Of a stretch of 64,000 nucleotides of DNA, positions 1 to 64,000 are shown one piece after another; within the stretch, counting starts at the first letter, position 1; each line of letters starts with the position of its first letter. The notes beneath the pieces were generated by a model. It searched no databases, was not told the DNA's origin, and was given only the letters and a program-made list of their open reading frames with translations. A program made the translations under genes and the position numbers. This stretch comes from Acidobacteriaceae bacterium (GTDB lineage Bacteria > Acidobacteriota > Terriglobia > Terriglobales > Acidobacteriaceae), in NCBI GenBank assembly GCA_025462735.1, contig JAOAPC010000018.1, positions 124,001 to 188,000 on the forward strand, written 5' to 3'.

Positions 1-1207
1 TGCTGACCACATCCATGATGTAAATGTCCTGGGCTCCCGGCGCGCCCGGGCCGTAATGGCGCATCCACGAAAAAACCAGGAACTGGCCATTGGGTGACCA
101 CGAGGGCGATACCGCATAGCCCTGATCGGTCATTTGCTGCACGTTCGTTCCATCGGATTCCATGATGTATATCTGCGGCAAACCAGTGCGCCCGCTGACC
201 CATGCGATCTGCGAACCTGTCTTGCGGTTCCATACCGGAGAGACATCAGGGCCTTTGGAAGTAGTAATCCGGTGGAGGTTTCCGCCGGACTGATCGATGA
301 CGTAAATCTCGGGATCGCCGGAACGGGAAGAAGAGAAAGCCACCCTCACGCCGTCTGGCGCCCAGCCGGGAGAGAGATTGGTTCCACTAAAACGTGGAAA
401 CGAGACCAGCCGGTTCAGATCGAAGGAAAACATCCGGATTTCCCATCCTGATCCGGTAAATGAACTGAAGGCCAGCCGCGAACCATCCGGCGAAACGTGC
501 GGCGAAAGCGAGATCGAGCCCAGCGTCGTAATGGGATGTTGGTTGGCGCCGTCGTAATCCATGGCCCAAATTTCTTTGTGCCCACTGCGCGAGCTCACGA
601 AATAGATTTGCGTCTCGGCAATGCCATTAATTCCTCCGCCGAGCCGCAAAATAATTTCGTCGGCGAATTTGTGCGCGATTACGCGTACGGCTTGAGTGGT
701 TGCAGCATCGGTGTATTGCTTCCCAAGTACCTGGGGTGAAGCGGCATTCTTGACGTCGTATAACCAGCCCTGAACCGTGACGCTATTTCCGGTGGCGCCG
801 AGGTTCCCAAATACCAGCATGGCTGCGCTCGGTGGGGCAGCGCTCCAACTCTCGAATTTTACGTCTGCCGGGGCGCCGATTGTGCCGAGCGGATAGAAGC
901 TCTTTGAAACCATGTCGAAAATGCCGGCATTGTCCAAGTCATTCCACAGCGTGTCGTTGAAAGTCTTGAGCAGCTCGGTGTTTTGCGGTTGTTGGCTGGA
1001 AGCTTTGAAATCGGGGACCGCAATGCGGATTTTCTGCACCGCCAAACCGACGCCGCCCTTGACCCAATCCTGTGCCGAACTCAGGGCCGAGCACAGCAAT
1101 ACAATTGCCAGAATCGCTACGGTTCGAAATCCCAGAGCTGCCAGGACCACGTGACGAGGCTTGCTCACCCACGTCGCTTGCTCACAATTCAAATGGTGTG
1201 CACTCAT
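1..1207 (-). CDS. tolB: Tol-Pal system protein TolB (3' end beyond window edge)
   Basis: Periplasmic beta-propeller protein of the Tol-Pal envelope system, which helps outer-membrane constriction and integrity. The reading frame is open to base 1, so the C-terminus is missing. An ATG at 1207 begins the frame; a GTG at 1168 is an alternative. A hydrophobic signal (AILAIVLLCSALSSAQ) is followed by the TolB N-terminal domain (KIRIAVPDFKA) and then TolB/WD40-like blades with repeated motifs such as YFVSSRSGHKEIW, VSPDGSRLAFSS, GDPEIYVID and SPSWSPNGQFLVFS. It lies 28 bp downstream of the tolA-like gene in the same orientation, as in classical tol clusters; a pal gene would be expected beyond the left edge. 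Confidence 0.88.
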   Translation of the reverse strand, partial: MSAHHLNCEQATWVSKPRHVVLAALGFRTVAILAIVLLCSALSSAQDWVKGGVGLAVQKIRIAVPDFKASSQQPQNTELLKTFNDTLWNDLDNAGIFDMVSKSFYPLGTIGAPADVKFESWSAAPPSAAMLVFGNLGATGNSVTVQGWLYDVKNAASPQVLGKQYTDAATTQAVRVIAHKFADEIILRLGGGINGIAETQIYFVSSRSGHKEIWAMDYDGANQHPITTLGSISLSPHVSPDGSRLAFSSFTGSGWEIRMFSFDLNRLVSFPRFSGTNLSPGWAPDGVRVAFSSSRSGDPEIYVIDQSGGNLHRITTSKGPDVSPVWNRKTGSQIAWVSGRTGLPQIYIMESDGTNVQQMTDQGYAVSPSWSPNGQFLVFSWMRHYGPGAPGAQDIYIMDVVS

Positions 1208-1235
1208 AAATTTCAATGAAGAACTCTCTGGGTAC

Positions 1236-2021
1236 TTAACGTTTGTTGTAATCGAAATACCATTCAACTGAAAGTTTGCTGCCCGCGTAATCTGCAGGAA
1301 GAGGGCCGAAAGTATCAATGCGCTGAATAGCGCGTACTGCGGACACATCCAAAGACGGTATGCCACTGGACTGCTCGACATGTGCATTCGTGGGCCGGCC
1401 ATCGCGCAAAATGTCGAAGACTATATACACGCGAGGCGCTTGTGTGATTCGGCGATCCACTTCATACGCCAGCCAGCTCTGTTGCGTTTTCTGCTGGATG
1501 ATCTGAACGTACCAGCCGTAGCGCGCTCCAAAATCCCCGGCTGTGCCGGTAAATCCGATTCCGCCTGTCGCAGCGCCAGCATTAAACGATTTCGCTGGGC
1601 CACCCTCCCCGAAGGGAACAACATTGCTGGCTTGCTCCTGCGGCTCAGACTGCGGTTGGCGCCGCGTCTCGGTTGGCTGGCGGGCCGGTTTCTTCTTCGC
1701 ATTCTTCTCGGGGATCGGAATCGCTTGGGGTTCTTCGACTGCAGGTTTGGGCTGCGATTTCGAGACCCCCTTTGATTCTGTGGCCAGCACACTTTGTGTT
1801 TGTACGGGATTCGCTGGCAGAGGAACATTGCTGACCAGCGTTACTCCCATTGCGCTTCCGCCGCCACCGGCTCCCCAATTCGAGCCATGTCCTCCGGTCG
1901 CAATCCACGCGTAGAGAATGATTGCGACTGTGACGCCGACGTGCAGCGCCGCAGACCATGCCAGGTTGTGACCCCAGCGCTCGTGCTCAAAGAAAATCTC
2001 ACCGGTTGCCATGGGTTTCAA
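1236..2021 (-). CDS. TolA/TonB-type energy transducer with C-terminal TonB domain
   Basis: Predicted inner-membrane anchored protein that spans the periplasm and transmits force from a TolQR/ExbBD motor. It has one membrane segment near residues 21-43, then a Gly-rich stretch, a Pro/Lys/Glu-rich linker (about 85-135) and a C-terminal TonB/TolA-like domain (about 165-258) with PRVYIVFDILRDG and the ending VEWYFDYNKR. The start overlaps the end of tolR by 23 bp; an in-frame ATG at 2012 is an alternative. Position between tolR and tolB argues for the TolA role, although the C-terminal fold resembles the TonB family more than enterobacterial TolA. Confidence 0.82.
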   Translation of the reverse strand: MKPMATGEIFFEHERWGHNLAWSAALHVGVTVAIILYAWIATGGHGSNWGAGGGGSAMGVTLVSNVPLPANPVQTQSVLATESKGVSKSQPKPAVEEPQAIPIPEKNAKKKPARQPTETRRQPQSEPQEQASNVVPFGEGGPAKSFNAGAATGGIGFTGTAGDFGARYGWYVQIIQQKTQQSWLAYEVDRRITQAPRVYIVFDILRDGRPTNAHVEQSSGIPSLDVSAVRAIQRIDTFGPLPADYAGSKLSVEWYFDYNKR

Positions 2022-2424
2022 TCGGCTGGGTCACGATGCTGACACTGGTGATTCCCGACTGCTTCACCGCATCCATGACCGTGGCAAAGGCTCCAAAGGG
2101 CACGTCTTCATCGGCGCGCAGGAAAATCGACTGGTGCTGTGGATCACGGATTTTCTGCCGCAGCTTCGCCCCAATCTCGTTGATGTTGACTGGATCGTTT
2201 CCCAGAAAGACCCGCTGCTGCTTATTAATACTGATCACCAATCTCTCTTCGGTGATCTCTTTTACGGTGCGGGTCTTTGGCACGGCAACTTCAATCCCTG
2301 ACTGCAGCACCGGGGCGGTGACCATGAAGATGATCAGCAGCACCAACACCACGTCCACGAGCGGAGTTATGTTGATGTCGGCGAGAGCAATCTGTGTTCG
2401 CCCGTTCGAAGCGGTGAACGCCAT
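1999..2424 (-). CDS. tolR: Biopolymer transporter ExbD/TolR
   Basis: Motor component that works with TolQ/ExbB and couples the proton gradient to envelope movements. The 141-residue protein has the family architecture: a short cytoplasmic tail, INITPLVDVVLVLLIIFMV as the single membrane helix (about 20-38) with the conserved proton-carrying Asp at about 24, and a periplasmic domain. The start codon shares one base with the tolQ stop (TAATG), which indicates translational coupling. ExbD and TolR cannot be separated by sequence alone; the tolB neighbour favours TolR. Confidence 0.9.
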   Translation of the reverse strand: MAFTASNGRTQIALADINITPLVDVVLVLLIIFMVTAPVLQSGIEVAVPKTRTVKEITEERLVISINKQQRVFLGNDPVNINEIGAKLRQKIRDPQHQSIFLRADEDVPFGAFATVMDAVKQSGITSVSIVTQPIETHGNR

Positions 2425-3137
2425 TAACGCCGAACCTCCTCTGCAACGCGTGATGCCGCAGGCTGGCGTTCAACGGCATTCAACATTTCCAGGGAGAAGT
2501 CATCGCAACGCGCCGCGAAATCGCGAATCGAACCGCCAATCAGGTTGTAAGCGATGACCGCCGGGATCGCGACCACCAATCCGCCTGCGGTGGTGATCAG
2601 GGCTTCCGATATGCCGGGCGCTACTGCGCGCAATGTGGCTTGTCCGCTGGTTCCGAGCCCATGGAACGCGTCTATGATTCCCCAGACCGTGCCAAACAGA
2701 CCTATGAATGGCGTAACCGCGCCGGTAATTGCGAGCCATGGAACATTGCGTTCAAATCGAGTCATTTCTTCGGAAGACGCGATCTGCATGGCGCGCTGGA
2801 CTGCCAATGGGTTTCTTAACGAGCCGCTGGACCCAACCTGGCGCTCGAATTCCTTGAATCCCGACTGAAAGACGCCCACCAAGGGGCTCGGACGGAACTG
2901 CTCGGAAACGCTGCTCATGTCCTGCAATCGCTGCGCCCGGCGGAATGCGCGTAAAAACCGGCCGCTCTGCACACGCGCACGCTTAATTACGTTCCACTTG
3001 GACAGGATGATTGACCAGGAAACCAAACTGAAGGCCAGTAGGATTACCAGCACAGCCTGTGCTACGGGCCCGGTTTCGCGAACCAGATCAACGATGTCGC
3101 TGCCGGCAAAAAGAGCAAGGAAGGGATACAGATGCAT
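2424..3137 (-). CDS. tolQ: MotA/TolQ/ExbB proton channel family protein
   Basis: Inner-membrane proton channel of the Tol motor. The 237-residue length is normal for the family. There are three membrane segments, at about 25-46, 135-160 and 177-200; the last two have the typical glycine-rich GAVTPFIGLFGTVWGI and TTAGGLVVAIPAVIAYN patterns. It is the first gene of the minus-strand tolQ-tolR-tolA-tolB run, with about 260 bp of non-coding sequence upstream shared with the divergent phosphatase gene, so the promoter is probably there. Confidence 0.92.
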   Translation of the reverse strand: MHLYPFLALFAGSDIVDLVRETGPVAQAVLVILLAFSLVSWSIILSKWNVIKRARVQSGRFLRAFRRAQRLQDMSSVSEQFRPSPLVGVFQSGFKEFERQVGSSGSLRNPLAVQRAMQIASSEEMTRFERNVPWLAITGAVTPFIGLFGTVWGIIDAFHGLGTSGQATLRAVAPGISEALITTAGGLVVAIPAVIAYNLIGGSIRDFAARCDDFSLEMLNAVERQPAASRVAEEVRR

Positions 3138-3396
3138 GATTTTTTAGGGAAACACCAGTGCTCGATTATAGACCAAGGATTTCGGTGAATTCCGTGGACG
3201 TATTCAATCCATCACTGTGAAAAGTGCAAAAGTGGCCGGAATCGCCCGGCCGCGGTTATCTTAAGGCCGGTTGAATTGATAATTCAGGAGCTCAGATCAG
3301 AGTTCCTCGACGCCGGTTGCTTTCTCCACCTCCAACGGCCCCTCTTTCCGCCTGACCAATTTGCTGGCATTATGCTTGTACTTGGGCTATGTCGCA

Positions 3397-5037
3397 ATGC
3401 GCGCTGAATCCACCACCATCTCTGGCGTCGGTTCCGGGATTTTTCCCAGCCTGATTTTCGTCCATGGACCTGAACAGAAGACGCTTCATATAGATCACAC
3501 GCCCTTTACCGTCGGTCGCAAAATGGACAAGGACCTGGTGATCGCCGATCCCCGCGTCTCTCGTGATCACGCCCTGCTCATTTCCGAGAATGGCAAATTT
3601 TTTGTTGAGGACCAGGGAAGCAAGCACGGCACCTTCGTCAACGGGGAGCGTGTAGATCGCAAGCAATTGGAACCCAATGATCGGCTTGAGTTTGGCGCTC
3701 GTGACACGATCTATGCGGTGTTTCACCCGCAGCACCTCACTTCGAACACGGCGCGGGATTTTCTCAGCCAGATTTCCGAAATCACCGACCTCGAAAAACT
3801 CACCATATTTCTTGAAGCGGCACGCAAGCTGAACACGACTGGCGTGCTGGACGAAATCCTGCTCACCCTGCTTGACGTAACCCTGAAGCTTGCCTGCGCC
3901 GAGCGTGGATATGTCTTCCTCAAGGACAAAGACGGCACCCTCAAACTGGCTGCCGGGCGTAACTCCAAAGGCGAATTGTTGCTCGACGACACCACCATTT
4001 CGCACTCCATTCTTGAGGACGCTCTGCGTTCGAATTCCGAATTTCTCCTGACCGATACCAGTCGTTCCCTTGACCTTGCGGGACGCCAAAGCATCGTCGC
4101 CTACGACTTGCGTACCGTAATTTGCATTCCGTTGCGCAAGCTGCAGGTACAAACCCGCAGTCGCGGCGCCGACGAAGCAGCACCTACCGGAGAAGTCCTC
4201 GGCGCGCTATACGTGGATTCACGTTTCGCCTCGCGCGACATATCAAAAGTGAGCGGTGACATCCTGCATGTGGTGGCTAGGGAAGCGGCGTCGCTGATCG
4301 AAAATGCGCGACTGGTGCAGGCCGAAGAAGAATCGCGGCGCTATCGGCAGGAATTGGCAATCGCAGCTTCAATCCAGCAGAGCCTTATGGCCGTGACCAT
4401 CCCCGAAGTTTCGTTCGCGCGACTATACCCCAGGAATCTTTCCTGCAAGGAAATCGGTGGCGACTTCTACGACGCTGTGAACACGGATGAAGGACTGGCG
4501 GTCGTGCTCGCCGACGTCGCCGGCAAAGGCGTCTCCGCTGCCCTCTTAGCATCGACCCTGCAGGGAATGATCAACTCTCAGTTGACCGCCGGAATGCCTC
4601 TAACGGAAATCGTAGCTTCCGCTAATCGCTTTCTCACCAGCAAACGTATCGGTGAAAAATATGCCACCCTGATCATCGCCCGCCTGCGGCGGGACGGCGA
4701 ACTGGAATACGTCAACTGCGGGCACGTGCCCCCGCTACTGATTTGCAAGAACGAAGTCCTACGTCCTGCTCACGGCAACTTGCCTGTGGGTCTGCTGGCG
4801 GATGCGAGCTACGAAAGCGATCACTACAGTTTGCACTCCGGCGATCGCGTAGTCTTAGTCACCGACGGCGTGACTGAAGCCGAAAACGCTGCCGGCGAGT
4901 TTTTCGACAATGAGCGGCTCGAAGCTACCGCGAAAGAAGGTGGCCGCGATGAAATTCTGAATGCTGTTTCTGAATTCTGCGGCAGTACACCGCTCACCGA
5001 CGATTGCACCGTGGTCGAGATGGTGTTTTCAGGTTAA
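3397..5037 (+). CDS. FHA-GAF-SpoIIE (PP2C-type) serine phosphatase
   Basis: Predicted cytoplasmic signalling phosphatase. The N-terminal FHA domain (about residues 25-105) has GRKMDKDLVI, SRDHALL and SKHGTFVNGERV, for binding phosphothreonine. A GAF domain follows (about 130-300), and then a SpoIIE/RsbU-type phosphatase domain (about 325-545) with GGDFYD, VLADVAGKGVSAALLAS and VTDGVTEAEN, which carry the metal-binding acidic residues. This arrangement is typical of partner-switching or Ser/Thr kinase counter-acting phosphatases. I prefer the ATG at 3397; an in-frame TTG at 3361 would add 12 residues. No anti-sigma factor or kinase gene is adjacent, so the substrate is unknown. Confidence 0.85.
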   Translation: MRAESTTISGVGSGIFPSLIFVHGPEQKTLHIDHTPFTVGRKMDKDLVIADPRVSRDHALLISENGKFFVEDQGSKHGTFVNGERVDRKQLEPNDRLEFGARDTIYAVFHPQHLTSNTARDFLSQISEITDLEKLTIFLEAARKLNTTGVLDEILLTLLDVTLKLACAERGYVFLKDKDGTLKLAAGRNSKGELLLDDTTISHSILEDALRSNSEFLLTDTSRSLDLAGRQSIVAYDLRTVICIPLRKLQVQTRSRGADEAAPTGEVLGALYVDSRFASRDISKVSGDILHVVAREAASLIENARLVQAEEESRRYRQELAIAASIQQSLMAVTIPEVSFARLYPRNLSCKEIGGDFYDAVNTDEGLAVVLADVAGKGVSAALLASTLQGMINSQLTAGMPLTEIVASANRFLTSKRIGEKYATLIIARLRRDGELEYVNCGHVPPLLICKNEVLRPAHGNLPVGLLADASYESDHYSLHSGDRVVLVTDGVTEAENAAGEFFDNERLEATAKEGGRDEILNAVSEFCGSTPLTDDCTVVEMVFSG

Positions 5038-5086
5038 AAATATTCCGTTCTGGATCTAGAAATTAGCGTTTCGCGGAGGCATGCGA

Positions 5087-6532
5087 ATGCGATCTGCTCT
5101 TTTCGTTGTCCTAATACTTCTCGTCAAATCCGGCTCTGGGCAGGCCGTTTCACCGAGTGCGCCTGGCGCCACGGTGAGCTGGCGCGTATCGTGGGCTATT
5201 CCATGATCAGTGGTGGCGCCTCAAATTTTCTTGAGACTCTCACCGACAGAATCGGGGGCCGAATCACAGGCAGCGCTGAATCACGTGCGACGGCTGATCT
5301 AATTCTGAAAAGCTTAAAGGATGCGGGTTTCGAAAACGCGCATTTCGAGGAGTTCGAAATTAATCCCGGGTGGCAACATGGACGCAACCGGGGAAGTAAT
5401 CAGTCCTGTGCGCCGGGCTCTATATATCGCGTCTTATGGATGGGCGCCGGGAACTCAGGGCGCGGTTGAAGTTCCAGTCGCAGACATTGCCGCAACTGGT
5501 GATGGACACTCGCCCTTGCCTGGTCGCGTCCGTGGCGCGGCGGTGCTAGTGGATTTGGCAAGCAATCTCCTTTCGACTAATTACGTTGCAACTCGGCATC
5601 TGCTTGCGCGGCAGTTAGCGAATGCCAGGGCCGCGGCAATGTTCATAGTCTCCGACAAACCCGACCGCATGCTGTACACCTCAGCGTTCCTGATTTATCC
5701 GCGAGGCCCACTGCCCATAATTTCCATCGCCAAAGAGGATGCCGCCTTTCTTCGGCGCTTGCTCACCCATGGTCCCGTAACCATTCGTCTAGATGTGCAG
5801 AATTCCTTCAGCAGCGGCCCTGTTCCGGAGCGGAATGTGGTTGCGGACCTGGTAGGTTCCGATCCGAACGAAATGGTATTGCTCACTGCCCACTTTGATT
5901 CGTGGGATCCGGCCCAAGGCGCTAACGACAATGGCGCAGAAGTCGCAACCGTTCTCGAAGCCGCGCGAATCCTGAAGTTGCTAAAAATCCGGCCCCGGCA
6001 CACCATTCGCTTCGTCTTCTTTTCGGGAGAGGAGCAGTCAGACCTGGGTTCGCGCGCCTATGTAGCGCGGCACAAGCAAGAGTTGGATAACATTCGCGCG
6101 GTGCTCAATAGCGACGCCGGAGTGCAAGCCCCGCTCGGCTTTAAACTGTACGGTCGCACGGACCTTGAAGTCAGCACTCGGAAACTGCTGTCGCCTCTCG
6201 CTCCGCTCGGCGCTGATCGTGTGTTCACGGATGCAGACTTCGATTCCGACGAGGAATCATTCATGGTGGTCGGTGTGCCTGCATACTCGCTGGCGGTTGA
6301 GCCCGAAGATTATTACGCGCGGCACCACACCATCGTGGACACCTTCGAACGAGTTGATCCTCGCATGCTGAGTCTGCATACGGCTGTGCTGGCGGCCGCT
6401 GGCTATACGTTCGCCAATTCAGAAGAGCGTCCCGGACGCAGGCTCGTACCATCCGAGGTTAAGGAGCTACTGCACCGGACCGGCTTAGAGGCACTGTATG
6501 AGTTGGACTATCCCGACGCGAAGCCGTACTAG
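5087..6532 (+). pseudogene. M28-family Zn metallopeptidase, interrupted by two frameshifts
   Basis: Secreted aminopeptidase-like gene of family M28 in three reading-frame pieces. A GGAGG site and the ATG at 5087 begin a signal peptide (RSALFVVLILLVKSGSGQA) whose frame stops near 5204. The N-terminal domain (ARIVGYSM, NFLETLTDRIGGRITGS) continues in a different frame from about 5176. That frame is left at about 5375-5385, and the rest reads to 6532 in the original frame. The catalytic half is intact: AHFDSWD, GANDNGAE, FFSGEEQSDLGS and ARHHTIVDT supply the His/Asp/Glu/Glu/His zinc ligands. It could be a decaying gene or an assembly error; the 403-residue C-terminal frame alone lacks a signal peptide. 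Confidence 0.75.
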
Positions 6533-6551
6533 AGCGCAGTGCTAGGCACAG

Positions 6552-7973
6552 TTAATTTTCCTGCTTAACTTCGTCCGGAGCGGGCACCATATTTTCCGCC
6601 AGGGGGAGGCGGAACCAGAAGACGGATCCGTGGCCCAGTTCGCTGTTTACCCCGATGCGCCCTCCGTGATTCAGAACAATATGCTTAACAATCGCGAGAC
6701 CCAGCCCGGTGCCGCCAGCTTCCCGGGAACGGGCTTTATCCACCCGATAAAAACGCTCAAATAACCTGGGCAAATGTTCGGATGGAATCCCAGGGCCGAA
6801 GTCGCGAACATAGAACTCCAGTTCACCATTGCGCTCAATTGCGCCGATCTCAATTTTTTTGTTGCCCGAAGCGTATTTCAGAGCATTGTCGATCAAATTC
6901 GCGAACACCTGATGGATTGCCTCTTTATCGGCCAGCACCTCGAAGTCCCGTGACTCCGCAATCTCGATCGTCACTCCCCGGTTTCTCGACATTTCACTGA
7001 AAGAAGCCTGGGCATCCCGTAGCAGTTCGTTGGCGGAGACAGGTGCTTCCTGCAGTCGGTCCTCACCCGATTCGACGCGAGCCAGCGTCAGCAGATCATC
7101 TGTGAGCCGGCTCATACGTTGCGCATTGCGGCGAATGATTTCCAGAAACTCACGGGCCTTGGGATCAAAGGACTCGTCCAGCAGTGTTTCCGTGTATCCC
7201 AACAGGGAAGTAAGCGGGGTGCGTAGTTCATGCGAAACGTTGGCGATGAAATCGCGGCGAGTGCGCTCGACGCGCGCAATTGCGGTGTTGTCACGAAGCA
7301 CGCAGACTGCGCCTCCGTCCGGCAATGGCGCAGAAGTCATGCCGAACGTACGGCCTGGAGTAACTGAGAAGAGAGTTACGCTCTGCGGATTTTGCTGCTC
7401 CAAAACATCGCCAACAACTCGCAGAAAGTCGGGATCGCGTACCGCCCTTACCAGTGGCGTCCCAACCGAAATGGAGCTGGCCGCCAGGCGCTTCATTGCG
7501 CCGTTGAACCACACCACTTCCCGCTTTGGCGAAACTGCTACTACCGCGTCTTCCATGCTGTTGAGCAAGGTTTCGAGCTGCTGTCGGCTGTTCTCCAGGT
7601 TGCGAAAGTTCAACTCCAAACGGCGCGCGGTCTTATCAAGCATCACCGCCAAACTCGCGATTTCATCACTGCCAGATTCGGGCAGGCGCGCTGACAGCTT
7701 CCCGTCGGCAATCTCTTGCGCGAAAGCCACCATCCTGCGCAGACGGCGTGCGACGCTTTCTGCGCCGATCAGGGCAATAACAAATCCAGCAAGTAGGGAA
7801 ATCGCCAAGGCTTCTGTTAGCCCAGTTTGCAGATCGCGCCGGAGGTTGACGGCGGTAACAGATTGCGGTGTTGCTTCCCAACTTCGCCGCATCAACAGCT
7901 CCATCGCAGCCGTTGAGATTCCAACCACCAAGGCGATCAGAAGAAAAAATTTCACGAACAACCGCTTTGTCAC
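6552..7973 (-). CDS. phoR: Phosphate-regulon sensor histidine kinase PhoR
   Basis: Membrane sensor kinase that phosphorylates PhoB when phosphate is scarce. Two membrane segments (about 7-25 and 56-70) are followed by a HAMP domain (about 72-122), a PAS domain (about 130-235), a HisKA domain with the phosphoacceptor His248 in IANVSHELRTPLTSL, and a HATPase domain with NLIDNALKYA (N box), DFGPGIP (G1) and GGTGLGLAI (G2). The start overlaps the phoB stop by 4 bp. It is the last gene of the pst-pho operon and is convergent with the M28 gene 20 bp away. Confidence 0.92.
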   Translation of the reverse strand: MTKRLFVKFFLLIALVVGISTAAMELLMRRSWEATPQSVTAVNLRRDLQTGLTEALAISLLAGFVIALIGAESVARRLRRMVAFAQEIADGKLSARLPESGSDEIASLAVMLDKTARRLELNFRNLENSRQQLETLLNSMEDAVVAVSPKREVVWFNGAMKRLAASSISVGTPLVRAVRDPDFLRVVGDVLEQQNPQSVTLFSVTPGRTFGMTSAPLPDGGAVCVLRDNTAIARVERTRRDFIANVSHELRTPLTSLLGYTETLLDESFDPKAREFLEIIRRNAQRMSRLTDDLLTLARVESGEDRLQEAPVSANELLRDAQASFSEMSRNRGVTIEIAESRDFEVLADKEAIHQVFANLIDNALKYASGNKKIEIGAIERNGELEFYVRDFGPGIPSEHLPRLFERFYRVDKARSREAGGTGLGLAIVKHIVLNHGGRIGVNSELGHGSVFWFRLPLAENMVPAPDEVKQEN

Positions 7974-8674
7974 TTACGGACCTCGAACATGTATCCTGCT
8001 CCGCGCGCGGTGTGAATATGGCGGGGCTTCTCAGGATCCCGTTCTATTTTCTCCCGCAGGCGACGGATGTAGACGTCAACAATGCGCGGGGTGACGAAAG
8101 CCGTCTCATGCCACACGGCGTCAAGCAGGCTCTTGCGTGTGAATACCCGCCCGGGGTGGGATGCGAGGAATTCGATCAGGCGAAATTCAGTGGCTGTAGT
8201 TACTGCTGGTTCATTGCGAACAGTGAGGCGCATGGCAGCGGTGTCGATCACAATGTCACCAGCGCGCACAATTTCTTTTTTCAACGGTTGCTCAAAGCGC
8301 CGCAGCACGGCCTTTACGCGAGCTACTACCTCTTTGGGGCTAAAAGGTTTTGTGATGTAGTCGTCAGCCCCAATTTCAAACCCCCGCAAGCGGTCGGATT
8401 CAGCAGTTCGCGCGGTCACGAACACAATCGGGATGCCGGCCAGGCCTGAATTGCTGCGGATCGACTTCGCTACATCCAACCCACTATTACCCGGCACCAT
8501 GATGTCCAGAATCACAAGCGCGGGCCGGCGCGCATGCATCTCGTCCAGAAACCCGGCGCTGGTCGGAAACCAGGAGACGCCATAGCCGGCCGGCTGTAGA
8601 TGATGCTTGAGCAGCCCTGCGATATCGGGATCGTCTTCGAGAATGAAAATTGCAGGGTTAATGGGTTGGGCCAT
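7970..8674 (-). CDS. phoB: Phosphate-regulon response regulator PhoB
   Basis: OmpR/PhoB-family transcription factor, 234 residues. The receiver domain has the acidic pocket (LEDDPD), phosphoacceptor Asp57 in VILDIMVPG, and the conserved Lys109 in YITKPF. The winged-helix DNA-binding domain (about 130-232) carries TEFRLIEFL, RVFTRKSLLDAVW and VDVYIRRLREKI. It starts 4 bp after phoU and overlaps phoR by 4 bp. It presumably activates this pst operon; I could not recognise a convincing Pho box upstream of pstS. Confidence 0.92.
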   Translation of the reverse strand: MAQPINPAIFILEDDPDIAGLLKHHLQPAGYGVSWFPTSAGFLDEMHARRPALVILDIMVPGNSGLDVAKSIRSNSGLAGIPIVFVTARTAESDRLRGFEIGADDYITKPFSPKEVVARVKAVLRRFEQPLKKEIVRAGDIVIDTAAMRLTVRNEPAVTTATEFRLIEFLASHPGRVFTRKSLLDAVWHETAFVTPRIVDVYIRRLREKIERDPEKPRHIHTARGAGYMFEVRK

Positions 8675-8678
8675 GCCC

Positions 8679-9356
8679 TCAGCTCCCCGCAGTTTGGTGC
8701 CCTGCCCCGTGCCTCACGTCCGCGCCCCGGATCCAGAAAATTACATCTTCTGCGATGTTCGTGGCATGGTCCGCAACACGCTCCAGATTCCGGGCGATGG
8801 AAAGAGCATCCAGCGCCTGCACGGCGCCGTTCGGTTGGGACTGCATGAAGCCGGAGAGAGTGGCAAAGGCTTCGTGGTTCATGCGGTCGATTTCATCGTC
8901 GGCCTCAAGCACGTGCCTTGCGAGCTCAGGATCACCTTCAATAAATGAACGGAGCGCGTCGCGGATCATGGCGCGGACGCGGGTTGCCATCGCAGGGATA
9001 TCGACCGGGAGTTCGGAAACCGGCAGTTCGATCATATTCATCACCCGCTGCACGATGTTGACCGCCTGATCGCCGATTCGCTCTAGGTCGGCATTGATTT
9101 TGATCACCGCGAGAATAAAACGCAGATCGATGGCCATGGGCTGCTGCATCGCCAGCAAATCGATGGCAAATTCATCGACTTCCCGCTCGGCCCGATTAAT
9201 CGCCGCCTCATTGGATATAACGCGCTGGCACAGCGATGGATCGCGCTGGGAATAGGCCTGTACAGCGAGGTCGATCGCCTGCTCGGCCATTCCCGCCATG
9301 GCTAGGATCCGGTGTTTGAGCTCGTCGAGCTCCTGGTGAAAACGAATTCGTGTCAT
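8679..9356 (-). CDS. phoU: Phosphate signalling complex protein PhoU
   Basis: Cytoplasmic regulator that links the PstSCAB transporter to PhoR and represses the Pho response when phosphate is plentiful. The 225-residue helical protein has two PhoU repeats (about 10-100 and 115-210) with the acidic metal-binding signatures [13 protein letters not shown] and [12 protein letters not shown]. Its start overlaps the pstB stop (ATGA). Confidence 0.93.
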
Positions 9357-10108
9357 CCAAACCTGCCGGTGATGTAATCTTCCGTTCGCTTGTCGGAGGG
9401 ATTAGTGAAAATTTTCTCCGTCTTGTCGAACTCAATCAGGTTGCCCATAAGAAAAAATCCGGTAAACTCTGCCACCCGCGAGGCCTGTTGCATATTATGA
9501 GTGACGATGACAATCGTGAGCTTCTGCTTCAACTCAAATATAAGGTCTTCAATTTTAGCCGTTGAGATAGGATCGAGTGCCGACGCCGGTTCGTCCATCA
9601 ACATCACCTCGGGGCTCACGGCCAGCGCGCGGGCGATGCACAGGCGCTGCTGCTGGCCCCCTGAGAGACTCGCTCCGGACTGCTTCTTGAGTATGTCTTT
9701 CACTTCGTCCCAAAGCGCTGCCTGCTGCAGGGAATGTTCGACAATATCATCGAGTATTTTGCGGTTATGTGTGCCGTTCAGTTTCAATCCGGCTGCCACA
9801 TTGTCATAGATCGTCATGGTGGGAAACGGATTTGGTTTTTGAAACACCATACCCACTCGTCGCCGCACATCAACCGCCGGCATTTCGTAGACGTCTACGC
9901 CTCCGACTCTCACTGTGCCTTCGGATTTAGCTTCCGGATTGGTCTCGTGCATGCGGTTCAAGCACCGGATAAAAGTGGACTTGCCGCACCCTGAAGGGCC
10001 TATGACTGCGGTTGCGTGCTTGGCTTCAACCGCCATATTGATGCCGTGCAGCGCCTCGGTTTTACCGAACCATGCTTTCAGATCGTGAACTTCGACCGCT
10101 GTGGCCAT
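9353..10108 (-). CDS. pstB: Phosphate ABC transporter ATP-binding protein PstB
   Basis: ATPase of the high-affinity phosphate importer. Walker A is GPSGCGKST, the ABC signature [15 protein letters not shown], Walker [14 protein letters not shown], and the switch His lies in [10 protein letters not shown]. The longer open frame reaches 10222 but would run through pstA; the ATG at 10108 gives [13 protein letters not shown], 251 residues, the usual length, starting 2 bp after the pstA stop. Confidence 0.94.
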
Positions 10109-10110
10109 AT

Positions 10111-10968
10111 TCAGCGCGCCCCTCCCAGCATACGGCGCATGAAGACGAACCGTACCAGCGTGGTCGTTCCAACAATCAAAATTACCAGCATCAGCGCTCC
10201 CGCCCATGCCTGCCGGTGCCAATCATCATAAGGTGTAATGGCGTAGGTGAAAATTTGCAACGGGAGGGCAGCAATGGGCTGGTTCGCGCTAAAACTCCAG
10301 AACTGGTTTCCGAACGCGGTGAACATCAACGGGGCGGTCTCGCCCGCAACCCGTGCGAAAGCCAGCATCACGCCGGTGATGATGCCTGCGCGGGCCGTGG
10401 GCAGGGTAATAGAAATTGTCGTCCGCCACTGCGGTATGCCTATACCAAACGCGGCCTCTCGGACCGCATGCGGCACCAGCAAAAGCATTTCTTCAGTCGT
10501 GCGCGCCACGGTGGGTATCATCATGATCGCTAATGCCACTCCGCCCGCGAACGCGGAAAAATGTCTCTGCGGAAGGACAACCAGGCCGTAGGCCACCAGA
10601 CCAATCACGATGGAAGGAACTCCGTTTAGAACATCGGACGTGAACCTGACCAACTGTCCTAACCGGTTGCGGCCATATTCCGCCAGATAAATACCGGCCC
10701 CGATTCCAACCGGCACTCCGAACAGGCTGGCTATACCCAAAATCATGACAGAACCCAGTAGCGCGTTGGCCATGCCTCCGCCAGTTTCCCCTACCGGCTT
10801 CGGAGTCTGCGTCAGGAAAGACAAATTCAACGATCCCGCGCCTCTGAGTACTAGATACGCCAAAATTGCGATCAGCGCGCTCACAACGATAACGGACAAG
10901 CTTGCGGCCAACCCGGTGAAGAAGTAATCCGTCATTTGGCGGCGAAGGCTGATGTTGCGATTAGGCAT
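10111..10968 (-). CDS. pstA: Phosphate ABC transporter permease PstA
   Basis: Inner-membrane permease of the phosphate importer, 285 residues with six predicted membrane helices (about 20-45, 68-95, 105-130, 135-155, 190-215, 255-275). The coupling-helix (EAA-like) region [19 protein letters not shown] contacts PstB. Start overlaps the pstC end by 8 bp. Confidence 0.92.
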
Positions 10969-12031
10969 TGGTCCTCGCTGGCGTGCCTCGGGTGACCGTC
11001 CAGACCATTAGCCCGGCAAGAATATTCACAATAATGGTGACAATAAACAGCGCTAAGCCGATCTCAATCAGCGCGCTACGGTGCAAGTCGCTCGTGGCTT
11101 CGTTGAATTCATTCGCGATAACACTGGCCATGGTGTAGCCAGGAGCAAGCAGAGATTTGGCAATCGAGGGACTGTTGCCGATCACCATGGTTACAGCCAT
11201 GGTCTCGCCCAGCGCGCGACCCAGCCCTAGAATCACCGCGCCCATAATTCCGGCACGCGCATTCCGCAGCACTGCCATGCGAATCATCTCCCACCGCGTC
11301 GCCCCTAGCGCCAGTGCCGCTTCCCGCTGAGGCTGCGGTACCACTGCCAAAACCTCGCGCGTAATCGAGGAGATGATAGGGACAATCATGATCGCCAACA
11401 CCACGCCGGCGGCCAGCATACCAATACCGTAAGCCGGACCTGTGAACAGACCCGTCCATGAAAAATACTTCATAAGCCACGGTTCCACATGCACACGCAA
11501 TATGGGAACCAGGATGAATATGGCCCACAATCCATAAATGACGCTGGGAATTGCAGCCAGCAATTCGGTGGCATAAGAGATTGGCCTGCGTAGAGGCTTG
11601 GGGCACATCTCAGTGACAAAGACAGCGACTGCGACGGCCAGCGGCACCGCAATAAACAGAGCTACCAGAGATGAAACCACCGTTCCGTAAATGAACGGGA
11701 GTGCGCCGAAGCCTCCCGAGACCGGGTCCCATTCACTGCCAAAGAAGAAGTGGATACCAAACTTTTGCCAGGCCAGCGCAGAGCCCTGCATCAATTCTGC
11801 TACGATCAGGCCCACGATGCCGAGCACAACAAGCGCCGCCACAAGCATCAGGCCCTTGAAGCCGGAATCCAGATTAATTACCGATTTCTTCCAGGCAGGC
11901 GCCTCTCGCGTTTGGTTCACAAAGGGGACTTTAGAAGAATCGGGTTGATTCGAGCGAGTCGCAGCGGCAGCGCCAAAGCTTTGACCTGTGGGTTGCCCAT
12001 CAGGAATATGTGGCTCACGTGCTGCTCCCAT
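10961..12031 (-). CDS. pstC: Phosphate ABC transporter permease PstC
   Basis: Second permease of the phosphate importer, six membrane helices with the coupling region VVPQPQREAALALGATRWEM. The open frame begins at 12166, but that start would read through a GC-rich hairpin directly after pstS. I prefer the ATG at 12031 (MGAAREPHIPDG), with a GGGGAG sequence about 10 bp upstream, giving 356 residues. Even so the N-terminus is an unusually long (about 55 residues), polar, low-complexity cytoplasmic tail before the first helix (LMLVAALVVLGIVGLIVAEL). Confidence 0.9.
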   Translation of the reverse strand: MGAAREPHIPDGQPTGQSFGAAAATRSNQPDSSKVPFVNQTREAPAWKKSVINLDSGFKGLMLVAALVVLGIVGLIVAELMQGSALAWQKFGIHFFFGSEWDPVSGGFGALPFIYGTVVSSLVALFIAVPLAVAVAVFVTEMCPKPLRRPISYATELLAAIPSVIYGLWAIFILVPILRVHVEPWLMKYFSWTGLFTGPAYGIGMLAAGVVLAIMIVPIISSITREVLAVVPQPQREAALALGATRWEMIRMAVLRNARAGIMGAVILGLGRALGETMAVTMVIGNSPSIAKSLLAPGYTMASVIANEFNEATSDLHRSALIEIGLALFIVTIIVNILAGLMVWTVTRGTPARTNA

Positions 12032-12131
12032 CGGCTCGCCGCTCCCCAAGCCCCGGTTCAGCTCTGGATTTGCGCACCCGGTTACTTCAAGGTTAACAAA
12101 GTTGTCATTAAAAACAGATGAACAGAAGGAC

Positions 12132-12151
12132 GGACCGTCCGCAGACGGTCC
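12132..12151 (-). promoter_or_regulatory. Hairpin between pstS and pstC, probable attenuator or processing site
   Basis: GGACCGTC and GACGGTCC form a perfect 8-bp stem around a 4-base loop, starting 12 bp after the pstS stop. No T-run follows on the minus strand, so it is not a full terminator. In other bacteria a hairpin here lowers pstCAB expression relative to pstS; the same role is inferred here. Confidence 0.5.
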
Positions 12152-12162
12152 ATCGCCCGGAA

Positions 12163-13167
12163 TCACTTGATTGACTTAATTGCTTCGCGCTCCTTCTCCT
12201 TTACAACATCCGGGAGAGGCGCATAGTTCAGCTGTGTGGTCATGGTCTGACCTTTATCCAGCATCCAGTTCAGGAAGTCCACTATAACCTGTTGCTTGGT
12301 CTTATCTTTCCACTCCGCAGGAACCAGGAGCCAGGTAAAGCTGGAAATCGGGTAAGCCTCTTTCCCCGGAGCATTCGTAATGGAGACGCGGAAATCCGCA
12401 GGCATGGTTTTGACCGAGGCTGCAGCGGCAGTCGTGGATTCCAGGCTTGCCTTCACGAATTCTCCAGCTGCATTTCTCACCGTGCCAAAAGAAATGTTGT
12501 TCTGCAGGGCATAAATCAGCTCCACATAACCGAACGCGCCTTCCATCTGCCGGACCATTCCTGCGACGCCTTCATTTCCCTTTGCGCCCAGACCCACAGG
12601 CCACCTTACCGACGTACCCTTGCCTACCTGGCTGCTCCACTCGGGACTGACTTTGGTCAGGTAGTCCGTCCAGATGTAAGTCGTTCCGCTGCCATCGGAG
12701 CGGTGGACCACGACTATGGATTGATTGGGGAGCGAGACGCCGGGATTGACTTTCGCAATGGCGGCATCATTCCAGGAGGTTATCTTGCCCAGATAAATAC
12801 CGGCAAGCACGTCTGGCGTAAACTTCAATTCGCCCTTAAATCCTGGGATGTTATAAGCGGGGACGACCGAACCGAGCACGGTCGGCAAATGTAAGATCCT
12901 GACCTTGGCCTCTTTAAGCTGCTGGTCTGTCATTGGACCGTCGCTAGCGCCGAAATCGACCGTGCCTGCAGTTACTTGCCGAATACCACCACCGCTACCG
13001 ATAGACTGGTAATTGATCTCAATGTCTGAGTGTACGTTGTGATATTCGTTAAACCATTTGGAATAAATTGGATAGGGAAAGGTGGCTCCGGCGCCGTTCA
13101 GCTTCGTCTGGGCCATCGACGGAAGCGCGACCACAAGCAGCGCGAGTAACGGGAAGAATTTTCGCAA
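12163..13167 (-). CDS. pstS: Phosphate ABC transporter substrate-binding protein PstS
   Basis: Periplasmic phosphate-binding protein and first gene of the seven-gene operon. The start is TTG at 13167, with AGGAG 8 bp upstream. Signal peptide about 1-19 (FFPLLALLVVALPSMA), then the family opening LNGAGATFPYPIYSKW. Phosphate-contacting loops are IGSGGGIRQVTAGTVDFGAS and HRSDGSGTTYIWTDYL. The promoter must lie in the 171-bp region shared with the divergent mechanosensitive-channel gene. Confidence 0.94.
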   Translation of the reverse strand: MRKFFPLLALLVVALPSMAQTKLNGAGATFPYPIYSKWFNEYHNVHSDIEINYQSIGSGGGIRQVTAGTVDFGASDGPMTDQQLKEAKVRILHLPTVLGSVVPAYNIPGFKGELKFTPDVLAGIYLGKITSWNDAAIAKVNPGVSLPNQSIVVVHRSDGSGTTYIWTDYLTKVSPEWSSQVGKGTSVRWPVGLGAKGNEGVAGMVRQMEGAFGYVELIYALQNNISFGTVRNAAGEFVKASLESTTAAAASVKTMPADFRVSITNAPGKEAYPISSFTWLLVPAEWKDKTKQQVIVDFLNWMLDKGQTMTTQLNYAPLPDVVKEKEREAIKSIK

Positions 13168-13338
13168 TTTAAGTTCTCCTCATAATTTGCAATCACTCTT
13201 GATTAAAGGGCCCACATAATTAAAGGACGATGAACCACGTGTTAACAGTTCACAAAATTCATGAGTGTCCCGCGCCCATTCTGCAATCCCTGAGAACAAT
13301 TTAGACTATTTGGATTGCTTTCTCGGCATCCGCCGGCA

Positions 13339-15258
13339 ATGAACACAAGAATGAGAATGCGAATTCGAAGAAGTGTACTCACGGCTGTCGCTGTCGTTGT
13401 GACCGCGTTCGGACAGGGCAATGTTCCTAGCAATGCTGTGGCGCACGAGGATCCCGCCAAGATCGTCCAGTTCCTAAGCTCGACCATTTCCTGGTATCGG
13501 CAGCGCGCGGAGGAGCAAAAACTCGCCAACGAACCCGCCGATCTCACCTTCGCGCAGGAGAATGCTCGGGTTGCAGATCAAGTCGTGCAACAGGCATTCC
13601 AATACGCCCGAAACGATGACCAGCTCCAAAGCAAACGTCAGCCCGGGCAGCAGCCGCAGGTACAGACTTCAGCTCAATATCAGGGACTACGCCAGGCGCT
13701 GCAGAAGGTAGATCAACAAATCCAGGACACAGAATCTGAGCTGCAGTCCGATCGCGAGAAGCTGACAAGCGCCCCTAGTGCGAAACGACAGATTATTCAG
13801 GCGACAATTCAGGAACTGCAGGGCGAGTTGGGGCTGCTGAATGCCCGGCACGATGCATTGCAGGCTATGGCGGATTTCGTGAGTTCCAACGGAACCGGCA
13901 ACCGGATGGGATTACGAGAGCAAATCGAGGAACTGGCGCACTCCGTACCGGCCGCACTGAGCCGCGCCCCCGTGACCAACCAGTCTGAAGCTACACCGGA
14001 GTCATCCTCTACCGTGGCTAATCTGCTGGCCCCGAAGCCGCCGCCCTCGGGAGTTTGGGGACTGTCCACTGATTTAATCCATCTTTCTGGGAAAAGGCGC
14101 TCTCTCAAAGACGTGCTCTCGTCGACTGAAGCCCTCAGGAAAACGGCGGACGGTTTGCAAGCTCCTCTGGTCGGCGACTTACAAAATTTGATCCATCAGG
14201 GAGACGAACTTTTTGCCGCCGCAGATACGGCGACGCCCGAGGGCCTGGCGCAGCAGACGCGACAGTTGGACGCACTCACGGCGCAGTTCAAACAAGTAAC
14301 AACTACGCTGTTGCCTCTCAGCAAGGTGGGAGTACTGCTCGGACTCTACGAGACGACCTTAAGAAATTGGCGGGATTCCGTCGGCGACGAGGAGCGCGAC
14401 GATCTCCGCCAACTATTGCTCAGGCTGGGATTGCTCGCGGTGGCGATCGCACTTGTCTTTGGGATAGGCGAAGTCTGGCGGCGAGCAAGCTTTCAATATG
14501 TTCATGACGCGCGCCGTAGATATCAGTTTTTGCTGCTGCGGCGAATCGTGATTTGGACTGCGGTCGTAATCATTGTTGTGATTACTTTTGCTACGCAACT
14601 CGGCTCGGTCGTCACCTTCGCGGGATTGATTACTGCTGGTGTGGCTGTGGCCATGCAGAACGTGATTACCTCGATTGTTGGCTATTTCTTCCTGATTGGA
14701 AAATATGGACTTCGGGTTGGCGACCGCGTCACCATCTCCGGAGTGACGGGAGAGGTAGTCGAGATTGGCCTGGTGCGAATTCACCTGATGGAACTCGGCG
14801 GGCCGGGTGAATCACAACTCAGCGGCCGCATAGTTGCGTTTTCGAATTCCATTGTCTTTCAGCCAACCGCCGGCATCTTCAAACAAATTCCCGGAACCAA
14901 TTTCGTCTGGCATGAACTAAAGCTGACGCTTGCCTCCGAAACTGATTACCATACCGCCAAAGAACGCATTACCAAAGCCGTGGATGCTGCTCTTGCCAAT
15001 TACCGCGAGAACATTGAGACCCAAAGACGCATGGTTGAGACGAATCTGAGCACGGTCTCGGCCGGAGAGCTGCAGCCCAAGGTGCGCCTTCACTACGCAG
15101 CCTCTGGAATTGAAGCAACAGTCCGTTATCCGGTTGAAATTGAGAAAGCGACCGACATCGACGATCACCTGATGCGCGAGCTGCTTGCTGCCATCGAGAA
15201 GGAACCGAGGCTCAAACTCATCAGTGCGGAAATGCCTACGGCCAAAGTGGCTGGCTAA
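13339..15258 (+). CDS. Large mechanosensitive ion channel protein (MscS family)
   Basis: Predicted inner-membrane MscS-like channel of about 639 residues with a long periplasmic N-terminal part. ATG at 13339 follows a TTG (13315) that I consider less likely. After a signal peptide there is an alpha-helical, Gln/Glu-rich coiled-coil region (about 40-210) with a second helical block to about 340. Membrane helices at about 370-390, 415-435 and 440-465 end in the pore-lining helix (GLITAGVAVAMQNVITSIV). The MscS beta domain follows (YGLRVGDRVTISGVTGEVV). The architecture resembles MscK/MscM-type channels. It is divergent from pstS and convergent with nuoN. Confidence 0.82.
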   Translation: MNTRMRMRIRRSVLTAVAVVVTAFGQGNVPSNAVAHEDPAKIVQFLSSTISWYRQRAEEQKLANEPADLTFAQENARVADQVVQQAFQYARNDDQLQSKRQPGQQPQVQTSAQYQGLRQALQKVDQQIQDTESELQSDREKLTSAPSAKRQIIQATIQELQGELGLLNARHDALQAMADFVSSNGTGNRMGLREQIEELAHSVPAALSRAPVTNQSEATPESSSTVANLLAPKPPPSGVWGLSTDLIHLSGKRRSLKDVLSSTEALRKTADGLQAPLVGDLQNLIHQGDELFAAADTATPEGLAQQTRQLDALTAQFKQVTTTLLPLSKVGVLLGLYETTLRNWRDSVGDEERDDLRQLLLRLGLLAVAIALVFGIGEVWRRASFQYVHDARRRYQFLLLRRIVIWTAVVIIVVITFATQLGSVVTFAGLITAGVAVAMQNVITSIVGYFFLIGKYGLRVGDRVTISGVTGEVVEIGLVRIHLMELGGPGESQLSGRIVAFSNSIVFQPTAGIFKQIPGTNFVWHELKLTLASETDYHTAKERITKAVDAALANYRENIETQRRMVETNLSTVSAGELQPKVRLHYAASGIEATVRYPVEIEKATDIDDHLMRELLAAIEKEPRLKLISAEMPTAKVAG

Positions 15259-15285
15259 GAACGGGAATAAAATTAATTGCGTGAA

Positions 15286-16773
15286 TTAGTGCAGCAGGCC
15301 GACAGAGAGAGCTGCGTATTTAAGCACCGGGTTGGGATAGATCCCGAGAAAAAGCGTGGCAGCTAAGCTGAGCCCCAAAGCCAAGCCCAACCCTGCGGAA
15401 ATCGGAGCCACGGGCGCATCCTCGCGCGGCTCGCGCATATACATCACCACGATGACGCGCAGATAGTAGTAGGCCGCAACCGCGCTGTTGATCACTCCAA
15501 TGATCACGAGCCCCATCAGCGGGTGAGCGCCCTGTAGTGCTGCGCTGAATACGTAAAATTTGGCGAAGAATCCACCGGTGATCGGAATTCCGATGAGCGA
15601 CAAAAGAAATACGGTGAGAATCGCAGCCAAAACCGGCGACCGCTTGCCCAGCCCAGCGTAATCTTCCAACATGACGTAACGCTCGCCGTGGCCCGCAAAG
15701 TGTCCGATCACGGCAAATGCGCCGACGTTCATGGCCGCATAAGATGCCGTAAAAAACATTGCCGCCGGAATTCCGTTCGCAGGCAGTGAAGCAAATGCAA
15801 TCAGCAGGTATCCCGCATGCGCGATCGAGGAGTAGGCCAGCAAGCGCTTGATGTTGTCCTGAACCAGCGCGGCGACGTTTCCGATCGTCATGGAAAGCGC
15901 AGCCGCGAGCCAGATCAACCAGACGGTCTCCGAGAAATGCGCCTCGAAAATGATGCGCAGCAGCACCGCAAATACCGCCGCCTTCGGCGCAGTGGACATG
16001 AATCCCACAACCGGCGAGGGCGCGCCTTCATAAACATCCGGAGTCCAAATGTGGAACGGAGCGGCTGCCACTTTGAAACCCAGGCCGACAAACATAAGCG
16101 CGACGCCCAGATACGCGAGCATTGGCCCGTGACCGGTCCCGGCGTAGTCGGCCAGAGCAGCGCTGATTCGGGCAATACTGGTCGAACCTGTAGCGCCGAA
16201 CATCAGCGCCACGCCGTAAAGAAAGAATGCCGTGGCAAATGACCCGAGCAGGAAATACTTCACCGACGATTCGCTGCTGATTGCCGAACGCCGCCGGAAT
16301 CCTGCAAGTATGTAGGTGGAAATAGAGGAAATTTCCAGCGCGATGAAAATCAGCACCAGCTCGACCGCCGATGACATCAACGCCATGCCTACAGTTCCAA
16401 ACAGAACCAGTCCGTAGTATTCGCCCGCGCGGATCTGCTGCACCTCCATGTACTCGTATGAGCTGAGTATCACGAGGATGGTGACTGCTATCACCACGAA
16501 ATGAAAGAAGACACTGAAGGCATCGAGCTTCACCGTGTCAAAGAAGCCAAAACCCCAGAATCGCGGCTGCGCCTGGTAGAGGGTCGCTGCCAGAGCTGCG
16601 ATCGCACCCAGCAACGCAATTCCGCCGAGCGTACGTTGGCTGCGCCGTTCGTCCAGGACCGGATCGAGCAGCATGACGATCATCCCGAAGATCGAGAGCA
16701 CGATCTCCGGCAGGATGCGAATGTAATCGCCAGCTTGGGGGACGCCCTGCATAGTTTGGAGCGCGGCCATCAC
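15286..16773 (-). CDS. nuoN: NADH-quinone oxidoreductase subunit N
   Basis: Proton-pumping antiporter-like membrane subunit of complex I, 495 residues with about 14 helices. Family motifs include the key Glu in ALEISSISTYILAGF, Lys in FKVAAAPFHIWTPDVYEG, and Lys in NIKRLLAYSSIAHAGY. The start overlaps the nuoM stop by 4 bp. It is the last gene of the nuo operon. Confidence 0.94.
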   Translation of the reverse strand: MMAALQTMQGVPQAGDYIRILPEIVLSIFGMIVMLLDPVLDERRSQRTLGGIALLGAIAALAATLYQAQPRFWGFGFFDTVKLDAFSVFFHFVVIAVTILVILSSYEYMEVQQIRAGEYYGLVLFGTVGMALMSSAVELVLIFIALEISSISTYILAGFRRRSAISSESSVKYFLLGSFATAFFLYGVALMFGATGSTSIARISAALADYAGTGHGPMLAYLGVALMFVGLGFKVAAAPFHIWTPDVYEGAPSPVVGFMSTAPKAAVFAVLLRIIFEAHFSETVWLIWLAAALSMTIGNVAALVQDNIKRLLAYSSIAHAGYLLIAFASLPANGIPAAMFFTASYAAMNVGAFAVIGHFAGHGERYVMLEDYAGLGKRSPVLAAILTVFLLSLIGIPITGGFFAKFYVFSAALQGAHPLMGLVIIGVINSAVAAYYYLRVIVVMYMREPREDAPVAPISAGLGLALGLSLAATLFLGIYPNPVLKYAALSVGLLH

Positions 16774-18284
16774 CGTCCCACCACCTTGCTGGCGAATTGA
16801 GTGAACGGCACCAGAACGTTGTGGACCGCAGGATCAATCGCATTCAGCCAAAGCAGCGGCGCAACTCCCATTACGAGGGCCATGACTGCCGCGGGCCACA
16901 GCGCCACGCGTTCGCGAAGATCAAGATCGGGGAGGGAATTGTTCTCTGGGTGCTTCACCGTGCCGAAGAACACACGCTGGTACATCCAGAGCAGGTAGCA
17001 AGCGCTCCAGATTACGCCCGTCGCTCCGACCACACCCCACCACATCTTTGCCTGAAATGCTCCACTAAGGACCAGGAACTCGCCGACGAAGCCGTTCAAA
17101 AGCGGCAAGCCGAGCGAAGCGAGAACAATAAAGAGGAAGAAGGTGGAGTAGGCCGGCATGGGTGTTGCCAGGCCTCCGAACTCCGAAATCTCATATGTGT
17201 GTCGGCGCTCGTAGAGAATTCCGGCCAGCATGAACAGCGCGCCAGTCGAAACTCCGTGTGCCAGCATGACGAACATGGCGCCGTTCAATCCCGCCTGAGT
17301 GAAGCTGAAGATGCCGAGCACCACGAATCCCAGATGGCTGATCGATGAGTATGCGATCAGCTTTTTCATGTTTGGCTGCACCATAGCAACCAGCGCGCCG
17401 TACACAATGCCGATCAGCGCCAGCACGACAATCCACGACGCATTCCTCCGCGACTGCTCGGGAAACAGGCCGAGATTGAAGCGCAGCATTCCGTATGTAC
17501 CCATCTTCAGTAGAACGCCTGCCAGCAAAACTGAACCCGCGGTCGGCGCCTCGACGTGCGCATCAGGCAGCCAAGTGTGAAATGGAAACAAGGGAACTTT
17601 GACCGCAAACGCAACGAAGAACCCAAGAAAGAGCAGCAGCGGCAGGTTCCCGGAGAAGTTTGGGATCGATCCGTTGCGAATAGCACTCTGCAAGACTACG
17701 AAATCAAAGCTGCCGGTCTTCGAATAAAGCCAAAGGATCGCGGCCAGCATGAAGACCGAAGCGATCATCGTGTACAGAAAAAATTTAACTGCTGCGTATA
17801 CGCGCCGCCCGTGGCCATACATACCAATCAAGAGGGCCATCGGAATCAGCGTCGCTTCCCAGAAGAAATAAAAGAGGAACAAATCGAGGGAAACAAACAC
17901 GCCGATCAGGCTTGTCTCAAGCACCAGCAGCAGGATGAAAAATTCTTTGACCCGGTCGTGAATGGATTTCCACGAGATCAGAACGCAGAGCGGCGTCAAG
18001 AATGTGGTCAGCACTACCAACCACAGTGAGATCCCATCCATCGCCATGTGGTAATGAATGTTGGGCGTGGTAATCCACGAAACGTCTTTGTCGAACTGAA
18101 AACCTGCCAGACCGCGGTTAAAGTGCGCGGGCAAGTGGAGAGACAGAACGAAGGCAAGAAGAGAAACCACCAGCGCGAACACCCGGATGTCCCGATCTCG
18201 TCGCGGGAAAAACAATAGCAGCAAGCCGCCGATAGCGGGCGCGAAGGTGACCAGCGTCAGAATGTTGTTGTCGAGCCAGTTCAT
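16770..18284 (-). CDS. nuoM: NADH-quinone oxidoreductase subunit M
   Basis: Antiporter-like proton-pumping subunit, 504 residues and about 14 helices. Typical motifs are FFWEATLIPMALLIG (catalytic Glu), VKVPLFPFHTWLPDAHVEAP and NMKKLIAYSSISHLGF. Start overlaps nuoL by 4 bp and the stop overlaps nuoN by 4 bp, which indicates strong translational coupling. Confidence 0.95.
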   Translation of the reverse strand: MNWLDNNILTLVTFAPAIGGLLLLFFPRRDRDIRVFALVVSLLAFVLSLHLPAHFNRGLAGFQFDKDVSWITTPNIHYHMAMDGISLWLVVLTTFLTPLCVLISWKSIHDRVKEFFILLLVLETSLIGVFVSLDLFLFYFFWEATLIPMALLIGMYGHGRRVYAAVKFFLYTMIASVFMLAAILWLYSKTGSFDFVVLQSAIRNGSIPNFSGNLPLLLFLGFFVAFAVKVPLFPFHTWLPDAHVEAPTAGSVLLAGVLLKMGTYGMLRFNLGLFPEQSRRNASWIVVLALIGIVYGALVAMVQPNMKKLIAYSSISHLGFVVLGIFSFTQAGLNGAMFVMLAHGVSTGALFMLAGILYERRHTYEISEFGGLATPMPAYSTFFLFIVLASLGLPLLNGFVGEFLVLSGAFQAKMWWGVVGATGVIWSACYLLWMYQRVFFGTVKHPENNSLPDLDLRERVALWPAAVMALVMGVAPLLWLNAIDPAVHNVLVPFTQFASKVVGR

Positions 18285-20377
18285 GGAGTGCGTAGCCCCA
18301 CCCAGACCATGTAAGCAATCACTGCCGTGGCGCCCACCGCAACCCAGGCCGCGTAAGAACGCACATTGCCAGACTGCATATGCCGCACTTCGTCAGATAG
18401 TTCGCGGGCCCCATCCGCGCTGCCGTTGAGCGTCGCGTCAATTACGCCCTGATCAATCCCTCGCCACAAAACAGTTCCAGATAGTGCAATCAGCGGCTTA
18501 ACGAATAGCCACGCGTAAAGCTCATCAATCCAGTACTTGTGAGCGACAGCGGAATACAGGCCGTGCAGTGACGCGGCGAGTTGGTCGGGCAGTTCCGGTC
18601 GGCGTAGGTAAAGCAGCCAGGCTAGAAATAAACCGAGCAGCCCAGCCCCAACCGAAATTCCCGTAAAGATCAGCTCAGTGCGCTGGCCGGTTTTCGGTTC
18701 GGCACCTTCAGTTTCTTTTTCAGGCGGCAGGGACTCTCCGGCTTGAGCATGTTCGCTGTTTACCGCCGGAGTAGAAACGCGAAACACCGGCCCAAGGAAT
18801 TGATCAAAGCGATTGTTTCCTCCCAGCGAGCCTGGCCATCCAACCCATCCGCCGACCACAGAAAGCACCGCGAGGATCACTAGCGGCGCCAGCATGATTG
18901 CGGGAGATTCATGAATTCCGCCATGGCCGTGTGGCGCGGACCCGCCCTGAGCGGAGTGGAACGGCGCCTCCGCCCGTGAACCCGGGCCCGAATGCGTTCC
19001 GTGCGCGGCGTGCTCGTCATGCCCGTGCGAAGCTTCCGCGGCACCTCGGTACTCGCCGAAGAACGTCATAAACCACAGCCGGAACATATAAAAGGATGTG
19101 AGGAACGCAGTGACCACGCCGACCAGCCAGTAAATCCAGCTCGCCTGATACGCGCGCCACAAAATCTCGTCCTTGCTGAAAAAGCCCGCGAACGGTGGAA
19201 TCCCCGCGATTGCGAATGTCGCAATCGTCATTGTCCAAAAAGTCCAAGGAATGTGTTTTCGAAGCCCGCCCATCTTCCGCATGTCCTGTTCGCCACCGAC
19301 AGCGTGGATCACCGAGCCCGCGGCCAGGAACAATAGTCCTTTGAAGAACGCGTGCGTCATCAGGTGAAAAATTCCTACCGAGAACGCAGCCACACCGCAC
19401 GCCAGGAACATGTACCCGAGTTGCGAGATGGTGGAATAAGCAAGGACCTTCTTGATGTCGGTCTGCGCGATACCGATTGTCGCGGCAAAAAACGCAGTCA
19501 GCGTTCCGATGATCGCGACTACCATGAGCGCGCTCGGTGCACGCTCGAAGATCACATGCGACCGCGCCACCATGTAAACGCCCGCTGTGACCATGGTGGC
19601 AGCGTGAATGAGTGCCGAAACAGGCGTCGGGCCTTCCATTGCATCTGGTAGCCAAACGTAGAGCGGAATTTGCGCCGATTTGCCAGCCGCGCCCAGCATG
19701 AGCAGAAGGGCTATTGCCGTAAGGAATCCAACGCCTGCGGTTTCCGGCGAGAAGGGTTTCACGGCATCGAACACTCTCTGGAAATCCAAAGTGCCGAAAT
19801 GCTTGATCATCAAAAACAGCGCGATCAAAAATCCGAAATCTCCGATGCGATTTACGATGAATGCTTTTTTGCCCGCTGCGGCGGCGGAATCACGCAGGAA
19901 GAAAAATCCAATGAGCAAATACGACGCCAGCCCCACGCCCTCCCAGCCCACAAACATCAGCAGGTAGTTGCTGGCCAGGACCAGCGTCAACATAAAGAAC
20001 ATGAAGAGATTCAGGTAGCTGAAGAAGCGATAATAACCGCCCTCTTCCCACATGTATCCGACCGAATAGATGTGAATGAGGAATCCGACGCCGCTCACGA
20101 TCAGCAGCATCACTAGCGAAAGCTGGTCAATCGCGAACGAATAGTCCACGCTGAAACCGTTCGAACGCAACCAGGTCGCGAGCACCTCAACGTGCGGCAG
20201 CGACAGGGAAGAGAACTGGGCCGCAATCCATAACGCCATTGCAAACGCCGCACCACAAAATGCCAGTGCTACCGCTGCGACGGTTTGGCGGGAGAAACGC
20301 TTCCCGAATAGCCCATTGATAGCAGCACCCGCGAGCGGCAAAATCGGAATAAGCCAGAGATGCAGATTGGGCGTCAT
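18281..20377 (-). CDS. nuoL: NADH-quinone oxidoreductase subunit L
   Basis: Largest antiporter-like subunit, with the long lateral helix at the C-terminus. 698 residues, slightly longer than usual because of a His/Gly-rich loop of about 45 residues near 447-490 ([26 protein letters not shown]) placed after the helix ending in FFGEYRG. Motifs: [51 protein letters not shown]. Start overlaps nuoK by 4 bp. Confidence 0.95.
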
Positions 20378-20676
20378 AGTTTGAGCAGATTGACCTGGTC
20401 GATGTTCAGAGTCTCGCGCGTGCGGAACAGCGCGATGATGATCGCCAATCCCACTGCCGCTTCCGCCGCCGCCACCACCATCACGAAAAAGACGAACACC
20501 TGACCGCTCAATTGTTGCCAGCGCGCCGCAAAGGCGACAAAAGAAAGATTCACTCCATTGAGCATCAGCTCAATCGACATAAAAATGGTAATGATATTGC
20601 GCTTGATCAAGAAGCCAGTGACCCCGCAGGCAAATAGAATCCCACTCAGCACTAGGTAATACGAAAGCGGAACCAC
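20374..20676 (-). CDS. nuoK: NADH-quinone oxidoreductase subunit K
   Basis: Small membrane subunit with three helices, 100 residues as in the family. Conserved glutamates for proton transfer lie in [15 protein letters not shown] and in [11 protein letters not shown]. It follows nuoJ with no gap and overlaps nuoL by 4 bp. Confidence 0.95.
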
Positions 20677-21198
20677 TCAGCCCTCCCTCTTGGTTCGTTC
20701 AACCGATTCAGGCCGCGCCGCCAGCACAACGGCACCCATGATCGCGATCAACACTAAGACTGATGTGACCTCAAACGGCAGCAAAAACTGGTGAAACAGA
20801 AGTTGCGCAATATCCGCGGGATGCCCCGGCAGAGCGCCAATTGCCGCGACACCGGCGTTCGAACGCGCGAGTAGTGCCCAGCAGACAATCACCATGCCGG
20901 CGAGAACAGCGGGAATGCCCAACAGCCATGCCACACGGCTGCCGCTGGTGCGTTCTTCCTCTCCCGCATTCAGCAACATGATCACAAATACAAAAAGCAC
21001 CATGACAGCGCCGGCGTAAACGATGACCTGTATGGCGGCGACGAATTCCGCGCCCAACAAAAGAAATTCGACCGCCAGCGCTCCCATCACTACCACCAAC
21101 GACAGCGCGCTGTTGATGGGATGGCGCTGCAACAGCAGGTTCACGGCGCCTCCCACGCAGACCAAACCGAACACCGAAAATAAAATCAGATGAAGCAT
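20677..21198 (-). CDS. nuoJ: NADH-quinone oxidoreductase subunit J
   Basis: Membrane subunit with five helices. I take the ATG at 21198 (MLHLILFSVFGLVCVGG, 173 residues). The open frame extends to 21237, but that extension translates a palindromic repeat and adds non-family sequence. Conserved VIVYAGAVMVLFVFVIMLLN holds the helix-3 region that interacts with NuoK. The gene normally found directly upstream, nuoI, is absent; nuoH lies 43 bp upstream. Confidence 0.92.
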   Translation of the reverse strand: MLHLILFSVFGLVCVGGAVNLLLQRHPINSALSLVVVMGALAVEFLLLGAEFVAAIQVIVYAGAVMVLFVFVIMLLNAGEEERTSGSRVAWLLGIPAVLAGMVIVCWALLARSNAGVAAIGALPGHPADIAQLLFHQFLLPFEVTSVLVLIAIMGAVVLAARPESVERTKREG

Positions 21199-21213
21199 AG
21201 AAAAGCAGTGTAG

Positions 21214-21233
21214 GGCGGACGACCTTGTCCGCC
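21214..21233. repeat. GC-rich palindrome in the nuoH-nuoJ spacer
   Basis: GGCGGAC and GTCCGCC, 7-bp arms with a 6-base loop. The same core occurs inside the glycosyltransferase gene at 30363-30384. It fills the spot where nuoI is normally located. Confidence 0.6.
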
Positions 21234-21241
21234 ACAATTCG

Positions 21242-22282
21242 TTACGGTTTTAACACCACGACCAACGCCGTCACCACCAGATTCGCAATTGCCAGCGGTA
21301 ACAAAAACTTCCAACCAAACGCCATCAGCTGGTCATAACGAAAACGCGGCAACGTCCCGCGTACCCAGATATAAACAAACAGAAATCCAAAAACGCGCAG
21401 GAAAAACCAGAGCAACGGCAAAAGTTGCTGCAGCCAACTGGGGCCAAATAGCGGGCCACTCCACCCGCCTAAAAACAGCAGCGACGCCAGGCACGCCACG
21501 GTGATCATGTTGGCGTACTCCGCCATAAAGAACATGGCGAATTTCATTGCGCTATATTCGGTGTGGTAACCGGCCACCAGTTCGGTCTCAGCTTCCGGCA
21601 GATCGAACGGAATGCGGTTCGTCTCCGCATAAGCAGCCGTCAAATAAATAAAGAAAGCTACAAACTGCCCACCGCGAAAGATGAACCAGTTGGGAATGAA
21701 TCCCCAAAAGTGTCCGGCTTGCGCTTCAACAATTCCGCGAAGACTGAAGGTGCCTGCCAGAATCAAAACGCCGACCAGCGATAACCCTAGAGCAATCTCA
21801 TAGCTCACCATCTGTGCGCTGGCTCGTAGCCCGCCCAGGAGTGAGTACTTGCTATTCGAGGACCATCCCGAAAGCGCAACTCCATAAACCCCGAGCGAAG
21901 TGATGCCCAGCACCACCAACAACCCGATGTTCACGTCCGTAATCTGGAACGGTGTTCGAAAATTTCCAACACTGAACCAATTACCGAACGGAATCACCGC
22001 AATCGAAGTCACAGCAAAAATAACCGCGAGCATCGGTGCCGCGATATACAGCGGCTTGTAGACGTGCGGCGGCGTCAGGTCCTCTTTGAATAGAAATTTG
22101 ATTCCGTCCGCTGCTGGTTGCAAAAGGCCGAAGGGCCCGACGCGAGTGGGGCCCCAGCGGTTCTGCATGTGTCCGACAACTTTGCGCTCAAGCCAGACGG
22201 TATAAGCCACCGCTGTTAGAAGAACAAACAGCACTAGCGCAGTCTTAATCACAGAAACGATGATGAAGGTCGTGATATTCAA
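21242..22282 (-). CDS. nuoH: NADH-quinone oxidoreductase subunit H
   Basis: Membrane subunit that forms much of the quinone-binding chamber, 346 residues and about eight helices. Family signatures are [56 protein letters not shown] and [19 protein letters not shown], with the acidic residues of the E-channel preserved. Confidence 0.95.
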
Positions 22283-22302
22283 TTGGCTAGTTCCTAGTGA
22301 TC

Positions 22303-22427
22303 GGTGTTCAGTGGCTAGTAATCAGACCTAACATCGGCGTTGTGCGTTCTCCCGCAAAACGTGTTCAAGTTATCTCGTGCGACTTCTGGAAAAAATACTG
22401 ACCACCGACATCTAGCCGCTGACCACC
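22303..22427. repeat. Imperfect palindrome in the nuoG-nuoH spacer
   Basis: GGTGTTCAGTGGCTAG at 22303-22318 pairs with CTAGCCGCTGACCACC at 22412-22427, 14 of 16 positions. The two arms nearly fill the 149-bp gap. No open frame of interest is seen between them. Confidence 0.5.
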
Positions 22428-22431
22428 TGTT

Positions 22432-24783
22432 TCAATCTGTTGGGACTGCATCTGCCGGCTCAGGATCCTTGTTCTCAATAACAGAATTCAAGGTTCGCGA
22501 ATATCTCCCCAATGTTCCCGAGCTGAAGAGATTATTTTTCGCAGGTACGATCAGCTCCGGATTCTGCACCGTTCCAGGACCCATCGCAGCAATCGAAGTA
22601 TGCTGATCGTTCCCCGCCAGCAACTCGGTCCTCGAAACGTCGTATCCAGGCACCAGTCGCTGGATCTCATCTAGTGTCGCGACAGGATCGAACGGGCTCA
22701 TCTTCGGTTCCAGGCCATTCGCTTCGAGCCAGACGGCGTGTTGGTCAGCTTCGCCCGACTGCGCCCCGCGCGATTGGCCCATGTCGGCATGCACTCCGTG
22801 ACCGAATGGCACGAGTTTGCGCACATCGAAGCCGATGGCGTCAGCGATACGGACGATCATCTCGAAATCCGGCTTTGCGGTCGTGACCTCGCCAGCCTTT
22901 TTCAAAATTTGAATGTCGCCACAGGTGTTGGTGAACGTCCCAGCCTTTTCGTATGCATTTGCCGCCGGCAAAACCACGTCCGCCAGCGCAGCGGTTTCGG
23001 TCAGGAACATATCTTGCACTACTACAAAAGTGTTCTTCAGAGTGGAGGGATTAACATTCAGCCTTCCAACCGGGTTCGCGCCGATCACATACAGTGCCTT
23101 CAGTTGACCGGTTTTCGTAGCCTCGAACATTTGCCCGATGTTCATTCCGGGTGCTGCTGGCGTAATTTTCCATTCTTGGTGGAACTTGCCAGCACCTGAA
23201 ACCGGGAAATATCCGGGAAGGAGATCGGGATAAAGACCCATGTCGGCTGCGCCACGCGAGTTGGCGTAATCGCCCAGGCAGAGTAGCTTGGCGCCAGGCA
23301 CGCTCGCTGCAAATCTCGCAAGAGCCTGTATGTCTTCCCCGAAAATTTCCGAACCAAAAATGATCACAAGACCTTGCTCAGCGCGAAGCTTGTCGCGGAC
23401 CGCGTTCCAGCCCTCACGAGTGGCGAAGGAAGCGAGAGATTCATCTCCACCTAAAAACTCCGTGAAGTCAGTTTCCGAAGTCACCTGAGTGAAACTCGCC
23501 GCCTGCCTCCGCAGCTTGATGGGGCGACTATTCACGACATAAAGCCGCGCGTTGTGTAGCCGCACATTGTTTCGGATTTGCCACGCAAGCAGCGGGTGCT
23601 CCTCAGTGGGATCATTCCCAATTAGAAGAATCGCCGACGCGTTATATACGTCGCGCATGCTCGCGGTCGCGCCGGACTTGCCGTGCAGCGCGGCAGCAAA
23701 AGCAGGGAAGTCCGCGGTGCGGTGGTGGTCAATGTTGTTCGTTCCCAGCGCCACGCGAGCGAATTTCTGAAGAAGATAATTTTCTTCATTCGTCGTCCGG
23801 GTCGAGCCGATCACGCCGATTGCCCGTCCGCCTTCTCGATCGAGAACTTCCTTGAACCGCCGACCGACAAATTCGAAAGCTTCTTCCCAGGTCGCGGGAA
23901 CCAGTCGTCCGCCTTTGCGTATCAGCGGCTGCGTGAGCCGGTCCTCGTTATTCGCAAAATCGAAAGCGTAGCGCCCTTTAATACAAAGGAAGTCGCCATT
24001 GATTCCGCTTTTATCGCGATTGTCTCCGCGAACGATTTCCATGCCGGTATCGGATCGCCGAACCCCGAGCGTTGTCTTGCATCCGTCAGCACAGTGCGTG
24101 CAGGTGGTGCCGACATGTTTCATCTCCCATGGCCGCGTCTTGTAGCGGTACGCGCCCGAGGTCAGCGCTCCCACTGGGCAGATGTCAATGCACATGCCGC
24201 ACTCTTCGCACTCAAGATGATCTTGTTTGTTCGGGACAATGGTTGAAACTGCGCCGCGGTTGTCCACGCCAAGCGCCCAAACATCCATGCCCTCGCCACA
24301 AACGCGCACGCAGCGATAGCACAAAATGCAGCGCGGACGATCGAAGTAAACCACCGGCGACCACTGCTGCTCATCGCGATGCTGCTTCAGTTCGATGAAC
24401 TTCGACTCGGCCGCTCCGTATGAGAACGTCATGTCCTGCAGTTCGCACTCGCCACCCGCGTCGCAAACCGGACAGTCCAGCGGATGGTTGCCAAGCAGCA
24501 TCTCGACCATGCTCTTGCGCGCCTGGCGAATCTCATCACTGTCGGTGACGACCACCATGCCTTCGGTGATGCCCGTCGTACAAGCTGTCTGCAGCTTGGG
24601 CATCTTCTCTACCCGTACCAGGCACATGCGACACGCGCCTTGCAGCGAGAGATTCGGGTAATAACAGAATGAAGGCACCTCAATACCGACTGTCTTGCAG
24701 GCTTCGATCAGCAGGGTTCCTGCAGGTGCGGCCACGGGCTTGCCATCAACTGTGATGTTTACGAGTTTGGGTGCGTCAGCCAT
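22432..24783 (-). CDS. nuoG: NADH-quinone oxidoreductase subunit G
   Basis: Fe-S subunit of the peripheral arm, 783 residues. The 2Fe-2S ferredoxin domain has Cys40, 51, 54 and 68. The His-Cys3 cluster N5 is in HPLDCPVCDAGGEC, the 4Fe-4S motifs in CILCYRCVRVC and CEECGMCIDICPVGAL, and the ligands of an N7-type cluster in CTHCADGC plus a downstream Cys in FLCIKGR. The rest is a molybdopterin-oxidoreductase-like domain. It should pass electrons from NuoE/F towards NuoI and NuoB, which are not encoded here. Confidence 0.95.
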   Translation of the reverse strand: MADAPKLVNITVDGKPVAAPAGTLLIEACKTVGIEVPSFCYYPNLSLQGACRMCLVRVEKMPKLQTACTTGITEGMVVVTDSDEIRQARKSMVEMLLGNHPLDCPVCDAGGECELQDMTFSYGAAESKFIELKQHRDEQQWSPVVYFDRPRCILCYRCVRVCGEGMDVWALGVDNRGAVSTIVPNKQDHLECEECGMCIDICPVGALTSGAYRYKTRPWEMKHVGTTCTHCADGCKTTLGVRRSDTGMEIVRGDNRDKSGINGDFLCIKGRYAFDFANNEDRLTQPLIRKGGRLVPATWEEAFEFVGRRFKEVLDREGGRAIGVIGSTRTTNEENYLLQKFARVALGTNNIDHHRTADFPAFAAALHGKSGATASMRDVYNASAILLIGNDPTEEHPLLAWQIRNNVRLHNARLYVVNSRPIKLRRQAASFTQVTSETDFTEFLGGDESLASFATREGWNAVRDKLRAEQGLVIIFGSEIFGEDIQALARFAASVPGAKLLCLGDYANSRGAADMGLYPDLLPGYFPVSGAGKFHQEWKITPAAPGMNIGQMFEATKTGQLKALYVIGANPVGRLNVNPSTLKNTFVVVQDMFLTETAALADVVLPAANAYEKAGTFTNTCGDIQILKKAGEVTTAKPDFEMIVRIADAIGFDVRKLVPFGHGVHADMGQSRGAQSGEADQHAVWLEANGLEPKMSPFDPVATLDEIQRLVPGYDVSRTELLAGNDQHTSIAAMGPGTVQNPELIVPAKNNLFSSGTLGRYSRTLNSVIENKDPEPADAVPTD

Positions 24784-24813
24784 GAAAAGTTAGCTACTAG
24801 CTTTTTAGTTTTT

Positions 24814-24875
24814 CCTCTGTGAAACTCTGTGTCCTCTGTGGTTAAAGCTCTTAAAAACGCGATAACCACACAGGG
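24814..24875. repeat. Word-repeat hairpin (CACAGAGG type) in the nuoF-nuoG spacer
   Basis: Near-tandem copies of CCTCTGTG read towards a central GGTTA, and TAACCACACAGGG follows on the other side, forming a hairpin. Related copies are at 26789-26876, 31817-31914, 55631-55698 and 62142-62248. Confidence 0.65.
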
Positions 24876-24886
24876 CAGCGGAACTT

Positions 24887-26206
24887 CTAAGCAAAAACCG
24901 GCAATTGCTCCACCGTCCCCTTCTTCTCAAACGGGCACGGTCTGCCTTCCAAATGATCTTCAAATTCTTTTCTGAATTTTTTCACAATCGAAATCGTGGG
25001 CAGCGCAGCCGCATCGCCAAGTGGGCAGAACGTCCGGCCCAGCATGTTTTCGGACAAGTACTGAATGTTATCAATGTCTTTCCTAATTCCGCCTCCGCTG
25101 TGGAAACGAGTCAGAGTCTTATCCAGCCAGTCGGTGCCTTCGCGGCAAGGAATGCACCATCCGCAACTTTCATGTTGGTAAAACTTCATGATGCGCAACG
25201 CAAATTTCACCATGCAGGTCGAGTCGTCCACCATCACCACTCCGCCCGAACCAAGCATGCTCCCGGCTTTCATCAGCGTGTCAAAATCCATCGGCAGGTC
25301 GATCTCTTCAGCGGTCAGCAGCGGACAGCTCGATCCTCCCGGTACTACCGCCTTCAGCTTGCGGCCGTTAGGAATCCCGCCACCCACCTCATAAATCATT
25401 TTCTTGAGGTTGTAACCCATCGGCAATTCGTAAACTCCGGGCTTGTTCACGTGTCCGCTTAAACAGAACAGCCGGGTGCCGCCATTCTTTGGCGTCCCCA
25501 GATTCGCAAACCATTCCGCGCCTGCCAAAATAATTGGCGGTACACTCGCCAGCGTCTCCGCGTTATTAATGACGGTTGGCCCGCCCCAGAGCCCGACAAC
25601 CGCAGGGAAGGGCGGCCGAATGCGCGGCACCCCGCGCTTGCCTTCGAGCGACTCCATGAGCGCCGACTCTTCACCGACTTCATAAGCGCCCGCACCGCCG
25701 TGCCAATAAACCTCAAAGTCGCGCCCGCTGCCAAAGATATTCTTGCCGAGAAATCCCTTGGCATATGCGTCGGCGATTGCCTTTTGCATAATCTCAAGCA
25801 GATATCGGTACTCGCCGCGAATGTAGATGTATCCGGAACTAGCGCCAACCGCGAGTCCCGCAATGATTACGCCTTCGATGACCGAGTGCGGGTCCTCTTC
25901 AAAAATCAGCCGGTCCTTGCAAGTGCCCGGTTCGCTCTCATCACCATTGCATAAAATATATTTTGGTTTTACGGACTGTTTGGGAACGAACGACCACTTC
26001 AGCCCAGTGTTAAATCCGGCGCCGCCACGCCCGCGTAATCCCGAGTTCTTGACCTCGTTGATGATTGCGTCAGGCTGCATGCCGAGAGCCTTCCGCACAG
26101 CCTTGTAGCCGTCGAGCTCGAGGTAGCGATCGATCTTCGTCGCGCCCTGTCCAAAGCGCTTCGAAACGATACGAACCTCATCGGGATGGGAAACCAGCGT
26201 AGCCAT
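24887..26206 (-). CDS. nuoF: NADH-quinone oxidoreductase subunit F
   Basis: NADH- and FMN-binding subunit, 439 residues. The glycine-rich nucleotide region is GLRGRGGAGFNTGLKW, the FMN/NADH site includes CNGDESEPGTCKDR, and the N3 4Fe-4S cluster ligands are in SCGWCIPCREGT and RTFCPLGDAA. It follows nuoE after an 80-bp spacer that is almost entirely a palindrome. Confidence 0.95.
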   Translation of the reverse strand: MATLVSHPDEVRIVSKRFGQGATKIDRYLELDGYKAVRKALGMQPDAIINEVKNSGLRGRGGAGFNTGLKWSFVPKQSVKPKYILCNGDESEPGTCKDRLIFEEDPHSVIEGVIIAGLAVGASSGYIYIRGEYRYLLEIMQKAIADAYAKGFLGKNIFGSGRDFEVYWHGGAGAYEVGEESALMESLEGKRGVPRIRPPFPAVVGLWGGPTVINNAETLASVPPIILAGAEWFANLGTPKNGGTRLFCLSGHVNKPGVYELPMGYNLKKMIYEVGGGIPNGRKLKAVVPGGSSCPLLTAEEIDLPMDFDTLMKAGSMLGSGGVVMVDDSTCMVKFALRIMKFYQHESCGWCIPCREGTDWLDKTLTRFHSGGGIRKDIDNIQYLSENMLGRTFCPLGDAAALPTISIVKKFRKEFEDHLEGRPCPFEKKGTVEQLPVFA

Positions 26207-26208
26207 TT

Positions 26209-26286
26209 GAATGCAGAATTTAGAAGTAGGAATGCAGAACTAATTGCGGTCCACATTCTGCATTCTGACTTCTAAATTCTGACTTC
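26209..26286. repeat. Imperfect palindrome in the nuoE-nuoF spacer
   Basis: Arms at 26209-26239 and 26256-26286 match at 27 of 31 positions. Each arm is built from short related words (GAATGCAGAATT, TAGAAGT). The right arm ends at the base next to the nuoE stop. Confidence 0.65.
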
Positions 26287-26766
26287 CTACTGCACTTTCT
26301 TTCTATATTCGTCCAAAACCCTGTCCATCGTCTCCGTTGTCAGGTTCTCGTGGAAGTCATAGTTGACCTGCACTGCCGGCGCCCAACTGCATGCGCCGAT
26401 GCATTCGACATGCTCAAATGAAAACAAACCATCAGGAGTCGTGCCCTTGTGACCGATTCCCAGCTTCTTTTCGCAGTGCTCGATCAGTTCGTCGGCACCG
26501 CGCAGCAAGCACGAGATATTTCTGCACACCTGAACATTAAATTTTCCGCGCGGCTTGGTTGTTAGCATTGAGTAGTAGCTGATCACATTGCGCACATCGA
26601 GCTCAGTCAGATCCAATCGGCTGGCGATTTCCGCGATGACTTCCTCGGACAAGAATCCAACCTCGTCCTGCGCATAAAGAAGCGTCGGAACAAGGACTGA
26701 CCGTTTCGTCGGATAATGCGTCAGCATCTCCGTGAAACGTTGTTCGAATTGATCAGAGAATCTCAT
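26287..26766 (-). CDS. nuoE: NADH-quinone oxidoreductase subunit E
   Basis: Thioredoxin-fold subunit carrying the 2Fe-2S cluster N1a, 159 residues. The four ligands lie in VQVCRNISC and HVECIGACSW. The N-terminal helical part (KRSVLVPTLLYAQDEVGFLS) is typical. It lies between nuoD and nuoF in the usual order. Confidence 0.95.
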   Translation of the reverse strand: MRFSDQFEQRFTEMLTHYPTKRSVLVPTLLYAQDEVGFLSEEVIAEIASRLDLTELDVRNVISYYSMLTTKPRGKFNVQVCRNISCLLRGADELIEHCEKKLGIGHKGTTPDGLFSFEHVECIGACSWAPAVQVNYDFHENLTTETMDRVLDEYRKKVQ

Positions 26767-26788
26767 CTGAGCTCAACTTTCCGTGCAT

Positions 26789-26876
26789 CTTCTGCGTTTT
26801 CTCTGCGACTTCTGCGGTTAAAATCTTGGAAAAAAGCCTTTAACCGCAGAGAACGCGGAGAATCCGCAAAAAGAAG
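26789..26876. repeat. Word-repeat hairpin (CGCAGAG type) in the nuoD-nuoE spacer
   Basis: CTTCTGCG-like words lead into CTGCGGTTAAA and are mirrored by TTTAACCGCAGAGAACGC and further GCGGAGAA/CCGCAAAA words. It occupies nearly the whole 121-bp spacer. Confidence 0.65.
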
Positions 26877-26887
26877 ATCGCCGAGAA

Positions 26888-28099
26888 CTACCTGTCTATC
26901 TCTCCCAACACAATATCGATACTTCCAATCGCCGCCACCACATCCGCGAGTAGTCGGCCTTCGCACATCTTCGGCAAAGTTTGCATATTCGCCAGGCAAG
27001 CAGCGCGCATGTGGACGCGATACGGTTTCGCCGAGCCATCGCTCACGATGTAATAGCCCATCTCGCCCCGTGGCGATTCGACCGCTTGATAGACCTCGCC
27101 TTCCGGCACCGCGAAGCCTTCAGTGACAATCTTGAAGTGGTAGATGAGCGCTTCCATCTCCGTCTTCATCTTCTCGCGATCGGGCAGCACAACCTTCGGC
27201 GCATTGGCCTTGACCGGGCCCGATGGTATGCCGTCGAGCGTCTGCTGCACAATGCCAATCGACTCGCGCAGCTCCCGCACTCGGCACAAGTATCGATCAA
27301 AAACGTCGCCTTCTTTACCCAGCGGCACGTTGAATTTGAAGTTCTCGTATCCCGTGTAGGGCATGTCGCGGCGCAGGTCGATGTCCACGCCACTGCCGCG
27401 CAAAGTTGGACCGCTGGCACCCAGCGCAATCGCATCCTCAGCAGAAATCGTCGCCACGCCTTTAGTTCGCATCATCCAGATCGGATTGCCCGTGAGCAAG
27501 CCTTCGTACTCATCCACCTTGGAAGGGAACCGGTTCGCAAACTTGCGCACTCGATCGAAAAAGTCGAGTGGCGGCTCCAGCGCAACTCCGCCTATGCGGA
27601 AGTACGAGGTCATCATGCGCTGGCCGCTGATCGCCTCAAACAGCCGCAGAATGTCTTCGCGCTCGCGGAAGCAATAAAGGAACACCGTCATCGCGCCGAT
27701 GTCCATGGCGTGAGTGCCCAGCCACACCAGATGCGAGTTGATGCGCGTCAGCTCATTCATCATCACGCGCAGCCACTGTGCTCTCGGTGGAATTTCCAAC
27801 CCGAGCAGCTTCTCAACGGCGAGCGCGTAGCACAGGTTGTTCGTCAACGGGCAGAGATAATCGATGCGATCGGTGAGCGGCACGACCTGGTGGTAGAACT
27901 TCGCTTCACAGGTTTTCTCAATTCCTGTGTGCAGGAAGCCGATGTCCGGCATCATGCGCACCACGGTCTCACCATCGATCTCGAGCAGCAGACGCAACAC
28001 CCCATGCGTGGACGGGTGCTGCGGCCCCATGTTCAGGATCATGGTCTTGTCCTGACCGGGTTCTAGCGCGGGTGTGGGAGTGAGGTGGGCCATAACCAA
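26888..28099 (-). CDS. nuoD: NADH-quinone oxidoreductase subunit D
   Basis: 49-kDa-type subunit that forms the quinone reduction site together with NuoB, 403 residues. Conserved GPQHPSTHGVLRL contains the quinone-contacting His, and GFLHTGIEKTCE and the C-terminal end LGEIDR are canonical. The gene begins 4 bp after nuoC. Confidence 0.95.
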   Translation of the reverse strand: MVMAHLTPTPALEPGQDKTMILNMGPQHPSTHGVLRLLLEIDGETVVRMMPDIGFLHTGIEKTCEAKFYHQVVPLTDRIDYLCPLTNNLCYALAVEKLLGLEIPPRAQWLRVMMNELTRINSHLVWLGTHAMDIGAMTVFLYCFREREDILRLFEAISGQRMMTSYFRIGGVALEPPLDFFDRVRKFANRFPSKVDEYEGLLTGNPIWMMRTKGVATISAEDAIALGASGPTLRGSGVDIDLRRDMPYTGYENFKFNVPLGKEGDVFDRYLCRVRELRESIGIVQQTLDGIPSGPVKANAPKVVLPDREKMKTEMEALIYHFKIVTEGFAVPEGEVYQAVESPRGEMGYYIVSDGSAKPYRVHMRAACLANMQTLPKMCEGRLLADVVAAIGSIDIVLGEIDR

Positions 28100-28103
28100 A
28101 AAC

Positions 28104-28601
28104 TTACCTGTAGCCCTCCACCGGATAGTCTTTCCTGAGCGGGTGGCCTTCCCAATTTTCCGGCATCAGCAGGCGACGCAAATAAGGATGGCCATTGAAC
28201 CGGACGCCGAATAGATCAAATACTTCGCGTTCGAAATAATTTGCCCCTGGCCAAACAGAGGTCAGCGAATCTAGCGCCGGCGTTTCGCCGCTCAGCTTCA
28301 CCTTCAGGCGCACTCGTTCTTTGTTGGGAATCGAAAATAGATGATAGATCACCTCAAAACGCGGTTCTGAGGGATACCAATCCACGCAAGTGATGTCGGA
28401 CAAATAATTGAATGGGCAGTTCGCGTTGTCTCTTAGGAGGGCGCAAGCTTGGCGGATTGCCGAGCGCTCGATGCAGATCGTCATCTCCTCGCGATCGAAC
28501 TTCACACCCTCAACCGCCTTCGGGTTCCAACCCACTAGGCGGGCTACCGCGGGGTGTCCTTTCAGTTGCTCGATGTCGGTCACGGCGGGAGCGAGTGCCA
28601 T
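28104..28601 (-). CDS. nuoC: NADH-quinone oxidoreductase subunit C
   Basis: 30-kDa-type subunit, 165 residues from the ATG at 28601 ([15 protein letters not shown]). The longer frame to 28742 overlaps nuoA and adds non-family sequence. Signature: [20 protein letters not shown] followed by [19 protein letters not shown]. The start codon shares one base with the nuoA stop (TGATG), so nuoA and nuoC are directly fused in the operon with no room for nuoB. Confidence 0.93.
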
Positions 28602-29098
28602 CAGAGCCCACCCTTTCCTGCAACCCCGACCAGTTCTGGCTCCGGTTCTTGGGATGAACCTCCGCTGCGCGTCACGCGTGTGATTCTCGCGGCTTGCGGC
28701 GAAGAAATTGTCAGGCCCCAATCCAGCGCGCCCTTTTTCCATATGTACCAGTAGCCGACTAGCACGATGCCGATGTAGACGAACATCTCAGACAGTCCGA
28801 ACAGTCCCTGTCCCATGCGCTTTAAGTCTTTCAAAATGATCGCCCAGGGATAAAGGAACACCGCTTCCACGTCGAACAGAATGAAGAGCATAGCGACCAT
28901 GTAAAACTTTACCGAGAAGCGTGCGCGGGCGTCGCCGATCGGCGTCATGCCGCATTCGTACGGAGACATTTTCGCCCGCGTCGGCTTGCGGTAGCCAATA
29001 AGCCAGGAGAGCAGCACCAGCGCGCCGGCCAGAGCGCCTGCCAAAAGAAAATGGATCAGGAGCGGCAGGTAGCTGCGGACAAAATCATTGTCGGGCAT
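28601..29098 (-). CDS. nuoA: NADH-quinone oxidoreductase subunit A
   Basis: Membrane subunit with three helices, 165 residues, and first gene of this nuo cluster. Typical motifs: [20 protein letters not shown] and [16 protein letters not shown], with the conserved Asp/Glu pair. It has an additional C-terminal tail of about 35 polar residues after the third helix ([12 protein letters not shown]), longer than in most homologues. Confidence 0.94.
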
Positions 29099-29346
29099 AG
29101 GAAAGCTGAATAAAATTTCGCTGAATAACTAAACGTTCTAGATTAGAGTTCAGGAGAAATAGTGTCAAGCGAGGGAGCGGTGTTTGTGCCCGTTCTCGAA
29201 CGGATCATTACCGGAAAACTGTTATTCCGAGCGAAGTACTTGGATCCGCTTCGTGAATCCAAATCCGCAGTCGAGGAACCTGCTGTTCCGATGCTGGATC
29301 TGATTGCCGCCTCCTTTTCGAGATCTGCTCAAGGCACCGCTGAGTC

Positions 29347-29880
29347 TCACAGCCGGCTTAAATATTCCACGATCTCTTGCTGGCCCCAATTCACTTCGCC
29401 GATGAATTTCCGCCGGATCATGCCGTTGCGATCGATGATGTAAGTCTCGGGAACTTTGAATGTGCCATACTTCGACGAGACGGGCGCTACTACGCCGGTG
29501 TCAGTCCTCTGGCCCGACTCGCGCACTGTGAGCAGATCAATATGATGGTCCTTGAGAAACTTGTGGTAATCGTTGGCATCGTCGTCCAAGCTGACCGCCA
29601 GCACGGTTACATCCTTGCTTTGAAATCTCTTCTGTAGCTGTTCGAGCGACGGCATTTCGTCGACACACGGCGGACACCAGGTCGCCCAGAAATTCAGTAT
29701 CACAATCTTCCCGCGCAACTGGCTCAGGGTAACGCTACGGTCGGAATCTTGAATGGTGAAATTAGGGGCCGCCGTGCCGATGCTCGATGGTTTCGAGTGG
29801 CTATAACAGCCAGTGAGGATCGACAGACCGGCAAGGAAGAGAGCAGAGCGCACGCAGATATAATAAATGGTTCGCAGCAT
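29347..29880 (-). CDS. TlpA/ResA-like thiol-disulfide oxidoreductase lipoprotein
   Basis: Predicted periplasmic membrane-anchored reductase of 177 residues. A lipobox (LSILTGC, Cys25) suggests lipid attachment. The thioredoxin-like AhpC/TSA domain has the redox motif WCPPC in FWATWCPPCVDEMPSL and the cis-Pro in KVPETYIID. The role is probably disulfide reduction in cytochrome c maturation or a related extracytoplasmic task; no ccm genes are near. The 248 bp between it and nuoA hold no credible gene. Confidence 0.85.
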   Translation of the reverse strand: MLRTIYYICVRSALFLAGLSILTGCYSHSKPSSIGTAAPNFTIQDSDRSVTLSQLRGKIVILNFWATWCPPCVDEMPSLEQLQKRFQSKDVTVLAVSLDDDANDYHKFLKDHHIDLLTVRESGQRTDTGVVAPVSSKYGTFKVPETYIIDRNGMIRRKFIGEVNWGQQEIVEYLSRL

Positions 29881-29916
29881 CGCAGACGCTTGCGGCGCTG
29901 CCTACCTTCGTTGGAT

Positions 29917-30003
29917 GTCATTCCGAAGGCCTTCAGGCCTGAGGAATCTGCTGTTTCGCAGCATGAAAGCAGATTCCTCAGCGATGAATCGCCTCAGAAT
30001 GAC
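29917..30003. repeat. 87-bp nested palindrome between the lipoprotein and glycosyltransferase genes
   Basis: Outer ends GTCATTC and GAATGAC, and inner 12-bp arms GAGGAATCTGCT (29941-29952) and AGCAGATTCCTC (29968-29979), form an imperfect hairpin. It sits in the divergent promoter region. Confidence 0.6.
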
Positions 30004-30028
30004 ACTAGCTAAGGGACGTAAGAGGTTC

Positions 30029-31339
30029 ATGTCTCGAAAATCCAATCCCGTTACCTCCATCATTGTTCCGGCCCGGAACGAAGAAGCCTGCCTGAGCTCC
30101 TGCCTGGAGTCGCTGATAGCACAAACTGGAATCGACTTTGAAATCATCGTGGTTGACGACGCCTCGACGGACCGCACCGTTGAAATCGCGAGCTCTTTTG
30201 TGAGCCGGGAACTTATGACCGTTGAGGCGACCGGTAAGGGCACGACTTACAGTCGTGCCGAACATCATCGCAACATGATCAACGGCACGGCTGTAAGCCG
30301 TGCCCTTCCCGCACCAGAAGCCCCGCATGGCGAGGACGCCCGGAGCTCCACAGTCCACGTAGGGGCGGACGCCCTCGTCCGCCCTGATATTTACGTCATC
30401 TCCGCACCGCCGCTCCCAGGAAGTTGGACGGGCAAAAACAACGCCATGACCGCCGGCGCAAAAATTGCGAAAGGGAACTGGTTGTTGTTCACCGACGCCG
30501 ACACCGTCCACAAACCTGGATCTCTGGCGCGCGCCGTCGCCGAAGCCGAGCAGCACGGCGCCGCCCTGCTTTCGTATTCTCCCGAACAGGAGGTTCACGG
30601 CTTCTGGGAGAAAGCGGTTATGCCTGTGATCTTTGCCGAGCTGGCCAAAACCTATCCTCCCGCGAAGGTGAATGATCCGGCTTCTCCGATTGCCGCCGCG
30701 AATGGGCAATACTTGTTGATCTCGCGCGAAGCTTACGACGCAGTCGGCGGCCACACACAAATCGCAAGCAATCTTCTCGAAGACGTCGCCATGGCGCGGC
30801 TGGTGAAATCCTCTGGCCGTAAAATTTTCTTCCGCTACGGTGGCGATGCCGTCCGCACTCGCATGTACCGCAGCTTCGCGCAAATGAGAGAGGGCTGGAC
30901 GAAGAACCTGGCGCTGCTCTTTAAGGATCCGGTTCGGATGGCTGCGCACTATCTGATTGAATCTTTCGTATTACTCGGGGTTGTGAGCGGCGTAATTCAG
31001 ATCGCGCTTCTTGGCCCGCCAAATGTTCCCAGTCAAAGTGTGGTGCTTCCGCATTATCCGATTTCTGACAGATATTTTCCTCTGTTGAAGTGGTGGCTGG
31101 GAGGGGTGCTCTTCCTCTTTGTATATCTACTATCGCGATCTATTTGGAGGGTCATGAAGGCGCATTTTCCCCCTAGGTTATCGGTGACTTCGATGCTCGG
31201 GCCGCCGGTCTTTGCGTATTTGCTGCTGCGATCAAGGCACTTCTGTAAACGCGGCCTAGTCGATTGGAAAGAACGAGCTTATGTTTATTCCGCCGAAGAG
31301 ATTGAGGGACTGAAGAAACCACACGTTCGGGCAATTTGA
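30029..31339 (+). CDS. HpnB-like family 2 glycosyltransferase with in-frame repeat insertion
   Basis: Membrane-bound glycosyltransferase of 436 residues. ATG at 30029 with AGAGG just upstream; the frame is open further up but that part is the palindrome. The GT-A domain has SIIVPARNEE, IIVVDDASTDRT, WTGKNNAM, the DxD-like LLFTDADT and LLEDVAMARLVK. The C-terminal part has two or three membrane helices (about 325-350, 365-385). It resembles the hopanoid-associated HpnB group, but no hopanoid genes are nearby. Residues about 67-121 look like a translated palindromic-repeat insertion that replaces the short turn before YVISAPPLP. The frame is intact, so the protein is probably made. Confidence 0.82.
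   Translation: MSRKSNPVTSIIVPARNEEACLSSCLESLIAQTGIDFEIIVVDDASTDRTVEIASSFVSRELMTVEATGKGTTYSRAEHHRNMINGTAVSRALPAPEAPHGEDARSSTVHVGADALVRPDIYVISAPPLPGSWTGKNNAMTAGAKIAKGNWLLFTDADTVHKPGSLARAVAEAEQHGAALLSYSPEQEVHGFWEKAVMPVIFAELAKTYPPAKVNDPASPIAAANGQYLLISREAYDAVGGHTQIASNLLEDVAMARLVKSSGRKIFFRYGGDAVRTRMYRSFAQMREGWTKNLALLFKDPVRMAAHYLIESFVLLGVVSGVIQIALLGPPNVPSQSVVLPHYPISDRYFPLLKWWLGGVLFLFVYLLSRSIWRVMKAHFPPRLSVTSMLGPPVFAYLLLRSRHFCKRGLVDWKERAYVYSAEEIEGLKKPHVRAI
30239..30384. repeat. Cluster of palindromic repeats inserted in the glycosyltransferase gene
   Basis: Three clear hairpins lie in frame with the gene: 30239-30259 (9-bp arms GGCACGACT/AGTCGTGCC), 30284-30304 (GGCACGGCT/AGCCGTGCC) and 30363-30384 (GGGCGGACG/CGTCCGCCC). 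A weaker GGCGAGGACGCC is at about 30329. The first two are inverted copies of each other. The same hairpins are found in intergenic spaces of this window. Confidence 0.8.
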
Positions 31340-31344
31340 GACCC

Positions 31345-31755
31345 ATGCTCTATCTCACTCGCAAAGCTGAGTTCGCCGCCTCGCACTATTACCACAATCC
31401 GGAGCTGTCTCCTGAAGAGAACCGGCGCCTCTTCGGCAAATGCAATAACCCCAACGGGCACGGGCACAATTATGTGCTCGAAGTCACGGTAAAAGGTGAG
31501 ATTGACCCGCATTCCGGTTTTGTGGTTGACCTGAAGCAACTCAAGGAAACCATGCACCGCGAAGTGCTCGATGCGATGGACCACCGCTTCCTGAACAAAG
31601 AAGTCCCGGAATTTCGGACGCAGATTCCCACCACCGAGAACCTGGCCATCGCCATCTGGCGGCGCCTCGCGCCCAAGCTCACGAATGCCAAACTGCACCG
31701 CGTGCGCGTGTACGAGAATCATGATCTGTTCGTGGATTTTTATGGAGAGGAGTGA
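31345..31755 (+). CDS. 6-pyruvoyl-tetrahydropterin synthase-like protein (copy 1)
   Basis: Converts 7,8-dihydroneopterin triphosphate to 6-pyruvoyl-tetrahydropterin, or acts as the related QueD enzyme. ATG at 31345; a TTG at 31336 is also possible. Zinc-binding histidines are in FAASHYY and in NGHGHNY. KCNNPNGHGHNY supplies the catalytic Cys in the eukaryote-like spacing, MDHRFLN the Asp-His pair, and VYENHD the substrate-binding Glu. All catalytic residues are present. It overlaps the glycosyltransferase stop region closely and is separated from its paralogue by a 226-bp palindromic spacer. Confidence 0.87.
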   Translation: MLYLTRKAEFAASHYYHNPELSPEENRRLFGKCNNPNGHGHNYVLEVTVKGEIDPHSGFVVDLKQLKETMHREVLDAMDHRFLNKEVPEFRTQIPTTENLAIAIWRRLAPKLTNAKLHRVRVYENHDLFVDFYGEE

Positions 31756-31761
31756 AAGAAG

Positions 31762-31974
31762 ATTGAATCATTGAATCACCGGATCATTGATTCATTGAAA
31801 ACCACTTGATAAAGGTTTCTCTCTGCGCTCTCTGCGAAAGCTCGGCGCACTCTGCGGTTAAAGGCCCTTAACCGCAGAGATCGCAAAGAAGAGCCGCAAA
31901 GATCGCAGAGAAAACAAAGCATCTTTGAAATTGGTTTTCAACGATTCAATGCCCCGATGATTCAATGATTCAAT
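31762..31974. repeat. Giant nested palindrome between the two PTPS paralogues
   Basis: Outer arms 31762-31804 and 31932-31974 match at 38 of 43 positions and are built from GAATCATT-like words. Inside them is a second hairpin of CTCTGCG/CGCAGAG words, with CTCTGCGGTTAAAGG at about 31850-31864 pairing with CCTTAACCGCAGAG. Together they fill essentially the whole spacer. Confidence 0.75.
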
Positions 31975-31981
31975 TGATGCC

Positions 31982-32401
31982 ATGAAAGCCCACTTGTCCC
32001 GCCGCTACCGCTTTTCGGCCTCGCACCGGCTGCATAGCGAGCAGATGTCGGATGCCGAGAACCGCGCCATCTATGGCAAATGCAATAATCCGTACGGCCA
32101 CGGGCACAACTACGTGCTTGAAGTAACTGTAAGCGGGCAGGTCGATCCAAACGGCATGGTCTGTAACCTGGTGGATCTTGACGAATCCGTGAACCGCGAG
32201 GTCCTATCCCGCTTCGATATCGAAAACTTGAATATGCGACCAGAATTCGCAGACTCCGTACCCACAACAGAAAATCTCTGCACTGTTATCTTTGATCTTT
32301 TGAATCAGGATATTTTGAAGCGTAAGTTCACTCAGGCACATCTGGAAAGGGTGCGGCTGGAAGAAACAATGATGAATTCGTTTGAGTACAGCGGGGACTA
32401 G
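31982..32401 (+). CDS. 6-pyruvoyl-tetrahydropterin synthase-like protein (copy 2, variant active site)
   Basis: Paralogue of the preceding gene, 139 residues. The zinc His residues (FSASHRL, YGHGHNY), the Cys in [10 protein letters not shown] and the substrate Glu (LEETMM) are retained, but the catalytic Asp-His pair of copy 1 (MDHRFLN) is replaced by FDIENLN, so His is lost. It may have altered specificity or a structural or regulatory role in a hetero-oligomer. It precedes folE by 55 bp, in the same direction, which supports a pterin pathway. Confidence 0.83.
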
Positions 32402-32414
32402 CGCGGGTATTCTC

Positions 32415-32429
32415 ACGGCTGAAAGCCGT
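32415..32429. repeat. Small palindrome in the folE leader
   Basis: ACGGCT-GAA-AGCCGT, the core also present at 30284-30304 and 51058-51078. It sits in the 55-bp gap between PTPS copy 2 and folE. Confidence 0.5.
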
Positions 32430-32456
32430 TCGGAATGGCATAATCAAGAGTCGACA

Positions 32457-33056
32457 ATGAAGCAGGCAGTCGAAAACCCGACCTTGACTAGCGCGTCCTT
32501 CGAAGAACTGGTGCGCGAGATGCTGGTTCGCTTAGGAGAAGATCCCGAGCGGGAGGGACTGCTCCGCACGCCGGAACGAGTGCAGAAAGCCTTCCAGTTT
32601 CTGACCCGCGGCTACAACGAAGATCCGGAAGCCCTGCTCAAGAATGCACTGTTCACGGTCACCTACGACGAAATGGTGATTGTGAAAGATGTGGAAGTGT
32701 TCAGCCTCTGCGAGCATCACATGCTACCGTTTTTTGGCAAAGTCCATGTCGCGTACATTCCCAACGGCAAAGTCATTGGCCTGAGCAAAATTCCGCGCCT
32801 CATCGAAATCTTCTCTCGTAGGCTTCAAATCCAGGAGCGTCTAACTACGCAAATTGCCGAGGCCATTCAGAAGGTAGTACAGCCGCAGGGCGTCGGAGTT
32901 GTCATCGAAGCCCGTCACCTCTGTATGATGATGCGGGGAGTTGAAAAGCAGCATTCCGCCGCCGTTACCTCATCTATGCTCGGCTGCTTCCGCGAGGAGC
33001 AGGAAACGCGCACCGAATTTCTGTCATTAATCCGGCAGCGTCCAAACGGACTCTGA
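32457..33056 (+). CDS. folE: GTP cyclohydrolase I
   Basis: Converts GTP to 7,8-dihydroneopterin triphosphate, the first step of folate and pterin synthesis and the substrate of the PTPS proteins upstream. ATG at 32457 gives 199 residues. Zinc ligands are the Cys and His in [11 protein letters not shown] and the Cys in [11 protein letters not shown]; the catalytic region [20 protein letters not shown] is canonical. The longer frame upstream only translates the repeat leader. Confidence 0.95.
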
Positions 33057-33176
33057 AAGCTCCCCGGACAAAGCTTTCCGGCTCACTCTCTTAAAATTCA
33101 GCTTGCGTCGGGGCTTTTCCTGGAGTAACTTTTTCGCACTTGGTGCCTCTCGCGTTTAGGGCTCCCTGGACCGATC

Positions 33177-34193
33177 ATGCGGCTCCGATTTGCAGTACTC
33201 CTGTCTTCCTTAGCCTTTGCGTTTTCCGCTGTCCCGGTCATTTCCCAAGTGCTGCGCGTAACGCCTGACACCAATCCACCAATAGCCAGTCCGCCGTCCA
33301 GCACTGTCCCGCGGATCTATCACGACCACGGTATTCGTGATATCGATGCTATTGGGAACCGAAATATCGGATGTGGCCGCGGCATCGGCAACTGGTACAG
33401 CCTCGAGCGACAGATTGCCATGGGCAAACAATATTCCGACCAGGTCGAGGCCACGTCGAGGCTCGTTAAGGACCCCGAAATTTCGGATTACATCAGTGGC
33501 CTCGGTCAGAATTTGGTGCGTAATTCCGACTCGCTGGTTCCATTCACCATTAAGGTGATCGAATCGGACGACATTAACGCCTTCGCGCTTCCCGGCGGCT
33601 TTTTTTATGTGGATTCCGGACTGATTCTTGCCGCCGAGAACGAAGCTGAACTTGCGGGAGTGATGGCGCACGAAATTGCGCATGTAGCCGCTTGCCACGT
33701 GGCCCGCCAAAACACACGCGGGAAGATGATGAACATGGCGTCTATTCCGCTGATGATGATCGGCGGGCCTATAGGTTACGCGGGCTACGAAGCGCTCACC
33801 ATCGCCATGCCTCTCACTTACTTTAAGTTTTCCCGCCGTTTCGAATCGGAGGCGGACTTCCTCGGTATTCAGTACATGTATAGGGCGGGCTACGATCCTC
33901 AGGCTCTGACCGCTTTTTTTGAAAAGATCAAAAGTCTTGAGAGAAGCAATGAGAGCAGGGTCGTTAAAGCATTTCGGACCCATCCGCAGACGCCCGACCG
34001 AATCGAAAAGACTCAAGCTGAGATCAATACTCTCTTGCCGCTTCAGCTGGAATACAAGGTGGACACATCGGAATTTGAGGACGCAAAGGCGCGTTTGGAA
34101 AGTTTGGAGAACCGGGGACGAATGCGATTCGAAGACGCGACCCGGCCAACTTTACGGCGAAGAGAACCGGCGGAAGCGGGACAGAACCAATAA
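33177..34193 (+). CDS. Secreted M48-family metalloprotease
   Basis: Predicted periplasmic zinc peptidase related to BepA/LoiP. Signal peptide about 1-23 (FAVLLSSLAFAFSAVPVIS). The catalytic motif is HEIAH (His165-Glu-Ile-Ala-His169) with the third ligand in RRFESEADFLG. AFALPGGFFYVDSGL before the motif is characteristic. The C-terminal part has FRTHPQTPDRI. It likely degrades or helps fold outer-membrane proteins. It is close downstream of folE but functionally unrelated. Confidence 0.88.
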   Translation: MRLRFAVLLSSLAFAFSAVPVISQVLRVTPDTNPPIASPPSSTVPRIYHDHGIRDIDAIGNRNIGCGRGIGNWYSLERQIAMGKQYSDQVEATSRLVKDPEISDYISGLGQNLVRNSDSLVPFTIKVIESDDINAFALPGGFFYVDSGLILAAENEAELAGVMAHEIAHVAACHVARQNTRGKMMNMASIPLMMIGGPIGYAGYEALTIAMPLTYFKFSRRFESEADFLGIQYMYRAGYDPQALTAFFEKIKSLERSNESRVVKAFRTHPQTPDRIEKTQAEINTLLPLQLEYKVDTSEFEDAKARLESLENRGRMRFEDATRPTLRRREPAEAGQNQ

Positions 34194-34246
34194 TTTGCCA
34201 GCGGATGAGACGTCCGCCGCTCCATGTGTTCGCATAGCACAGAACC

Positions 34247-34642
34247 CTAGGGAGCCAGCTTGCCTGCGGCGAGATCCTTCACCAGCTTCAGATCCGCTTC
34301 CAGAAAATCGTAGGAAGGCAGCTCTACCGGCGGTGCCCAGCGCACCTCGCGGAAAATCCGGTTCTCGATTTCACCCGCGTACTCGCGGACATCATAAAAA
34401 CGAAGTTCTACGGCGCTCCCATTCGGGTATTCATGGCGAAAGCGCTCCACCTCGTCCCCGATCACCGCATTAATTCCCAGTTCTTCTTCTAGTTCGCGGC
34501 GTAGCGCATCTCGTGGCTGTTCGCCTTCTTCAATTTTTCCGCCGGGGAACTCCCATTTCAGCGGCATCGTCTGGTGCCGAGTGCGCTGACATATCAGCAG
34601 ATTGCCATCTTTGCGGATGAGCGCGGCCACGACGCGCTTCAT
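34247..34642 (-). CDS. NUDIX hydrolase, MutT-like
   Basis: Small (131-residue) pyrophosphohydrolase, probably for oxidised or non-canonical nucleoside triphosphates. The Nudix box is GGKIEEGEQP with RRELEEELGI, matching GX5EX7REUXEEXGU. The start VVAALIRKDGNLLICQRTR is typical of MutT/NudG proteins. It is convergent with the M48 gene and 34 bp downstream of the BtuF-like gene. Confidence 0.9.
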   Translation of the reverse strand: MKRVVAALIRKDGNLLICQRTRHQTMPLKWEFPGGKIEEGEQPRDALRRELEEELGINAVIGDEVERFRHEYPNGSAVELRFYDVREYAGEIENRIFREVRWAPPVELPSYDFLEADLKLVKDLAAGKLAP

Positions 34643-34675
34643 ATACGCGACCCACTTCTCCCGGACCGGTTTGGG

Positions 34676-35506
34676 TTAGAGCTGAGGTTTAAAGAATTCA
34701 TGGGCCGTGTTGATACATCGTAGTCCGTCAGCTTGTGGAAAACGCTCCGAGTGAATCGCCGCAGCCAATGCGTGGAGCCCAAAGATGAGCGTTGGCGCGG
34801 GCGTGTTTAAATATTCGTCGCGAATGCAATAAATCCGGCCGTTCTTGGCGGCAGGGGTGTTCTCCCATTGCCGGTTGCGAATGATTTTCTCCAGTGGGAC
34901 CCGATCGCCCGCGCCGCACCAGGCTGCGATGATTACATCCGGCGATTCGGCTGCCACTTCCGCGAACGAAATCTGCGCGCCCGGCGTTCCAATGAATTTG
35001 CCTCCTGCAGCTTCCACGAGTTCGGCAACCCAGAACTGCGATGCGATCAGTGGTTTGCCCCACTCCTCGCAAAAAACTCGCGGGCGCGGCAGATCTCCGG
35101 TGCGCGACAGCACCTCGTCCACCTCGTCCTGCATTCGCCGAATGACGCGCAATCCCTGTTCACCTGCATCCATAATTCCCGCGATAGCGGCAATATCTGC
35201 GTAGATGTCGGCGAGCGATTTGGGCGCTAGTCCCAGGAACCGCGCTCCGCATTTCATAATTTCGGCGATTGCCTTCTCCTGATACGGCACCGAAGCAATT
35301 ACCAGATCTGGCTTGAGCTGGGAGATTTGCTCGCCCTGCGCCGTCCATGAGTCCGCCACAACCGTCACCGCTGTGCGACTGATCTCCGGGCACACATCGA
35401 CGCAGTATTTTGTGCAGCCGACCAGGGAAGACAGGTTGCCTAAATCTCGAAGTATTACCGTGGCGCTCGGCTGCAACGAAACCACGCGTCTTGGAAAATA
35501 ATCCAT
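34676..35506 (-). CDS. BtuF-like cobalamin/iron-siderophore binding protein without signal peptide
   Basis: Class III substrate-binding fold, 276 residues. RVVSLQPSATVILRDLG, LKPDLVIAS and GRIYCIRDEYLNTPAPTLI match the periplasmic-binding-protein family of BtuF/FhuD. The protein begins directly with the mature fold (MDYFPRRVVSL) and no signal sequence is visible, and no ABC permease or ATPase is nearby. It may therefore act in the cytoplasm, as some annotated cobalamin-binding orphans do. The divergent IscU-like gene starts 54 bp away. Confidence 0.75.
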   Translation of the reverse strand: MDYFPRRVVSLQPSATVILRDLGNLSSLVGCTKYCVDVCPEISRTAVTVVADSWTAQGEQISQLKPDLVIASVPYQEKAIAEIMKCGARFLGLAPKSLADIYADIAAIAGIMDAGEQGLRVIRRMQDEVDEVLSRTGDLPRPRVFCEEWGKPLIASQFWVAELVEAAGGKFIGTPGAQISFAEVAAESPDVIIAAWCGAGDRVPLEKIIRNRQWENTPAAKNGRIYCIRDEYLNTPAPTLIFGLHALAAAIHSERFPQADGLRCINTAHEFFKPQL

Positions 35507-35560
35507 CGAAACAAGTATGGCATTTCGAGCTTCCCTCTGAATTCGCCTAAACTATCTTTC

Positions 35561-35920
35561 GTGTATTCACCCCAGGTCCTGGACCATTTCGAGCACCCTC
35601 GCAACCCGGGAACCGTGGCCTCCCCAGATGCAGTGGCCCAAGTCGAGAATCCTGTCTGCGGAGACATCTTGAAATTAACCGCGCGAATTTCTCAGGGACG
35701 CATCGCGGAAATAAAATTTCTCGTGAAGGGCTGCGTCCCGGCGATGGCGTGCGGCTCGGCTGTCGCGGAGTTCCTGGAAGGCAAGGCTCTGGCCGAGGCA
35801 TCCGCACTGAAAAGGGAAGACCTCTTAAATATTTTGGGCGGATTGCCCCAAGCCTCGAGCCATGCCAGCCATCTCGCGATGGACGCACTCACGGAACTCA
35901 TACGAAATGCGGCGAAGTAA
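35561..35920 (+). CDS. IscU/NifU N-terminal-like iron-sulfur scaffold protein (divergent)
   Basis: 119 residues with the IscU opening YSPQVLDHFEHPRNPG and the first cluster Cys in ENPVCGDILKL. The second is in VKGCVPAMACGSAVAEFLEG. The usual third Cys near the C-terminus is absent; the corresponding segment reads SSHASHLAMDAL. It may therefore be a carrier rather than a standard scaffold. GTG start at 35561. No iscS or sufBCD is adjacent. Confidence 0.8.
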   Translation: MYSPQVLDHFEHPRNPGTVASPDAVAQVENPVCGDILKLTARISQGRIAEIKFLVKGCVPAMACGSAVAEFLEGKALAEASALKREDLLNILGGLPQASSHASHLAMDALTELIRNAAK

Positions 35921-36018
35921 TTGCCCGAACGTCATTGCTTTCCGCCACATAGATTCAGCGCAGGTCACCTCGCAGTGCTAAAATCCAGCGCCGGAAGTTT
36001 TCGACCTGAAGTACCGCC

Positions 36019-37146
36019 ATGGCTCCCCGAATCACCGTTGCGATTCTTCTCCTGCTCTCTACCATCCAGCTGCGTGCGCAAACAGCAAACGCAAGATGGA
36101 GCGAGGCCAAGGCCAACGACTGGTATCAACATCAGCCATGGCTTGTGGGAAGCAATTATCTTCCCGCGAGCGCGATCAACCAACTTGAGATGTGGCAGGC
36201 CGAAAGCTTCGATCCGGCGCAGATCGATAAAGAATTCGGCTGGGCCGAGTCTCTAGGCATGAACACCATGCGCGTATTTCTGCATGATTTGCTTTGGCAG
36301 CAGGACTCCGCCGAATTCAAGAAACGAATCGATCAGTTCCTTGCCATCGCGTCCCGACACCAGATCCGGCCGATTTTCGTCTTGTTCGATTCGTGCTGGG
36401 ATCCGTACCCAAAGCTGGGTCCACAGCACCCGCCCACTCCGGGTGTGCATAATTCCGGATGGGTGCAGAGTCCCGGAGCGCTGGCGCTGAAAGATCCGTC
36501 ACAAGAACCCAGGCTCCGCGCTTATCTCGAAGGCGTTGTCGGCGCGTTTGCCAACGATCCGCGCGTTCTCGCCTGGGACGTGTGGAACGAGCCATCGAAT
36601 ACCAACGGAGGCGCATATCACCAGTTAGAACTTCCGGATAAGCAGCAACGCGTGCTGGAATTGCTCCCGAAAGTTTTTGAATGGGCGAGATCAGCGCGCC
36701 CGTCTCAGCCGCTCACCAGTGGTTTGTGGGAAGGCGATTGGTCAGCGCCCGAGAAACTCGATCCCATTGCCCGCATTCAGTTCGAGCAGTCCGATGTTCT
36801 CTCATTCCATAACTACAGTTGGCCGGAAGACTTCGAGCAGCACGTGCGCTGGCTGGAAAAATATCACAGGCCAATCCTCTGCACGGAGTACATGGCGCGT
36901 TCGGTGGGCAGCACCTTCGACACGATTTTGCCGATCGCTAAGCAGCACCATGTGGCAGCAATCAATTGGGGATTTGTTGCAGGCAAATCGCAGACTTACT
37001 TCCCCTGGGATTCGTGGGAGAAACCCTACTTATCGCAGCCGCCATCGGTATGGTTCCACGATGTGTTCCGTCCCGATGGCCGCCCGTATCGCGAGCGCGA
37101 GGCGCAGATTATCCGCGAAGCCACAGGCGTATCCACCGCGCGGTAG
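36019..37146 (+). CDS. Secreted GH5-like glycoside hydrolase
   Basis: Predicted exported TIM-barrel hydrolase, 375 residues. Signal peptide about 1-20 (ITVAILLLLSTIQLRAQ). The general acid/base Glu lies in LAWDVWNEPSNT and the probable nucleophile Glu in RPILCTEYMARS, the pattern of clan GH-A (cellulase/mannanase-like). GMNTMRVFLHDLLW and RPIFVLFDSCWDPY are barrel strands 2-3. The polysaccharide substrate cannot be told from sequence. Confidence 0.82.
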   Translation: MAPRITVAILLLLSTIQLRAQTANARWSEAKANDWYQHQPWLVGSNYLPASAINQLEMWQAESFDPAQIDKEFGWAESLGMNTMRVFLHDLLWQQDSAEFKKRIDQFLAIASRHQIRPIFVLFDSCWDPYPKLGPQHPPTPGVHNSGWVQSPGALALKDPSQEPRLRAYLEGVVGAFANDPRVLAWDVWNEPSNTNGGAYHQLELPDKQQRVLELLPKVFEWARSARPSQPLTSGLWEGDWSAPEKLDPIARIQFEQSDVLSFHNYSWPEDFEQHVRWLEKYHRPILCTEYMARSVGSTFDTILPIAKQHHVAAINWGFVAGKSQTYFPWDSWEKPYLSQPPSVWFHDVFRPDGRPYREREAQIIREATGVSTAR

Positions 37147-37179
37147 CCGAAAACACTCGGTGCCGAACTGGCCCTACCA

Positions 37180-38169
37180 TCATCCCAGCCACTGCGGGTT
37201 TTGATAAGTCCCATCGAAGTTGTGGGAAGTTTTGTACTTCTCGAATTCTCCCTTGCTCGCTGCGGAAGACGTTTTCTCTAACAACGACGCCACTTCCTGT
37301 TTTGTCAGTGGCTTGAAGCTGCGCGCTGTATCGAGCGCCTGCTGAAGGATCTGCATGGAATCGCAGCCCGTAATCACTACGCTGGTGGGCAAGTTCATCG
37401 CATAACGAAGACACTCAACCGGAGTTGCGGTCTTGCTTTCCAAAATTATTTTGTCACCCATCGGCTTCATGCCAAGAACGCCAATGTTGTGTTCTACAAG
37501 GATCGGTAGTGTTTTCTTTTCAAAACTGTCGTAGTGGGCATCCATCACGTTGAGCGGCGTCTGCACCGCATCAAATGTAAAGTTGTGGGCGAACGCGGTT
37601 TCGAGCATTTTGTTGTGAATCTCGGGACTCTTGTGCCCGGTAAATCCGATGTAACGCACTTTCCCTTGCTTTTTGGCTTCGAGCACCGCTTCCATTCCGC
37701 CGCCCGAGGCGAAGATTCGTTCCGGGTCAGTTTCGCGGATGACCTCATGAAATTGGAGCAGGTCAATATGATCGGTTTGCAGGCGGCGTAGTGATTCGTT
37801 TAGTTGTTGCGCAGCAGCGACCTTCGTTCGTCCATCGATCTTGGTCATGAGGAACGCTTTACCACGGTAACCGTCGCGAAGTGCCTTTCCCATTCGTTCC
37901 TCGCTCACCCCGTTGTTGTAGTCCCAGCAGTTATCGAGAAAGTTGACGCCATTGTCGAGTGCTGTGCGGATGATGCGAATGGCGTCCTGCTCCTCAACCG
38001 AGGGAGCGCCGAGATGATATCCGCCAATCCCAACCATTGAAACCCTCTCCCCAGTTCGGCCCAGTACGCGATGCGGAATGGGGCCATCTGTAGCACGCGA
38101 CGACTGGGGATGCAACGAGGCTGCGAAGCTCATTACTGCCGATTTCTTAAGAAAGTCTCTGCGGTCCAT
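37180..38169 (-). CDS. Tat-exported aldo/keto reductase
   Basis: NADPH-dependent oxidoreductase of 329 residues. The N-terminus DRRDFLKKSAVMSFAASLHPQ is a twin-arginine signal, so it folds with cofactor in the cytoplasm before export. The catalytic tetrad is recognisable: Asp in FLDNCWDYNNG, Tyr in the same segment, Lys in MTKIDGR, and His in LLQFHEVI. The C-terminal third departs from the standard barrel. Convergent with the GH5-like gene. Confidence 0.85.
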   Translation of the reverse strand: MDRRDFLKKSAVMSFAASLHPQSSRATDGPIPHRVLGRTGERVSMVGIGGYHLGAPSVEEQDAIRIIRTALDNGVNFLDNCWDYNNGVSEERMGKALRDGYRGKAFLMTKIDGRTKVAAAQQLNESLRRLQTDHIDLLQFHEVIRETDPERIFASGGGMEAVLEAKKQGKVRYIGFTGHKSPEIHNKMLETAFAHNFTFDAVQTPLNVMDAHYDSFEKKTLPILVEHNIGVLGMKPMGDKIILESKTATPVECLRYAMNLPTSVVITGCDSMQILQQALDTARSFKPLTKQEVASLLEKTSSAASKGEFEKYKTSHNFDGTYQNPQWLG

Positions 38170-38276
38170 GGAAGCCTCCGAGAGATATTGGATGCTATTT
38201 CGAAGCCGCGGTTACGCGGCATAGGAAGCTTTGTAACTGCCGCTTTGCATTTCCTCGCAACCTGAACGCGAAAAAC

Positions 38277-40130
38277 TCATCTTAATGTTAGTTGTGCGTT
38301 CAATCCGCCTTGCTCGGCAATCCAGGTCTCGACTTGCGCCTGTAAAACATCGAGCGGCAGCGGCCCGTTCCCAATCACCTCATCGTGAAACGCACGAATG
38401 TCAAATTTCTCGCCGAGTTTCTGCCTTGCCTCTTCGCGCAGCTTAAGAATTTCGAGCTGGCCGAGTTTGTAAGCCAGGGCCTGCCCTGGCCATCCAATGT
38501 AACGATCTACTTCGGTTTGAACGTTAGGTTCATCCATGGCCGTGTATTTATGGAAGTACTCGACCATCTGATCACGGGACCAGTGCTTGGCATGCACGCC
38601 GGTATCGACTACTAAACGGATATCACGCCACATCTCATTTTCCAGCCGGCCATATTCGCTATACGGATCCCGGTAACCCCCCACATCTTTGCCCAAACGT
38701 TCGGCGTACAACGCCCACCCCTCAACGAACGCCGTGTAGCCGGCATGCTGCCGGAATGCCGGCAGACCGGGCAACTCCTGCGCCAACGAAATTTGCAAAT
38801 GATGGCCGGGAATGCCCTCGTGATACGCGATTGCCTCCACATTCAGCAGCAGCCGGTGTCCGGGGTCCCACTCGTTGACGTTGATATGCCCGGGCCTCGA
38901 TCCATCTGGCGTGCCAGGCGAGTAATCGGCAGGGGTACCGGCCTGGGAGCGTGAAGCCTCCATCGAAATCGCAACCAGCTTGGCCTTGGGCAGATGGCCG
39001 AAGAGCTTGGGCAGCTCTGGTTCCATCTCACGCGCATATTTCGCATAAAGATCCAGAACTTGCTGCCCCGATGTCGCATAGAGTTTGCGGTCATCCTTAA
39101 TGTGCTGATTGAAGCTCGCGAGATCGTTGAAGCCGAATTGATGAGCGACGGCCAGCATCTCCGCTTCAGTTTCGTGCAATTCTTTCAGGCCGATCTCGTG
39201 GATCTGATCGGGGGTCAGATCGGTTGTAGTCATACGTCCGATTGCGTAGCGGTATCGCGCGTCGCCCTCCGGAAGTGACCAAACGCCGGGTTCGGTGCGA
39301 CCGCGCGGCGCATAGTCCTGACGCACGAAGGTTGCGAATTTCCTGTAGGCCGGGATGATCTCCATGTTAATCACCCTGAGCGCTGCTTCCCGAAGGTGCT
39401 TTTGTTCTGACGGAGGCACGCTGGACGGAAATTCTTTCAGTGGCCCGAAAAACGAACTGCTTTCGCCGGTCTGCTTTGCCACGTCTTCGGCTTCCGCGGA
39501 AACCTTCTCAAGCAGATATCGCGGCGGCATCAGACCATCGCGCATTCCCTGGCGCATGTTCGCTGTGGTCTGTTCGAAAACGCGCGAAATTTGTCGCAGC
39601 CGCGAAAGATAGTTCTCATAGTCCTGCAGGGAATTAAATGGCGTCAGCGAAATCAGTGCCGGCAAGTCGAGATGCGGGCCATCTCGCTGGTTCACCGGCA
39701 TCTCCCAGTTTTTGAACCGCGCGCCGTCGATCTGTTCCTGCAGCTCGCGAATCATCAACTCGCGGCTTAACGCGTCTTGCCGGGAGAAGCCCGAAGGATG
39801 GATGACTTCGAAACGTGCGAGAAACTTGCGCCGTTGTTCGAGATCGGCTTGAAAAAATTCGGGCGAAGCATCGCCTAGGCGATCGTTATAGCGATTGTCG
39901 CCAACCGAGGTCGCGAATTCGGGACTGGAGCGCAGCTCGTACTGCCACTCCTCATCCAGCAGCGAAAGCAGTTGCTGGCGGCGAGCTTCAGCGCTCTGCA
40001 TAGTGTTCTGGGCTGAAGAAGGATTTTGCTCGGCGTCGGATTTGGGAAGCATAGGGATGACAAGCCATATAGCCAAAATCACTGCAAAGGCATGGGAAGT
40101 AGTAGGGAAGGCTGATCTCTTCATCGTCAC
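38277..40130 (-). CDS. DUF885 family protein (predicted zinc carboxypeptidase-like)
   Basis: Secreted 617-residue protein of a family abundant in Acidobacteria. A signal/anchor segment lies at about 12-30 (HAFAVILAIWLVIPMLP). The family's metallopeptidase-like motif is YHEGIPGHHLQISLAQE; FVEGWALYAERLGKD and RYIGWPGQALAYKLGQ are further conserved blocks. Function is inferred to be peptide hydrolysis. It lies downstream of tRNA-Gly on the same strand. Confidence 0.85.
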   Translation of the reverse strand: MTMKRSAFPTTSHAFAVILAIWLVIPMLPKSDAEQNPSSAQNTMQSAEARRQQLLSLLDEEWQYELRSSPEFATSVGDNRYNDRLGDASPEFFQADLEQRRKFLARFEVIHPSGFSRQDALSRELMIRELQEQIDGARFKNWEMPVNQRDGPHLDLPALISLTPFNSLQDYENYLSRLRQISRVFEQTTANMRQGMRDGLMPPRYLLEKVSAEAEDVAKQTGESSSFFGPLKEFPSSVPPSEQKHLREAALRVINMEIIPAYRKFATFVRQDYAPRGRTEPGVWSLPEGDARYRYAIGRMTTTDLTPDQIHEIGLKELHETEAEMLAVAHQFGFNDLASFNQHIKDDRKLYATSGQQVLDLYAKYAREMEPELPKLFGHLPKAKLVAISMEASRSQAGTPADYSPGTPDGSRPGHINVNEWDPGHRLLLNVEAIAYHEGIPGHHLQISLAQELPGLPAFRQHAGYTAFVEGWALYAERLGKDVGGYRDPYSEYGRLENEMWRDIRLVVDTGVHAKHWSRDQMVEYFHKYTAMDEPNVQTEVDRYIGWPGQALAYKLGQLEILKLREEARQKLGEKFDIRAFHDEVIGNGPLPLDVLQAQVETWIAEQGGLNAQLTLR

Positions 40131-40190
40131 GGCCTCATCCGCTGGTTATACCGCGTCTTATAAAAATGAAGATCAAGATGTGAAAACTGG

Positions 40191-40262
40191 AGCGGGAGAC
40201 CGGGATCGAACCGGCGACATCCAGCTTGGGAAGCTGGCGTTCTACCGCTGAACTACTCCCGC
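40191..40262 (-). tRNA. tRNA-Gly (anticodon CCC)
   Basis: Complete cloverleaf on the minus strand. The acceptor arms GCGGGAG and CTCCCGC pair perfectly; the anticodon stem CCAGC/GCTGG surrounds the loop TTCCCAA, giving anticodon CCC; the T arm contains GGTTCGATCC. The discriminator base is T, and the next three bases (40190-40188) encode CCA. Confidence 0.95.
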
Positions 40263-40627
40263 TCAGACTTCATGATTTTAGCAGCCACAAGCAATCGTGC
40301 AAGATGTCGCCGCGGGTGAAACATGGCGCAAGTAGAAAATCTCTGAAGACGAAAAGCCGTGACGACCGCGCCGGACGTGATTTTATCGGGCACCTCGAGG
40401 GGTGAGTGCCGTTCCATCACGTCCGGCTGGTCCTGCAACCTAAGTAGATGGTGTCACGCGTTTGTAGCTTCGTCTCACCGATCCCTGTTTTGTTACAAAA
40501 ACAGAACAGCAGTTCAGGCGATCAAGTGATACCGATCACGTGATAACAATGACGGAATGCAGCTCCGAGGGTTTTTAGTTGCCGCGGAGCAAGTTCGGGC
40601 CGATTTCATCAAGCCCGAGCGCGGGCG
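40263..40627. other. Intergenic region between rph and tRNA-Gly
   Basis: 365 bp with no credible gene. It contains a palindrome at 40370-40427. A 61-codon frame on the minus strand across the palindrome has no recognisable features and is considered spurious. Confidence 0.6.
40370..40427. repeat. Two-level palindrome upstream of tRNA-Gly
   Basis: Perfect 12-bp outer arms GCCGGACGTGAT and ATCACGTCCGGC enclose a second hairpin, GGCAC/GTGCC (40389-40393 and 40406-40410). No T-run on either side, so it is not a simple terminator. Confidence 0.7.
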
Positions 40628-41365
40628 TCATTGCAGGAGCGACAAACTTTTTAAAACCGCCTTCTGTTTGGAGAGCAAAATCTGTATTCCCTTTCGCGCC
40701 AATCCCATCATCTTTTCAAGCTGGGCATCGTCGAAGGCCTGGTGCTCAGCCGTGGCCTGCACTTCCACAAACTTTCGCGCGGCAGTCATAACAATATTCA
40801 TATCCACATCCGCACGAGAGTCTTCCTCATAGCAAAGATCCAACAGCGGCTCGCCGTCAACAATGCCCACGCTAACTGCACCGACAAAATCCTTAAGCGG
40901 CACCGACGTCAGCGTTCCCGCTTCCACCAATTTCTGAAGTGCCAACCCGAGGGCCACGAAGGCGCCCGTAATCGAAGCCGTACGCGTGCCGCCGTCGGCT
41001 TGAATCACGTCGCAGTCGATCAGAACGCTGCGTTCGCCGAGCCGCTGCAGATCTGTGACCGCCCGCAGCGACCGTCCAATCAACCTTTGAATTTCATGCG
41101 TCCGCCCACCGATGCGGCCCCGCGCGGCCTCGCGTGGGCTACGCGTCAGCGTCGCCCGCGGCAGCATCCCATACTCCGCCGTGACCCATCCTTTGCCGCT
41201 GTTCCGCCTAAATGACGGCACCGTCTCTTCGACAGAAGCGGTGCAGATTACGCGGGTGTTGCCGACCTCAATCAGTACCGAACCTTCGGCAGTAGGAACG
41301 AAGTCCGCGATCATATTCACCGGCCGCATCTCGTCGGGCGCGCGATTGTCGGAGCGATAGAACAT
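40628..41365 (-). CDS. rph: Ribonuclease PH
   Basis: 3'-5' phosphorolytic exoribonuclease that trims tRNA 3' ends. ATG at 41365 gives 245 residues ([16 protein letters not shown]); the longer frame to 41416 is unlikely. Family signatures: [46 protein letters not shown] and [15 protein letters not shown], with the catalytic Asp residues. It is last in the operon DUF1015-amidase-GerMN-rph. Confidence 0.95.
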
Positions 41366-41440
41366 GCAGAAAATTCTAGCAGGCGTAGGAGAGCGAACTT
41401 CGCAGTTCAATGACACGAAAAAAGCAATCGGGAAATTCAG

Positions 41441-42040
41441 TTATTGCGGCGACAATCCCTTTACCACTTCCGCAATCTGTTGAACGTCGTAGAAGCCGGA
41501 CAAATCGGCATGTCCGGCCAGGGTCTCGCGTTCTTTGCCATCCACGAGAATTTTCACTCGCGCCAGTCCGGGAATATTGGTTGAAAGCGTCTGGATCATG
41601 GAAGCCATTGTGAGCTCCTCCGCCAGCATTCCCGAAACCTGACCATCGGCAAAGGCCAAATTCAGATCAATAACCGCCAGTCCGGGATCAACCAGGAAGA
41701 CATCGCGAACTTCGGCGCCGGGAGCCAGCGGGTGCGGTGAGTTCTTCGCAGTGTAAATATTCAATATGGCCCGCAACAAGCCCTCGGCCCGCTGCTGCCG
41801 CCCTGATGCGAGCGGAATTGAGATGGATTGAGTCCGCAACTCTCCCGGGTCATCGTACGCCACGTAAACACTGACTTGCTCCATTGGGCCTGCGGCCGGC
41901 GGTGGCGCAACATGCTCCACTTTGGCCTCCGGGCGGGGCGCGCCAATCTCACGTCGGCGCAGTTGCCAGACGTAAATCGACATGGCGATCGAGACCGCAA
42001 ATAGAAGGGTTCCCGTTATCAGGAATTGACGTGGAATCAC
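41441..42040 (-). CDS. GerMN domain protein
   Basis: 199-residue membrane-anchored protein with an N-terminal helix (LITGTLLFAVSIAMSIYVW, about 7-25) followed by a GerM/sporulation-type GMN domain (about 50-180): PLASGRQQRAEGLLRAIL and VFLVDPGLAVIDLNLAFADG. GerMN domains occur in envelope proteins outside spore-formers and accompany cell-wall amidases, as here: the start overlaps the amidase stop by 4 bp. Confidence 0.85.
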   Translation of the reverse strand: MIPRQFLITGTLLFAVSIAMSIYVWQLRRREIGAPRPEAKVEHVAPPPAAGPMEQVSVYVAYDDPGELRTQSISIPLASGRQQRAEGLLRAILNIYTAKNSPHPLAPGAEVRDVFLVDPGLAVIDLNLAFADGQVSGMLAEELTMASMIQTLSTNIPGLARVKILVDGKERETLAGHADLSGFYDVQQIAEVVKGLSPQ

Positions 42041-42834
42041 CGCGAAGCTCCAGAATTCTGTCCGAGAGAAGCAAGGACCCCTGCGATGCCATTCGCCAGT
42101 GCCCCGGACACGGTCTGCTGGTACTCGGGGGACACTAGTTGCGATACGTCTGCCGTTGTCGGCGCAACCTCGATTGCCACTGCAATGCTGGTCATGTTAT
42201 TGAGCGGTAACAAAGGAATCTGTAATGAACGAACGGGAATGCCGATCTTCTGAATCGCCGATACAAGCTGCTGCTGTGCTGCTCGGCTGTTGGCCAGCGA
42301 TGACGACTGCGCAGTACTCCAATCGACAAATGGACCACGGATCTCCCCGACCTCGTTGAGCATGGCGGAATAGATCCTTACTCCGCTGGCTACAGAAGTA
42401 GCGTGCAGGCAAACGTAGAGAAGCGGATGTTCGGCGTTCACCTCGGCCGCCCGATCATCTGTCGATAGTGTTACATCGCTATCGCGCACCAGTCCGGCCA
42501 CAATGCCATCTGCGCTAAGATCCATTCGCAGCCGCCGAGCTAAGGCGAGAGTGACGTCTTTCTCCAGTATCACCGGGTTCAGCATTGCGCCGGATTCGCT
42601 TCCACCATGCGCCGGGTCGATCATGACCAGCTGCTTCGGCGGCATTGCCATCGGTGGAGTGGACGAAGGAGGGGCTGGAGTGGTCTGCGTTGATGAAGAC
42701 GGAGGCTGGTTTACCGGGGACTGTGGCGTTTGGCCCGGCGCAGAAAATCCAATCGCGAGCAGGACAAGAAGAGCGCTCGTAGCCTGCCGGAACGGCCGGC
42801 TCCAGCCGACGGCGTATTCACGGTTCGAGAGCAT
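42037..42834 (-). CDS. N-acetylmuramoyl-L-alanine amidase (Amidase_3)
   Basis: Zinc amidase that splits peptidoglycan stem peptides from glycan. A signal peptide (about 15-35) is followed by a Pro/Thr/Ser-rich linker and the catalytic domain. Zinc ligands and catalytic residues are recognisable: His in MIDPAHGGSES, Glu in LEKDVTLALARRL, His in YVCLHATS, and the final Glu in VAIEVAPTT. The start lies 17 bp inside the end of the DUF1015 gene. There is no AMIN or LysM domain. Confidence 0.82.
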   Translation of the reverse strand: MLSNREYAVGWSRPFRQATSALLVLLAIGFSAPGQTPQSPVNQPPSSSTQTTPAPPSSTPPMAMPPKQLVMIDPAHGGSESGAMLNPVILEKDVTLALARRLRMDLSADGIVAGLVRDSDVTLSTDDRAAEVNAEHPLLYVCLHATSVASGVRIYSAMLNEVGEIRGPFVDWSTAQSSSLANSRAAQQQLVSAIQKIGIPVRSLQIPLLPLNNMTSIAVAIEVAPTTADVSQLVSPEYQQTVSGALANGIAGVLASLGQNSGASR

Positions 42835-44143
42835 AAATTGTCAAACCGCTTAGCAGCTTGGGATAAAAGTCGGTCGATTTTTGCGGCAGTACTTCGCCCC
42901 CAAAAGCGATGTCTCGCACCTGCTCAATCCGCACTGGATTCATGAGAAACGCTATGTCAGCATTACCGGCGCGCACCGAGTTCAGAGCCTCTCCGGCATC
43001 TCGAACGTAAGTTAGGTTTGTCTGGTCTCGAATTGCCGTCTCGGAAATTCCCAACACATGCTCCAAGAGGCCTTTATGGAGCTGAACGACGTCGAGGCCC
43101 TGTTGGCGAACTGAGACGTTCTCAAAAACCCCTGCCGCAGGCTTCGAACGGCTTAGCAGAAACGCACGTTCGCGTGTCACAGCCAGTATTGCAGTGCCGG
43201 TGTGGCCCGCCTCCCGCAACATACTGATTGCTCGTTCAGGGGTGACTGTGGGATCAGCTTCGTCCACAGTAAAAAGCTTGCCGGCGGCGCTCCGGAAGGA
43301 ATCTGCGGAGAAATTGATCAACCCGTGTACCACACGATGTGTGGGTAAGATCAATAAGCCTGGGCTGTCCATATTCACAAAAGTCATCATGGCGAATTCG
43401 TATGGCGCGACTGGATATTCTCGCAATTCCTTACCTTTATCTTCGGCTTGAGTTCGCCGCTCAGTCCTATAATTCAGGGCGGTTTCATAGCGATGGTGCC
43501 CGTCGGCAATGATGAGTTTCTTATCGCGCATTTTTTTGCGCACCTGCTCAATGGTTCCCGAATCGGAAATCTTCCAGACCCGGTGTAACACTCCATACTC
43601 GTCGGACATCTCCATGTCAGGCGCCTCTGAAGATGCGAGGGTTTGGTCGATCTCAGCACCAGGGTCGCTGTACAACATGAATATCTGGCCAAAGTGGGCC
43701 TTGGTGGCGCGAAGCAGGTCAAGCCGGTCGGCTTTCGGCTTGGCTAAAGTCTGCTCGTGACGAAAAACGACACTCGAAGAATAATCTTCGATTTTGCCAA
43801 GCGCAATGAAGCCTTGGCGTTCAAATTGCACAGCGTTACTCGGCGAAGGGGCCGAGAAGCGCTGGATATAGCGATAGATCGATGGTTCTGCATCTTGAAG
43901 CAAGATCCCCTGCCGCCGCCAGTCGCGGAACGAGGATGCGGCCCGGGTATACGGATTTTCCCCAGCAGTGTCAGTCGATTGGCGCTTGCCAAGGATGATC
44001 CTGACAAGGTTGTGAGGGCTAGCGTTGTAATAACGCTCTTGCATTGCGGTAGTGATTTTGTCGTAGGGCTGCGTAGCCACGTCCGATAGTGTTACTTGGG
44101 ACGGGTCGTAACGAAACGCGCGAAAGGGTTCTATGTGTGCCAT
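42818..44143 (-). CDS. DUF1015 family protein
   Basis: About 441 residues from ATG 44143 (MAHIEPFRAFRYDPSQ); the open frame continues to 44242 but the family starts at this Ala-His-Ile/Val motif. Conserved blocks: TQPYDKITTAMQERY, VFRHEQTLAKPKADRL, IADGHHRYETALNYR and MMTFVNMDSPGLLILPTHR. Function unknown (sometimes called a HipA- or SerC-like predicted protein). It is the first gene of the minus-strand operon with the amidase, divergent from the VWFA gene. Confidence 0.88.
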   Translation of the reverse strand: MAHIEPFRAFRYDPSQVTLSDVATQPYDKITTAMQERYYNASPHNLVRIILGKRQSTDTAGENPYTRAASSFRDWRRQGILLQDAEPSIYRYIQRFSAPSPSNAVQFERQGFIALGKIEDYSSSVVFRHEQTLAKPKADRLDLLRATKAHFGQIFMLYSDPGAEIDQTLASSEAPDMEMSDEYGVLHRVWKISDSGTIEQVRKKMRDKKLIIADGHHRYETALNYRTERRTQAEDKGKELREYPVAPYEFAMMTFVNMDSPGLLILPTHRVVHGLINFSADSFRSAAGKLFTVDEADPTVTPERAISMLREAGHTGTAILAVTRERAFLLSRSKPAAGVFENVSVRQQGLDVVQLHKGLLEHVLGISETAIRDQTNLTYVRDAGEALNSVRAGNADIAFLMNPVRIEQVRDIAFGGEVLPQKSTDFYPKLLSGLTIYALEP

Positions 44144-44363
44144 CTCGAATGAGCGAACGAATTGTACCAAGCAAGTCGATTCCAGCCTGTCCCAGAAGCG
44201 TAACCGGCGCACCTCGACGCCCAGTTTCCTCTGTCTCCTCACGCACGGACAAACCTTTAGCCGTGCGGGGAATCAAAGTCTTGTCACGCGAGTAGATGAT
44301 GACAAAGATTTAACATCGCCTGCGGAAAGATGTGCTAACATCCTGCGTGATTACGGGGATTAT

Positions 44364-45467
44364 ATGGCGCGCCAAAACCGGCGCGGGTCCTCTCGACCCT
44401 GGGTTTTAATTCGCACGGCTCGGCCTAAAAACCCATACTCGGTTTCGGCGCGGAACTGTCTGTTACCCTCACTCCTGCGTGTTGTCAGCCTGTTTTCTTT
44501 CCTTTTGTTGGTCGGGGCGTTTGCCTTCGCTCAAGATTCCGATGTCGACAATATCCACGTTTCGCCGCGGATTGAACCCACCAATACCGACCCGGCGGCT
44601 GCGATCGTCGCCGAGAGCCTCAGAAGTCACATTCCGCTGGTCAAATCAAAGGTAGACCTGGTCCTGGTGCCGGTAACGGTTACTGATCCCATGAACCGGC
44701 TGGTTACCGGGTTGGACAGAGAGAACTTCCAGGTATTCGAAGGCAAGGAAGCGCAAGAAGTGAGGCATTTCTCAAGCGAAGACGCGCCTATTTCTCTCGG
44801 CGTCATCTTCGACATGAGCGGTAGCATGAGCAGCAAGATTGAGCGCGCCCGAGAAGCCGTCGGAGAATTTTTTAAGACTGCCAATCCCCAGGATGAATTC
44901 TTCTTAGTTACTTTCTCTGACAAGCCAGAGGAGGTCTCAGACTTCACTCAGTCGGTGGAAGATCTTCAGGGCAAACTCGTCTTTACTGTGCCAAAGGGGC
45001 GCACAGCCTTGCTGGATGCCATCTATCTCGGCGTCAGCAAGATGCGTCAGGCGAAGTACCCAAAAAAGGCGCTGCTGATCATTTCAGACGGCGGCGATAA
45101 CCACAGCCGTTACACCGAGGGCGAGATCAAATCGCTCGTGAAGGAAGCCGATGTGATGATCTATTCCATCGGCATTTACGACCATTATTTCCAGACCGAA
45201 GAAGAGCGCTTAGGGCCGGCGCTTCTCAGTGACGTCTCCGAGCTTAGCGGCGGCCGTTCGTTTACAATCGACAATCCGAATGATTTGGCCGACGTGGCTA
45301 CAAAAATTGGAATCGAGCTACGCAACCAATATGTGCTCGGATACCGTCCAAAGAACCCAGGGCACGATGGCAAATGGCATAAAATAAAAGTTAAGCTACT
45401 GCCGCCTAAAGGACTGCCACCGCTCCATGTATATGCCAGAACTGGGTACTACGCTTCTTCGCAATAG
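44364..45467 (+). CDS. Secreted VWFA-domain protein (acidobacterial type), copy 1
   Basis: 367 residues from ATG 44364 (GGGGA upstream); the earlier frame is open but lacks a recognised start. A signal/anchor (RVVSLFSFLLLVGAFAFAQ) precedes a short beta domain (VTVTDPMNRLVTGLDRENFQ) and a von Willebrand A domain with the metal-ion site DMSGSMSS, a Thr in KGRTALLD and the Asp in ISDGGDN. The C-terminus (NQYVLGYRP and RTGYYAS) is the acidobacterial VWFA-related signature. Likely an extracytoplasmic protein-interaction or adhesion protein. Confidence 0.85.
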   Translation: MARQNRRGSSRPWVLIRTARPKNPYSVSARNCLLPSLLRVVSLFSFLLLVGAFAFAQDSDVDNIHVSPRIEPTNTDPAAAIVAESLRSHIPLVKSKVDLVLVPVTVTDPMNRLVTGLDRENFQVFEGKEAQEVRHFSSEDAPISLGVIFDMSGSMSSKIERAREAVGEFFKTANPQDEFFLVTFSDKPEEVSDFTQSVEDLQGKLVFTVPKGRTALLDAIYLGVSKMRQAKYPKKALLIISDGGDNHSRYTEGEIKSLVKEADVMIYSIGIYDHYFQTEEERLGPALLSDVSELSGGRSFTIDNPNDLADVATKIGIELRNQYVLGYRPKNPGHDGKWHKIKVKLLPPKGLPPLHVYARTGYYASSQ

Positions 45468-46587
45468 ACTCGCACTCAGCAGAGTAGCCGCTGGATTGTT
45501 ATTACTCGGGATAGCAACCGCGCAGAGCACCCCTGCGCCGCAAGCAACCCCCACCGCTCCGACACCCCAGAGTGGTTCATCTGCCACAACCGCACAGCCG
45601 CCACAAACCGGTCAACCGCAGGCGCAGCCTCCAGCTCAGGCGCCGTCGTCGGGCCAGTCCCAGCCAGGGCAGTCAAACGCTTCCCAGTCCGGACAGGCCC
45701 AGGACTCCTCGCAGGCTCCTGCCGGGACTGACAACGGCGTATTCGTCTTCCGCGCCGAAGCTCGCGAGGTAACACTCCACGCCACGGTCATCGATGACAA
45801 GAACCATCTGGTTACCAACCTCGACAAAACTGATTTCACGGTCTTTGAAAATAATCAGCCGCAAAAGATACGGGCTTTCCGCCAGGAAGACTTCCCGGTG
45901 GCGATCGGCATTGTGATCGACAACTCCGGCTCCATGCGGGAGAAGCGCGATGCCGTCAACAAGGCGGCGCTGAACTTGGTCAAGGCCAGCAATCCTCAGG
46001 ACCAGGTCTTTGTGGTTAATTTCAACGACGAATACTATCTTGACCAGGAATTCACCCCAGATATCAAGAAGCTCCAGACCGCGCTCGAGCACGTCGAAGC
46101 ACGTGGCGGGACTGCGTTGTACGACGCGATCGTTGCTTCGGCCGACTACCTGACCCATTCTCCGCTGCAGCGGAAAGCTATCTTCGTGGTGACTGACGGC
46201 GAGGATGATGCCAGCCAGGAAACTTTGGAGCAGGCGGTCCACAAGCTTCAGCAGGAAAACGGTCCGGTGGTCTATGCGATTGGACTATTGGGCGAAGAGA
46301 AGTCCAGACGGGCAAAACGGGCGTTGGAGTTGATCGCCGAACGTACGGGCGGTGAGTCTTTTTTTCCTCCGAGTCTAAACGAAGTCGATGAGATCAGCCG
46401 CTCTATCGCTCATGATATCCGCAACCAATACACCATCACCTACACCCCAAGCACTCCCAAAACTGTCGGCGGCTATCGGACCATCCACGTGGACGCGCAC
46501 GCCAAACCTTACAAGAAGCTCACCGTCCGGACCCGCAGCGGCTATTATCCCGGGCAGGAGCAACAAGGAGCGGGAGGAAGTAATTGA
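45427..46587 (+). CDS. Secreted VWFA-domain protein (acidobacterial type), copy 2
   Basis: 386 residues, overlapping the first VWFA gene by 41 bp in another frame. Signal peptide (VAAGLLLLGIATAQS), then an 80-residue Pro/Gln/Ser/Ala-rich linker, then the same beta-plus-VWFA architecture: NHLVTNLDKTDFTVFENNQ, the metal site DNSGSMREK, RGGTALYD and VTDGEDD. The ending VRTRSGYYPGQE parallels copy 1. Adjacent duplicates suggest a heterodimer or paired function. Confidence 0.86.
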   Translation: MYMPELGTTLLRNRLALSRVAAGLLLLGIATAQSTPAPQATPTAPTPQSGSSATTAQPPQTGQPQAQPPAQAPSSGQSQPGQSNASQSGQAQDSSQAPAGTDNGVFVFRAEAREVTLHATVIDDKNHLVTNLDKTDFTVFENNQPQKIRAFRQEDFPVAIGIVIDNSGSMREKRDAVNKAALNLVKASNPQDQVFVVNFNDEYYLDQEFTPDIKKLQTALEHVEARGGTALYDAIVASADYLTHSPLQRKAIFVVTDGEDDASQETLEQAVHKLQQENGPVVYAIGLLGEEKSRRAKRALELIAERTGGESFFPPSLNEVDEISRSIAHDIRNQYTITYTPSTPKTVGGYRTIHVDAHAKPYKKLTVRTRSGYYPGQEQQGAGGSN

Positions 46588-46661
46588 GACCTTCTGGTTC
46601 CTCAATGATTCAATCTTGTCGTCGAGATTGACGCTTCCACCCAGCTTCCGTACCCTGTAGA

Positions 46662-47609
46662 GTGCCGATTCTCTCCAACCCCTGCCTGCGCGTCGCGGAC
46701 GACATCACTGACCTCGTAGGTCAGACCCCGATGCTTCGCCTTAAGCGCATCGTGCCTCCAGCCTCCGGCGATGTCTTCGCAAAACTTGAATATCTGAACC
46801 CTGGCGGCAGCGTGAAAGATCGGGCTGCCATTGGCATCATTCGCCGCGCCGAGCAGGAAGGACGTTTGAAACCGGGAGGCGTAATCGTCGAGGCTACGGC
46901 CGGGAATACAGGAATTGGCCTCGCGCTGATTGGCGTGAACCGCGGCTACAAAGTTGCGCTATTCGTGCCTGAGCGTTTTTCTGAAGAAAAAGTAAAAATC
47001 ATGCAAGCGCTGGGGGCGGCGGTGACCCGCACTCCCGACGACCAAGGCATGCTGGGTGCCATCAAACAGGCGCAGGACTATGCGGCTAAGACCCCCAACT
47101 CATTCATGGCTCTGCAATTCGATAATCCTTCCAACCCTGATTATCATTACCAAACTACCGCCGAGGAGATTTTCGAGCAGATGGAAGGCAAACTTGACGC
47201 AATCGTCATCGGCTCGGGCACAGCGGGTACTTTCACTGGCGTCGCGCGATATATGAAGGAGAACCTGCCGCGCGTGCTCACCGTCGCCGTGGAGACACAA
47301 GGATCAATTCTGGGCGGCGGACCCCCGGGCAAGCACAAAGTCGAAGGCATCGGGGCAAGCTTCATTCCGAAGAATTTTGACCGCTCGGTGTGCGACCAAA
47401 TTTTAATGGTCAGCGACAAAGACGCCTTCGATACCGTAAAAGAACTCGCCGCAAAAGAAGGTGTGCTTTCCGGCTCGAGCGGCGGTGCAAATGTATTCGC
47501 AGCATTGCGGGTCGCGCAAAGGCTAGGAGCAGGGAAGCGCGTGGTCACCATGATTCCCGATTCGGCCGAACGTTATTTATCGAAGAAGATCTTCGAAGGT
47601 GGAATATAA
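46662..47609 (+). CDS. cysK: Cysteine synthase / O-acetylserine sulfhydrylase
   Basis: PLP enzyme that makes cysteine from O-acetylserine and sulfide, or a cystathionine beta-synthase-like relative. 315 residues from a GTG start. Signatures: VGQTPMLRLKRI, the PLP Lys in NPGGSVKDRAA, the Thr/Asn loop in EATAGNTGIGLAL, and the glycine-rich phosphate site GSGTAGTFTG. Adjacent to a gamma-family PLP enzyme, which suggests a transsulfuration unit. Confidence 0.92.
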   Translation: MPILSNPCLRVADDITDLVGQTPMLRLKRIVPPASGDVFAKLEYLNPGGSVKDRAAIGIIRRAEQEGRLKPGGVIVEATAGNTGIGLALIGVNRGYKVALFVPERFSEEKVKIMQALGAAVTRTPDDQGMLGAIKQAQDYAAKTPNSFMALQFDNPSNPDYHYQTTAEEIFEQMEGKLDAIVIGSGTAGTFTGVARYMKENLPRVLTVAVETQGSILGGGPPGKHKVEGIGASFIPKNFDRSVCDQILMVSDKDAFDTVKELAAKEGVLSGSSGGANVFAALRVAQRLGAGKRVVTMIPDSAERYLSKKIFEGGI

Positions 47610-47618
47610 AAACAGTCG

Positions 47619-47650
47619 TTGGTCATTGGTCATTGGTCATTGGTCGTTGG
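47619..47650. repeat. Short tandem repeat (TTGGTCA, 4.5 copies)
   Basis: Four 7-bp units (TTGGTCA x3, TTGGTCG) plus TTGG in the gap between cysK and the next gene. Slippage-prone array; possibly decayed remnant of a word-repeat element. Confidence 0.8.
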
Positions 47651-47669
47651 CGGAATAAGAAGTGTGGAG

Positions 47670-47691
47670 GCACGGGCGTCCTCGCCCGTGC
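47670..47691. repeat. Palindrome GCACGGGCG/CGCCCGTGC
   Basis: Perfect 9-bp arms around TCCT, with TGGAGG in front. Nearly identical copies lie at 55527-55544 and 55576-55597. Confidence 0.7.
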
Positions 47692-47701
47692 GAAAAATGA
47701 A

Positions 47702-48889
47702 ATGAAGAAAGAATCTGGCCTGCGACGAACCACCAACGAACAACGACGTGAATCCCCCGGCTTCTCCACCCGCGCCATCCACGATGGCCAGGAGCCTGAT
47801 CCCCTAACCGGGGCCGTCAACGTTCCCATCTACGCAAGCTCAACTTATGTCCAGGAAGAACTCGGCAAGAATAAGGGATATGAATACGCCCGGGTCACCA
47901 ACCCCACGCGAGACCGGCTGGAAACGAACCTCGCCTCTCTCGAAGGGGGCGTCGCGTCGCGTGTCTTCGCCAGCGGCATGGCGGCGATTAATGCCATCTG
48001 TGCTATGTATAAATCCGGCGACCACGTCGTCTGCGGCCACGATCTTTATGGTGGCGTTCCGCGCCTGTTCAATCAAGTGCTCTCCGGATACGGCGTTGAA
48101 TTCACTTACGTAGATACCTCTGATCCTAAGAATGTCGAACGCGCCATTCGCAAAAGCACTCGCATGGTCTATGTGGAAACTCCAACCAATCCGCTGATGA
48201 CCGTGAGCGATATTGCAGCCATTGCGCGCATTTGTCGCAGCAAGAAAGTCGAATTGGTTGTGGACAACACATTCATGTCTCCGTACTTTCAGCAGCCAAT
48301 CGCGCTGGGTGCAGATATGGTTGTTCATTCGACGACAAAATTTCTAAACGGTCATAGCGATGGCCTGGGCGGGGTCGTGGTTTGCACGCGACAAGATCAG
48401 GCGGAGCAGTTGGGCTTCGTGCAAAAAGCCGCGGGCGCGATTCTTTCTCCCTTCGAGTGCTGGCTAGTTCTTCGCGGTACGAAAACCCTGGCGGTTCGCA
48501 TGTTGCAGCATGATTGCAATGGGCGTCAGGTGGCAGAATTCCTCGCAGCCCACAATAAAGTGAAAGCCGTATTCTATCCCGGACTGAAAGACCATCCTCA
48601 ACATGAGCTCGCTAAACGCCAGATGAGTGGGTTCGGCTCCATGATCACCTTCGAAACGGGTTCCCTCGCCAATGCAGCCAAGATGCTCAAGCGAGTGCGG
48701 GTGTGCTCACTCGGAGAGTCTTTGGGCGGAGTCGAAACCCTCATCTCCCATCCCGCCACCATGACTCATGCCGCATTAGGAGAGAAGGGACGAAAGGCCA
48801 TCGGCATCACCGACGGCATGGTGCGCATTTCAGTCGGAATCGAAAATGTAGAAGATATTATTGCGGACCTAAACCAGGCGCTCACCTAG
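47702..48889 (+). CDS. Cystathionine gamma-synthase/lyase family PLP enzyme
   Basis: 395 residues from ATG 47702 (MKKESGLRR); the longer frame upstream runs through repeats and cysK. Fold type I aspartate-aminotransferase-like enzyme of sulfur amino acid metabolism. Motifs: PIYASSTYVQ, YEYARVTNPTRDRLE, the PLP Lys in HSTTKFLNGHSD, and SLGGVETLISHPATMTHA. It could be cystathionine gamma-synthase (metB) or lyase; the neighbour cysK fits either direction of transsulfuration. Confidence 0.92.
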   Translation: MKKESGLRRTTNEQRRESPGFSTRAIHDGQEPDPLTGAVNVPIYASSTYVQEELGKNKGYEYARVTNPTRDRLETNLASLEGGVASRVFASGMAAINAICAMYKSGDHVVCGHDLYGGVPRLFNQVLSGYGVEFTYVDTSDPKNVERAIRKSTRMVYVETPTNPLMTVSDIAAIARICRSKKVELVVDNTFMSPYFQQPIALGADMVVHSTTKFLNGHSDGLGGVVVCTRQDQAEQLGFVQKAAGAILSPFECWLVLRGTKTLAVRMLQHDCNGRQVAEFLAAHNKVKAVFYPGLKDHPQHELAKRQMSGFGSMITFETGSLANAAKMLKRVRVCSLGESLGGVETLISHPATMTHAALGEKGRKAIGITDGMVRISVGIENVEDIIADLNQALT

Positions 48890-48934
48890 CTTCTGTTACA
48901 ATCCCCCGATCCTTTCGCGCGGCGAGCGTGGCCC

Positions 48935-49165
48935 ATGAAGCGTCCGTCTGTCGGAGCAATTGTCTTAGGGCTGATTCCTTTTGGTGCGATTTGTTTCTCG
49001 GTTTCGCTCTGGGATCGGATTCATCCCATCATCTTTGGCCTGCCTTTTAATTTTTTCTGGTTAATCCTGTGGACTCTGCTGACTCCGCTTTGCATGTGGG
49101 CAAGTTATTTATTGGACGAGCCACACGAAGGTGAACTCAGTCGCGAACAGGATGGTCAAGTTTGA
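48935..49165 (+). CDS. DUF3311 small membrane protein
   Basis: 76 residues with two predicted helices (VLGLIPFGAICFSVSLW and FNFFWLILWTLLTPLCMW), the size and pattern of DUF3311, which are companion proteins of sodium/solute symporters. Its stop codon overlaps the TTG start of the symporter. Confidence 0.82.
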   Translation: MKRPSVGAIVLGLIPFGAICFSVSLWDRIHPIIFGLPFNFFWLILWTLLTPLCMWASYLLDEPHEGELSREQDGQV

Positions 49166-50619
49166 GCCCCACTCTTGTTGCGCTCTCAATTATCTCGGCC
49201 ATTGTGGCGATAGGTTCCCTTGCAGGTTTTTCTGCTCGCTTTTATCACAAGATGGATCTAGAGCAGTGGACAGTTGGCGGCAGGGGTTTCGGCACGATAC
49301 TAGTTTGGCTCCTGATGGCCGGCGAAATCTATACCACCTTCACTTTTCTCGGTGCTAGCGGGTGGGCCTATTCGCGGGGAGGCCCGGTTTTATACATCCT
49401 CGGATATGGCCCATTAATGTATGTAGTGTCGTACTACGTCCTTCCTCAGGTTTGGGAAGCCGGTCGCAGGCACAACCTGCAAACTCTAGGCGACTTCTTT
49501 CAATCGCGGTATGGCCGAACATATCTATCATCCTTTGTGGCATTAGTGGGAATGGTTTTTCTCCTGCCCTACGTGCAGCTTCAGCTCACCGGACTGGGGA
49601 TCATTGTCGAAGTTGCCAGCTACGGTGCGATTCACCGCACGCCCGCCATTATTATTGCTTTCGCGATCGTCGCAGGATTTGTTTTTGTAAGCGGCGTGCG
49701 AGGGGTGGCGTGGGCAAGTGTGATCAAAGATTTTTTATTGCTGTTTGCCGCTCTGTTTATAGGAATAGCCATTCCCTACATTTATTTCGGTGGCATTGGG
49801 CGAATGTTCGCTGCTTTGGCCCATGCCAAACCTGAGCACCTCGTGATGCCGGGGGCCACGAAGAGTCTGGGTCATACATGGTACGTCTCGAGCGTACTCA
49901 TGACTGCGCTGGGTTTTTTTATGTGGCCGCACAATTTTGCAGCGTCGTTCACTGCACGCAGCGGGAAAATTTTGCGCCGGAATGCCGTCTTCATGCCGCT
50001 GTACGGCATTACGATGCCACTGATGATCTTCGTAGGTCTAACCGCGGTGCTTATCGTGCCCAACCTGAACAACGGTGATCTCGCCTTGCTGACCATAGTG
50101 CGGAAGACTTTCCCGGCCTGGTTTCTCGGAGTCATCGGTGGAGCAGGCGCGCTAACCGCCATGGTACCCGCGGCGATACAAATTCTTGCCGCGGCCGCGT
50201 TGTTTTCGAAGAACATCTGCCGGCCGATACTAGCGCCCCGCATGACTGATAGGCACGTGGCGGCTCTCGCCAAGATAATGGTTTTGGTGCTTACCTCGGG
50301 CGCGCTCTATCTCGCCATTCACAGTTCAGTGAGCCTGGTCTCTCTTCTAATGATGGGGTATGCCGGAGTAGCGCAATTCTTTCCGGGAGTCCTGCTCGGC
50401 CTGTTTTCAAAAAGGGTGAGCGGGTCTGGCGTCTTCGCAGGAATTGTCTGCGGCGTTGCTGTGGTTGCGTTCTTGGTTTTGACCAATCGTGATCCATGGA
50501 TGGGCTGGAATGCGGGGTTCATCGCGCTGTGCATAAACCTTATGGTCGTGTGCGTGATCAGCTCGGTACGGCCGGCGCATATCGGAGATGCAAACGCGTT
50601 TTCGGCTACAGCGCGGTAG
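49162..50619 (+). CDS. Sodium:solute symporter family protein
   Basis: 485 residues with about 13 predicted membrane helices. SSS-family motifs: GGRGFGTILVWLLMAGEIYTTFTFLGAS (opening broken helix), SGVRGVAWASVIKDFLLL and GFFMWPHNFAASFTARSG. TTG start overlapping the DUF3311 stop, so expression is coupled. A monocarboxylate-type substrate is a guess from the DUF3311 pairing. Confidence 0.88.
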   Translation: MSPTLVALSIISAIVAIGSLAGFSARFYHKMDLEQWTVGGRGFGTILVWLLMAGEIYTTFTFLGASGWAYSRGGPVLYILGYGPLMYVVSYYVLPQVWEAGRRHNLQTLGDFFQSRYGRTYLSSFVALVGMVFLLPYVQLQLTGLGIIVEVASYGAIHRTPAIIIAFAIVAGFVFVSGVRGVAWASVIKDFLLLFAALFIGIAIPYIYFGGIGRMFAALAHAKPEHLVMPGATKSLGHTWYVSSVLMTALGFFMWPHNFAASFTARSGKILRRNAVFMPLYGITMPLMIFVGLTAVLIVPNLNNGDLALLTIVRKTFPAWFLGVIGGAGALTAMVPAAIQILAAAALFSKNICRPILAPRMTDRHVAALAKIMVLVLTSGALYLAIHSSVSLVSLLMMGYAGVAQFFPGVLLGLFSKRVSGSGVFAGIVCGVAVVAFLVLTNRDPWMGWNAGFIALCINLMVVCVISSVRPAHIGDANAFSATAR

Positions 50620-50644
50620 GCAAGTGTTATCAACCGGAGCATTG

Positions 50645-50962
50645 TCAACGCACTGAATCTTCGATCCACTTCAGATATTCTGCGCTGCCGCCTTCCATTG
50701 AGATCACGACGTACTCGGGCAAGGCATACGAATGTAGCTCCCGAATAGCACCCTGCACTTCTACACTGCGGGCTTTCGTAGTCTTGATCACTAGCAGGTA
50801 CTCTTCTGCAGTCTCGACTTTGCCTTCCCAGCGATACACGGACTGGATCCGCGGCACGATATTGACACAAGCCGCCAGTCGGCGCTCAACCAGTTCGTGC
50901 GCAATTTTCTGCGCCTCCATTTCGTTTCCCGCAGTAGTGAGGACGAGTACTTTATCTGTCAT
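50645..50962 (-). CDS. cutA: Divalent-cation tolerance protein CutA
   Basis: Small trimeric ferredoxin-like protein of 105 residues. Typical features: AQKIAHELVERRLAACVNIVP, SVYRWEGKVETAEEYLLVIKTT and YALPEYVVISMEGGSAEYLKWIE. Linked in other bacteria to copper tolerance, though the mechanism is uncertain. Convergent with the symporter gene. Confidence 0.93.
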   Translation of the reverse strand: MTDKVLVLTTAGNEMEAQKIAHELVERRLAACVNIVPRIQSVYRWEGKVETAEEYLLVIKTTKARSVEVQGAIRELHSYALPEYVVISMEGGSAEYLKWIEDSVR

Positions 50963-51013
50963 ATAGAATCAGCTTCCTGTAAGCGAGTCGAATGCCGGCA
51001 CTTTAGCCGGGAG

Positions 51014-51078
51014 GGCACGGCTTGAGCCGTGCCACTCGGGACAAACAACTCACCAACGGCACGGCTGAAAGCCGGGCC
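51014..51078. repeat. Pair of inverted GGCACGGCT hairpins upstream of phosphohexomutase
   Basis: Hairpin at 51014-51033 (GGCACGGCT...AGCCGTGCC) and a mirrored one at 51058-51078 with one mismatch, matching the pair inserted in the glycosyltransferase gene. Confidence 0.7.
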
Positions 51079-51125
51079 TCCGGATCTAGCGAAGAATAAT
51101 GCCGAATCCGGTGATCGGAATACCC

Positions 51126-52526
51126 ATGACTACACAAATCAAGTTTGGCACATCGGGATGGCGGGCGGTGATGGCCGAAGAATTTACCTTCGCCAACGTG
51201 CGTCGCGCCGTACACGGAATTGCACGCTACGTGAAATCCCAAAAACCCCAGGGCGCGCGCGTGGTCGTCGGCCGTGATCCTCGCTTCCTGGGTGAAACCT
51301 TCTGCTCCATCGCCTCAGAAATACTTGCAAGCAACGGCATCACGCCATTGGTCATTGGTGAAGCCGCTCCCACCCCCGCGATTTCCTATGCTGTGATGCA
51401 CGAGAAGGCAGATGGCGCGATCAACTTCACGGCTTCGCACAATCCACCCGAATATAACGGAATCAAATTTTCCACTCCCGACGGCGCTCCCGCCCTGCCC
51501 GAAGTGACCAAGCAGATCGAAAAGGAAATCCCTGATGACGAGCCTTCAATTCCCGATTCCAAAGGCAAGCCTTCGGCCCAAAGTCTCGACCCCAAGCCCG
51601 CATACCTGGCACGTCTCCGCGAAGCAGTCGACGTCGCAGGCATTCAGAAAGCAGGATTGCGCGTGGTCTTCGATCCGCTATGGGGCGCAGCGCGCGGCTA
51701 CTCGGATTCGATTTTGCGCGAAGCTGGTGTGAACGTCGCGACTGTTCACGATTATCGGGACGTCCTGTTCGGCAACCATGCGCCCGAACCCGACGATCAT
51801 CTGCTCGAGCCTCTCCGCGAAAAAATGCGCGAGAAGAAAGCTCATATCGGAATCGCTACCGACGGCGACGCCGACCGCTTCGGCATCGTGGATGAAGACG
51901 GCACCTTCCTTCAGCCGAATTACATCATCGCGCTTCTCTTCGATTATCTAGTCGAAAGCCGCGGCTGGAAGAATGGGGTTGCGAAGTCTGTTGCTACCAC
52001 GAACTTCATCAATGCGCTGGCTCGACATCACCAAGTCGAGTTGCACGAAACACCGGTAGGCTTCAAATACATTGGCGAACTCATCAAGCAAGACAAGATC
52101 GCCATCGGCGGAGAAGAAAGCGCGGGTCTCTCTATCCGCCATCACGTCCCCGAAAAGGACGGAATCCTCGCCGGCCTGCTCTGCTGTGAGATGGTGGCCC
52201 ATCGCGGAAAATCACTAGGGCGCCAATTGCAGGAATTATTTGCCAAAGTTGGTTCCTTCTACCCCATACGCGAGAACTTCCGCTTGACCCCCGAGGTGAA
52301 GGCGAAGTTTACTGAGAAGTTACGTGTTGATCCGACTGCTTTTTTCGGGCAGCAGGTCAGCGAAGTTGTGCGCAAGGACGGCTTGAAGCTTGTGCTTGCG
52401 AATGGTTCCTGGGTCTGTTACCGGCTCTCGGGGACCGAACCCGTGGTCAGAGTTTATTCCGAAGCGCCCAGCGCCCAGGAGTTGCAAAAACTAAGCGCTG
52501 CCGCCAAACAATGGATCTTCGAATAG
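51126..52526 (+). CDS. Phosphoglucomutase/phosphomannomutase family protein
   Basis: Alpha-D-phosphohexomutase of about 466 residues (ATG 51126; another ATG at 51099). Catalytic phosphoserine in NFTASHNPPEYNG, metal-binding DGDADRFGIVDEDG, sugar-binding GGEESAGLS, and the phosphate-binding C-terminal domain with RLSGTEPVVRVY. It interconverts hexose 1- and 6-phosphates for cell-wall or polysaccharide synthesis. The exact sugar cannot be assigned. Confidence 0.92.
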   Translation: MTTQIKFGTSGWRAVMAEEFTFANVRRAVHGIARYVKSQKPQGARVVVGRDPRFLGETFCSIASEILASNGITPLVIGEAAPTPAISYAVMHEKADGAINFTASHNPPEYNGIKFSTPDGAPALPEVTKQIEKEIPDDEPSIPDSKGKPSAQSLDPKPAYLARLREAVDVAGIQKAGLRVVFDPLWGAARGYSDSILREAGVNVATVHDYRDVLFGNHAPEPDDHLLEPLREKMREKKAHIGIATDGDADRFGIVDEDGTFLQPNYIIALLFDYLVESRGWKNGVAKSVATTNFINALARHHQVELHETPVGFKYIGELIKQDKIAIGGEESAGLSIRHHVPEKDGILAGLLCCEMVAHRGKSLGRQLQELFAKVGSFYPIRENFRLTPEVKAKFTEKLRVDPTAFFGQQVSEVVRKDGLKLVLANGSWVCYRLSGTEPVVRVYSEAPSAQELQKLSAAAKQWIFE

Positions 52527-52978
52527 GTCTTCCTAGAATCCGAATTGTTCCTTCTCCAGAGGAAAGACTGCGTACGCTCACTCAAGGCGCGGACCAGGCA
52601 GAAGCCTGGGCCGAAAAAGCTCGTGCCCGGGCTGAACCGGTCCTGGAAAAACTCTATGCAGTTCGCCGACGCTTAGCGACCGGCGCGGTCACCATAGTCG
52701 CCATTTGGCTTGTGGTGCACGCCATGTTGGGCGCGAATGGCATGGCGGTTTATCGTGCCAAACGCGCCGAATACCAGAATCTGCAAAAGCAAATCAACAG
52801 CCTTCAAAAAGAAAATAACGCGTACTCCGAACAGGTTACCCGGCTCAAGTCCGACCCCAAGCGAATCGAGAAAGAAGCACGCGAGCAGTTCCACTACGCT
52901 CGCCCCGGAGAGGTCGTCTATGTCTCTCCCGATCCGCCGGCTCCCGAAGGGGCAGTGAGTCACTCCGCACGGAAATAG
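52511..52978 (+). CDS. FtsB/DivIC-like septum formation initiator
   Basis: 155 residues: a 50-60-residue cytoplasmic N-terminus, one membrane helix (VTIVAIWLVVHAMLGA, about 61-77), then a coiled coil (EYQNLQKQINSLQKENN...) and the FtsB-type end RIEKEAREQFHYARPGEVVYV. Starts 16 bp inside the preceding mutase gene. Likely part of the divisome FtsQLB complex. Confidence 0.85.
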   Translation: MDLRIGLPRIRIVPSPEERLRTLTQGADQAEAWAEKARARAEPVLEKLYAVRRRLATGAVTIVAIWLVVHAMLGANGMAVYRAKRAEYQNLQKQINSLQKENNAYSEQVTRLKSDPKRIEKEAREQFHYARPGEVVYVSPDPPAPEGAVSHSARK

Positions 52979-53119
52979 CCTGCTTTACAACTGGAAAGCA
53001 TCGCTGTGCTATAGTTTCGGCGAATTACGGTGTTCTTGCTGCGAAACCTCCTTTGGTCGGAGGATTCGAAAAGTGTTGTCAATCGCGGCCCAGCCGCTTA
53101 AGTTGAGGAGATATTTACC

Positions 53120-53437
53120 ATGAGAAAGCTATTGCTCATCTGTACTTCAGTCGCGGTCATGTTCATGTATGTTGGGGTTTCTTTCGCTAGCGATGCCGCC
53201 ACAGTGAACGGGTACGTCACCGATTCGAAGTGCGGAGCTAAGGGAAAGACAAGCGCCGAGTGCGCGAAAAAGTGCTTTGAGAAGGGCGCTAAAGTCGTGG
53301 TCGTGACTGATGGCGACGACAAGGTCTTAACGGTTGACAATCCTGACGCGCTGACCGAGCACGTTGGACATCACGTCGCGGTCACCGGCAAGGTGAGCGG
53401 CGATTCCATCCACGTGGATAGCGTCAAGATGCTGTGA
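53120..53437 (+). CDS. Small secreted protein of unknown function
   Basis: 105 residues with a GAGGAG ribosome-binding site about 8 bp upstream and a signal peptide (LLLICTSVAVMFMYVGVSFAS). The mature part begins ATVNGYVTDSKCGAKGKTSAEC and carries three Cys, CFEKGAKVVVVTDGDDK, and a small beta-rich end (VAVTGKVSGDSIHVDSVKML), OB-fold-like. Similar tiny exported proteins are common in Acidobacteria; the role is unknown. A terminator follows. Confidence 0.75.
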   Translation: MRKLLLICTSVAVMFMYVGVSFASDAATVNGYVTDSKCGAKGKTSAECAKKCFEKGAKVVVVTDGDDKVLTVDNPDALTEHVGHHVAVTGKVSGDSIHVDSVKML

Positions 53438-53471
53438 GACGCATTTAACGAAGAGTGTTTCTGGTGAACCG

Positions 53472-53491
53472 GGCGGCGGAAGCCGCCTTTT
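53472..53491 (+). terminator. Rho-independent terminator after the small secreted protein
   Basis: GGCGGC-GGAA-GCCGCC followed immediately by TTTTCT, 34 bp after the stop codon. Confidence 0.8.
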
Positions 53492-53538
53492 CTATGACTC
53501 GCCGAAGAACCGGCCTTAATTTGAAGCGATCCAGATGC

Positions 53539-53937
53539 TTAGGGCTGTTGACGGGCCGCAATGCTGGCCAGACTATTGGCTTCACGGTTGTGCTCGCGAC
53601 TAACGTGAGAGATAGAAAACTCCAGCGATCGGGCCAATTTGCGGCAAATCCAGTTCAGGGAGTATAGGCGGGGACTTCGGCAGGCATATTCGCCGATCAT
53701 CTGCTTAACCACAATTTCGGAATCCGAAAAGACGTGTAAAGCACGGGCGCTCATAGCCAAAGCGCGCTGCAGAGCCTCTAAAAGCGCCAAGTATTCAGCT
53801 ACATTGTTGTCTTGATGTCCGATCCATTTCTGGATCCTGATGGGCCCGTTTTCGCAGCCATCGATCACCACGCCAATACCGGAAGGCCCCGGATTTCCCA
53901 GTGATCCTCCATCAACATAGGCGATAAGGCGCGACAT
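53539..53937 (-). CDS. Ribonuclease HI-like protein with altered fourth catalytic residue
   Basis: 132-residue RNase H fold. Asp in IAYVDGGSLGNPG, Glu in NNVAEYLALLEAL and Asp in HVFSDSEIVVKQM match the first three catalytic carboxylates. The fourth position, usually Asp in an ADxLA motif, is Asn here (REANSLASIAA; the codon is AAT). It may have weak or metal-altered activity, or a nucleic-acid-binding role. Confidence 0.82.
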   Translation of the reverse strand: MSRLIAYVDGGSLGNPGPSGIGVVIDGCENGPIRIQKWIGHQDNNVAEYLALLEALQRALAMSARALHVFSDSEIVVKQMIGEYACRSPRLYSLNWICRKLARSLEFSISHVSREHNREANSLASIAARQQP

Positions 53938-54101
53938 TTTCAGACTTCGGTAGATGCTGGAATAACAATGCGCGAGCGGATTCGTCCCGTCAAGAGCTTG
54001 TGTTGGTTACCTTAGCCGTAGTTTTATCCTAGATTTCCTATCTAGAAACCTGTTTTGCACAAGTCATCCACAGAAATCTCGATTTTAGGCGTGATTTGAA
54101 A

Positions 54102-54130
54102 TTGACATAGTTAAACCTAAAATTTAAGGT
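54102..54130 (+). promoter_or_regulatory. Probable sigma-70-type promoter of the ncRNA
   Basis: A perfect -35 TTGACA (54102-54107), 17-bp spacer, and a weaker -10 TAAGGT (54125-54130). No open reading frame starts downstream; the structured region does. Confidence 0.5.
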
Positions 54131-54136
54131 AACTCT

Positions 54137-54385
54137 CGTCGACGGCTGAAAGGGTTGGCTCAAATAAAATTAGCCAGTCCGAAGTAAGCTGAGTGATAGG
54201 CTCGGCAGGGTAACCTGCAGAGCAGCCAGACCCGAAAAAACCGACTAACTCTGCGAGGAGCAGTTGGGGTTTGGAACTGCGAAAGCAGTAATCACATCAA
54301 GGGCTGCGACGGTGCATGTCTCCACGCTGTTGGCTTCCTCGCAGGAGCTGGTGGCTAGAGCATAACCAATGTCGCAGCCTTTTTA
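54137..54385 (+). ncRNA. Candidate structured non-coding RNA of unknown class
   Basis: About 250 nt, gene-free, between a promoter-like site and a terminator-like end. Possible elements: GGGTTGGCT pairing with AGCCAGACCC (one bulge); GCTGAG/CTCGGC; GCAGG-GTAA-CCTGC and CTGC-GAAA-GCAG, both capped by GNRA tetraloops; GCAGTT/AACTGC; and a final 9-bp stem GGCTGCGAC (54302-54310)/GTCGCAGCC (54371-54379) followed by TTTTTA. I do not recognise the conserved cores of RNase P, SRP RNA, tmRNA or cobalamin riboswitches. 6S RNA cannot be excluded. Start is inferred from the promoter. Confidence 0.45.
54302..54385 (+). terminator. Terminator-like long hairpin at the 3' end of the ncRNA candidate
   Basis: Perfect 9-bp stem enclosing a branched interior (CCAC/GTGG and GCTTCCT/AGGAGC) and followed by a T-run TTTTTA. 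The interior is large for a simple terminator, so it may be an RNA domain and terminator in one. Confidence 0.5.
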
Positions 54386-54468
54386 CTTTTCTAACGATCC
54401 CCTCCACGCACTCGCTTCCACCTAGCAACAGTTAAAGCTCGTCGAACACAATCCCTCGCATGCCGGTC

Positions 54469-54960
54469 TTAGGAGTGGTTGGATTCCGGGAGCACACCCC
54501 GCTTCATTTTGAAACTCCTCTGCAAAATCGCGAAAAGTGCAATTTGGGCGACCAATCCTGCAGTGCTGTCGAGGATCACATCGCGAATCGTGCCGGTCCG
54601 CGACGGCAAAAAACTTTGATGCCACTCATCTAGTATCGCCACTAATGCCGTACATAGAAACGCAAGCGTGCCCCATTGCAAGCACCATCGCGTGCTAAGT
54701 CTCGGGAAACTGGCGCGCCAGGAGCGGAACAAGAGAACACTCAGTGTGAAATAGCCAACAAAATGTCCGGTCTTGCGAAGCACCACGTGCCATGCCGCGA
54801 AGCGCGCCGGATCCATTTCGAATAGAAAACGAAAGATGGGATACAGAATCCGACTGGTGTGGTCCGCAGAACCGAGGTTCGTGGATTCCGTGACGATGAC
54901 CGCCAGCCAGACGGCAGACGGGAGCCACACTCTCAGGATTCGCTTGGTGGATGAAGTCAA
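54469..54960 (-). CDS. VanZ family protein
   Basis: 163 residues with four predicted helices. The VanZ signature is present: RKTGHFVGYFTLSVLLFRSW and ILDEWHQSFLPSRTGTIRDV followed by DSTAGLVAQ. Family members are membrane proteins linked in some species to glycopeptide tolerance, but the role here is unknown. Confidence 0.86.
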   Translation of the reverse strand: MTSSTKRILRVWLPSAVWLAVIVTESTNLGSADHTSRILYPIFRFLFEMDPARFAAWHVVLRKTGHFVGYFTLSVLLFRSWRASFPRLSTRWCLQWGTLAFLCTALVAILDEWHQSFLPSRTGTIRDVILDSTAGLVAQIALFAILQRSFKMKRGVLPESNHS

Positions 54961-55090
54961 TCGCTGGTTTGCATTCTAACGCTTTCTTAGCTAAGTTTGA
55001 CGGTTGCGATAGTGCCTACTCCGCGCAGTTGCCTCTGCTCATGTCGTTAGGACCAGACGACGTACGAAGAGATCGGCGGCGCTCCGGCGT

Positions 55091-55441
55091 TCACGAGCTC
55101 GCGACGTCAGCGGTTAAAGCATCCGGCGATTGGGTATCCGCCCGCGACGCGGGATGTTGATCCGAGCCCACCAGAAATTCGATTCCGTACAAGTACAGAG
55201 CGCGATGGCGCACGGTTCCCCAAACTCTCATTGGCTCTGTGGATCTGGGCGGAAGGAATTCGACCTGAATCTGAGAATCTACTGGCAGATTTGCGATCGT
55301 AAACAGCGACATGCCGACATCGCTGATATTGATACCAAGTGCTTCAATGCAGCCAGACTCAGTGAATACACGGACCGAGGTATTGAGCAGTTGGCGTTTC
55401 TGGCGGCGCCTGTCTTGATTGAAGTTGCGTCTGAGAAACAT
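55091..55441 (-). CDS. PilZ domain protein
   Basis: 116 residues, a single PilZ domain that can bind cyclic di-GMP. The motif RxxxR is approximated by RRRQKRQ at about 11-17, and the [DN]xSxxG motif is NISDVGMSLF. The beta strands VQVEFLPPRS and VRHRALYLYGIEFLVG complete the barrel. No diguanylate cyclase gene is close. Confidence 0.78.
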   Translation of the reverse strand: MFLRRNFNQDRRRQKRQLLNTSVRVFTESGCIEALGINISDVGMSLFTIANLPVDSQIQVEFLPPRSTEPMRVWGTVRHRALYLYGIEFLVGSDQHPASRADTQSPDALTADVASS

Positions 55442-55526
55442 TGGCGGAGGGAACTGAAAACAGAGTAGCGCACGGCGGCCAGCGGATTAAGATTACGAAG
55501 GTGTACCCGCATTTTGATCGTGGAGG

Positions 55527-55597
55527 ACGGGCGTCCTCGCCCGTGCCAGATAACGAGCATCTCTTGACCATGGAGGCACGGGCGCCCTCGCCCGTGC
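55527..55597. repeat. Two copies of the ACGGGCG/CGCCCGT palindrome
   Basis: 55527-55544: ACGGGCG-TCCT-CGCCCGT. 55576-55597: GCACGGGCG-CCCT-CGCCCGTGC. Both are preceded by TGGAGG, as at 47670. Confidence 0.7.
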
Positions 55598-55630
55598 TAG
55601 CCGCAACGCCGCGCGAAGGGTTCTAGGTTT

Positions 55631-55698
55631 CCTTCGTGTCCCTCGTGGTTATGGTTCGAAAAGCAATAACCACGAAGGACACAAAGTATCACGAAGGA
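55631..55698. repeat. Word-repeat hairpin (CACGAAGG type)
   Basis: CCTTCGTGTCCCTCGTGGTTAT is mirrored by ATAACCACGAAGGACAC and further CACGAAGG words. Same GGTTA...TAACC core as the nuo-spacer copies. Confidence 0.7.
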
Positions 55699-55737
55699 GA
55701 TCGGGCAATGGGGGACTGACACCACCTTCGTGTGGTT

Positions 55738-56496
55738 TCATTTCATACCGTCCAGAATAGAACCGACGATTCCTCCGACTACACCGCCTTCTACCGTCTG
55801 TCTCGAAGCTTCGCGCGGCAAGTATCGCTCGATGGCGTGAGCAAGCCTGGCAATGGGAAGTGTCTGCAGCCAGATTCTCCCTGGCCCGGTGAGCGCGGCA
55901 AGAAAAATTCCGTCACCGCCGAAGATCATGTTCTTGATTCCTGGTACGGTCGTGATCTGAAACGAAACACTGGATTGAAATGCGCCCACGTGCCCAGGAT
56001 GAACCCGCAAAGTTTCGCCCGGTTGCAGGTCGCGTACCACCAGTTCTCCTGAGAGTTCGAGCCAGGCCGTCCCTTGCCCGCTGAGCCTTTGCAGCAGAAA
56101 ACCATCGCCGCCGAAAATGCCAGCACCCAATGATTGTTGAAAGCCGACTGCAATCTGAATCTGCGGGGTGGCACATAGAAAGCCGTGACGGTGAATCATG
56201 AATTCATGTCCCGGCGAGACTTCTACCGGCACGATGTGCCCAGGCAGTTTTGTGGCGAAGGCCACTTCGCCGGCAGCACCATAGGCGCGGTACTCGGTCA
56301 TGAAAATCGATCCGCCGCCAGCCACTCGTTTCAGGACCCCGAACAAGCCTCCGCCTCCGGCAAACTGGGTGTGCGTGGTCATCTGGATCGAACTGCCCAT
56401 CCACGAGAGTTCTCCCGCCTCAGAGATGATGGATTCATTGGGTTCGAGAACAAACTCCAGCACGGGCATGGTGGTACCGGTGATGCGGCTCTGCAT
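55738..56496 (-). CDS. AIM24 family protein (TIGR00266-like)
   Basis: 252 residues with the glycine-rich, beta-helical repeats of the AIM24 family: EAGELSWMGSSIQM, GGGGLFGVLKRVAGGGSIFM, FLLQRLSGQGTAWLELSG and GGDGIFLAALTGPGRIWLQT. Biological function is unknown; some homologues are near cell-envelope or stress genes. No clear start problem. Confidence 0.87.
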   Translation of the reverse strand: MQSRITGTTMPVLEFVLEPNESIISEAGELSWMGSSIQMTTHTQFAGGGGLFGVLKRVAGGGSIFMTEYRAYGAAGEVAFATKLPGHIVPVEVSPGHEFMIHRHGFLCATPQIQIAVGFQQSLGAGIFGGDGFLLQRLSGQGTAWLELSGELVVRDLQPGETLRVHPGHVGAFQSSVSFQITTVPGIKNMIFGGDGIFLAALTGPGRIWLQTLPIARLAHAIERYLPREASRQTVEGGVVGGIVGSILDGMK

Positions 56497-56730
56497 AAAG
56501 GTCTCTACTGGTAATACGTGCGGATTGAGATCGCAGTTCGCTGTAGTCGGAAAAGTATAAATGCGCGGAGCGACGAACTCGCCCTACTGGTCGCGAGAGC
56601 ATAGTGCTCGGGTGTTACTACTCGTGGCTCTCAATGAGTGCAATGGCGATTTTCACCAACTACCTCATAGCTTTCCTAGTAGCCGACCACTCTGACGTAG
56701 GGGGATGGACGAAGGCATTTCTGGTGACGT

Positions 56731-57525
56731 ATGGTTGGGCTAGTGGCTGATAAGGCTGACAAGGAGGTATCGGGACTGGAACTTCTGCGTCAACCAGCGA
56801 CGCTCGCCCTTACACGATATCTGAACGACTTTCATTCCGTGCTTGGATTTGAGGCGTACCTGTGGCGCACGATCGTGACTGCCGATTACAACCACGGCGA
56901 CCCCACGAAGTTTCCGAAACCGGGTGACCCGCCCCCGGCGGAGAGCGCCGTCGCCCAGATGGACGTTCACTCGGCGGTTCTCGGAGAGATGCTCTTCTGC
57001 CGGGGCGTCAACAGCTTCCTGACGTACCTTGCGGACTTGATGACTTTGATCTATGAGAAATATCCGAAGAAGCTCTCTTCAAACAAACAGACGACGTACC
57101 GGTTCTGCATCGAGCACCATATCGCGGGCGATCTGATATCCGCTCTCGCGGAGAAGACTGTGATGGAACTGACGCATCAGAGCCTCGACGTTTTGGTGGA
57201 GTATTTCAAGAAAAACTTGGACCTTCTGCTGTTCACGAAGGATGCGGGTTTGGCGAACGCCAAGCTCTGTGTGGACATTCGAAATGTCATTACACACAAT
57301 CGCGGCATCATAAATCGGTTCTTCATTCAACGCAACACGCGGTTCGCGGACGATCTCGGCAAGCGCGTGGTGCTCACCGAAGAGGAGAGACGGGAAATGC
57401 TCAGTACGCTAGGGTACTGCGCCCGGCAGCTCGATGTTCGAGCCATCAAGAAGTTTGGGCTGGAGACCATCGAGCCCGAGTTCAAGGAATCGGCAAACGT
57501 ACCGTCATCGGATGGCGCTGCTTAG
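56731..57525 (+). CDS. Orphan HEPN-like protein of unknown function
   Basis: 264 residues, mostly alpha-helical. Near residue 184 there is DIRNVITHNRG, which fits the RX4-6H motif of HEPN ribonucleases and related toxins (Arg, four residues, His). No membrane segments or signal. It is preceded by 234 bp with no recognisable gene and followed by a gap and a terminator for the convergent M48 gene. No adjacent antitoxin, nucleotidyltransferase or restriction gene is visible. The family was not recognised with certainty; the HEPN call rests on one motif. Confidence 0.5.
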   Translation: MVGLVADKADKEVSGLELLRQPATLALTRYLNDFHSVLGFEAYLWRTIVTADYNHGDPTKFPKPGDPPPAESAVAQMDVHSAVLGEMLFCRGVNSFLTYLADLMTLIYEKYPKKLSSNKQTTYRFCIEHHIAGDLISALAEKTVMELTHQSLDVLVEYFKKNLDLLLFTKDAGLANAKLCVDIRNVITHNRGIINRFFIQRNTRFADDLGKRVVLTEEERREMLSTLGYCARQLDVRAIKKFGLETIEPEFKESANVPSSDGAA

Positions 57526-57766
57526 TCTTGGAAACGACACGGGATACATCTGCATCGCTAGAATGCTCAAAGGGCGGCGGGTACAGCAACTCCAAGAAAC
57601 GCAGCAAGTTACTCCCGGCAACTGAGCGTATGTTCGCCTTTACCGACTGAATGACGGGCTAACCGGAAGTTAACTGTTAAAAACAGGCGATTCCACAGAA
57701 CCTATTTCCGCGGACAAAAATAAAGGGCCGGATTATATCCGGCCCTTACTCCGAACGCACGGAATA
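57526..57766. other. Intergenic region between HEPN-like and M48 genes
   Basis: 241 bp. Apart from the terminator at 57723-57747, I see nothing of note. Confidence 0.5.
57723..57747 (-). terminator. Rho-independent terminator of the M48 gene
   Basis: 11-bp perfect stem AAGGGCCGGAT/ATCCGGCCCTT with a 3-base loop, followed on the minus strand by a T-rich run (TATTTTTG), 20 bp past the M48 stop codon. Confidence 0.88.
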
Positions 57767-59512
57767 TTATTTCTGAGCAACGTTTTGAGCGCTTGCAGCA
57801 GCGCCGTTTTCGGCAGTGCTTGCCAGCCTACTTAATCTCGGGAAAAATGGCGTAACTTGAAACGGCATTTTGTCGCGGACATTTGTAATCGCCATCGGCG
57901 CTGCTTTGATCATCTCTACGCGATCTTCCCAGGGGTCGAGCTTAACTCTTCCACCTAAAGGCAGCGCGGTAATCTGATCGAGCTTGTCGTCATCAAGATT
58001 TGGCGCACTTTCCATCAGCGCGGACAAGCGAACGATTTGTCCTTTGTCTGCGAAATTGTTGCCTAAATGCGGAGTAAGCAGCGCCGCCAGCGCGGGAGCA
58101 CGAACCTGAAGCTGCTTCAGGTACAGTCCAGCCGAAGTCAGCTTTTGTGCATACGGCGACTTCTTTAGCAGTTCGATCGCCTTAGCGTCTGCCGCCGTCT
58201 CCTCCTCTGGATTGTGACGGAACCCGAAGTTCTGGTAGGTCGATTCGTCGGTGAATAACATACGGTCATTGAATGCGAACTTGCTACCCAGGTTGTGCCC
58301 AAGCACAATGTGCGCGAGTTCGTGAGAAAGAATTGCGGCGAGACTGGCCTCGTCCGGCAAGGTGTCAATCAGGCCACGGCTGATCACAATGGTGTTGCCC
58401 ACACTGAATGTTTCGAGTGGAGCAGTCAGCATGACACGCGCGCGGACTGGACGCGGCAAGTCGATATTGTTCGTGATCTCAATGTTGGTAACGACAGTTT
58501 GCAGTACCTTATCCACGTCTCCTGGAGGGGCAAGCAAGCCGGCTTCCTGCAAGCGCTCCACTACGTTGTCTTCCGCCTGCTGTTGCCACTCGCGCTGCGC
58601 CTCTAGCGGCGAGGCATCCTGCGCCACCGCGCTTTCATCCTTTACTGCATCCACCTTCAGATCGGTGAGCTCATCCTCGCGGTTGTTCTTAACCAGGTCA
58701 TAGCCCCAGATGCGCGACTGGGCCTTAAACGCCATCTTGTCATGCGAGCCGTAGCTGAAGTCGCCTTCTTCGCTGTAGATGTATGCCGGCAGCCAATGAC
58801 CAGGCACCAGGTTCAATCGCCAGCTGTCCATGTGGAAGAACTCCGCGTTCTTCGGGCGCGGAACGTAAGTGCCATTCAGCCGGACGATGTTGTAATCCTG
58901 ATCTTCAACCCAGATTCGGCCCTCAAACATTCCCTTGCCCGCGCCGCTTTTCGGCTTCACGTCAAACACCAGGCAACGCACTTCGCCCAGGAACTCGCGG
59001 CGGATATATTTGAAGTCGTAGTGGCTGCGGTCAAAATTCTGCCGGTCAGCGAAGACCATCCAGGAGAAACCCATCGGCTGGTATTGAATTCGAAACAGCT
59101 TGGTCACTCCGCCCATTAACGACTTTTCAAAGCTCGCCTGCGAGGCAAGAAAATCACGACGCTCGATCGATTCGGCCATGTCAAGCCGGCCCAGGAAATA
59201 GTGATCTTCCTTAACCGTCGACCCCATCTTCGTATCGGGTGCAAGGTTCTGCAAATAGGTCTCAACGATCGGCTTCCGATCTGCCAGAAAACTGATTAGA
59301 GCGTGCTCCCGCTCGATGATCTGGTCCACAACCTGGTCCGCGCTGACCGGCGTTCTCGCCGCCGGTTGACCAATAGCTAGCCCCGGAGTGGTCGAAGAAA
59401 CCGGCTGAGCCGAGGTCGGTTGTGCGGCTGGAGCCGGAGCGGAAGCGGGCGCCTGCTGAGCGGCTGCGCTAAGCGAAAGCAATAATGAAGCTGTCAGAAT
59501 CCAGCGCGTCAT
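57767..59512 (-). CDS. Large secreted M48-family metalloprotease
   Basis: 581 residues. Signal peptide (ILTASLLLSLSAAAQ), an Ala/Pro-rich linker, a region (about 100-250) with a LolA-like fold flavour (MGFSWMVFADRQNF, EGRIWVEDQDYNIVRLNGTY), then the peptidase domain. The zinc motif is His397-Glu-Leu-Ala-His401 (ILSHELAHIVLGH), with the third ligand in NPEEETAADAKAIEL. Its N-terminal fusion differs from the BepA-like copy at 33177. The upstream tonB-like gene is 36 bp away in the same orientation. Confidence 0.85.
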   Translation of the reverse strand: MTRWILTASLLLSLSAAAQQAPASAPAPAAQPTSAQPVSSTTPGLAIGQPAARTPVSADQVVDQIIEREHALISFLADRKPIVETYLQNLAPDTKMGSTVKEDHYFLGRLDMAESIERRDFLASQASFEKSLMGGVTKLFRIQYQPMGFSWMVFADRQNFDRSHYDFKYIRREFLGEVRCLVFDVKPKSGAGKGMFEGRIWVEDQDYNIVRLNGTYVPRPKNAEFFHMDSWRLNLVPGHWLPAYIYSEEGDFSYGSHDKMAFKAQSRIWGYDLVKNNREDELTDLKVDAVKDESAVAQDASPLEAQREWQQQAEDNVVERLQEAGLLAPPGDVDKVLQTVVTNIEITNNIDLPRPVRARVMLTAPLETFSVGNTIVISRGLIDTLPDEASLAAILSHELAHIVLGHNLGSKFAFNDRMLFTDESTYQNFGFRHNPEEETAADAKAIELLKKSPYAQKLTSAGLYLKQLQVRAPALAALLTPHLGNNFADKGQIVRLSALMESAPNLDDDKLDQITALPLGGRVKLDPWEDRVEMIKAAPMAITNVRDKMPFQVTPFFPRLSRLASTAENGAAASAQNVAQK

Positions 59513-59548
59513 ATCTGCGACTCTCTTTCCAAAGAAGCTGATCGATAA

Positions 59549-60574
59549 TTACGAAGCGGTCTGAAACATCACGTGCACGATGGACATTGAATCTACCGCC
59601 GAGCCATTGCGCTGTGCCGGCTTGAACCTGATTTTATTGGTGGCGCCTATCGCGGCTTCGTCTAGTCCGTGCCCGAGTCCCCGCACCACTCGGTTTACGT
59701 GCAACTCACCACTAGCTCCGAACATAACTTCGAGTAGCACTTCGCCCTCAATGTTCAGTTTTCGCGCCTCGTCCGTATATACCGGCTTCGGCTTATACAG
59801 AATTTCGACTTGCGTGGTCAGCGCCGCCGTATCATCCAAGATGCGCGTCGGCGTATTGGCTGCGACCTGCTGGGCTGCGAATCCTGCACTCTGGACTCCT
59901 TGCCCGTTCTTGCGTCCATCGCCTTGCCCCGGCTGTGCGATGCCACTACCGAATCCGGCACTTGCAATTGTGCCTTTGATTCCCCGCGTCCCACCAGTGC
60001 CATTGCCGGTTCCCGCGCCTTCGGGCATGTCAAACGCTCCGAGCTTCGCGGATATCAATCTCGCTTGACGTCCTTGTCCGGGCAGCCCGTTGGGATCTCC
60101 AAATCCGCCGGTCTGCACCTTCTGGATCGGAGCATTTACTGTAGGCGTCGCCGAGCTGCCGAATTGGCCAGTGTGGATTACCTTGGCCGGCATTGCCGCG
60201 GACACAGGCTGTAGTTTGGGAGCATCGAAGTTCGCAGGCTGAATTTTAGGCGGCTCAAGCTTTGCGTCTTCCTTGCGTCGAGGCATGTCTTTAGGAACGA
60301 TCAGCTTCGGCGCGTTCATCTTCACCGCGGGAAGCAGCTTCGTGACCTTCGGCTTAGGTTGTATTTCTATCTTCTCCGGAACCAGATCCGGTCGCACGAT
60401 GAGCTCGGTTGCGCTATATCTCGCCCACGTAGTCATGCGCTGCGGCCAAATCAGGCGGGCAAGCAACATCAGGAGAACCAGGACCACGCACATGGTGTAA
60501 CTAAATAAAAATGTGCGCCAATCCCGTTTTTGCTCGGGCAACAGGCCAAGGGTGAGGGTCTCGTTCGAATACAT
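59549..60574 (-). CDS. Energy transducer TonB family protein
   Basis: 341 residues. One membrane helix (FLFSYTMCVVLVLLMLLARLIW, about 22-45), a long Pro/Lys/Gly-rich periplasmic region, and a C-terminal TonB domain (about 255-340) with PKPVYTDEARKLNIEGEVLLEV, FGASGELHVNRVVRGLGHGL and AIGATNKIRFKPAQ. It couples ExbBD motors to outer-membrane receptors; the nearest motor genes in this window are at 1999-3137. Co-oriented with the M48 gene. Confidence 0.87.
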   Translation of the reverse strand: MYSNETLTLGLLPEQKRDWRTFLFSYTMCVVLVLLMLLARLIWPQRMTTWARYSATELIVRPDLVPEKIEIQPKPKVTKLLPAVKMNAPKLIVPKDMPRRKEDAKLEPPKIQPANFDAPKLQPVSAAMPAKVIHTGQFGSSATPTVNAPIQKVQTGGFGDPNGLPGQGRQARLISAKLGAFDMPEGAGTGNGTGGTRGIKGTIASAGFGSGIAQPGQGDGRKNGQGVQSAGFAAQQVAANTPTRILDDTAALTTQVEILYKPKPVYTDEARKLNIEGEVLLEVMFGASGELHVNRVVRGLGHGLDEAAIGATNKIRFKPAQRNGSAVDSMSIVHVMFQTAS

Positions 60575-60734
60575 TTTTAACTCCAGGGGACACCCGGACC
60601 TAGGGAGAGACAGACCGGACGAATGCTTAGGTTAAGGGAGATTGACAGAGGGGTAAACGTCCCCCACGCTGTAGTACGAAGGTAACTAGACTGAAAGCGA
60701 GGGCGGAGGCTTTCCGAGGCTACACGGCGGCTGG

Positions 60735-62102
60735 TCATAACCTACGACGAAGGGCGAATCCGTAATAAACCGGGATCCCTGCCAGGATCACAAGGCTTCC
60801 CAAGGCTGAATATCGTAAGTTGCTCATGAAAGTGTAGTAGAGAAGAGCTGCCGAAGCCACAATAAAAAGCGCAGGTGCCAGAGGATATTCCCAAATGGGA
60901 GGCCGGCGCTCCGCGGGCGTTTTTCTCCGGAACACAAACAATGAGCCGCTTGCAGCCACATACGAGAGCCATTCGGCAAAAAGCGCTAACGTGAACAGCT
61001 GGCGGAAATTCCCTCCGATAAGCAGAAAACATACAGACAAAATTGCCTGGGCCGTAATCGCCACGTGCGGAGTCCGGAAGCGGGGGTGCACTTTTGCGAG
61101 ATCCGAAAAGAAATTTCCGTCGCGGGCTAAAGCAAATGCCATCCTTGAGCCGCTCATGGCTACGCCATTCAGCGAGGTGGTGAGGGAAATGACCATTGCC
61201 GCAGAGACCACCACTGCGGCCGATGCGCCCAGGAACGAAGCCCGGACCGCATCCGACATCGGTGACGAGGATTGCGCGACCAGCAACGGCGGCAAGGCAT
61301 ATTGCACGGCGGCATTGACCAGCATGTAAAGCGCGCCGATTACGAGCAGGCCACCGATCAGCGCGAGCGGAATATTTCGTTCCGGATCGCGAACCTCTTC
61401 GGCGACCATGTTCAGATCGCTCCAGCCGTCGTAGGCCCATAACGCAGCCGCTAATGCCGCAAAAAAGCCAGCGATTCCCCCAGTCGCGTCGGGATATCGC
61501 TGCGCGAAGTGCGCCCAACTGCCATGTGCGCTGAAGGCCAGCACAGAGATCGCGACGATCAGCACTATCTTTAGTGCAGTGAACACAAGCTGAAAATTTC
61601 CCGCTCGCCGCACTCCGACGTAATTGACGAAGGAGACAAATATTACAAATCCCATGGCGACGAGCTGTCCCCAGGTCACGGGAATGTTTGCCACCCGGGC
61701 CGTCAGAAAAGACAGGGAAGGGAAGTTCGCGAGAATTCGAACAACGCCAGTCGAGATTGCCGCCAGCGATGTTGGCTTCACAACAATGGTCCAGGTCCAT
61801 CCGGTAAGAAACCCAGCGAGTGGACCATAGGCGTCGCGGATATAGACGTACTCGCCGCCAGCCTGGGGCTTCATGGCCCCGAGTTGAGCGTAAGTGACCG
61901 CTCCAAAAAAAGAAAAAATTCCGCCCACGATCCATGCCAGGTAGACGAGCCGCGCCGATCCTGTTGCCTGCATCATCTCGGTCGGCACCAGAAAAATTCC
62001 GCTGCCGATTACCACGCCGACAACAATCGAAGCCGCCTGGCTTGCACCCAAATCGCGGAGGAGGCCCATACGGCTGGAGGTCGCATTCGTCACTGCGGGC
62101 AT
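60735..62102 (-). CDS. APC superfamily amino acid permease
   Basis: 455 residues, about 12 membrane helices. N-terminal glycine-rich GVVIGSGIFLVPTEMM (helix 1 break), GAVTYAQLGAMKPQAGGEYVYI (helix 2-3 region), YDGWSDLNMVAEEVRDPERN (helix 6 break) and SLNGVAMSGSRMAFALARDG agree with the APC/LAT group. The transported amino acid cannot be predicted. Spacers on both sides lack genes. Confidence 0.88.
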   Translation of the reverse strand: MPAVTNATSSRMGLLRDLGASQAASIVVGVVIGSGIFLVPTEMMQATGSARLVYLAWIVGGIFSFFGAVTYAQLGAMKPQAGGEYVYIRDAYGPLAGFLTGWTWTIVVKPTSLAAISTGVVRILANFPSLSFLTARVANIPVTWGQLVAMGFVIFVSFVNYVGVRRAGNFQLVFTALKIVLIVAISVLAFSAHGSWAHFAQRYPDATGGIAGFFAALAAALWAYDGWSDLNMVAEEVRDPERNIPLALIGGLLVIGALYMLVNAAVQYALPPLLVAQSSSPMSDAVRASFLGASAAVVVSAAMVISLTTSLNGVAMSGSRMAFALARDGNFFSDLAKVHPRFRTPHVAITAQAILSVCFLLIGGNFRQLFTLALFAEWLSYVAASGSLFVFRRKTPAERRPPIWEYPLAPALFIVASAALLYYTFMSNLRYSALGSLVILAGIPVYYGFALRRRL

Positions 62103-62141
62103 GTGCTGGGAGTATAACGTGTCGAAAATACTAGGTACGTT

Positions 62142-62248
62142 AACAACAGAGGGCGCAGAGTTCCACAGAGGGAAAACACGGAGGCTTTTAATAGGCGAGG
62201 TAGTGCTCTGTAGCGTTCCTCTGTGCGCCTCTGCGTCCTCTGTGGTTT
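62142..62248. repeat. Word-repeat hairpin (CACAGAGG type) between permease and ligase
   Basis: AACAACAGAGGGCGCAGAG...CCACAGAGGG at 62142-62172 is mirrored by CCTCTGTGCGCCTCTGCG and TCCTCTGTGGTTT at 62216-62248. It reaches to 14 bp before the ligase start. Confidence 0.65.
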
Positions 62249-62261
62249 AAGCTTCTCTCAC

Positions 62262-64000
62262 ATGCCCACTTTCTACGACCGTTTCGTCGAATGCGCCGAG
62301 CGCTGGCCGCAGAACGTCGCTGTCGAGCTACAACGGCCGGATCGAATTGAAAGCTATAGTTACGCTGAGCTGCGACGTATGGCAGAAGCGATTGCCGCAT
62401 GGGTGCGCGGACGCGGAATTGAGGCTGGCGCGAGAATCGCGATTTTGGCCGACAACCACCCGCGTTGGGTAGCGGCTTATCTTGGCATTATCGCGGCCGG
62501 CGGAACGACGGTGCCGCTCGACACCGCCTATCATGCGGATCAGGTTTCAAAGCTTCTGCGCGACAGTGGCGCTTCGGTGCTTATTTGCGATCAGAAGCAT
62601 TTGGAAGTTGCGAGAGAGGTGGTGGCCGGCACCGACGTCGCCATCCTGCAGACCGAGGTAGATTTTGAAAACCTCTTCGCTCAAGTGGACAATCAATCCA
62701 GCAAAGACTTCCGACCCATTCCACGCCAACCCGACGATGTAGCGTCTCTGCTCTACACCTCCGGAACAACCGCCGATCCCAAAGGCGTGATGCTCACGCA
62801 TGCCAACTTGCTTGCCGAAGCGGACGCGGTATTTGCTTGGGCGCACATTGGTCCAAACGACGCTATCTTGGGTGTCTTGCCCCTGTTTCACGTGCTCTCG
62901 CAGATGGCGAACTTGCTGTTGCCTTTGGTCGCCGGGACGCGTGTCGTTTATCTCTCGACGCTCAACACCACGGAACTGTTGCGGGCGCTGCGCGAAAGAA
63001 ACGTGACCGCCTTTGCAGTAGTGCCGCAGTTTTTTAATCTCATCCACGAACGCATCTTCAAAGAGGTGCAGCAGCGCGGTGCGTTTGCCAGACTCGCGTT
63101 CAAATGGCTGACTCGACTCAACGTCTCTTGTAGAAAATTCGGGCTCAATCCCGGTCGTGTGTTTTTCCGCCGAATCCATGAGCTCTTCGGCCGGCGTATG
63201 CGGTATCTGGTCACCGGTGGATCGCGCTTCGATCCGCAGATCGCGCGGGATTTCTACTCGCTCGGCATCGATATCCTACAGGCCTATGGGCTCACGGAAA
63301 CCTGCGGCGGAGCATTCGTCAATTCGCCTGGAGAAAACGTGATCGGTTCGGTCGGGAAACCGCTGAAGGGAGTTGAAGGCAAAATTGTTGATCTTCAACC
63401 TGCGGACGATGGCTTGCCCGCAAGCGGCGAAATCCTGATTCGCGGCCCCATTGTCATGAAAGGCTATTGGAACCGGCGCGATGCCACAGCCGAAGTATTG
63501 AAAGACGGATGGCTTCACACCGGCGATCTCGGTTATTTTGATGAGCGTGGGAACTTATTTATCACCGGGCGCAAGAAAGACGTCATCATCCTCGCCAATG
63601 GAAAAAATGTATATCCCGAAGAAATCGAAGCTCACTATTTGCAATCGCCGCTCATCAAGGAAATCTGCGTACTGGGGCTGGGAGACGGCGGATCTGAGAA
63701 GCTCTATGCCGTCATTACGCCGAATTTCGAAGTTCTGCGGCAACGCAAAATTGTGAACACGAGAGAAGTGATTCGATTCGATGTCGAGGGATTGTCCGCC
63801 AAACTTCCTTCCACAAAAAGAATCGCAGGATACGAGATCTGGCAGGAAGACCTACCACGCACCAGCACCCGGAAATTAAAGCGCTTTGAAATCGAAAAGC
63901 GGGTCGGGGCAGGGAAGCACGATGGCGGTGGGGCTGAGCGCACGATCTCAAAGCCGCTCAGCGAGGAAGAAGCTTCATGGCTGGAACAACCCGACATTCA
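62262..64000 (+). CDS. Long-chain acyl-CoA ligase / AMP-dependent synthetase (3' end beyond window edge)
   Basis: Frame open to the right edge, at least 579 residues. ATG at 62262 (MPTFYDRFVECAERW). ANL superfamily motifs: the AMP-forming P-loop YTSGTTADPKGVMLTH at about 163-180, YGLTETCGG at about 340, and the hinge region DGWLHTGDLGYFDERGN with GRKKDVIILANGKNVYPEEIE. It activates a fatty acid, or another carboxylic acid, as acyl-AMP and then acyl-CoA. The very end is missing, so the last C-terminal part is not visible. Confidence 0.9.
   Translation, partial: MPTFYDRFVECAERWPQNVAVELQRPDRIESYSYAELRRMAEAIAAWVRGRGIEAGARIAILADNHPRWVAAYLGIIAAGGTTVPLDTAYHADQVSKLLRDSGASVLICDQKHLEVAREVVAGTDVAILQTEVDFENLFAQVDNQSSKDFRPIPRQPDDVASLLYTSGTTADPKGVMLTHANLLAEADAVFAWAHIGPNDAILGVLPLFHVLSQMANLLLPLVAGTRVVYLSTLNTTELLRALRERNVTAFAVVPQFFNLIHERIFKEVQQRGAFARLAFKWLTRLNVSCRKFGLNPGRVFFRRIHELFGRRMRYLVTGGSRFDPQIARDFYSLGIDILQAYGLTETCGGAFVNSPGENVIGSVGKPLKGVEGKIVDLQPADDGLPASGEILIRGPIVMKGYWNRRDATAEVLKDGWLHTGDLGYFDERGNLFITGRKKDVIILANGKNVYPEEIEAHYLQSPLIKEICVLGLGDGGSEKLYAVITPNFEVLRQRKIVNTREVIRFDVEGLSAKLPSTKRIAGYEIWQEDLPRTSTRKLKRFEIEKRVGAGKHDGGGAERTISKPLSEEEASWLEQPDI

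Follow-up and report, generated by a model that had tools for sequence, protein, structure and literature searches.

Can a mobile hairpin repeat become part of a protein? A gene for a family-2 glycosyltransferase (GT), lying in a 64,000-nucleotide stretch of an Acidobacteriaceae genome (the window), raises this question. An earlier note, made from the sequence alone, had described about 55 of its codons (residues ~67–121) as palindromes inserted in frame. The insert is real and somewhat larger than first thought: compared with the congener G006, which is poor in such repeats, the net gain is 61 codons (residues ~59–120), whether counted between wider anchors (95 versus 34 codons) or narrower ones (77 versus 16 residues). 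The three palindromes originally picked out all have perfect stems of at least 8 bp, and a fourth, weak one proved to be a decayed inverted unit (Table 1). As the note had stated, the frame stays open through all of them over the full 436 codons, and the in-frame ORF reaches 5' to 29867.

Table 1. Position of the GT gene, its insert and the related REP units within the window
Feature	Position	Strand	Remarks
Family-2 glycosyltransferase gene, HpnB-like, host of the insert	30029..31339	+	436 codons, ATG at 30029 to stop ending at 31339
Inserted segment in GT, residues ~59–120	30203..30388	+	absent in congener G006 and in 20 of 24 homologues from other genera
A-type REP dimer, head to head, in GT insert	30232..30311	+	inverted repeat; reads GKGTTYSRAEHHRNMINGTAVSRALP
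A-type REP core, forward, GT insert	30239..30259	+	perfect stem of at least 8 bp
A-type REP core, inverted, GT insert	30284..30304	-	perfect stem of at least 8 bp
Decayed inverted REP unit related to GGAGGCACGGGCGTCCTCGCCCGTGC, GT insert	30329..30352	-	88% complementary to 47663–47686
B-type REP, GT insert	30359..30384	+	GTAG tag 30359–30362, paired stem 30363–30384 (at least 8 bp perfect); reads VGADALVRP
B-type REP with GTAG, core with two mismatches, between two genes	21210..21233	+	
Related REP unit	47665..47691	+	
Two A-type REP cores, one with two mismatches	51014..51078	+	
Two related REP units, same orientation	55520..55597	+	

The insert is flanked by the two Pfam matches of the protein, with Glycos_transf_2 matching best at residues 10–59 and Glyco_tranf_2_3 at residues 130–284. 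The label HpnB-like can stand as a description, but the score of 158 bits is far below the HpnB cut-off of 379. Relatives had been expected to carry only a short turn before the WTGKNN motif. This is borne out: from ...IASSF to the G of WTGKNN there are 15–16 residues in G006 and in 20 of 24 homologues from other genera, versus 77 here. The other four hold 20 (G020), 26 (G013), 31 (G036) and 32 (G028) residues of unrelated sequence instead of 16, so the length of this loop differs even where these REPs are absent. Among the peptides encoded by the insert are SSTVHVGADALVRPDIYVISAPPLPGSWTGK and ALPAPEAPHGEDAR. For the A pair the folding energy is -31.3 kcal/mol (z -9.2), a stability that none of 200 shuffles equalled, and the B-type stretch has a folding z of -3.3. 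The insert is a composite of REP units, and single insertion events therefore cannot be dated.

The same units are dispersed through the window and the genome. The A pattern is matched six times in the window, each palindrome giving a match on either strand, whereas shuffled sequences average 0.02. The further cores reported by the earlier note were recovered at 47670, 51014–51078 and 55527–55597 and, more weakly, at 21214, but position 32415 holds merely a partial arm. Across the 4.36-Mb genome the A core has 88 forward and 89 reverse matches, compared with 1 and 0 for a reversed control. When up to two mismatches are allowed, the B core gives 38 and 37 compared with 6 and 3 for the control, so that chance accounts for part of the two-mismatch matches. 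The GT A pair is matched over 71–86 bp at no fewer than seven other loci (for example C12:266287-266365 and C11:446924-447001), and it shares the architecture of the A dimers of ~80 bp seen at several loci. Tens to thousands of dispersed copies, often paired in opposite orientation, are the general marks of REPs. B units also carry the characteristic tag, with GTAG or GTGG (accepted as a variant) in the 6 nt before the core at 51 of 61 sites. For the A type, 82 of 87 sites could be oriented, and the 6-mers before the core are GGGAAG (35), TATCAG (22), TGAAAG (11) and others (14). The A type works like a REP but falls outside the GTAG REPs.

Twelve genes in the genome score above the cut-off for PF01797. 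Two of the twelve were tested, and both pass the model NF047646 for REP-associated tyrosine transposases (RAYTs), with 110.8 and 92.6 bits against a cut-off of 80. The RAYT gene at L037 is flanked by A-type REPs and that at L040 by B-type REPs, so that both REP families have the REPtron arrangement of a RAYT gene between REPs. From this association we infer that the REPs are mobilised by these RAYTs. REPs of the TATCA type neighbour the RAYTs at L033 and L036, and those of the GGGAA type neighbour L037. GGGAA, TATCA and TGAAA are the three main tag classes of the A type, and these neighbours suggest, at the sequence level, that there are tag-specific RAYT lineages.

The earlier note had proposed a genome-wide search for the hairpins and a count of those lying in genes. 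We examined 148 distinct core sites (87 A and 61 B, the latter also passing a palindrome filter) in the surroundings of the listed genome matches. A site was taken as intragenic where the ORF extended for at least 40 codons on each side with a positive codon score, of our own devising, on both. By this rule 40 of the 148 sites are in frame inside ORFs, 33 in number. A more cautious count of 38 units in 31 ORFs leaves out L134, a candidate ORF dropped for having no family match, and L166, set aside as its core may be a chance GC palindrome. The intragenic total is probably underestimated, since units of a third kind (GGAGGCACGGGC...) were left out of the count.

The ORFs that were kept encode mostly recognisable proteins. 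The NCBIfam cut-off is passed by 21 of the 31 (UvrC, CarB, MnmG, PheT, DnaG, IspE, ThrS, MnmE, RecG, dGTPase, ValS, PurL, TrmFO, LipB, LeuS, 4-hydroxybenzoyl-CoA reductase alpha, Tgt, a menaquinone/UbiD-family decarboxylase, ModC, PriA and MurC) and the Pfam cut-off by seven more (peptidase C26, RtcB, prolyl oligopeptidase, FG-GAP/ASPIC, PMT_2, hydantoinase and the GT of the window). An MsbA-like exporter (L121), LolC/E (L123) and GyrB (L126, its ORF cut by the end of the sequence stretch analysed) have strong NCBIfam matches below the curated cut-offs. Two of the counted ORFs are less certain: L165:672-2666, which barely clears the PMT_2 cut-off, and L135, where FG-GAP/ASPIC is matched on one side only. 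Many of the REP-bearing genes, such as valS, murC and pheT, are essential in model bacteria. Units lying wholly inside the ORF of a known protein, with the frame kept and no counterpart in shorter homologues, do occur in this genome, the homologues compared being those of the GT gene and 16 further genes. The intragenic share is higher for B than for A units (23/59 versus 15/87, p 0.004); a preference of the 21-nt A cores for genes was not significant (p 0.15). For the family-level relatives G010 and G013, 30 of the 83 A matches were sampled and two proved to be intragenic and in frame, which does not differ significantly from the 15/87 of the host genome G000 (p 0.23). The MnmG (L021) and DnaG (L110) ORFs hold further repeat-like peptides, NDERPTTND and NDQRPQTND, with VTCHLERSEAG in MnmG; these peptides suggest that further repeat families are also read in frame.

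Sixteen of the 33 ORFs, chosen by us, were compared among congeners, and for 12 of them there were data from the REP-poor G005 (forward/reverse matches 0/0 for the B core, 1/0 for the A core) or G006 (0/1 and 2/0). In these 12 genes, which had been selected for their insert, the loop of G000 is longer than that of G005 or G006 in 18 of 18 comparisons. A less biased measure comes from the other REP-bearing congeners (G001–G004 and G007), whose loops exceed the REP-poor mean in 36 of 44 cases. The eight that are not longer are CarB in G002, LipB in G003, UvrC in G001 and G003, DnaG in G003, IspE in G002 and G004, and MnmE in G003, the lengths for UvrC and DnaG being less reliable because the anchors lie far apart. 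Judged by eye, the ValS loop reads HVGTGALARP in G001, YVGAGAPTRP in G004 and HVGTGATARP in G003, and in the MurC loop the units are of the A type for G001, G002 and G003 and of the B type for G000 and G004. On such inspection, several loops appear to have been struck repeatedly by REPs within the genus. The MurC of G002 (L209) has a REP-like stretch seemingly split by a second repeat, TTCGACAAGCTCAGGGCAGG, with the frame still kept; this seems to be a nested insertion.

At the GT site itself the congeners form a graded series. Between the wider anchors there are 95 codons in G000, 88 in G001, 61 in G002, 59 in G004, 47 in G003 and 34 in G006; no orthologue of the GT came from searches of the two incomplete genomes, G005 and G007, where the best E values were 4.6e-19 and 4.4e-14. 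The sites in G002 and G004 have GTAG-like palindromes in the same frame (V/I-G-x...), with a z of -2.6 for the G004 stretch. Those in G001 and G003 fold weakly (z -0.97 and +0.21) and their frame is still open. G001 keeps one partly paired A hairpin (z -2.4), to which the A dimer appears to have collapsed. Across these genomes the GT palindromes thus decay with the frame kept. Homologues carrying the segment without repeat-like DNA, which the earlier note regarded as evidence against a repeat insertion, occur only as the decayed stretches of G001 and G003, which fit the insertion model, as do the still palindromic sites of G002 and G004.

We consider it highly probable that RAYT-mobilised REPs inserted in frame into the GT gene and some 30 others, are translated there as loops and subsequently decay. 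REPs would be non-autonomous hairpins mobilised by the REP-associated tyrosine transposases of the host. They would have entered the GT coding sequence in the ancestor of a subclade of the genus, with more units added later, and selection would retain only those insertions that leave the reading frame intact, introduce no stop and lie in a loop able to tolerate them. The inserts would be translated as flexible loops, and the palindrome would decay over time into ordinary coding sequence with the frame kept. The same process would have decorated about 30 other proteins in the genome and the corresponding loops in congeners. Insertion, repeat identity, frame preservation, recurrence, decay and the RAYT–REP association can each be read from the genomes compared. 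Translation of the inserts we infer from the same sequences, and most likely the cell makes these proteins with extra floppy loops of mobile-DNA origin.

An AlphaFold2 model of the GT, built with 19 sequences, has a mean pLDDT of 81. The flanking catalytic core reaches 81–98 in most of its ten-residue blocks, while insert residues 70–111 stay below 50; as modelled, the insert is a low-confidence loop on a well-folded core. The best solved matches found by Foldseek are glycosyltransferases such as WrtF, PcManGT and GtrB. The GT enzyme is not obviously essential, and its gene, like others of the set, might be on the way to becoming a pseudogene, with an open frame owed to luck or recency. We give this little credence: the protein is 48–64% identical to 18 relatives and retains many invariant columns of the alignment, four congeners share an insert, and genes that are essential in model bacteria, among them valS, murC and pheT, show the same pattern.

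Strong GC hairpins inside coding regions also invite the idea that the segments are removed at expression, by ribosome hopping or RNA processing, leaving proteins without them. Ribosomes hop over byp elements in yeast mitochondria, the Magnusiomyces precedent. Bypassing needs no multiples of three and no open or preferred frames, yet 38–40 units keep the frame, and among the other 108 REP-core sites no frame-breaking insertion was recognised. A strict detector, which recovers 35 of the 40 in-frame units and which decayed genes could escape, flags one of the 108, where the REP forms the C-terminus of a 4-hydroxybenzoyl-CoA reductase ORF. A looser one flags nine, this site included, and in all nine the gene end adjoins the REP. 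The two loosest settings flag 12 and 20 sites, most scoring near zero on one side, and inspection covered the nine only. Frame use is also uneven: two of the six frames take 17 of 23 B units (p 8e-5, or 0.017 if only four frames are open) and two take 8 of 9 of the 21-nt A units (p 1e-3), values weaker by up to ~15-fold since the preferred frames were chosen post hoc. A bias of this sort, towards certain frames and free of stops, is what one would predict for a translated segment but not for a skipped one. With the decayed, weakly folding inserts of G001 and G003 still in frame as well, removal at expression is very improbable.

Still less can be said for an ordinary fast-evolving loop with palindromes due to chance or codon usage. 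Some hairpins do arise from GC-rich coding sequence, the segments of G001 and G003 have weak palindromes, and four homologues from other genera have extra residues. However, the same units exist in tens of dispersed copies with few control matches, some of them intergenic and some beside RAYTs, and both REP-poor congeners have short loops; we regard this explanation as extremely improbable. An assembly or binning artefact of a metagenome-derived genome can be practically dismissed: the congeners are fragmented MAGs and assembly can collapse repeats, but the window lies on a 243-kb contig of an assembly that is 97% complete with 0.13% contamination, and REP-like peptides occur in the same loops of several separately assembled congeners.

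Insertion of RAYT-mobilised REPs, the reading we prefer, has published counterparts. In the available text of Di Nocera et al. (2013; PMC3733652), GTAG and CGTC REPs are described in frame inside ORFs of several species, DNA repair genes being given particular weight, and are linked to Rickettsia palindromic elements (RPEs). Intragenic units there are often dimers encoding 20–30 residues (43–82 in clusters), in uvrA, tRNA synthetases and other genes, most cases being in Opitutus terrae and Rickettsia conorii, and the GTAG REPs are RAYT-associated. The present case shares the in-frame position and the RAYT association of the GTAG type, and differs from the cases described there in that the genus is acidobacterial, many housekeeping genes are affected and insertions recur in the same loops of several species. 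The A-type tags GGGAA, TATCA and TGAAA fall outside both tag classes of that work, as far as its text describes them. For Koribacter and three further species, the same source reports acidobacterial tyrosine transposases with flanking terminal inverted repeats (TIRYTs). There too, tyrosine transposases are flanked by repeats that can form families, whereas the A units are short hairpins and the flanked gene passes the RAYT model, a comparison made by description only. The A type, lacking GTAG, may nonetheless belong to this TIRYT/TIR kind.

The earlier note had likened the insert to RPEs. The likeness holds for in-frame palindromic insertion, RPEs being described as palindromic repeats in genes without ORF disruption (PMC4316617, PMC3733652), and it is one of behaviour only; the element here is a RAYT-associated REP/BIME rather than an RPE. 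RPEs are given as ~100–150 nt long (PMC4316617), and RPE-4/6 are of the CGTC type without transposase association in the account of PMC3733652, unlike the RAYT-flanked REPs here. The REPIN/BIME–RAYT systems of Pseudomonas and E. coli, in the parts of PMC3116915, PMC2817692 and PMC8266576 available, are similar in their opposite-orientation REP pairs, the GTAG tag (for the B type) and RAYTs with matching flanking REPs. They are described there as mostly intergenic, and in the present A family GGGAA, TATCA or TGAAA replaces GTAG. Coding palindromes in the mitochondria of Nematomorpha are likewise inverted repeats inside protein-coding genes, but they are perfect repeats of up to 284 bp in animal mitochondria, according to the text available (PMC6649704). 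In-frame REPs outside Rickettsia were thus already published in 2013 (PMC3733652, as available) and the kind is known; ours is a densely populated case in a phylum for which we found no report of in-frame intragenic REPs in the literature searched, a partial coverage with preprints and most subscription journals outside it.

Scattered examples of intragenic REPs and of RPEs have long been on record. The genus studied here offers a natural series, from congeners poor in REPs through REP-bearing ones to those with decayed copies, along which the origin of protein segments from a mobile hairpin can be traced gene by gene. Since housekeeping enzymes and candidate transposases occur in one genome, the role of selfish DNA as a supplier of new protein segments becomes directly testable. 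A bolder proposal, which we hold to be doubtful, is that REPs and RAYTs are in this genus a standing source of new protein sequence, by repeated hits on the same permissive loops of essential enzymes, the inserts being later freed from mobile sequence and kept, some for a selected function and not just by tolerance.

Some minor features of these loci deserve record. Near the REP-bearing loop region of dnaG in G002 (L272, G002:C151:20532-21063), a TAA lies between two homologous stretches, which is either an assembly error or a real break. The GT homologues L061 (G036), L064 (G028), L048 (G013) and L062 (G020) have 4–16 extra residues at the insert loop, and the extras of two of them are alike (RVKECPVIGTN and RVGNCPVVGHN); another repeat may be read in this loop in the four genera. 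Immediately 5' of the GT start, a different, 37-nt inverted repeat at 29916–30004 has the look of a MITE-type element, its arms (TGTCATTCCG...GAATGACA) being 78% complementary and separated by 15 nt. Two neighbouring paralogues at 31336–31755 and 31982–32401, which we take to resemble 6-pyruvoyl-tetrahydropterin synthase/QueD, share a 106-nt block of 74% identity and are separated by a 46-nt inverted repeat (31762–31807/31929–31974).
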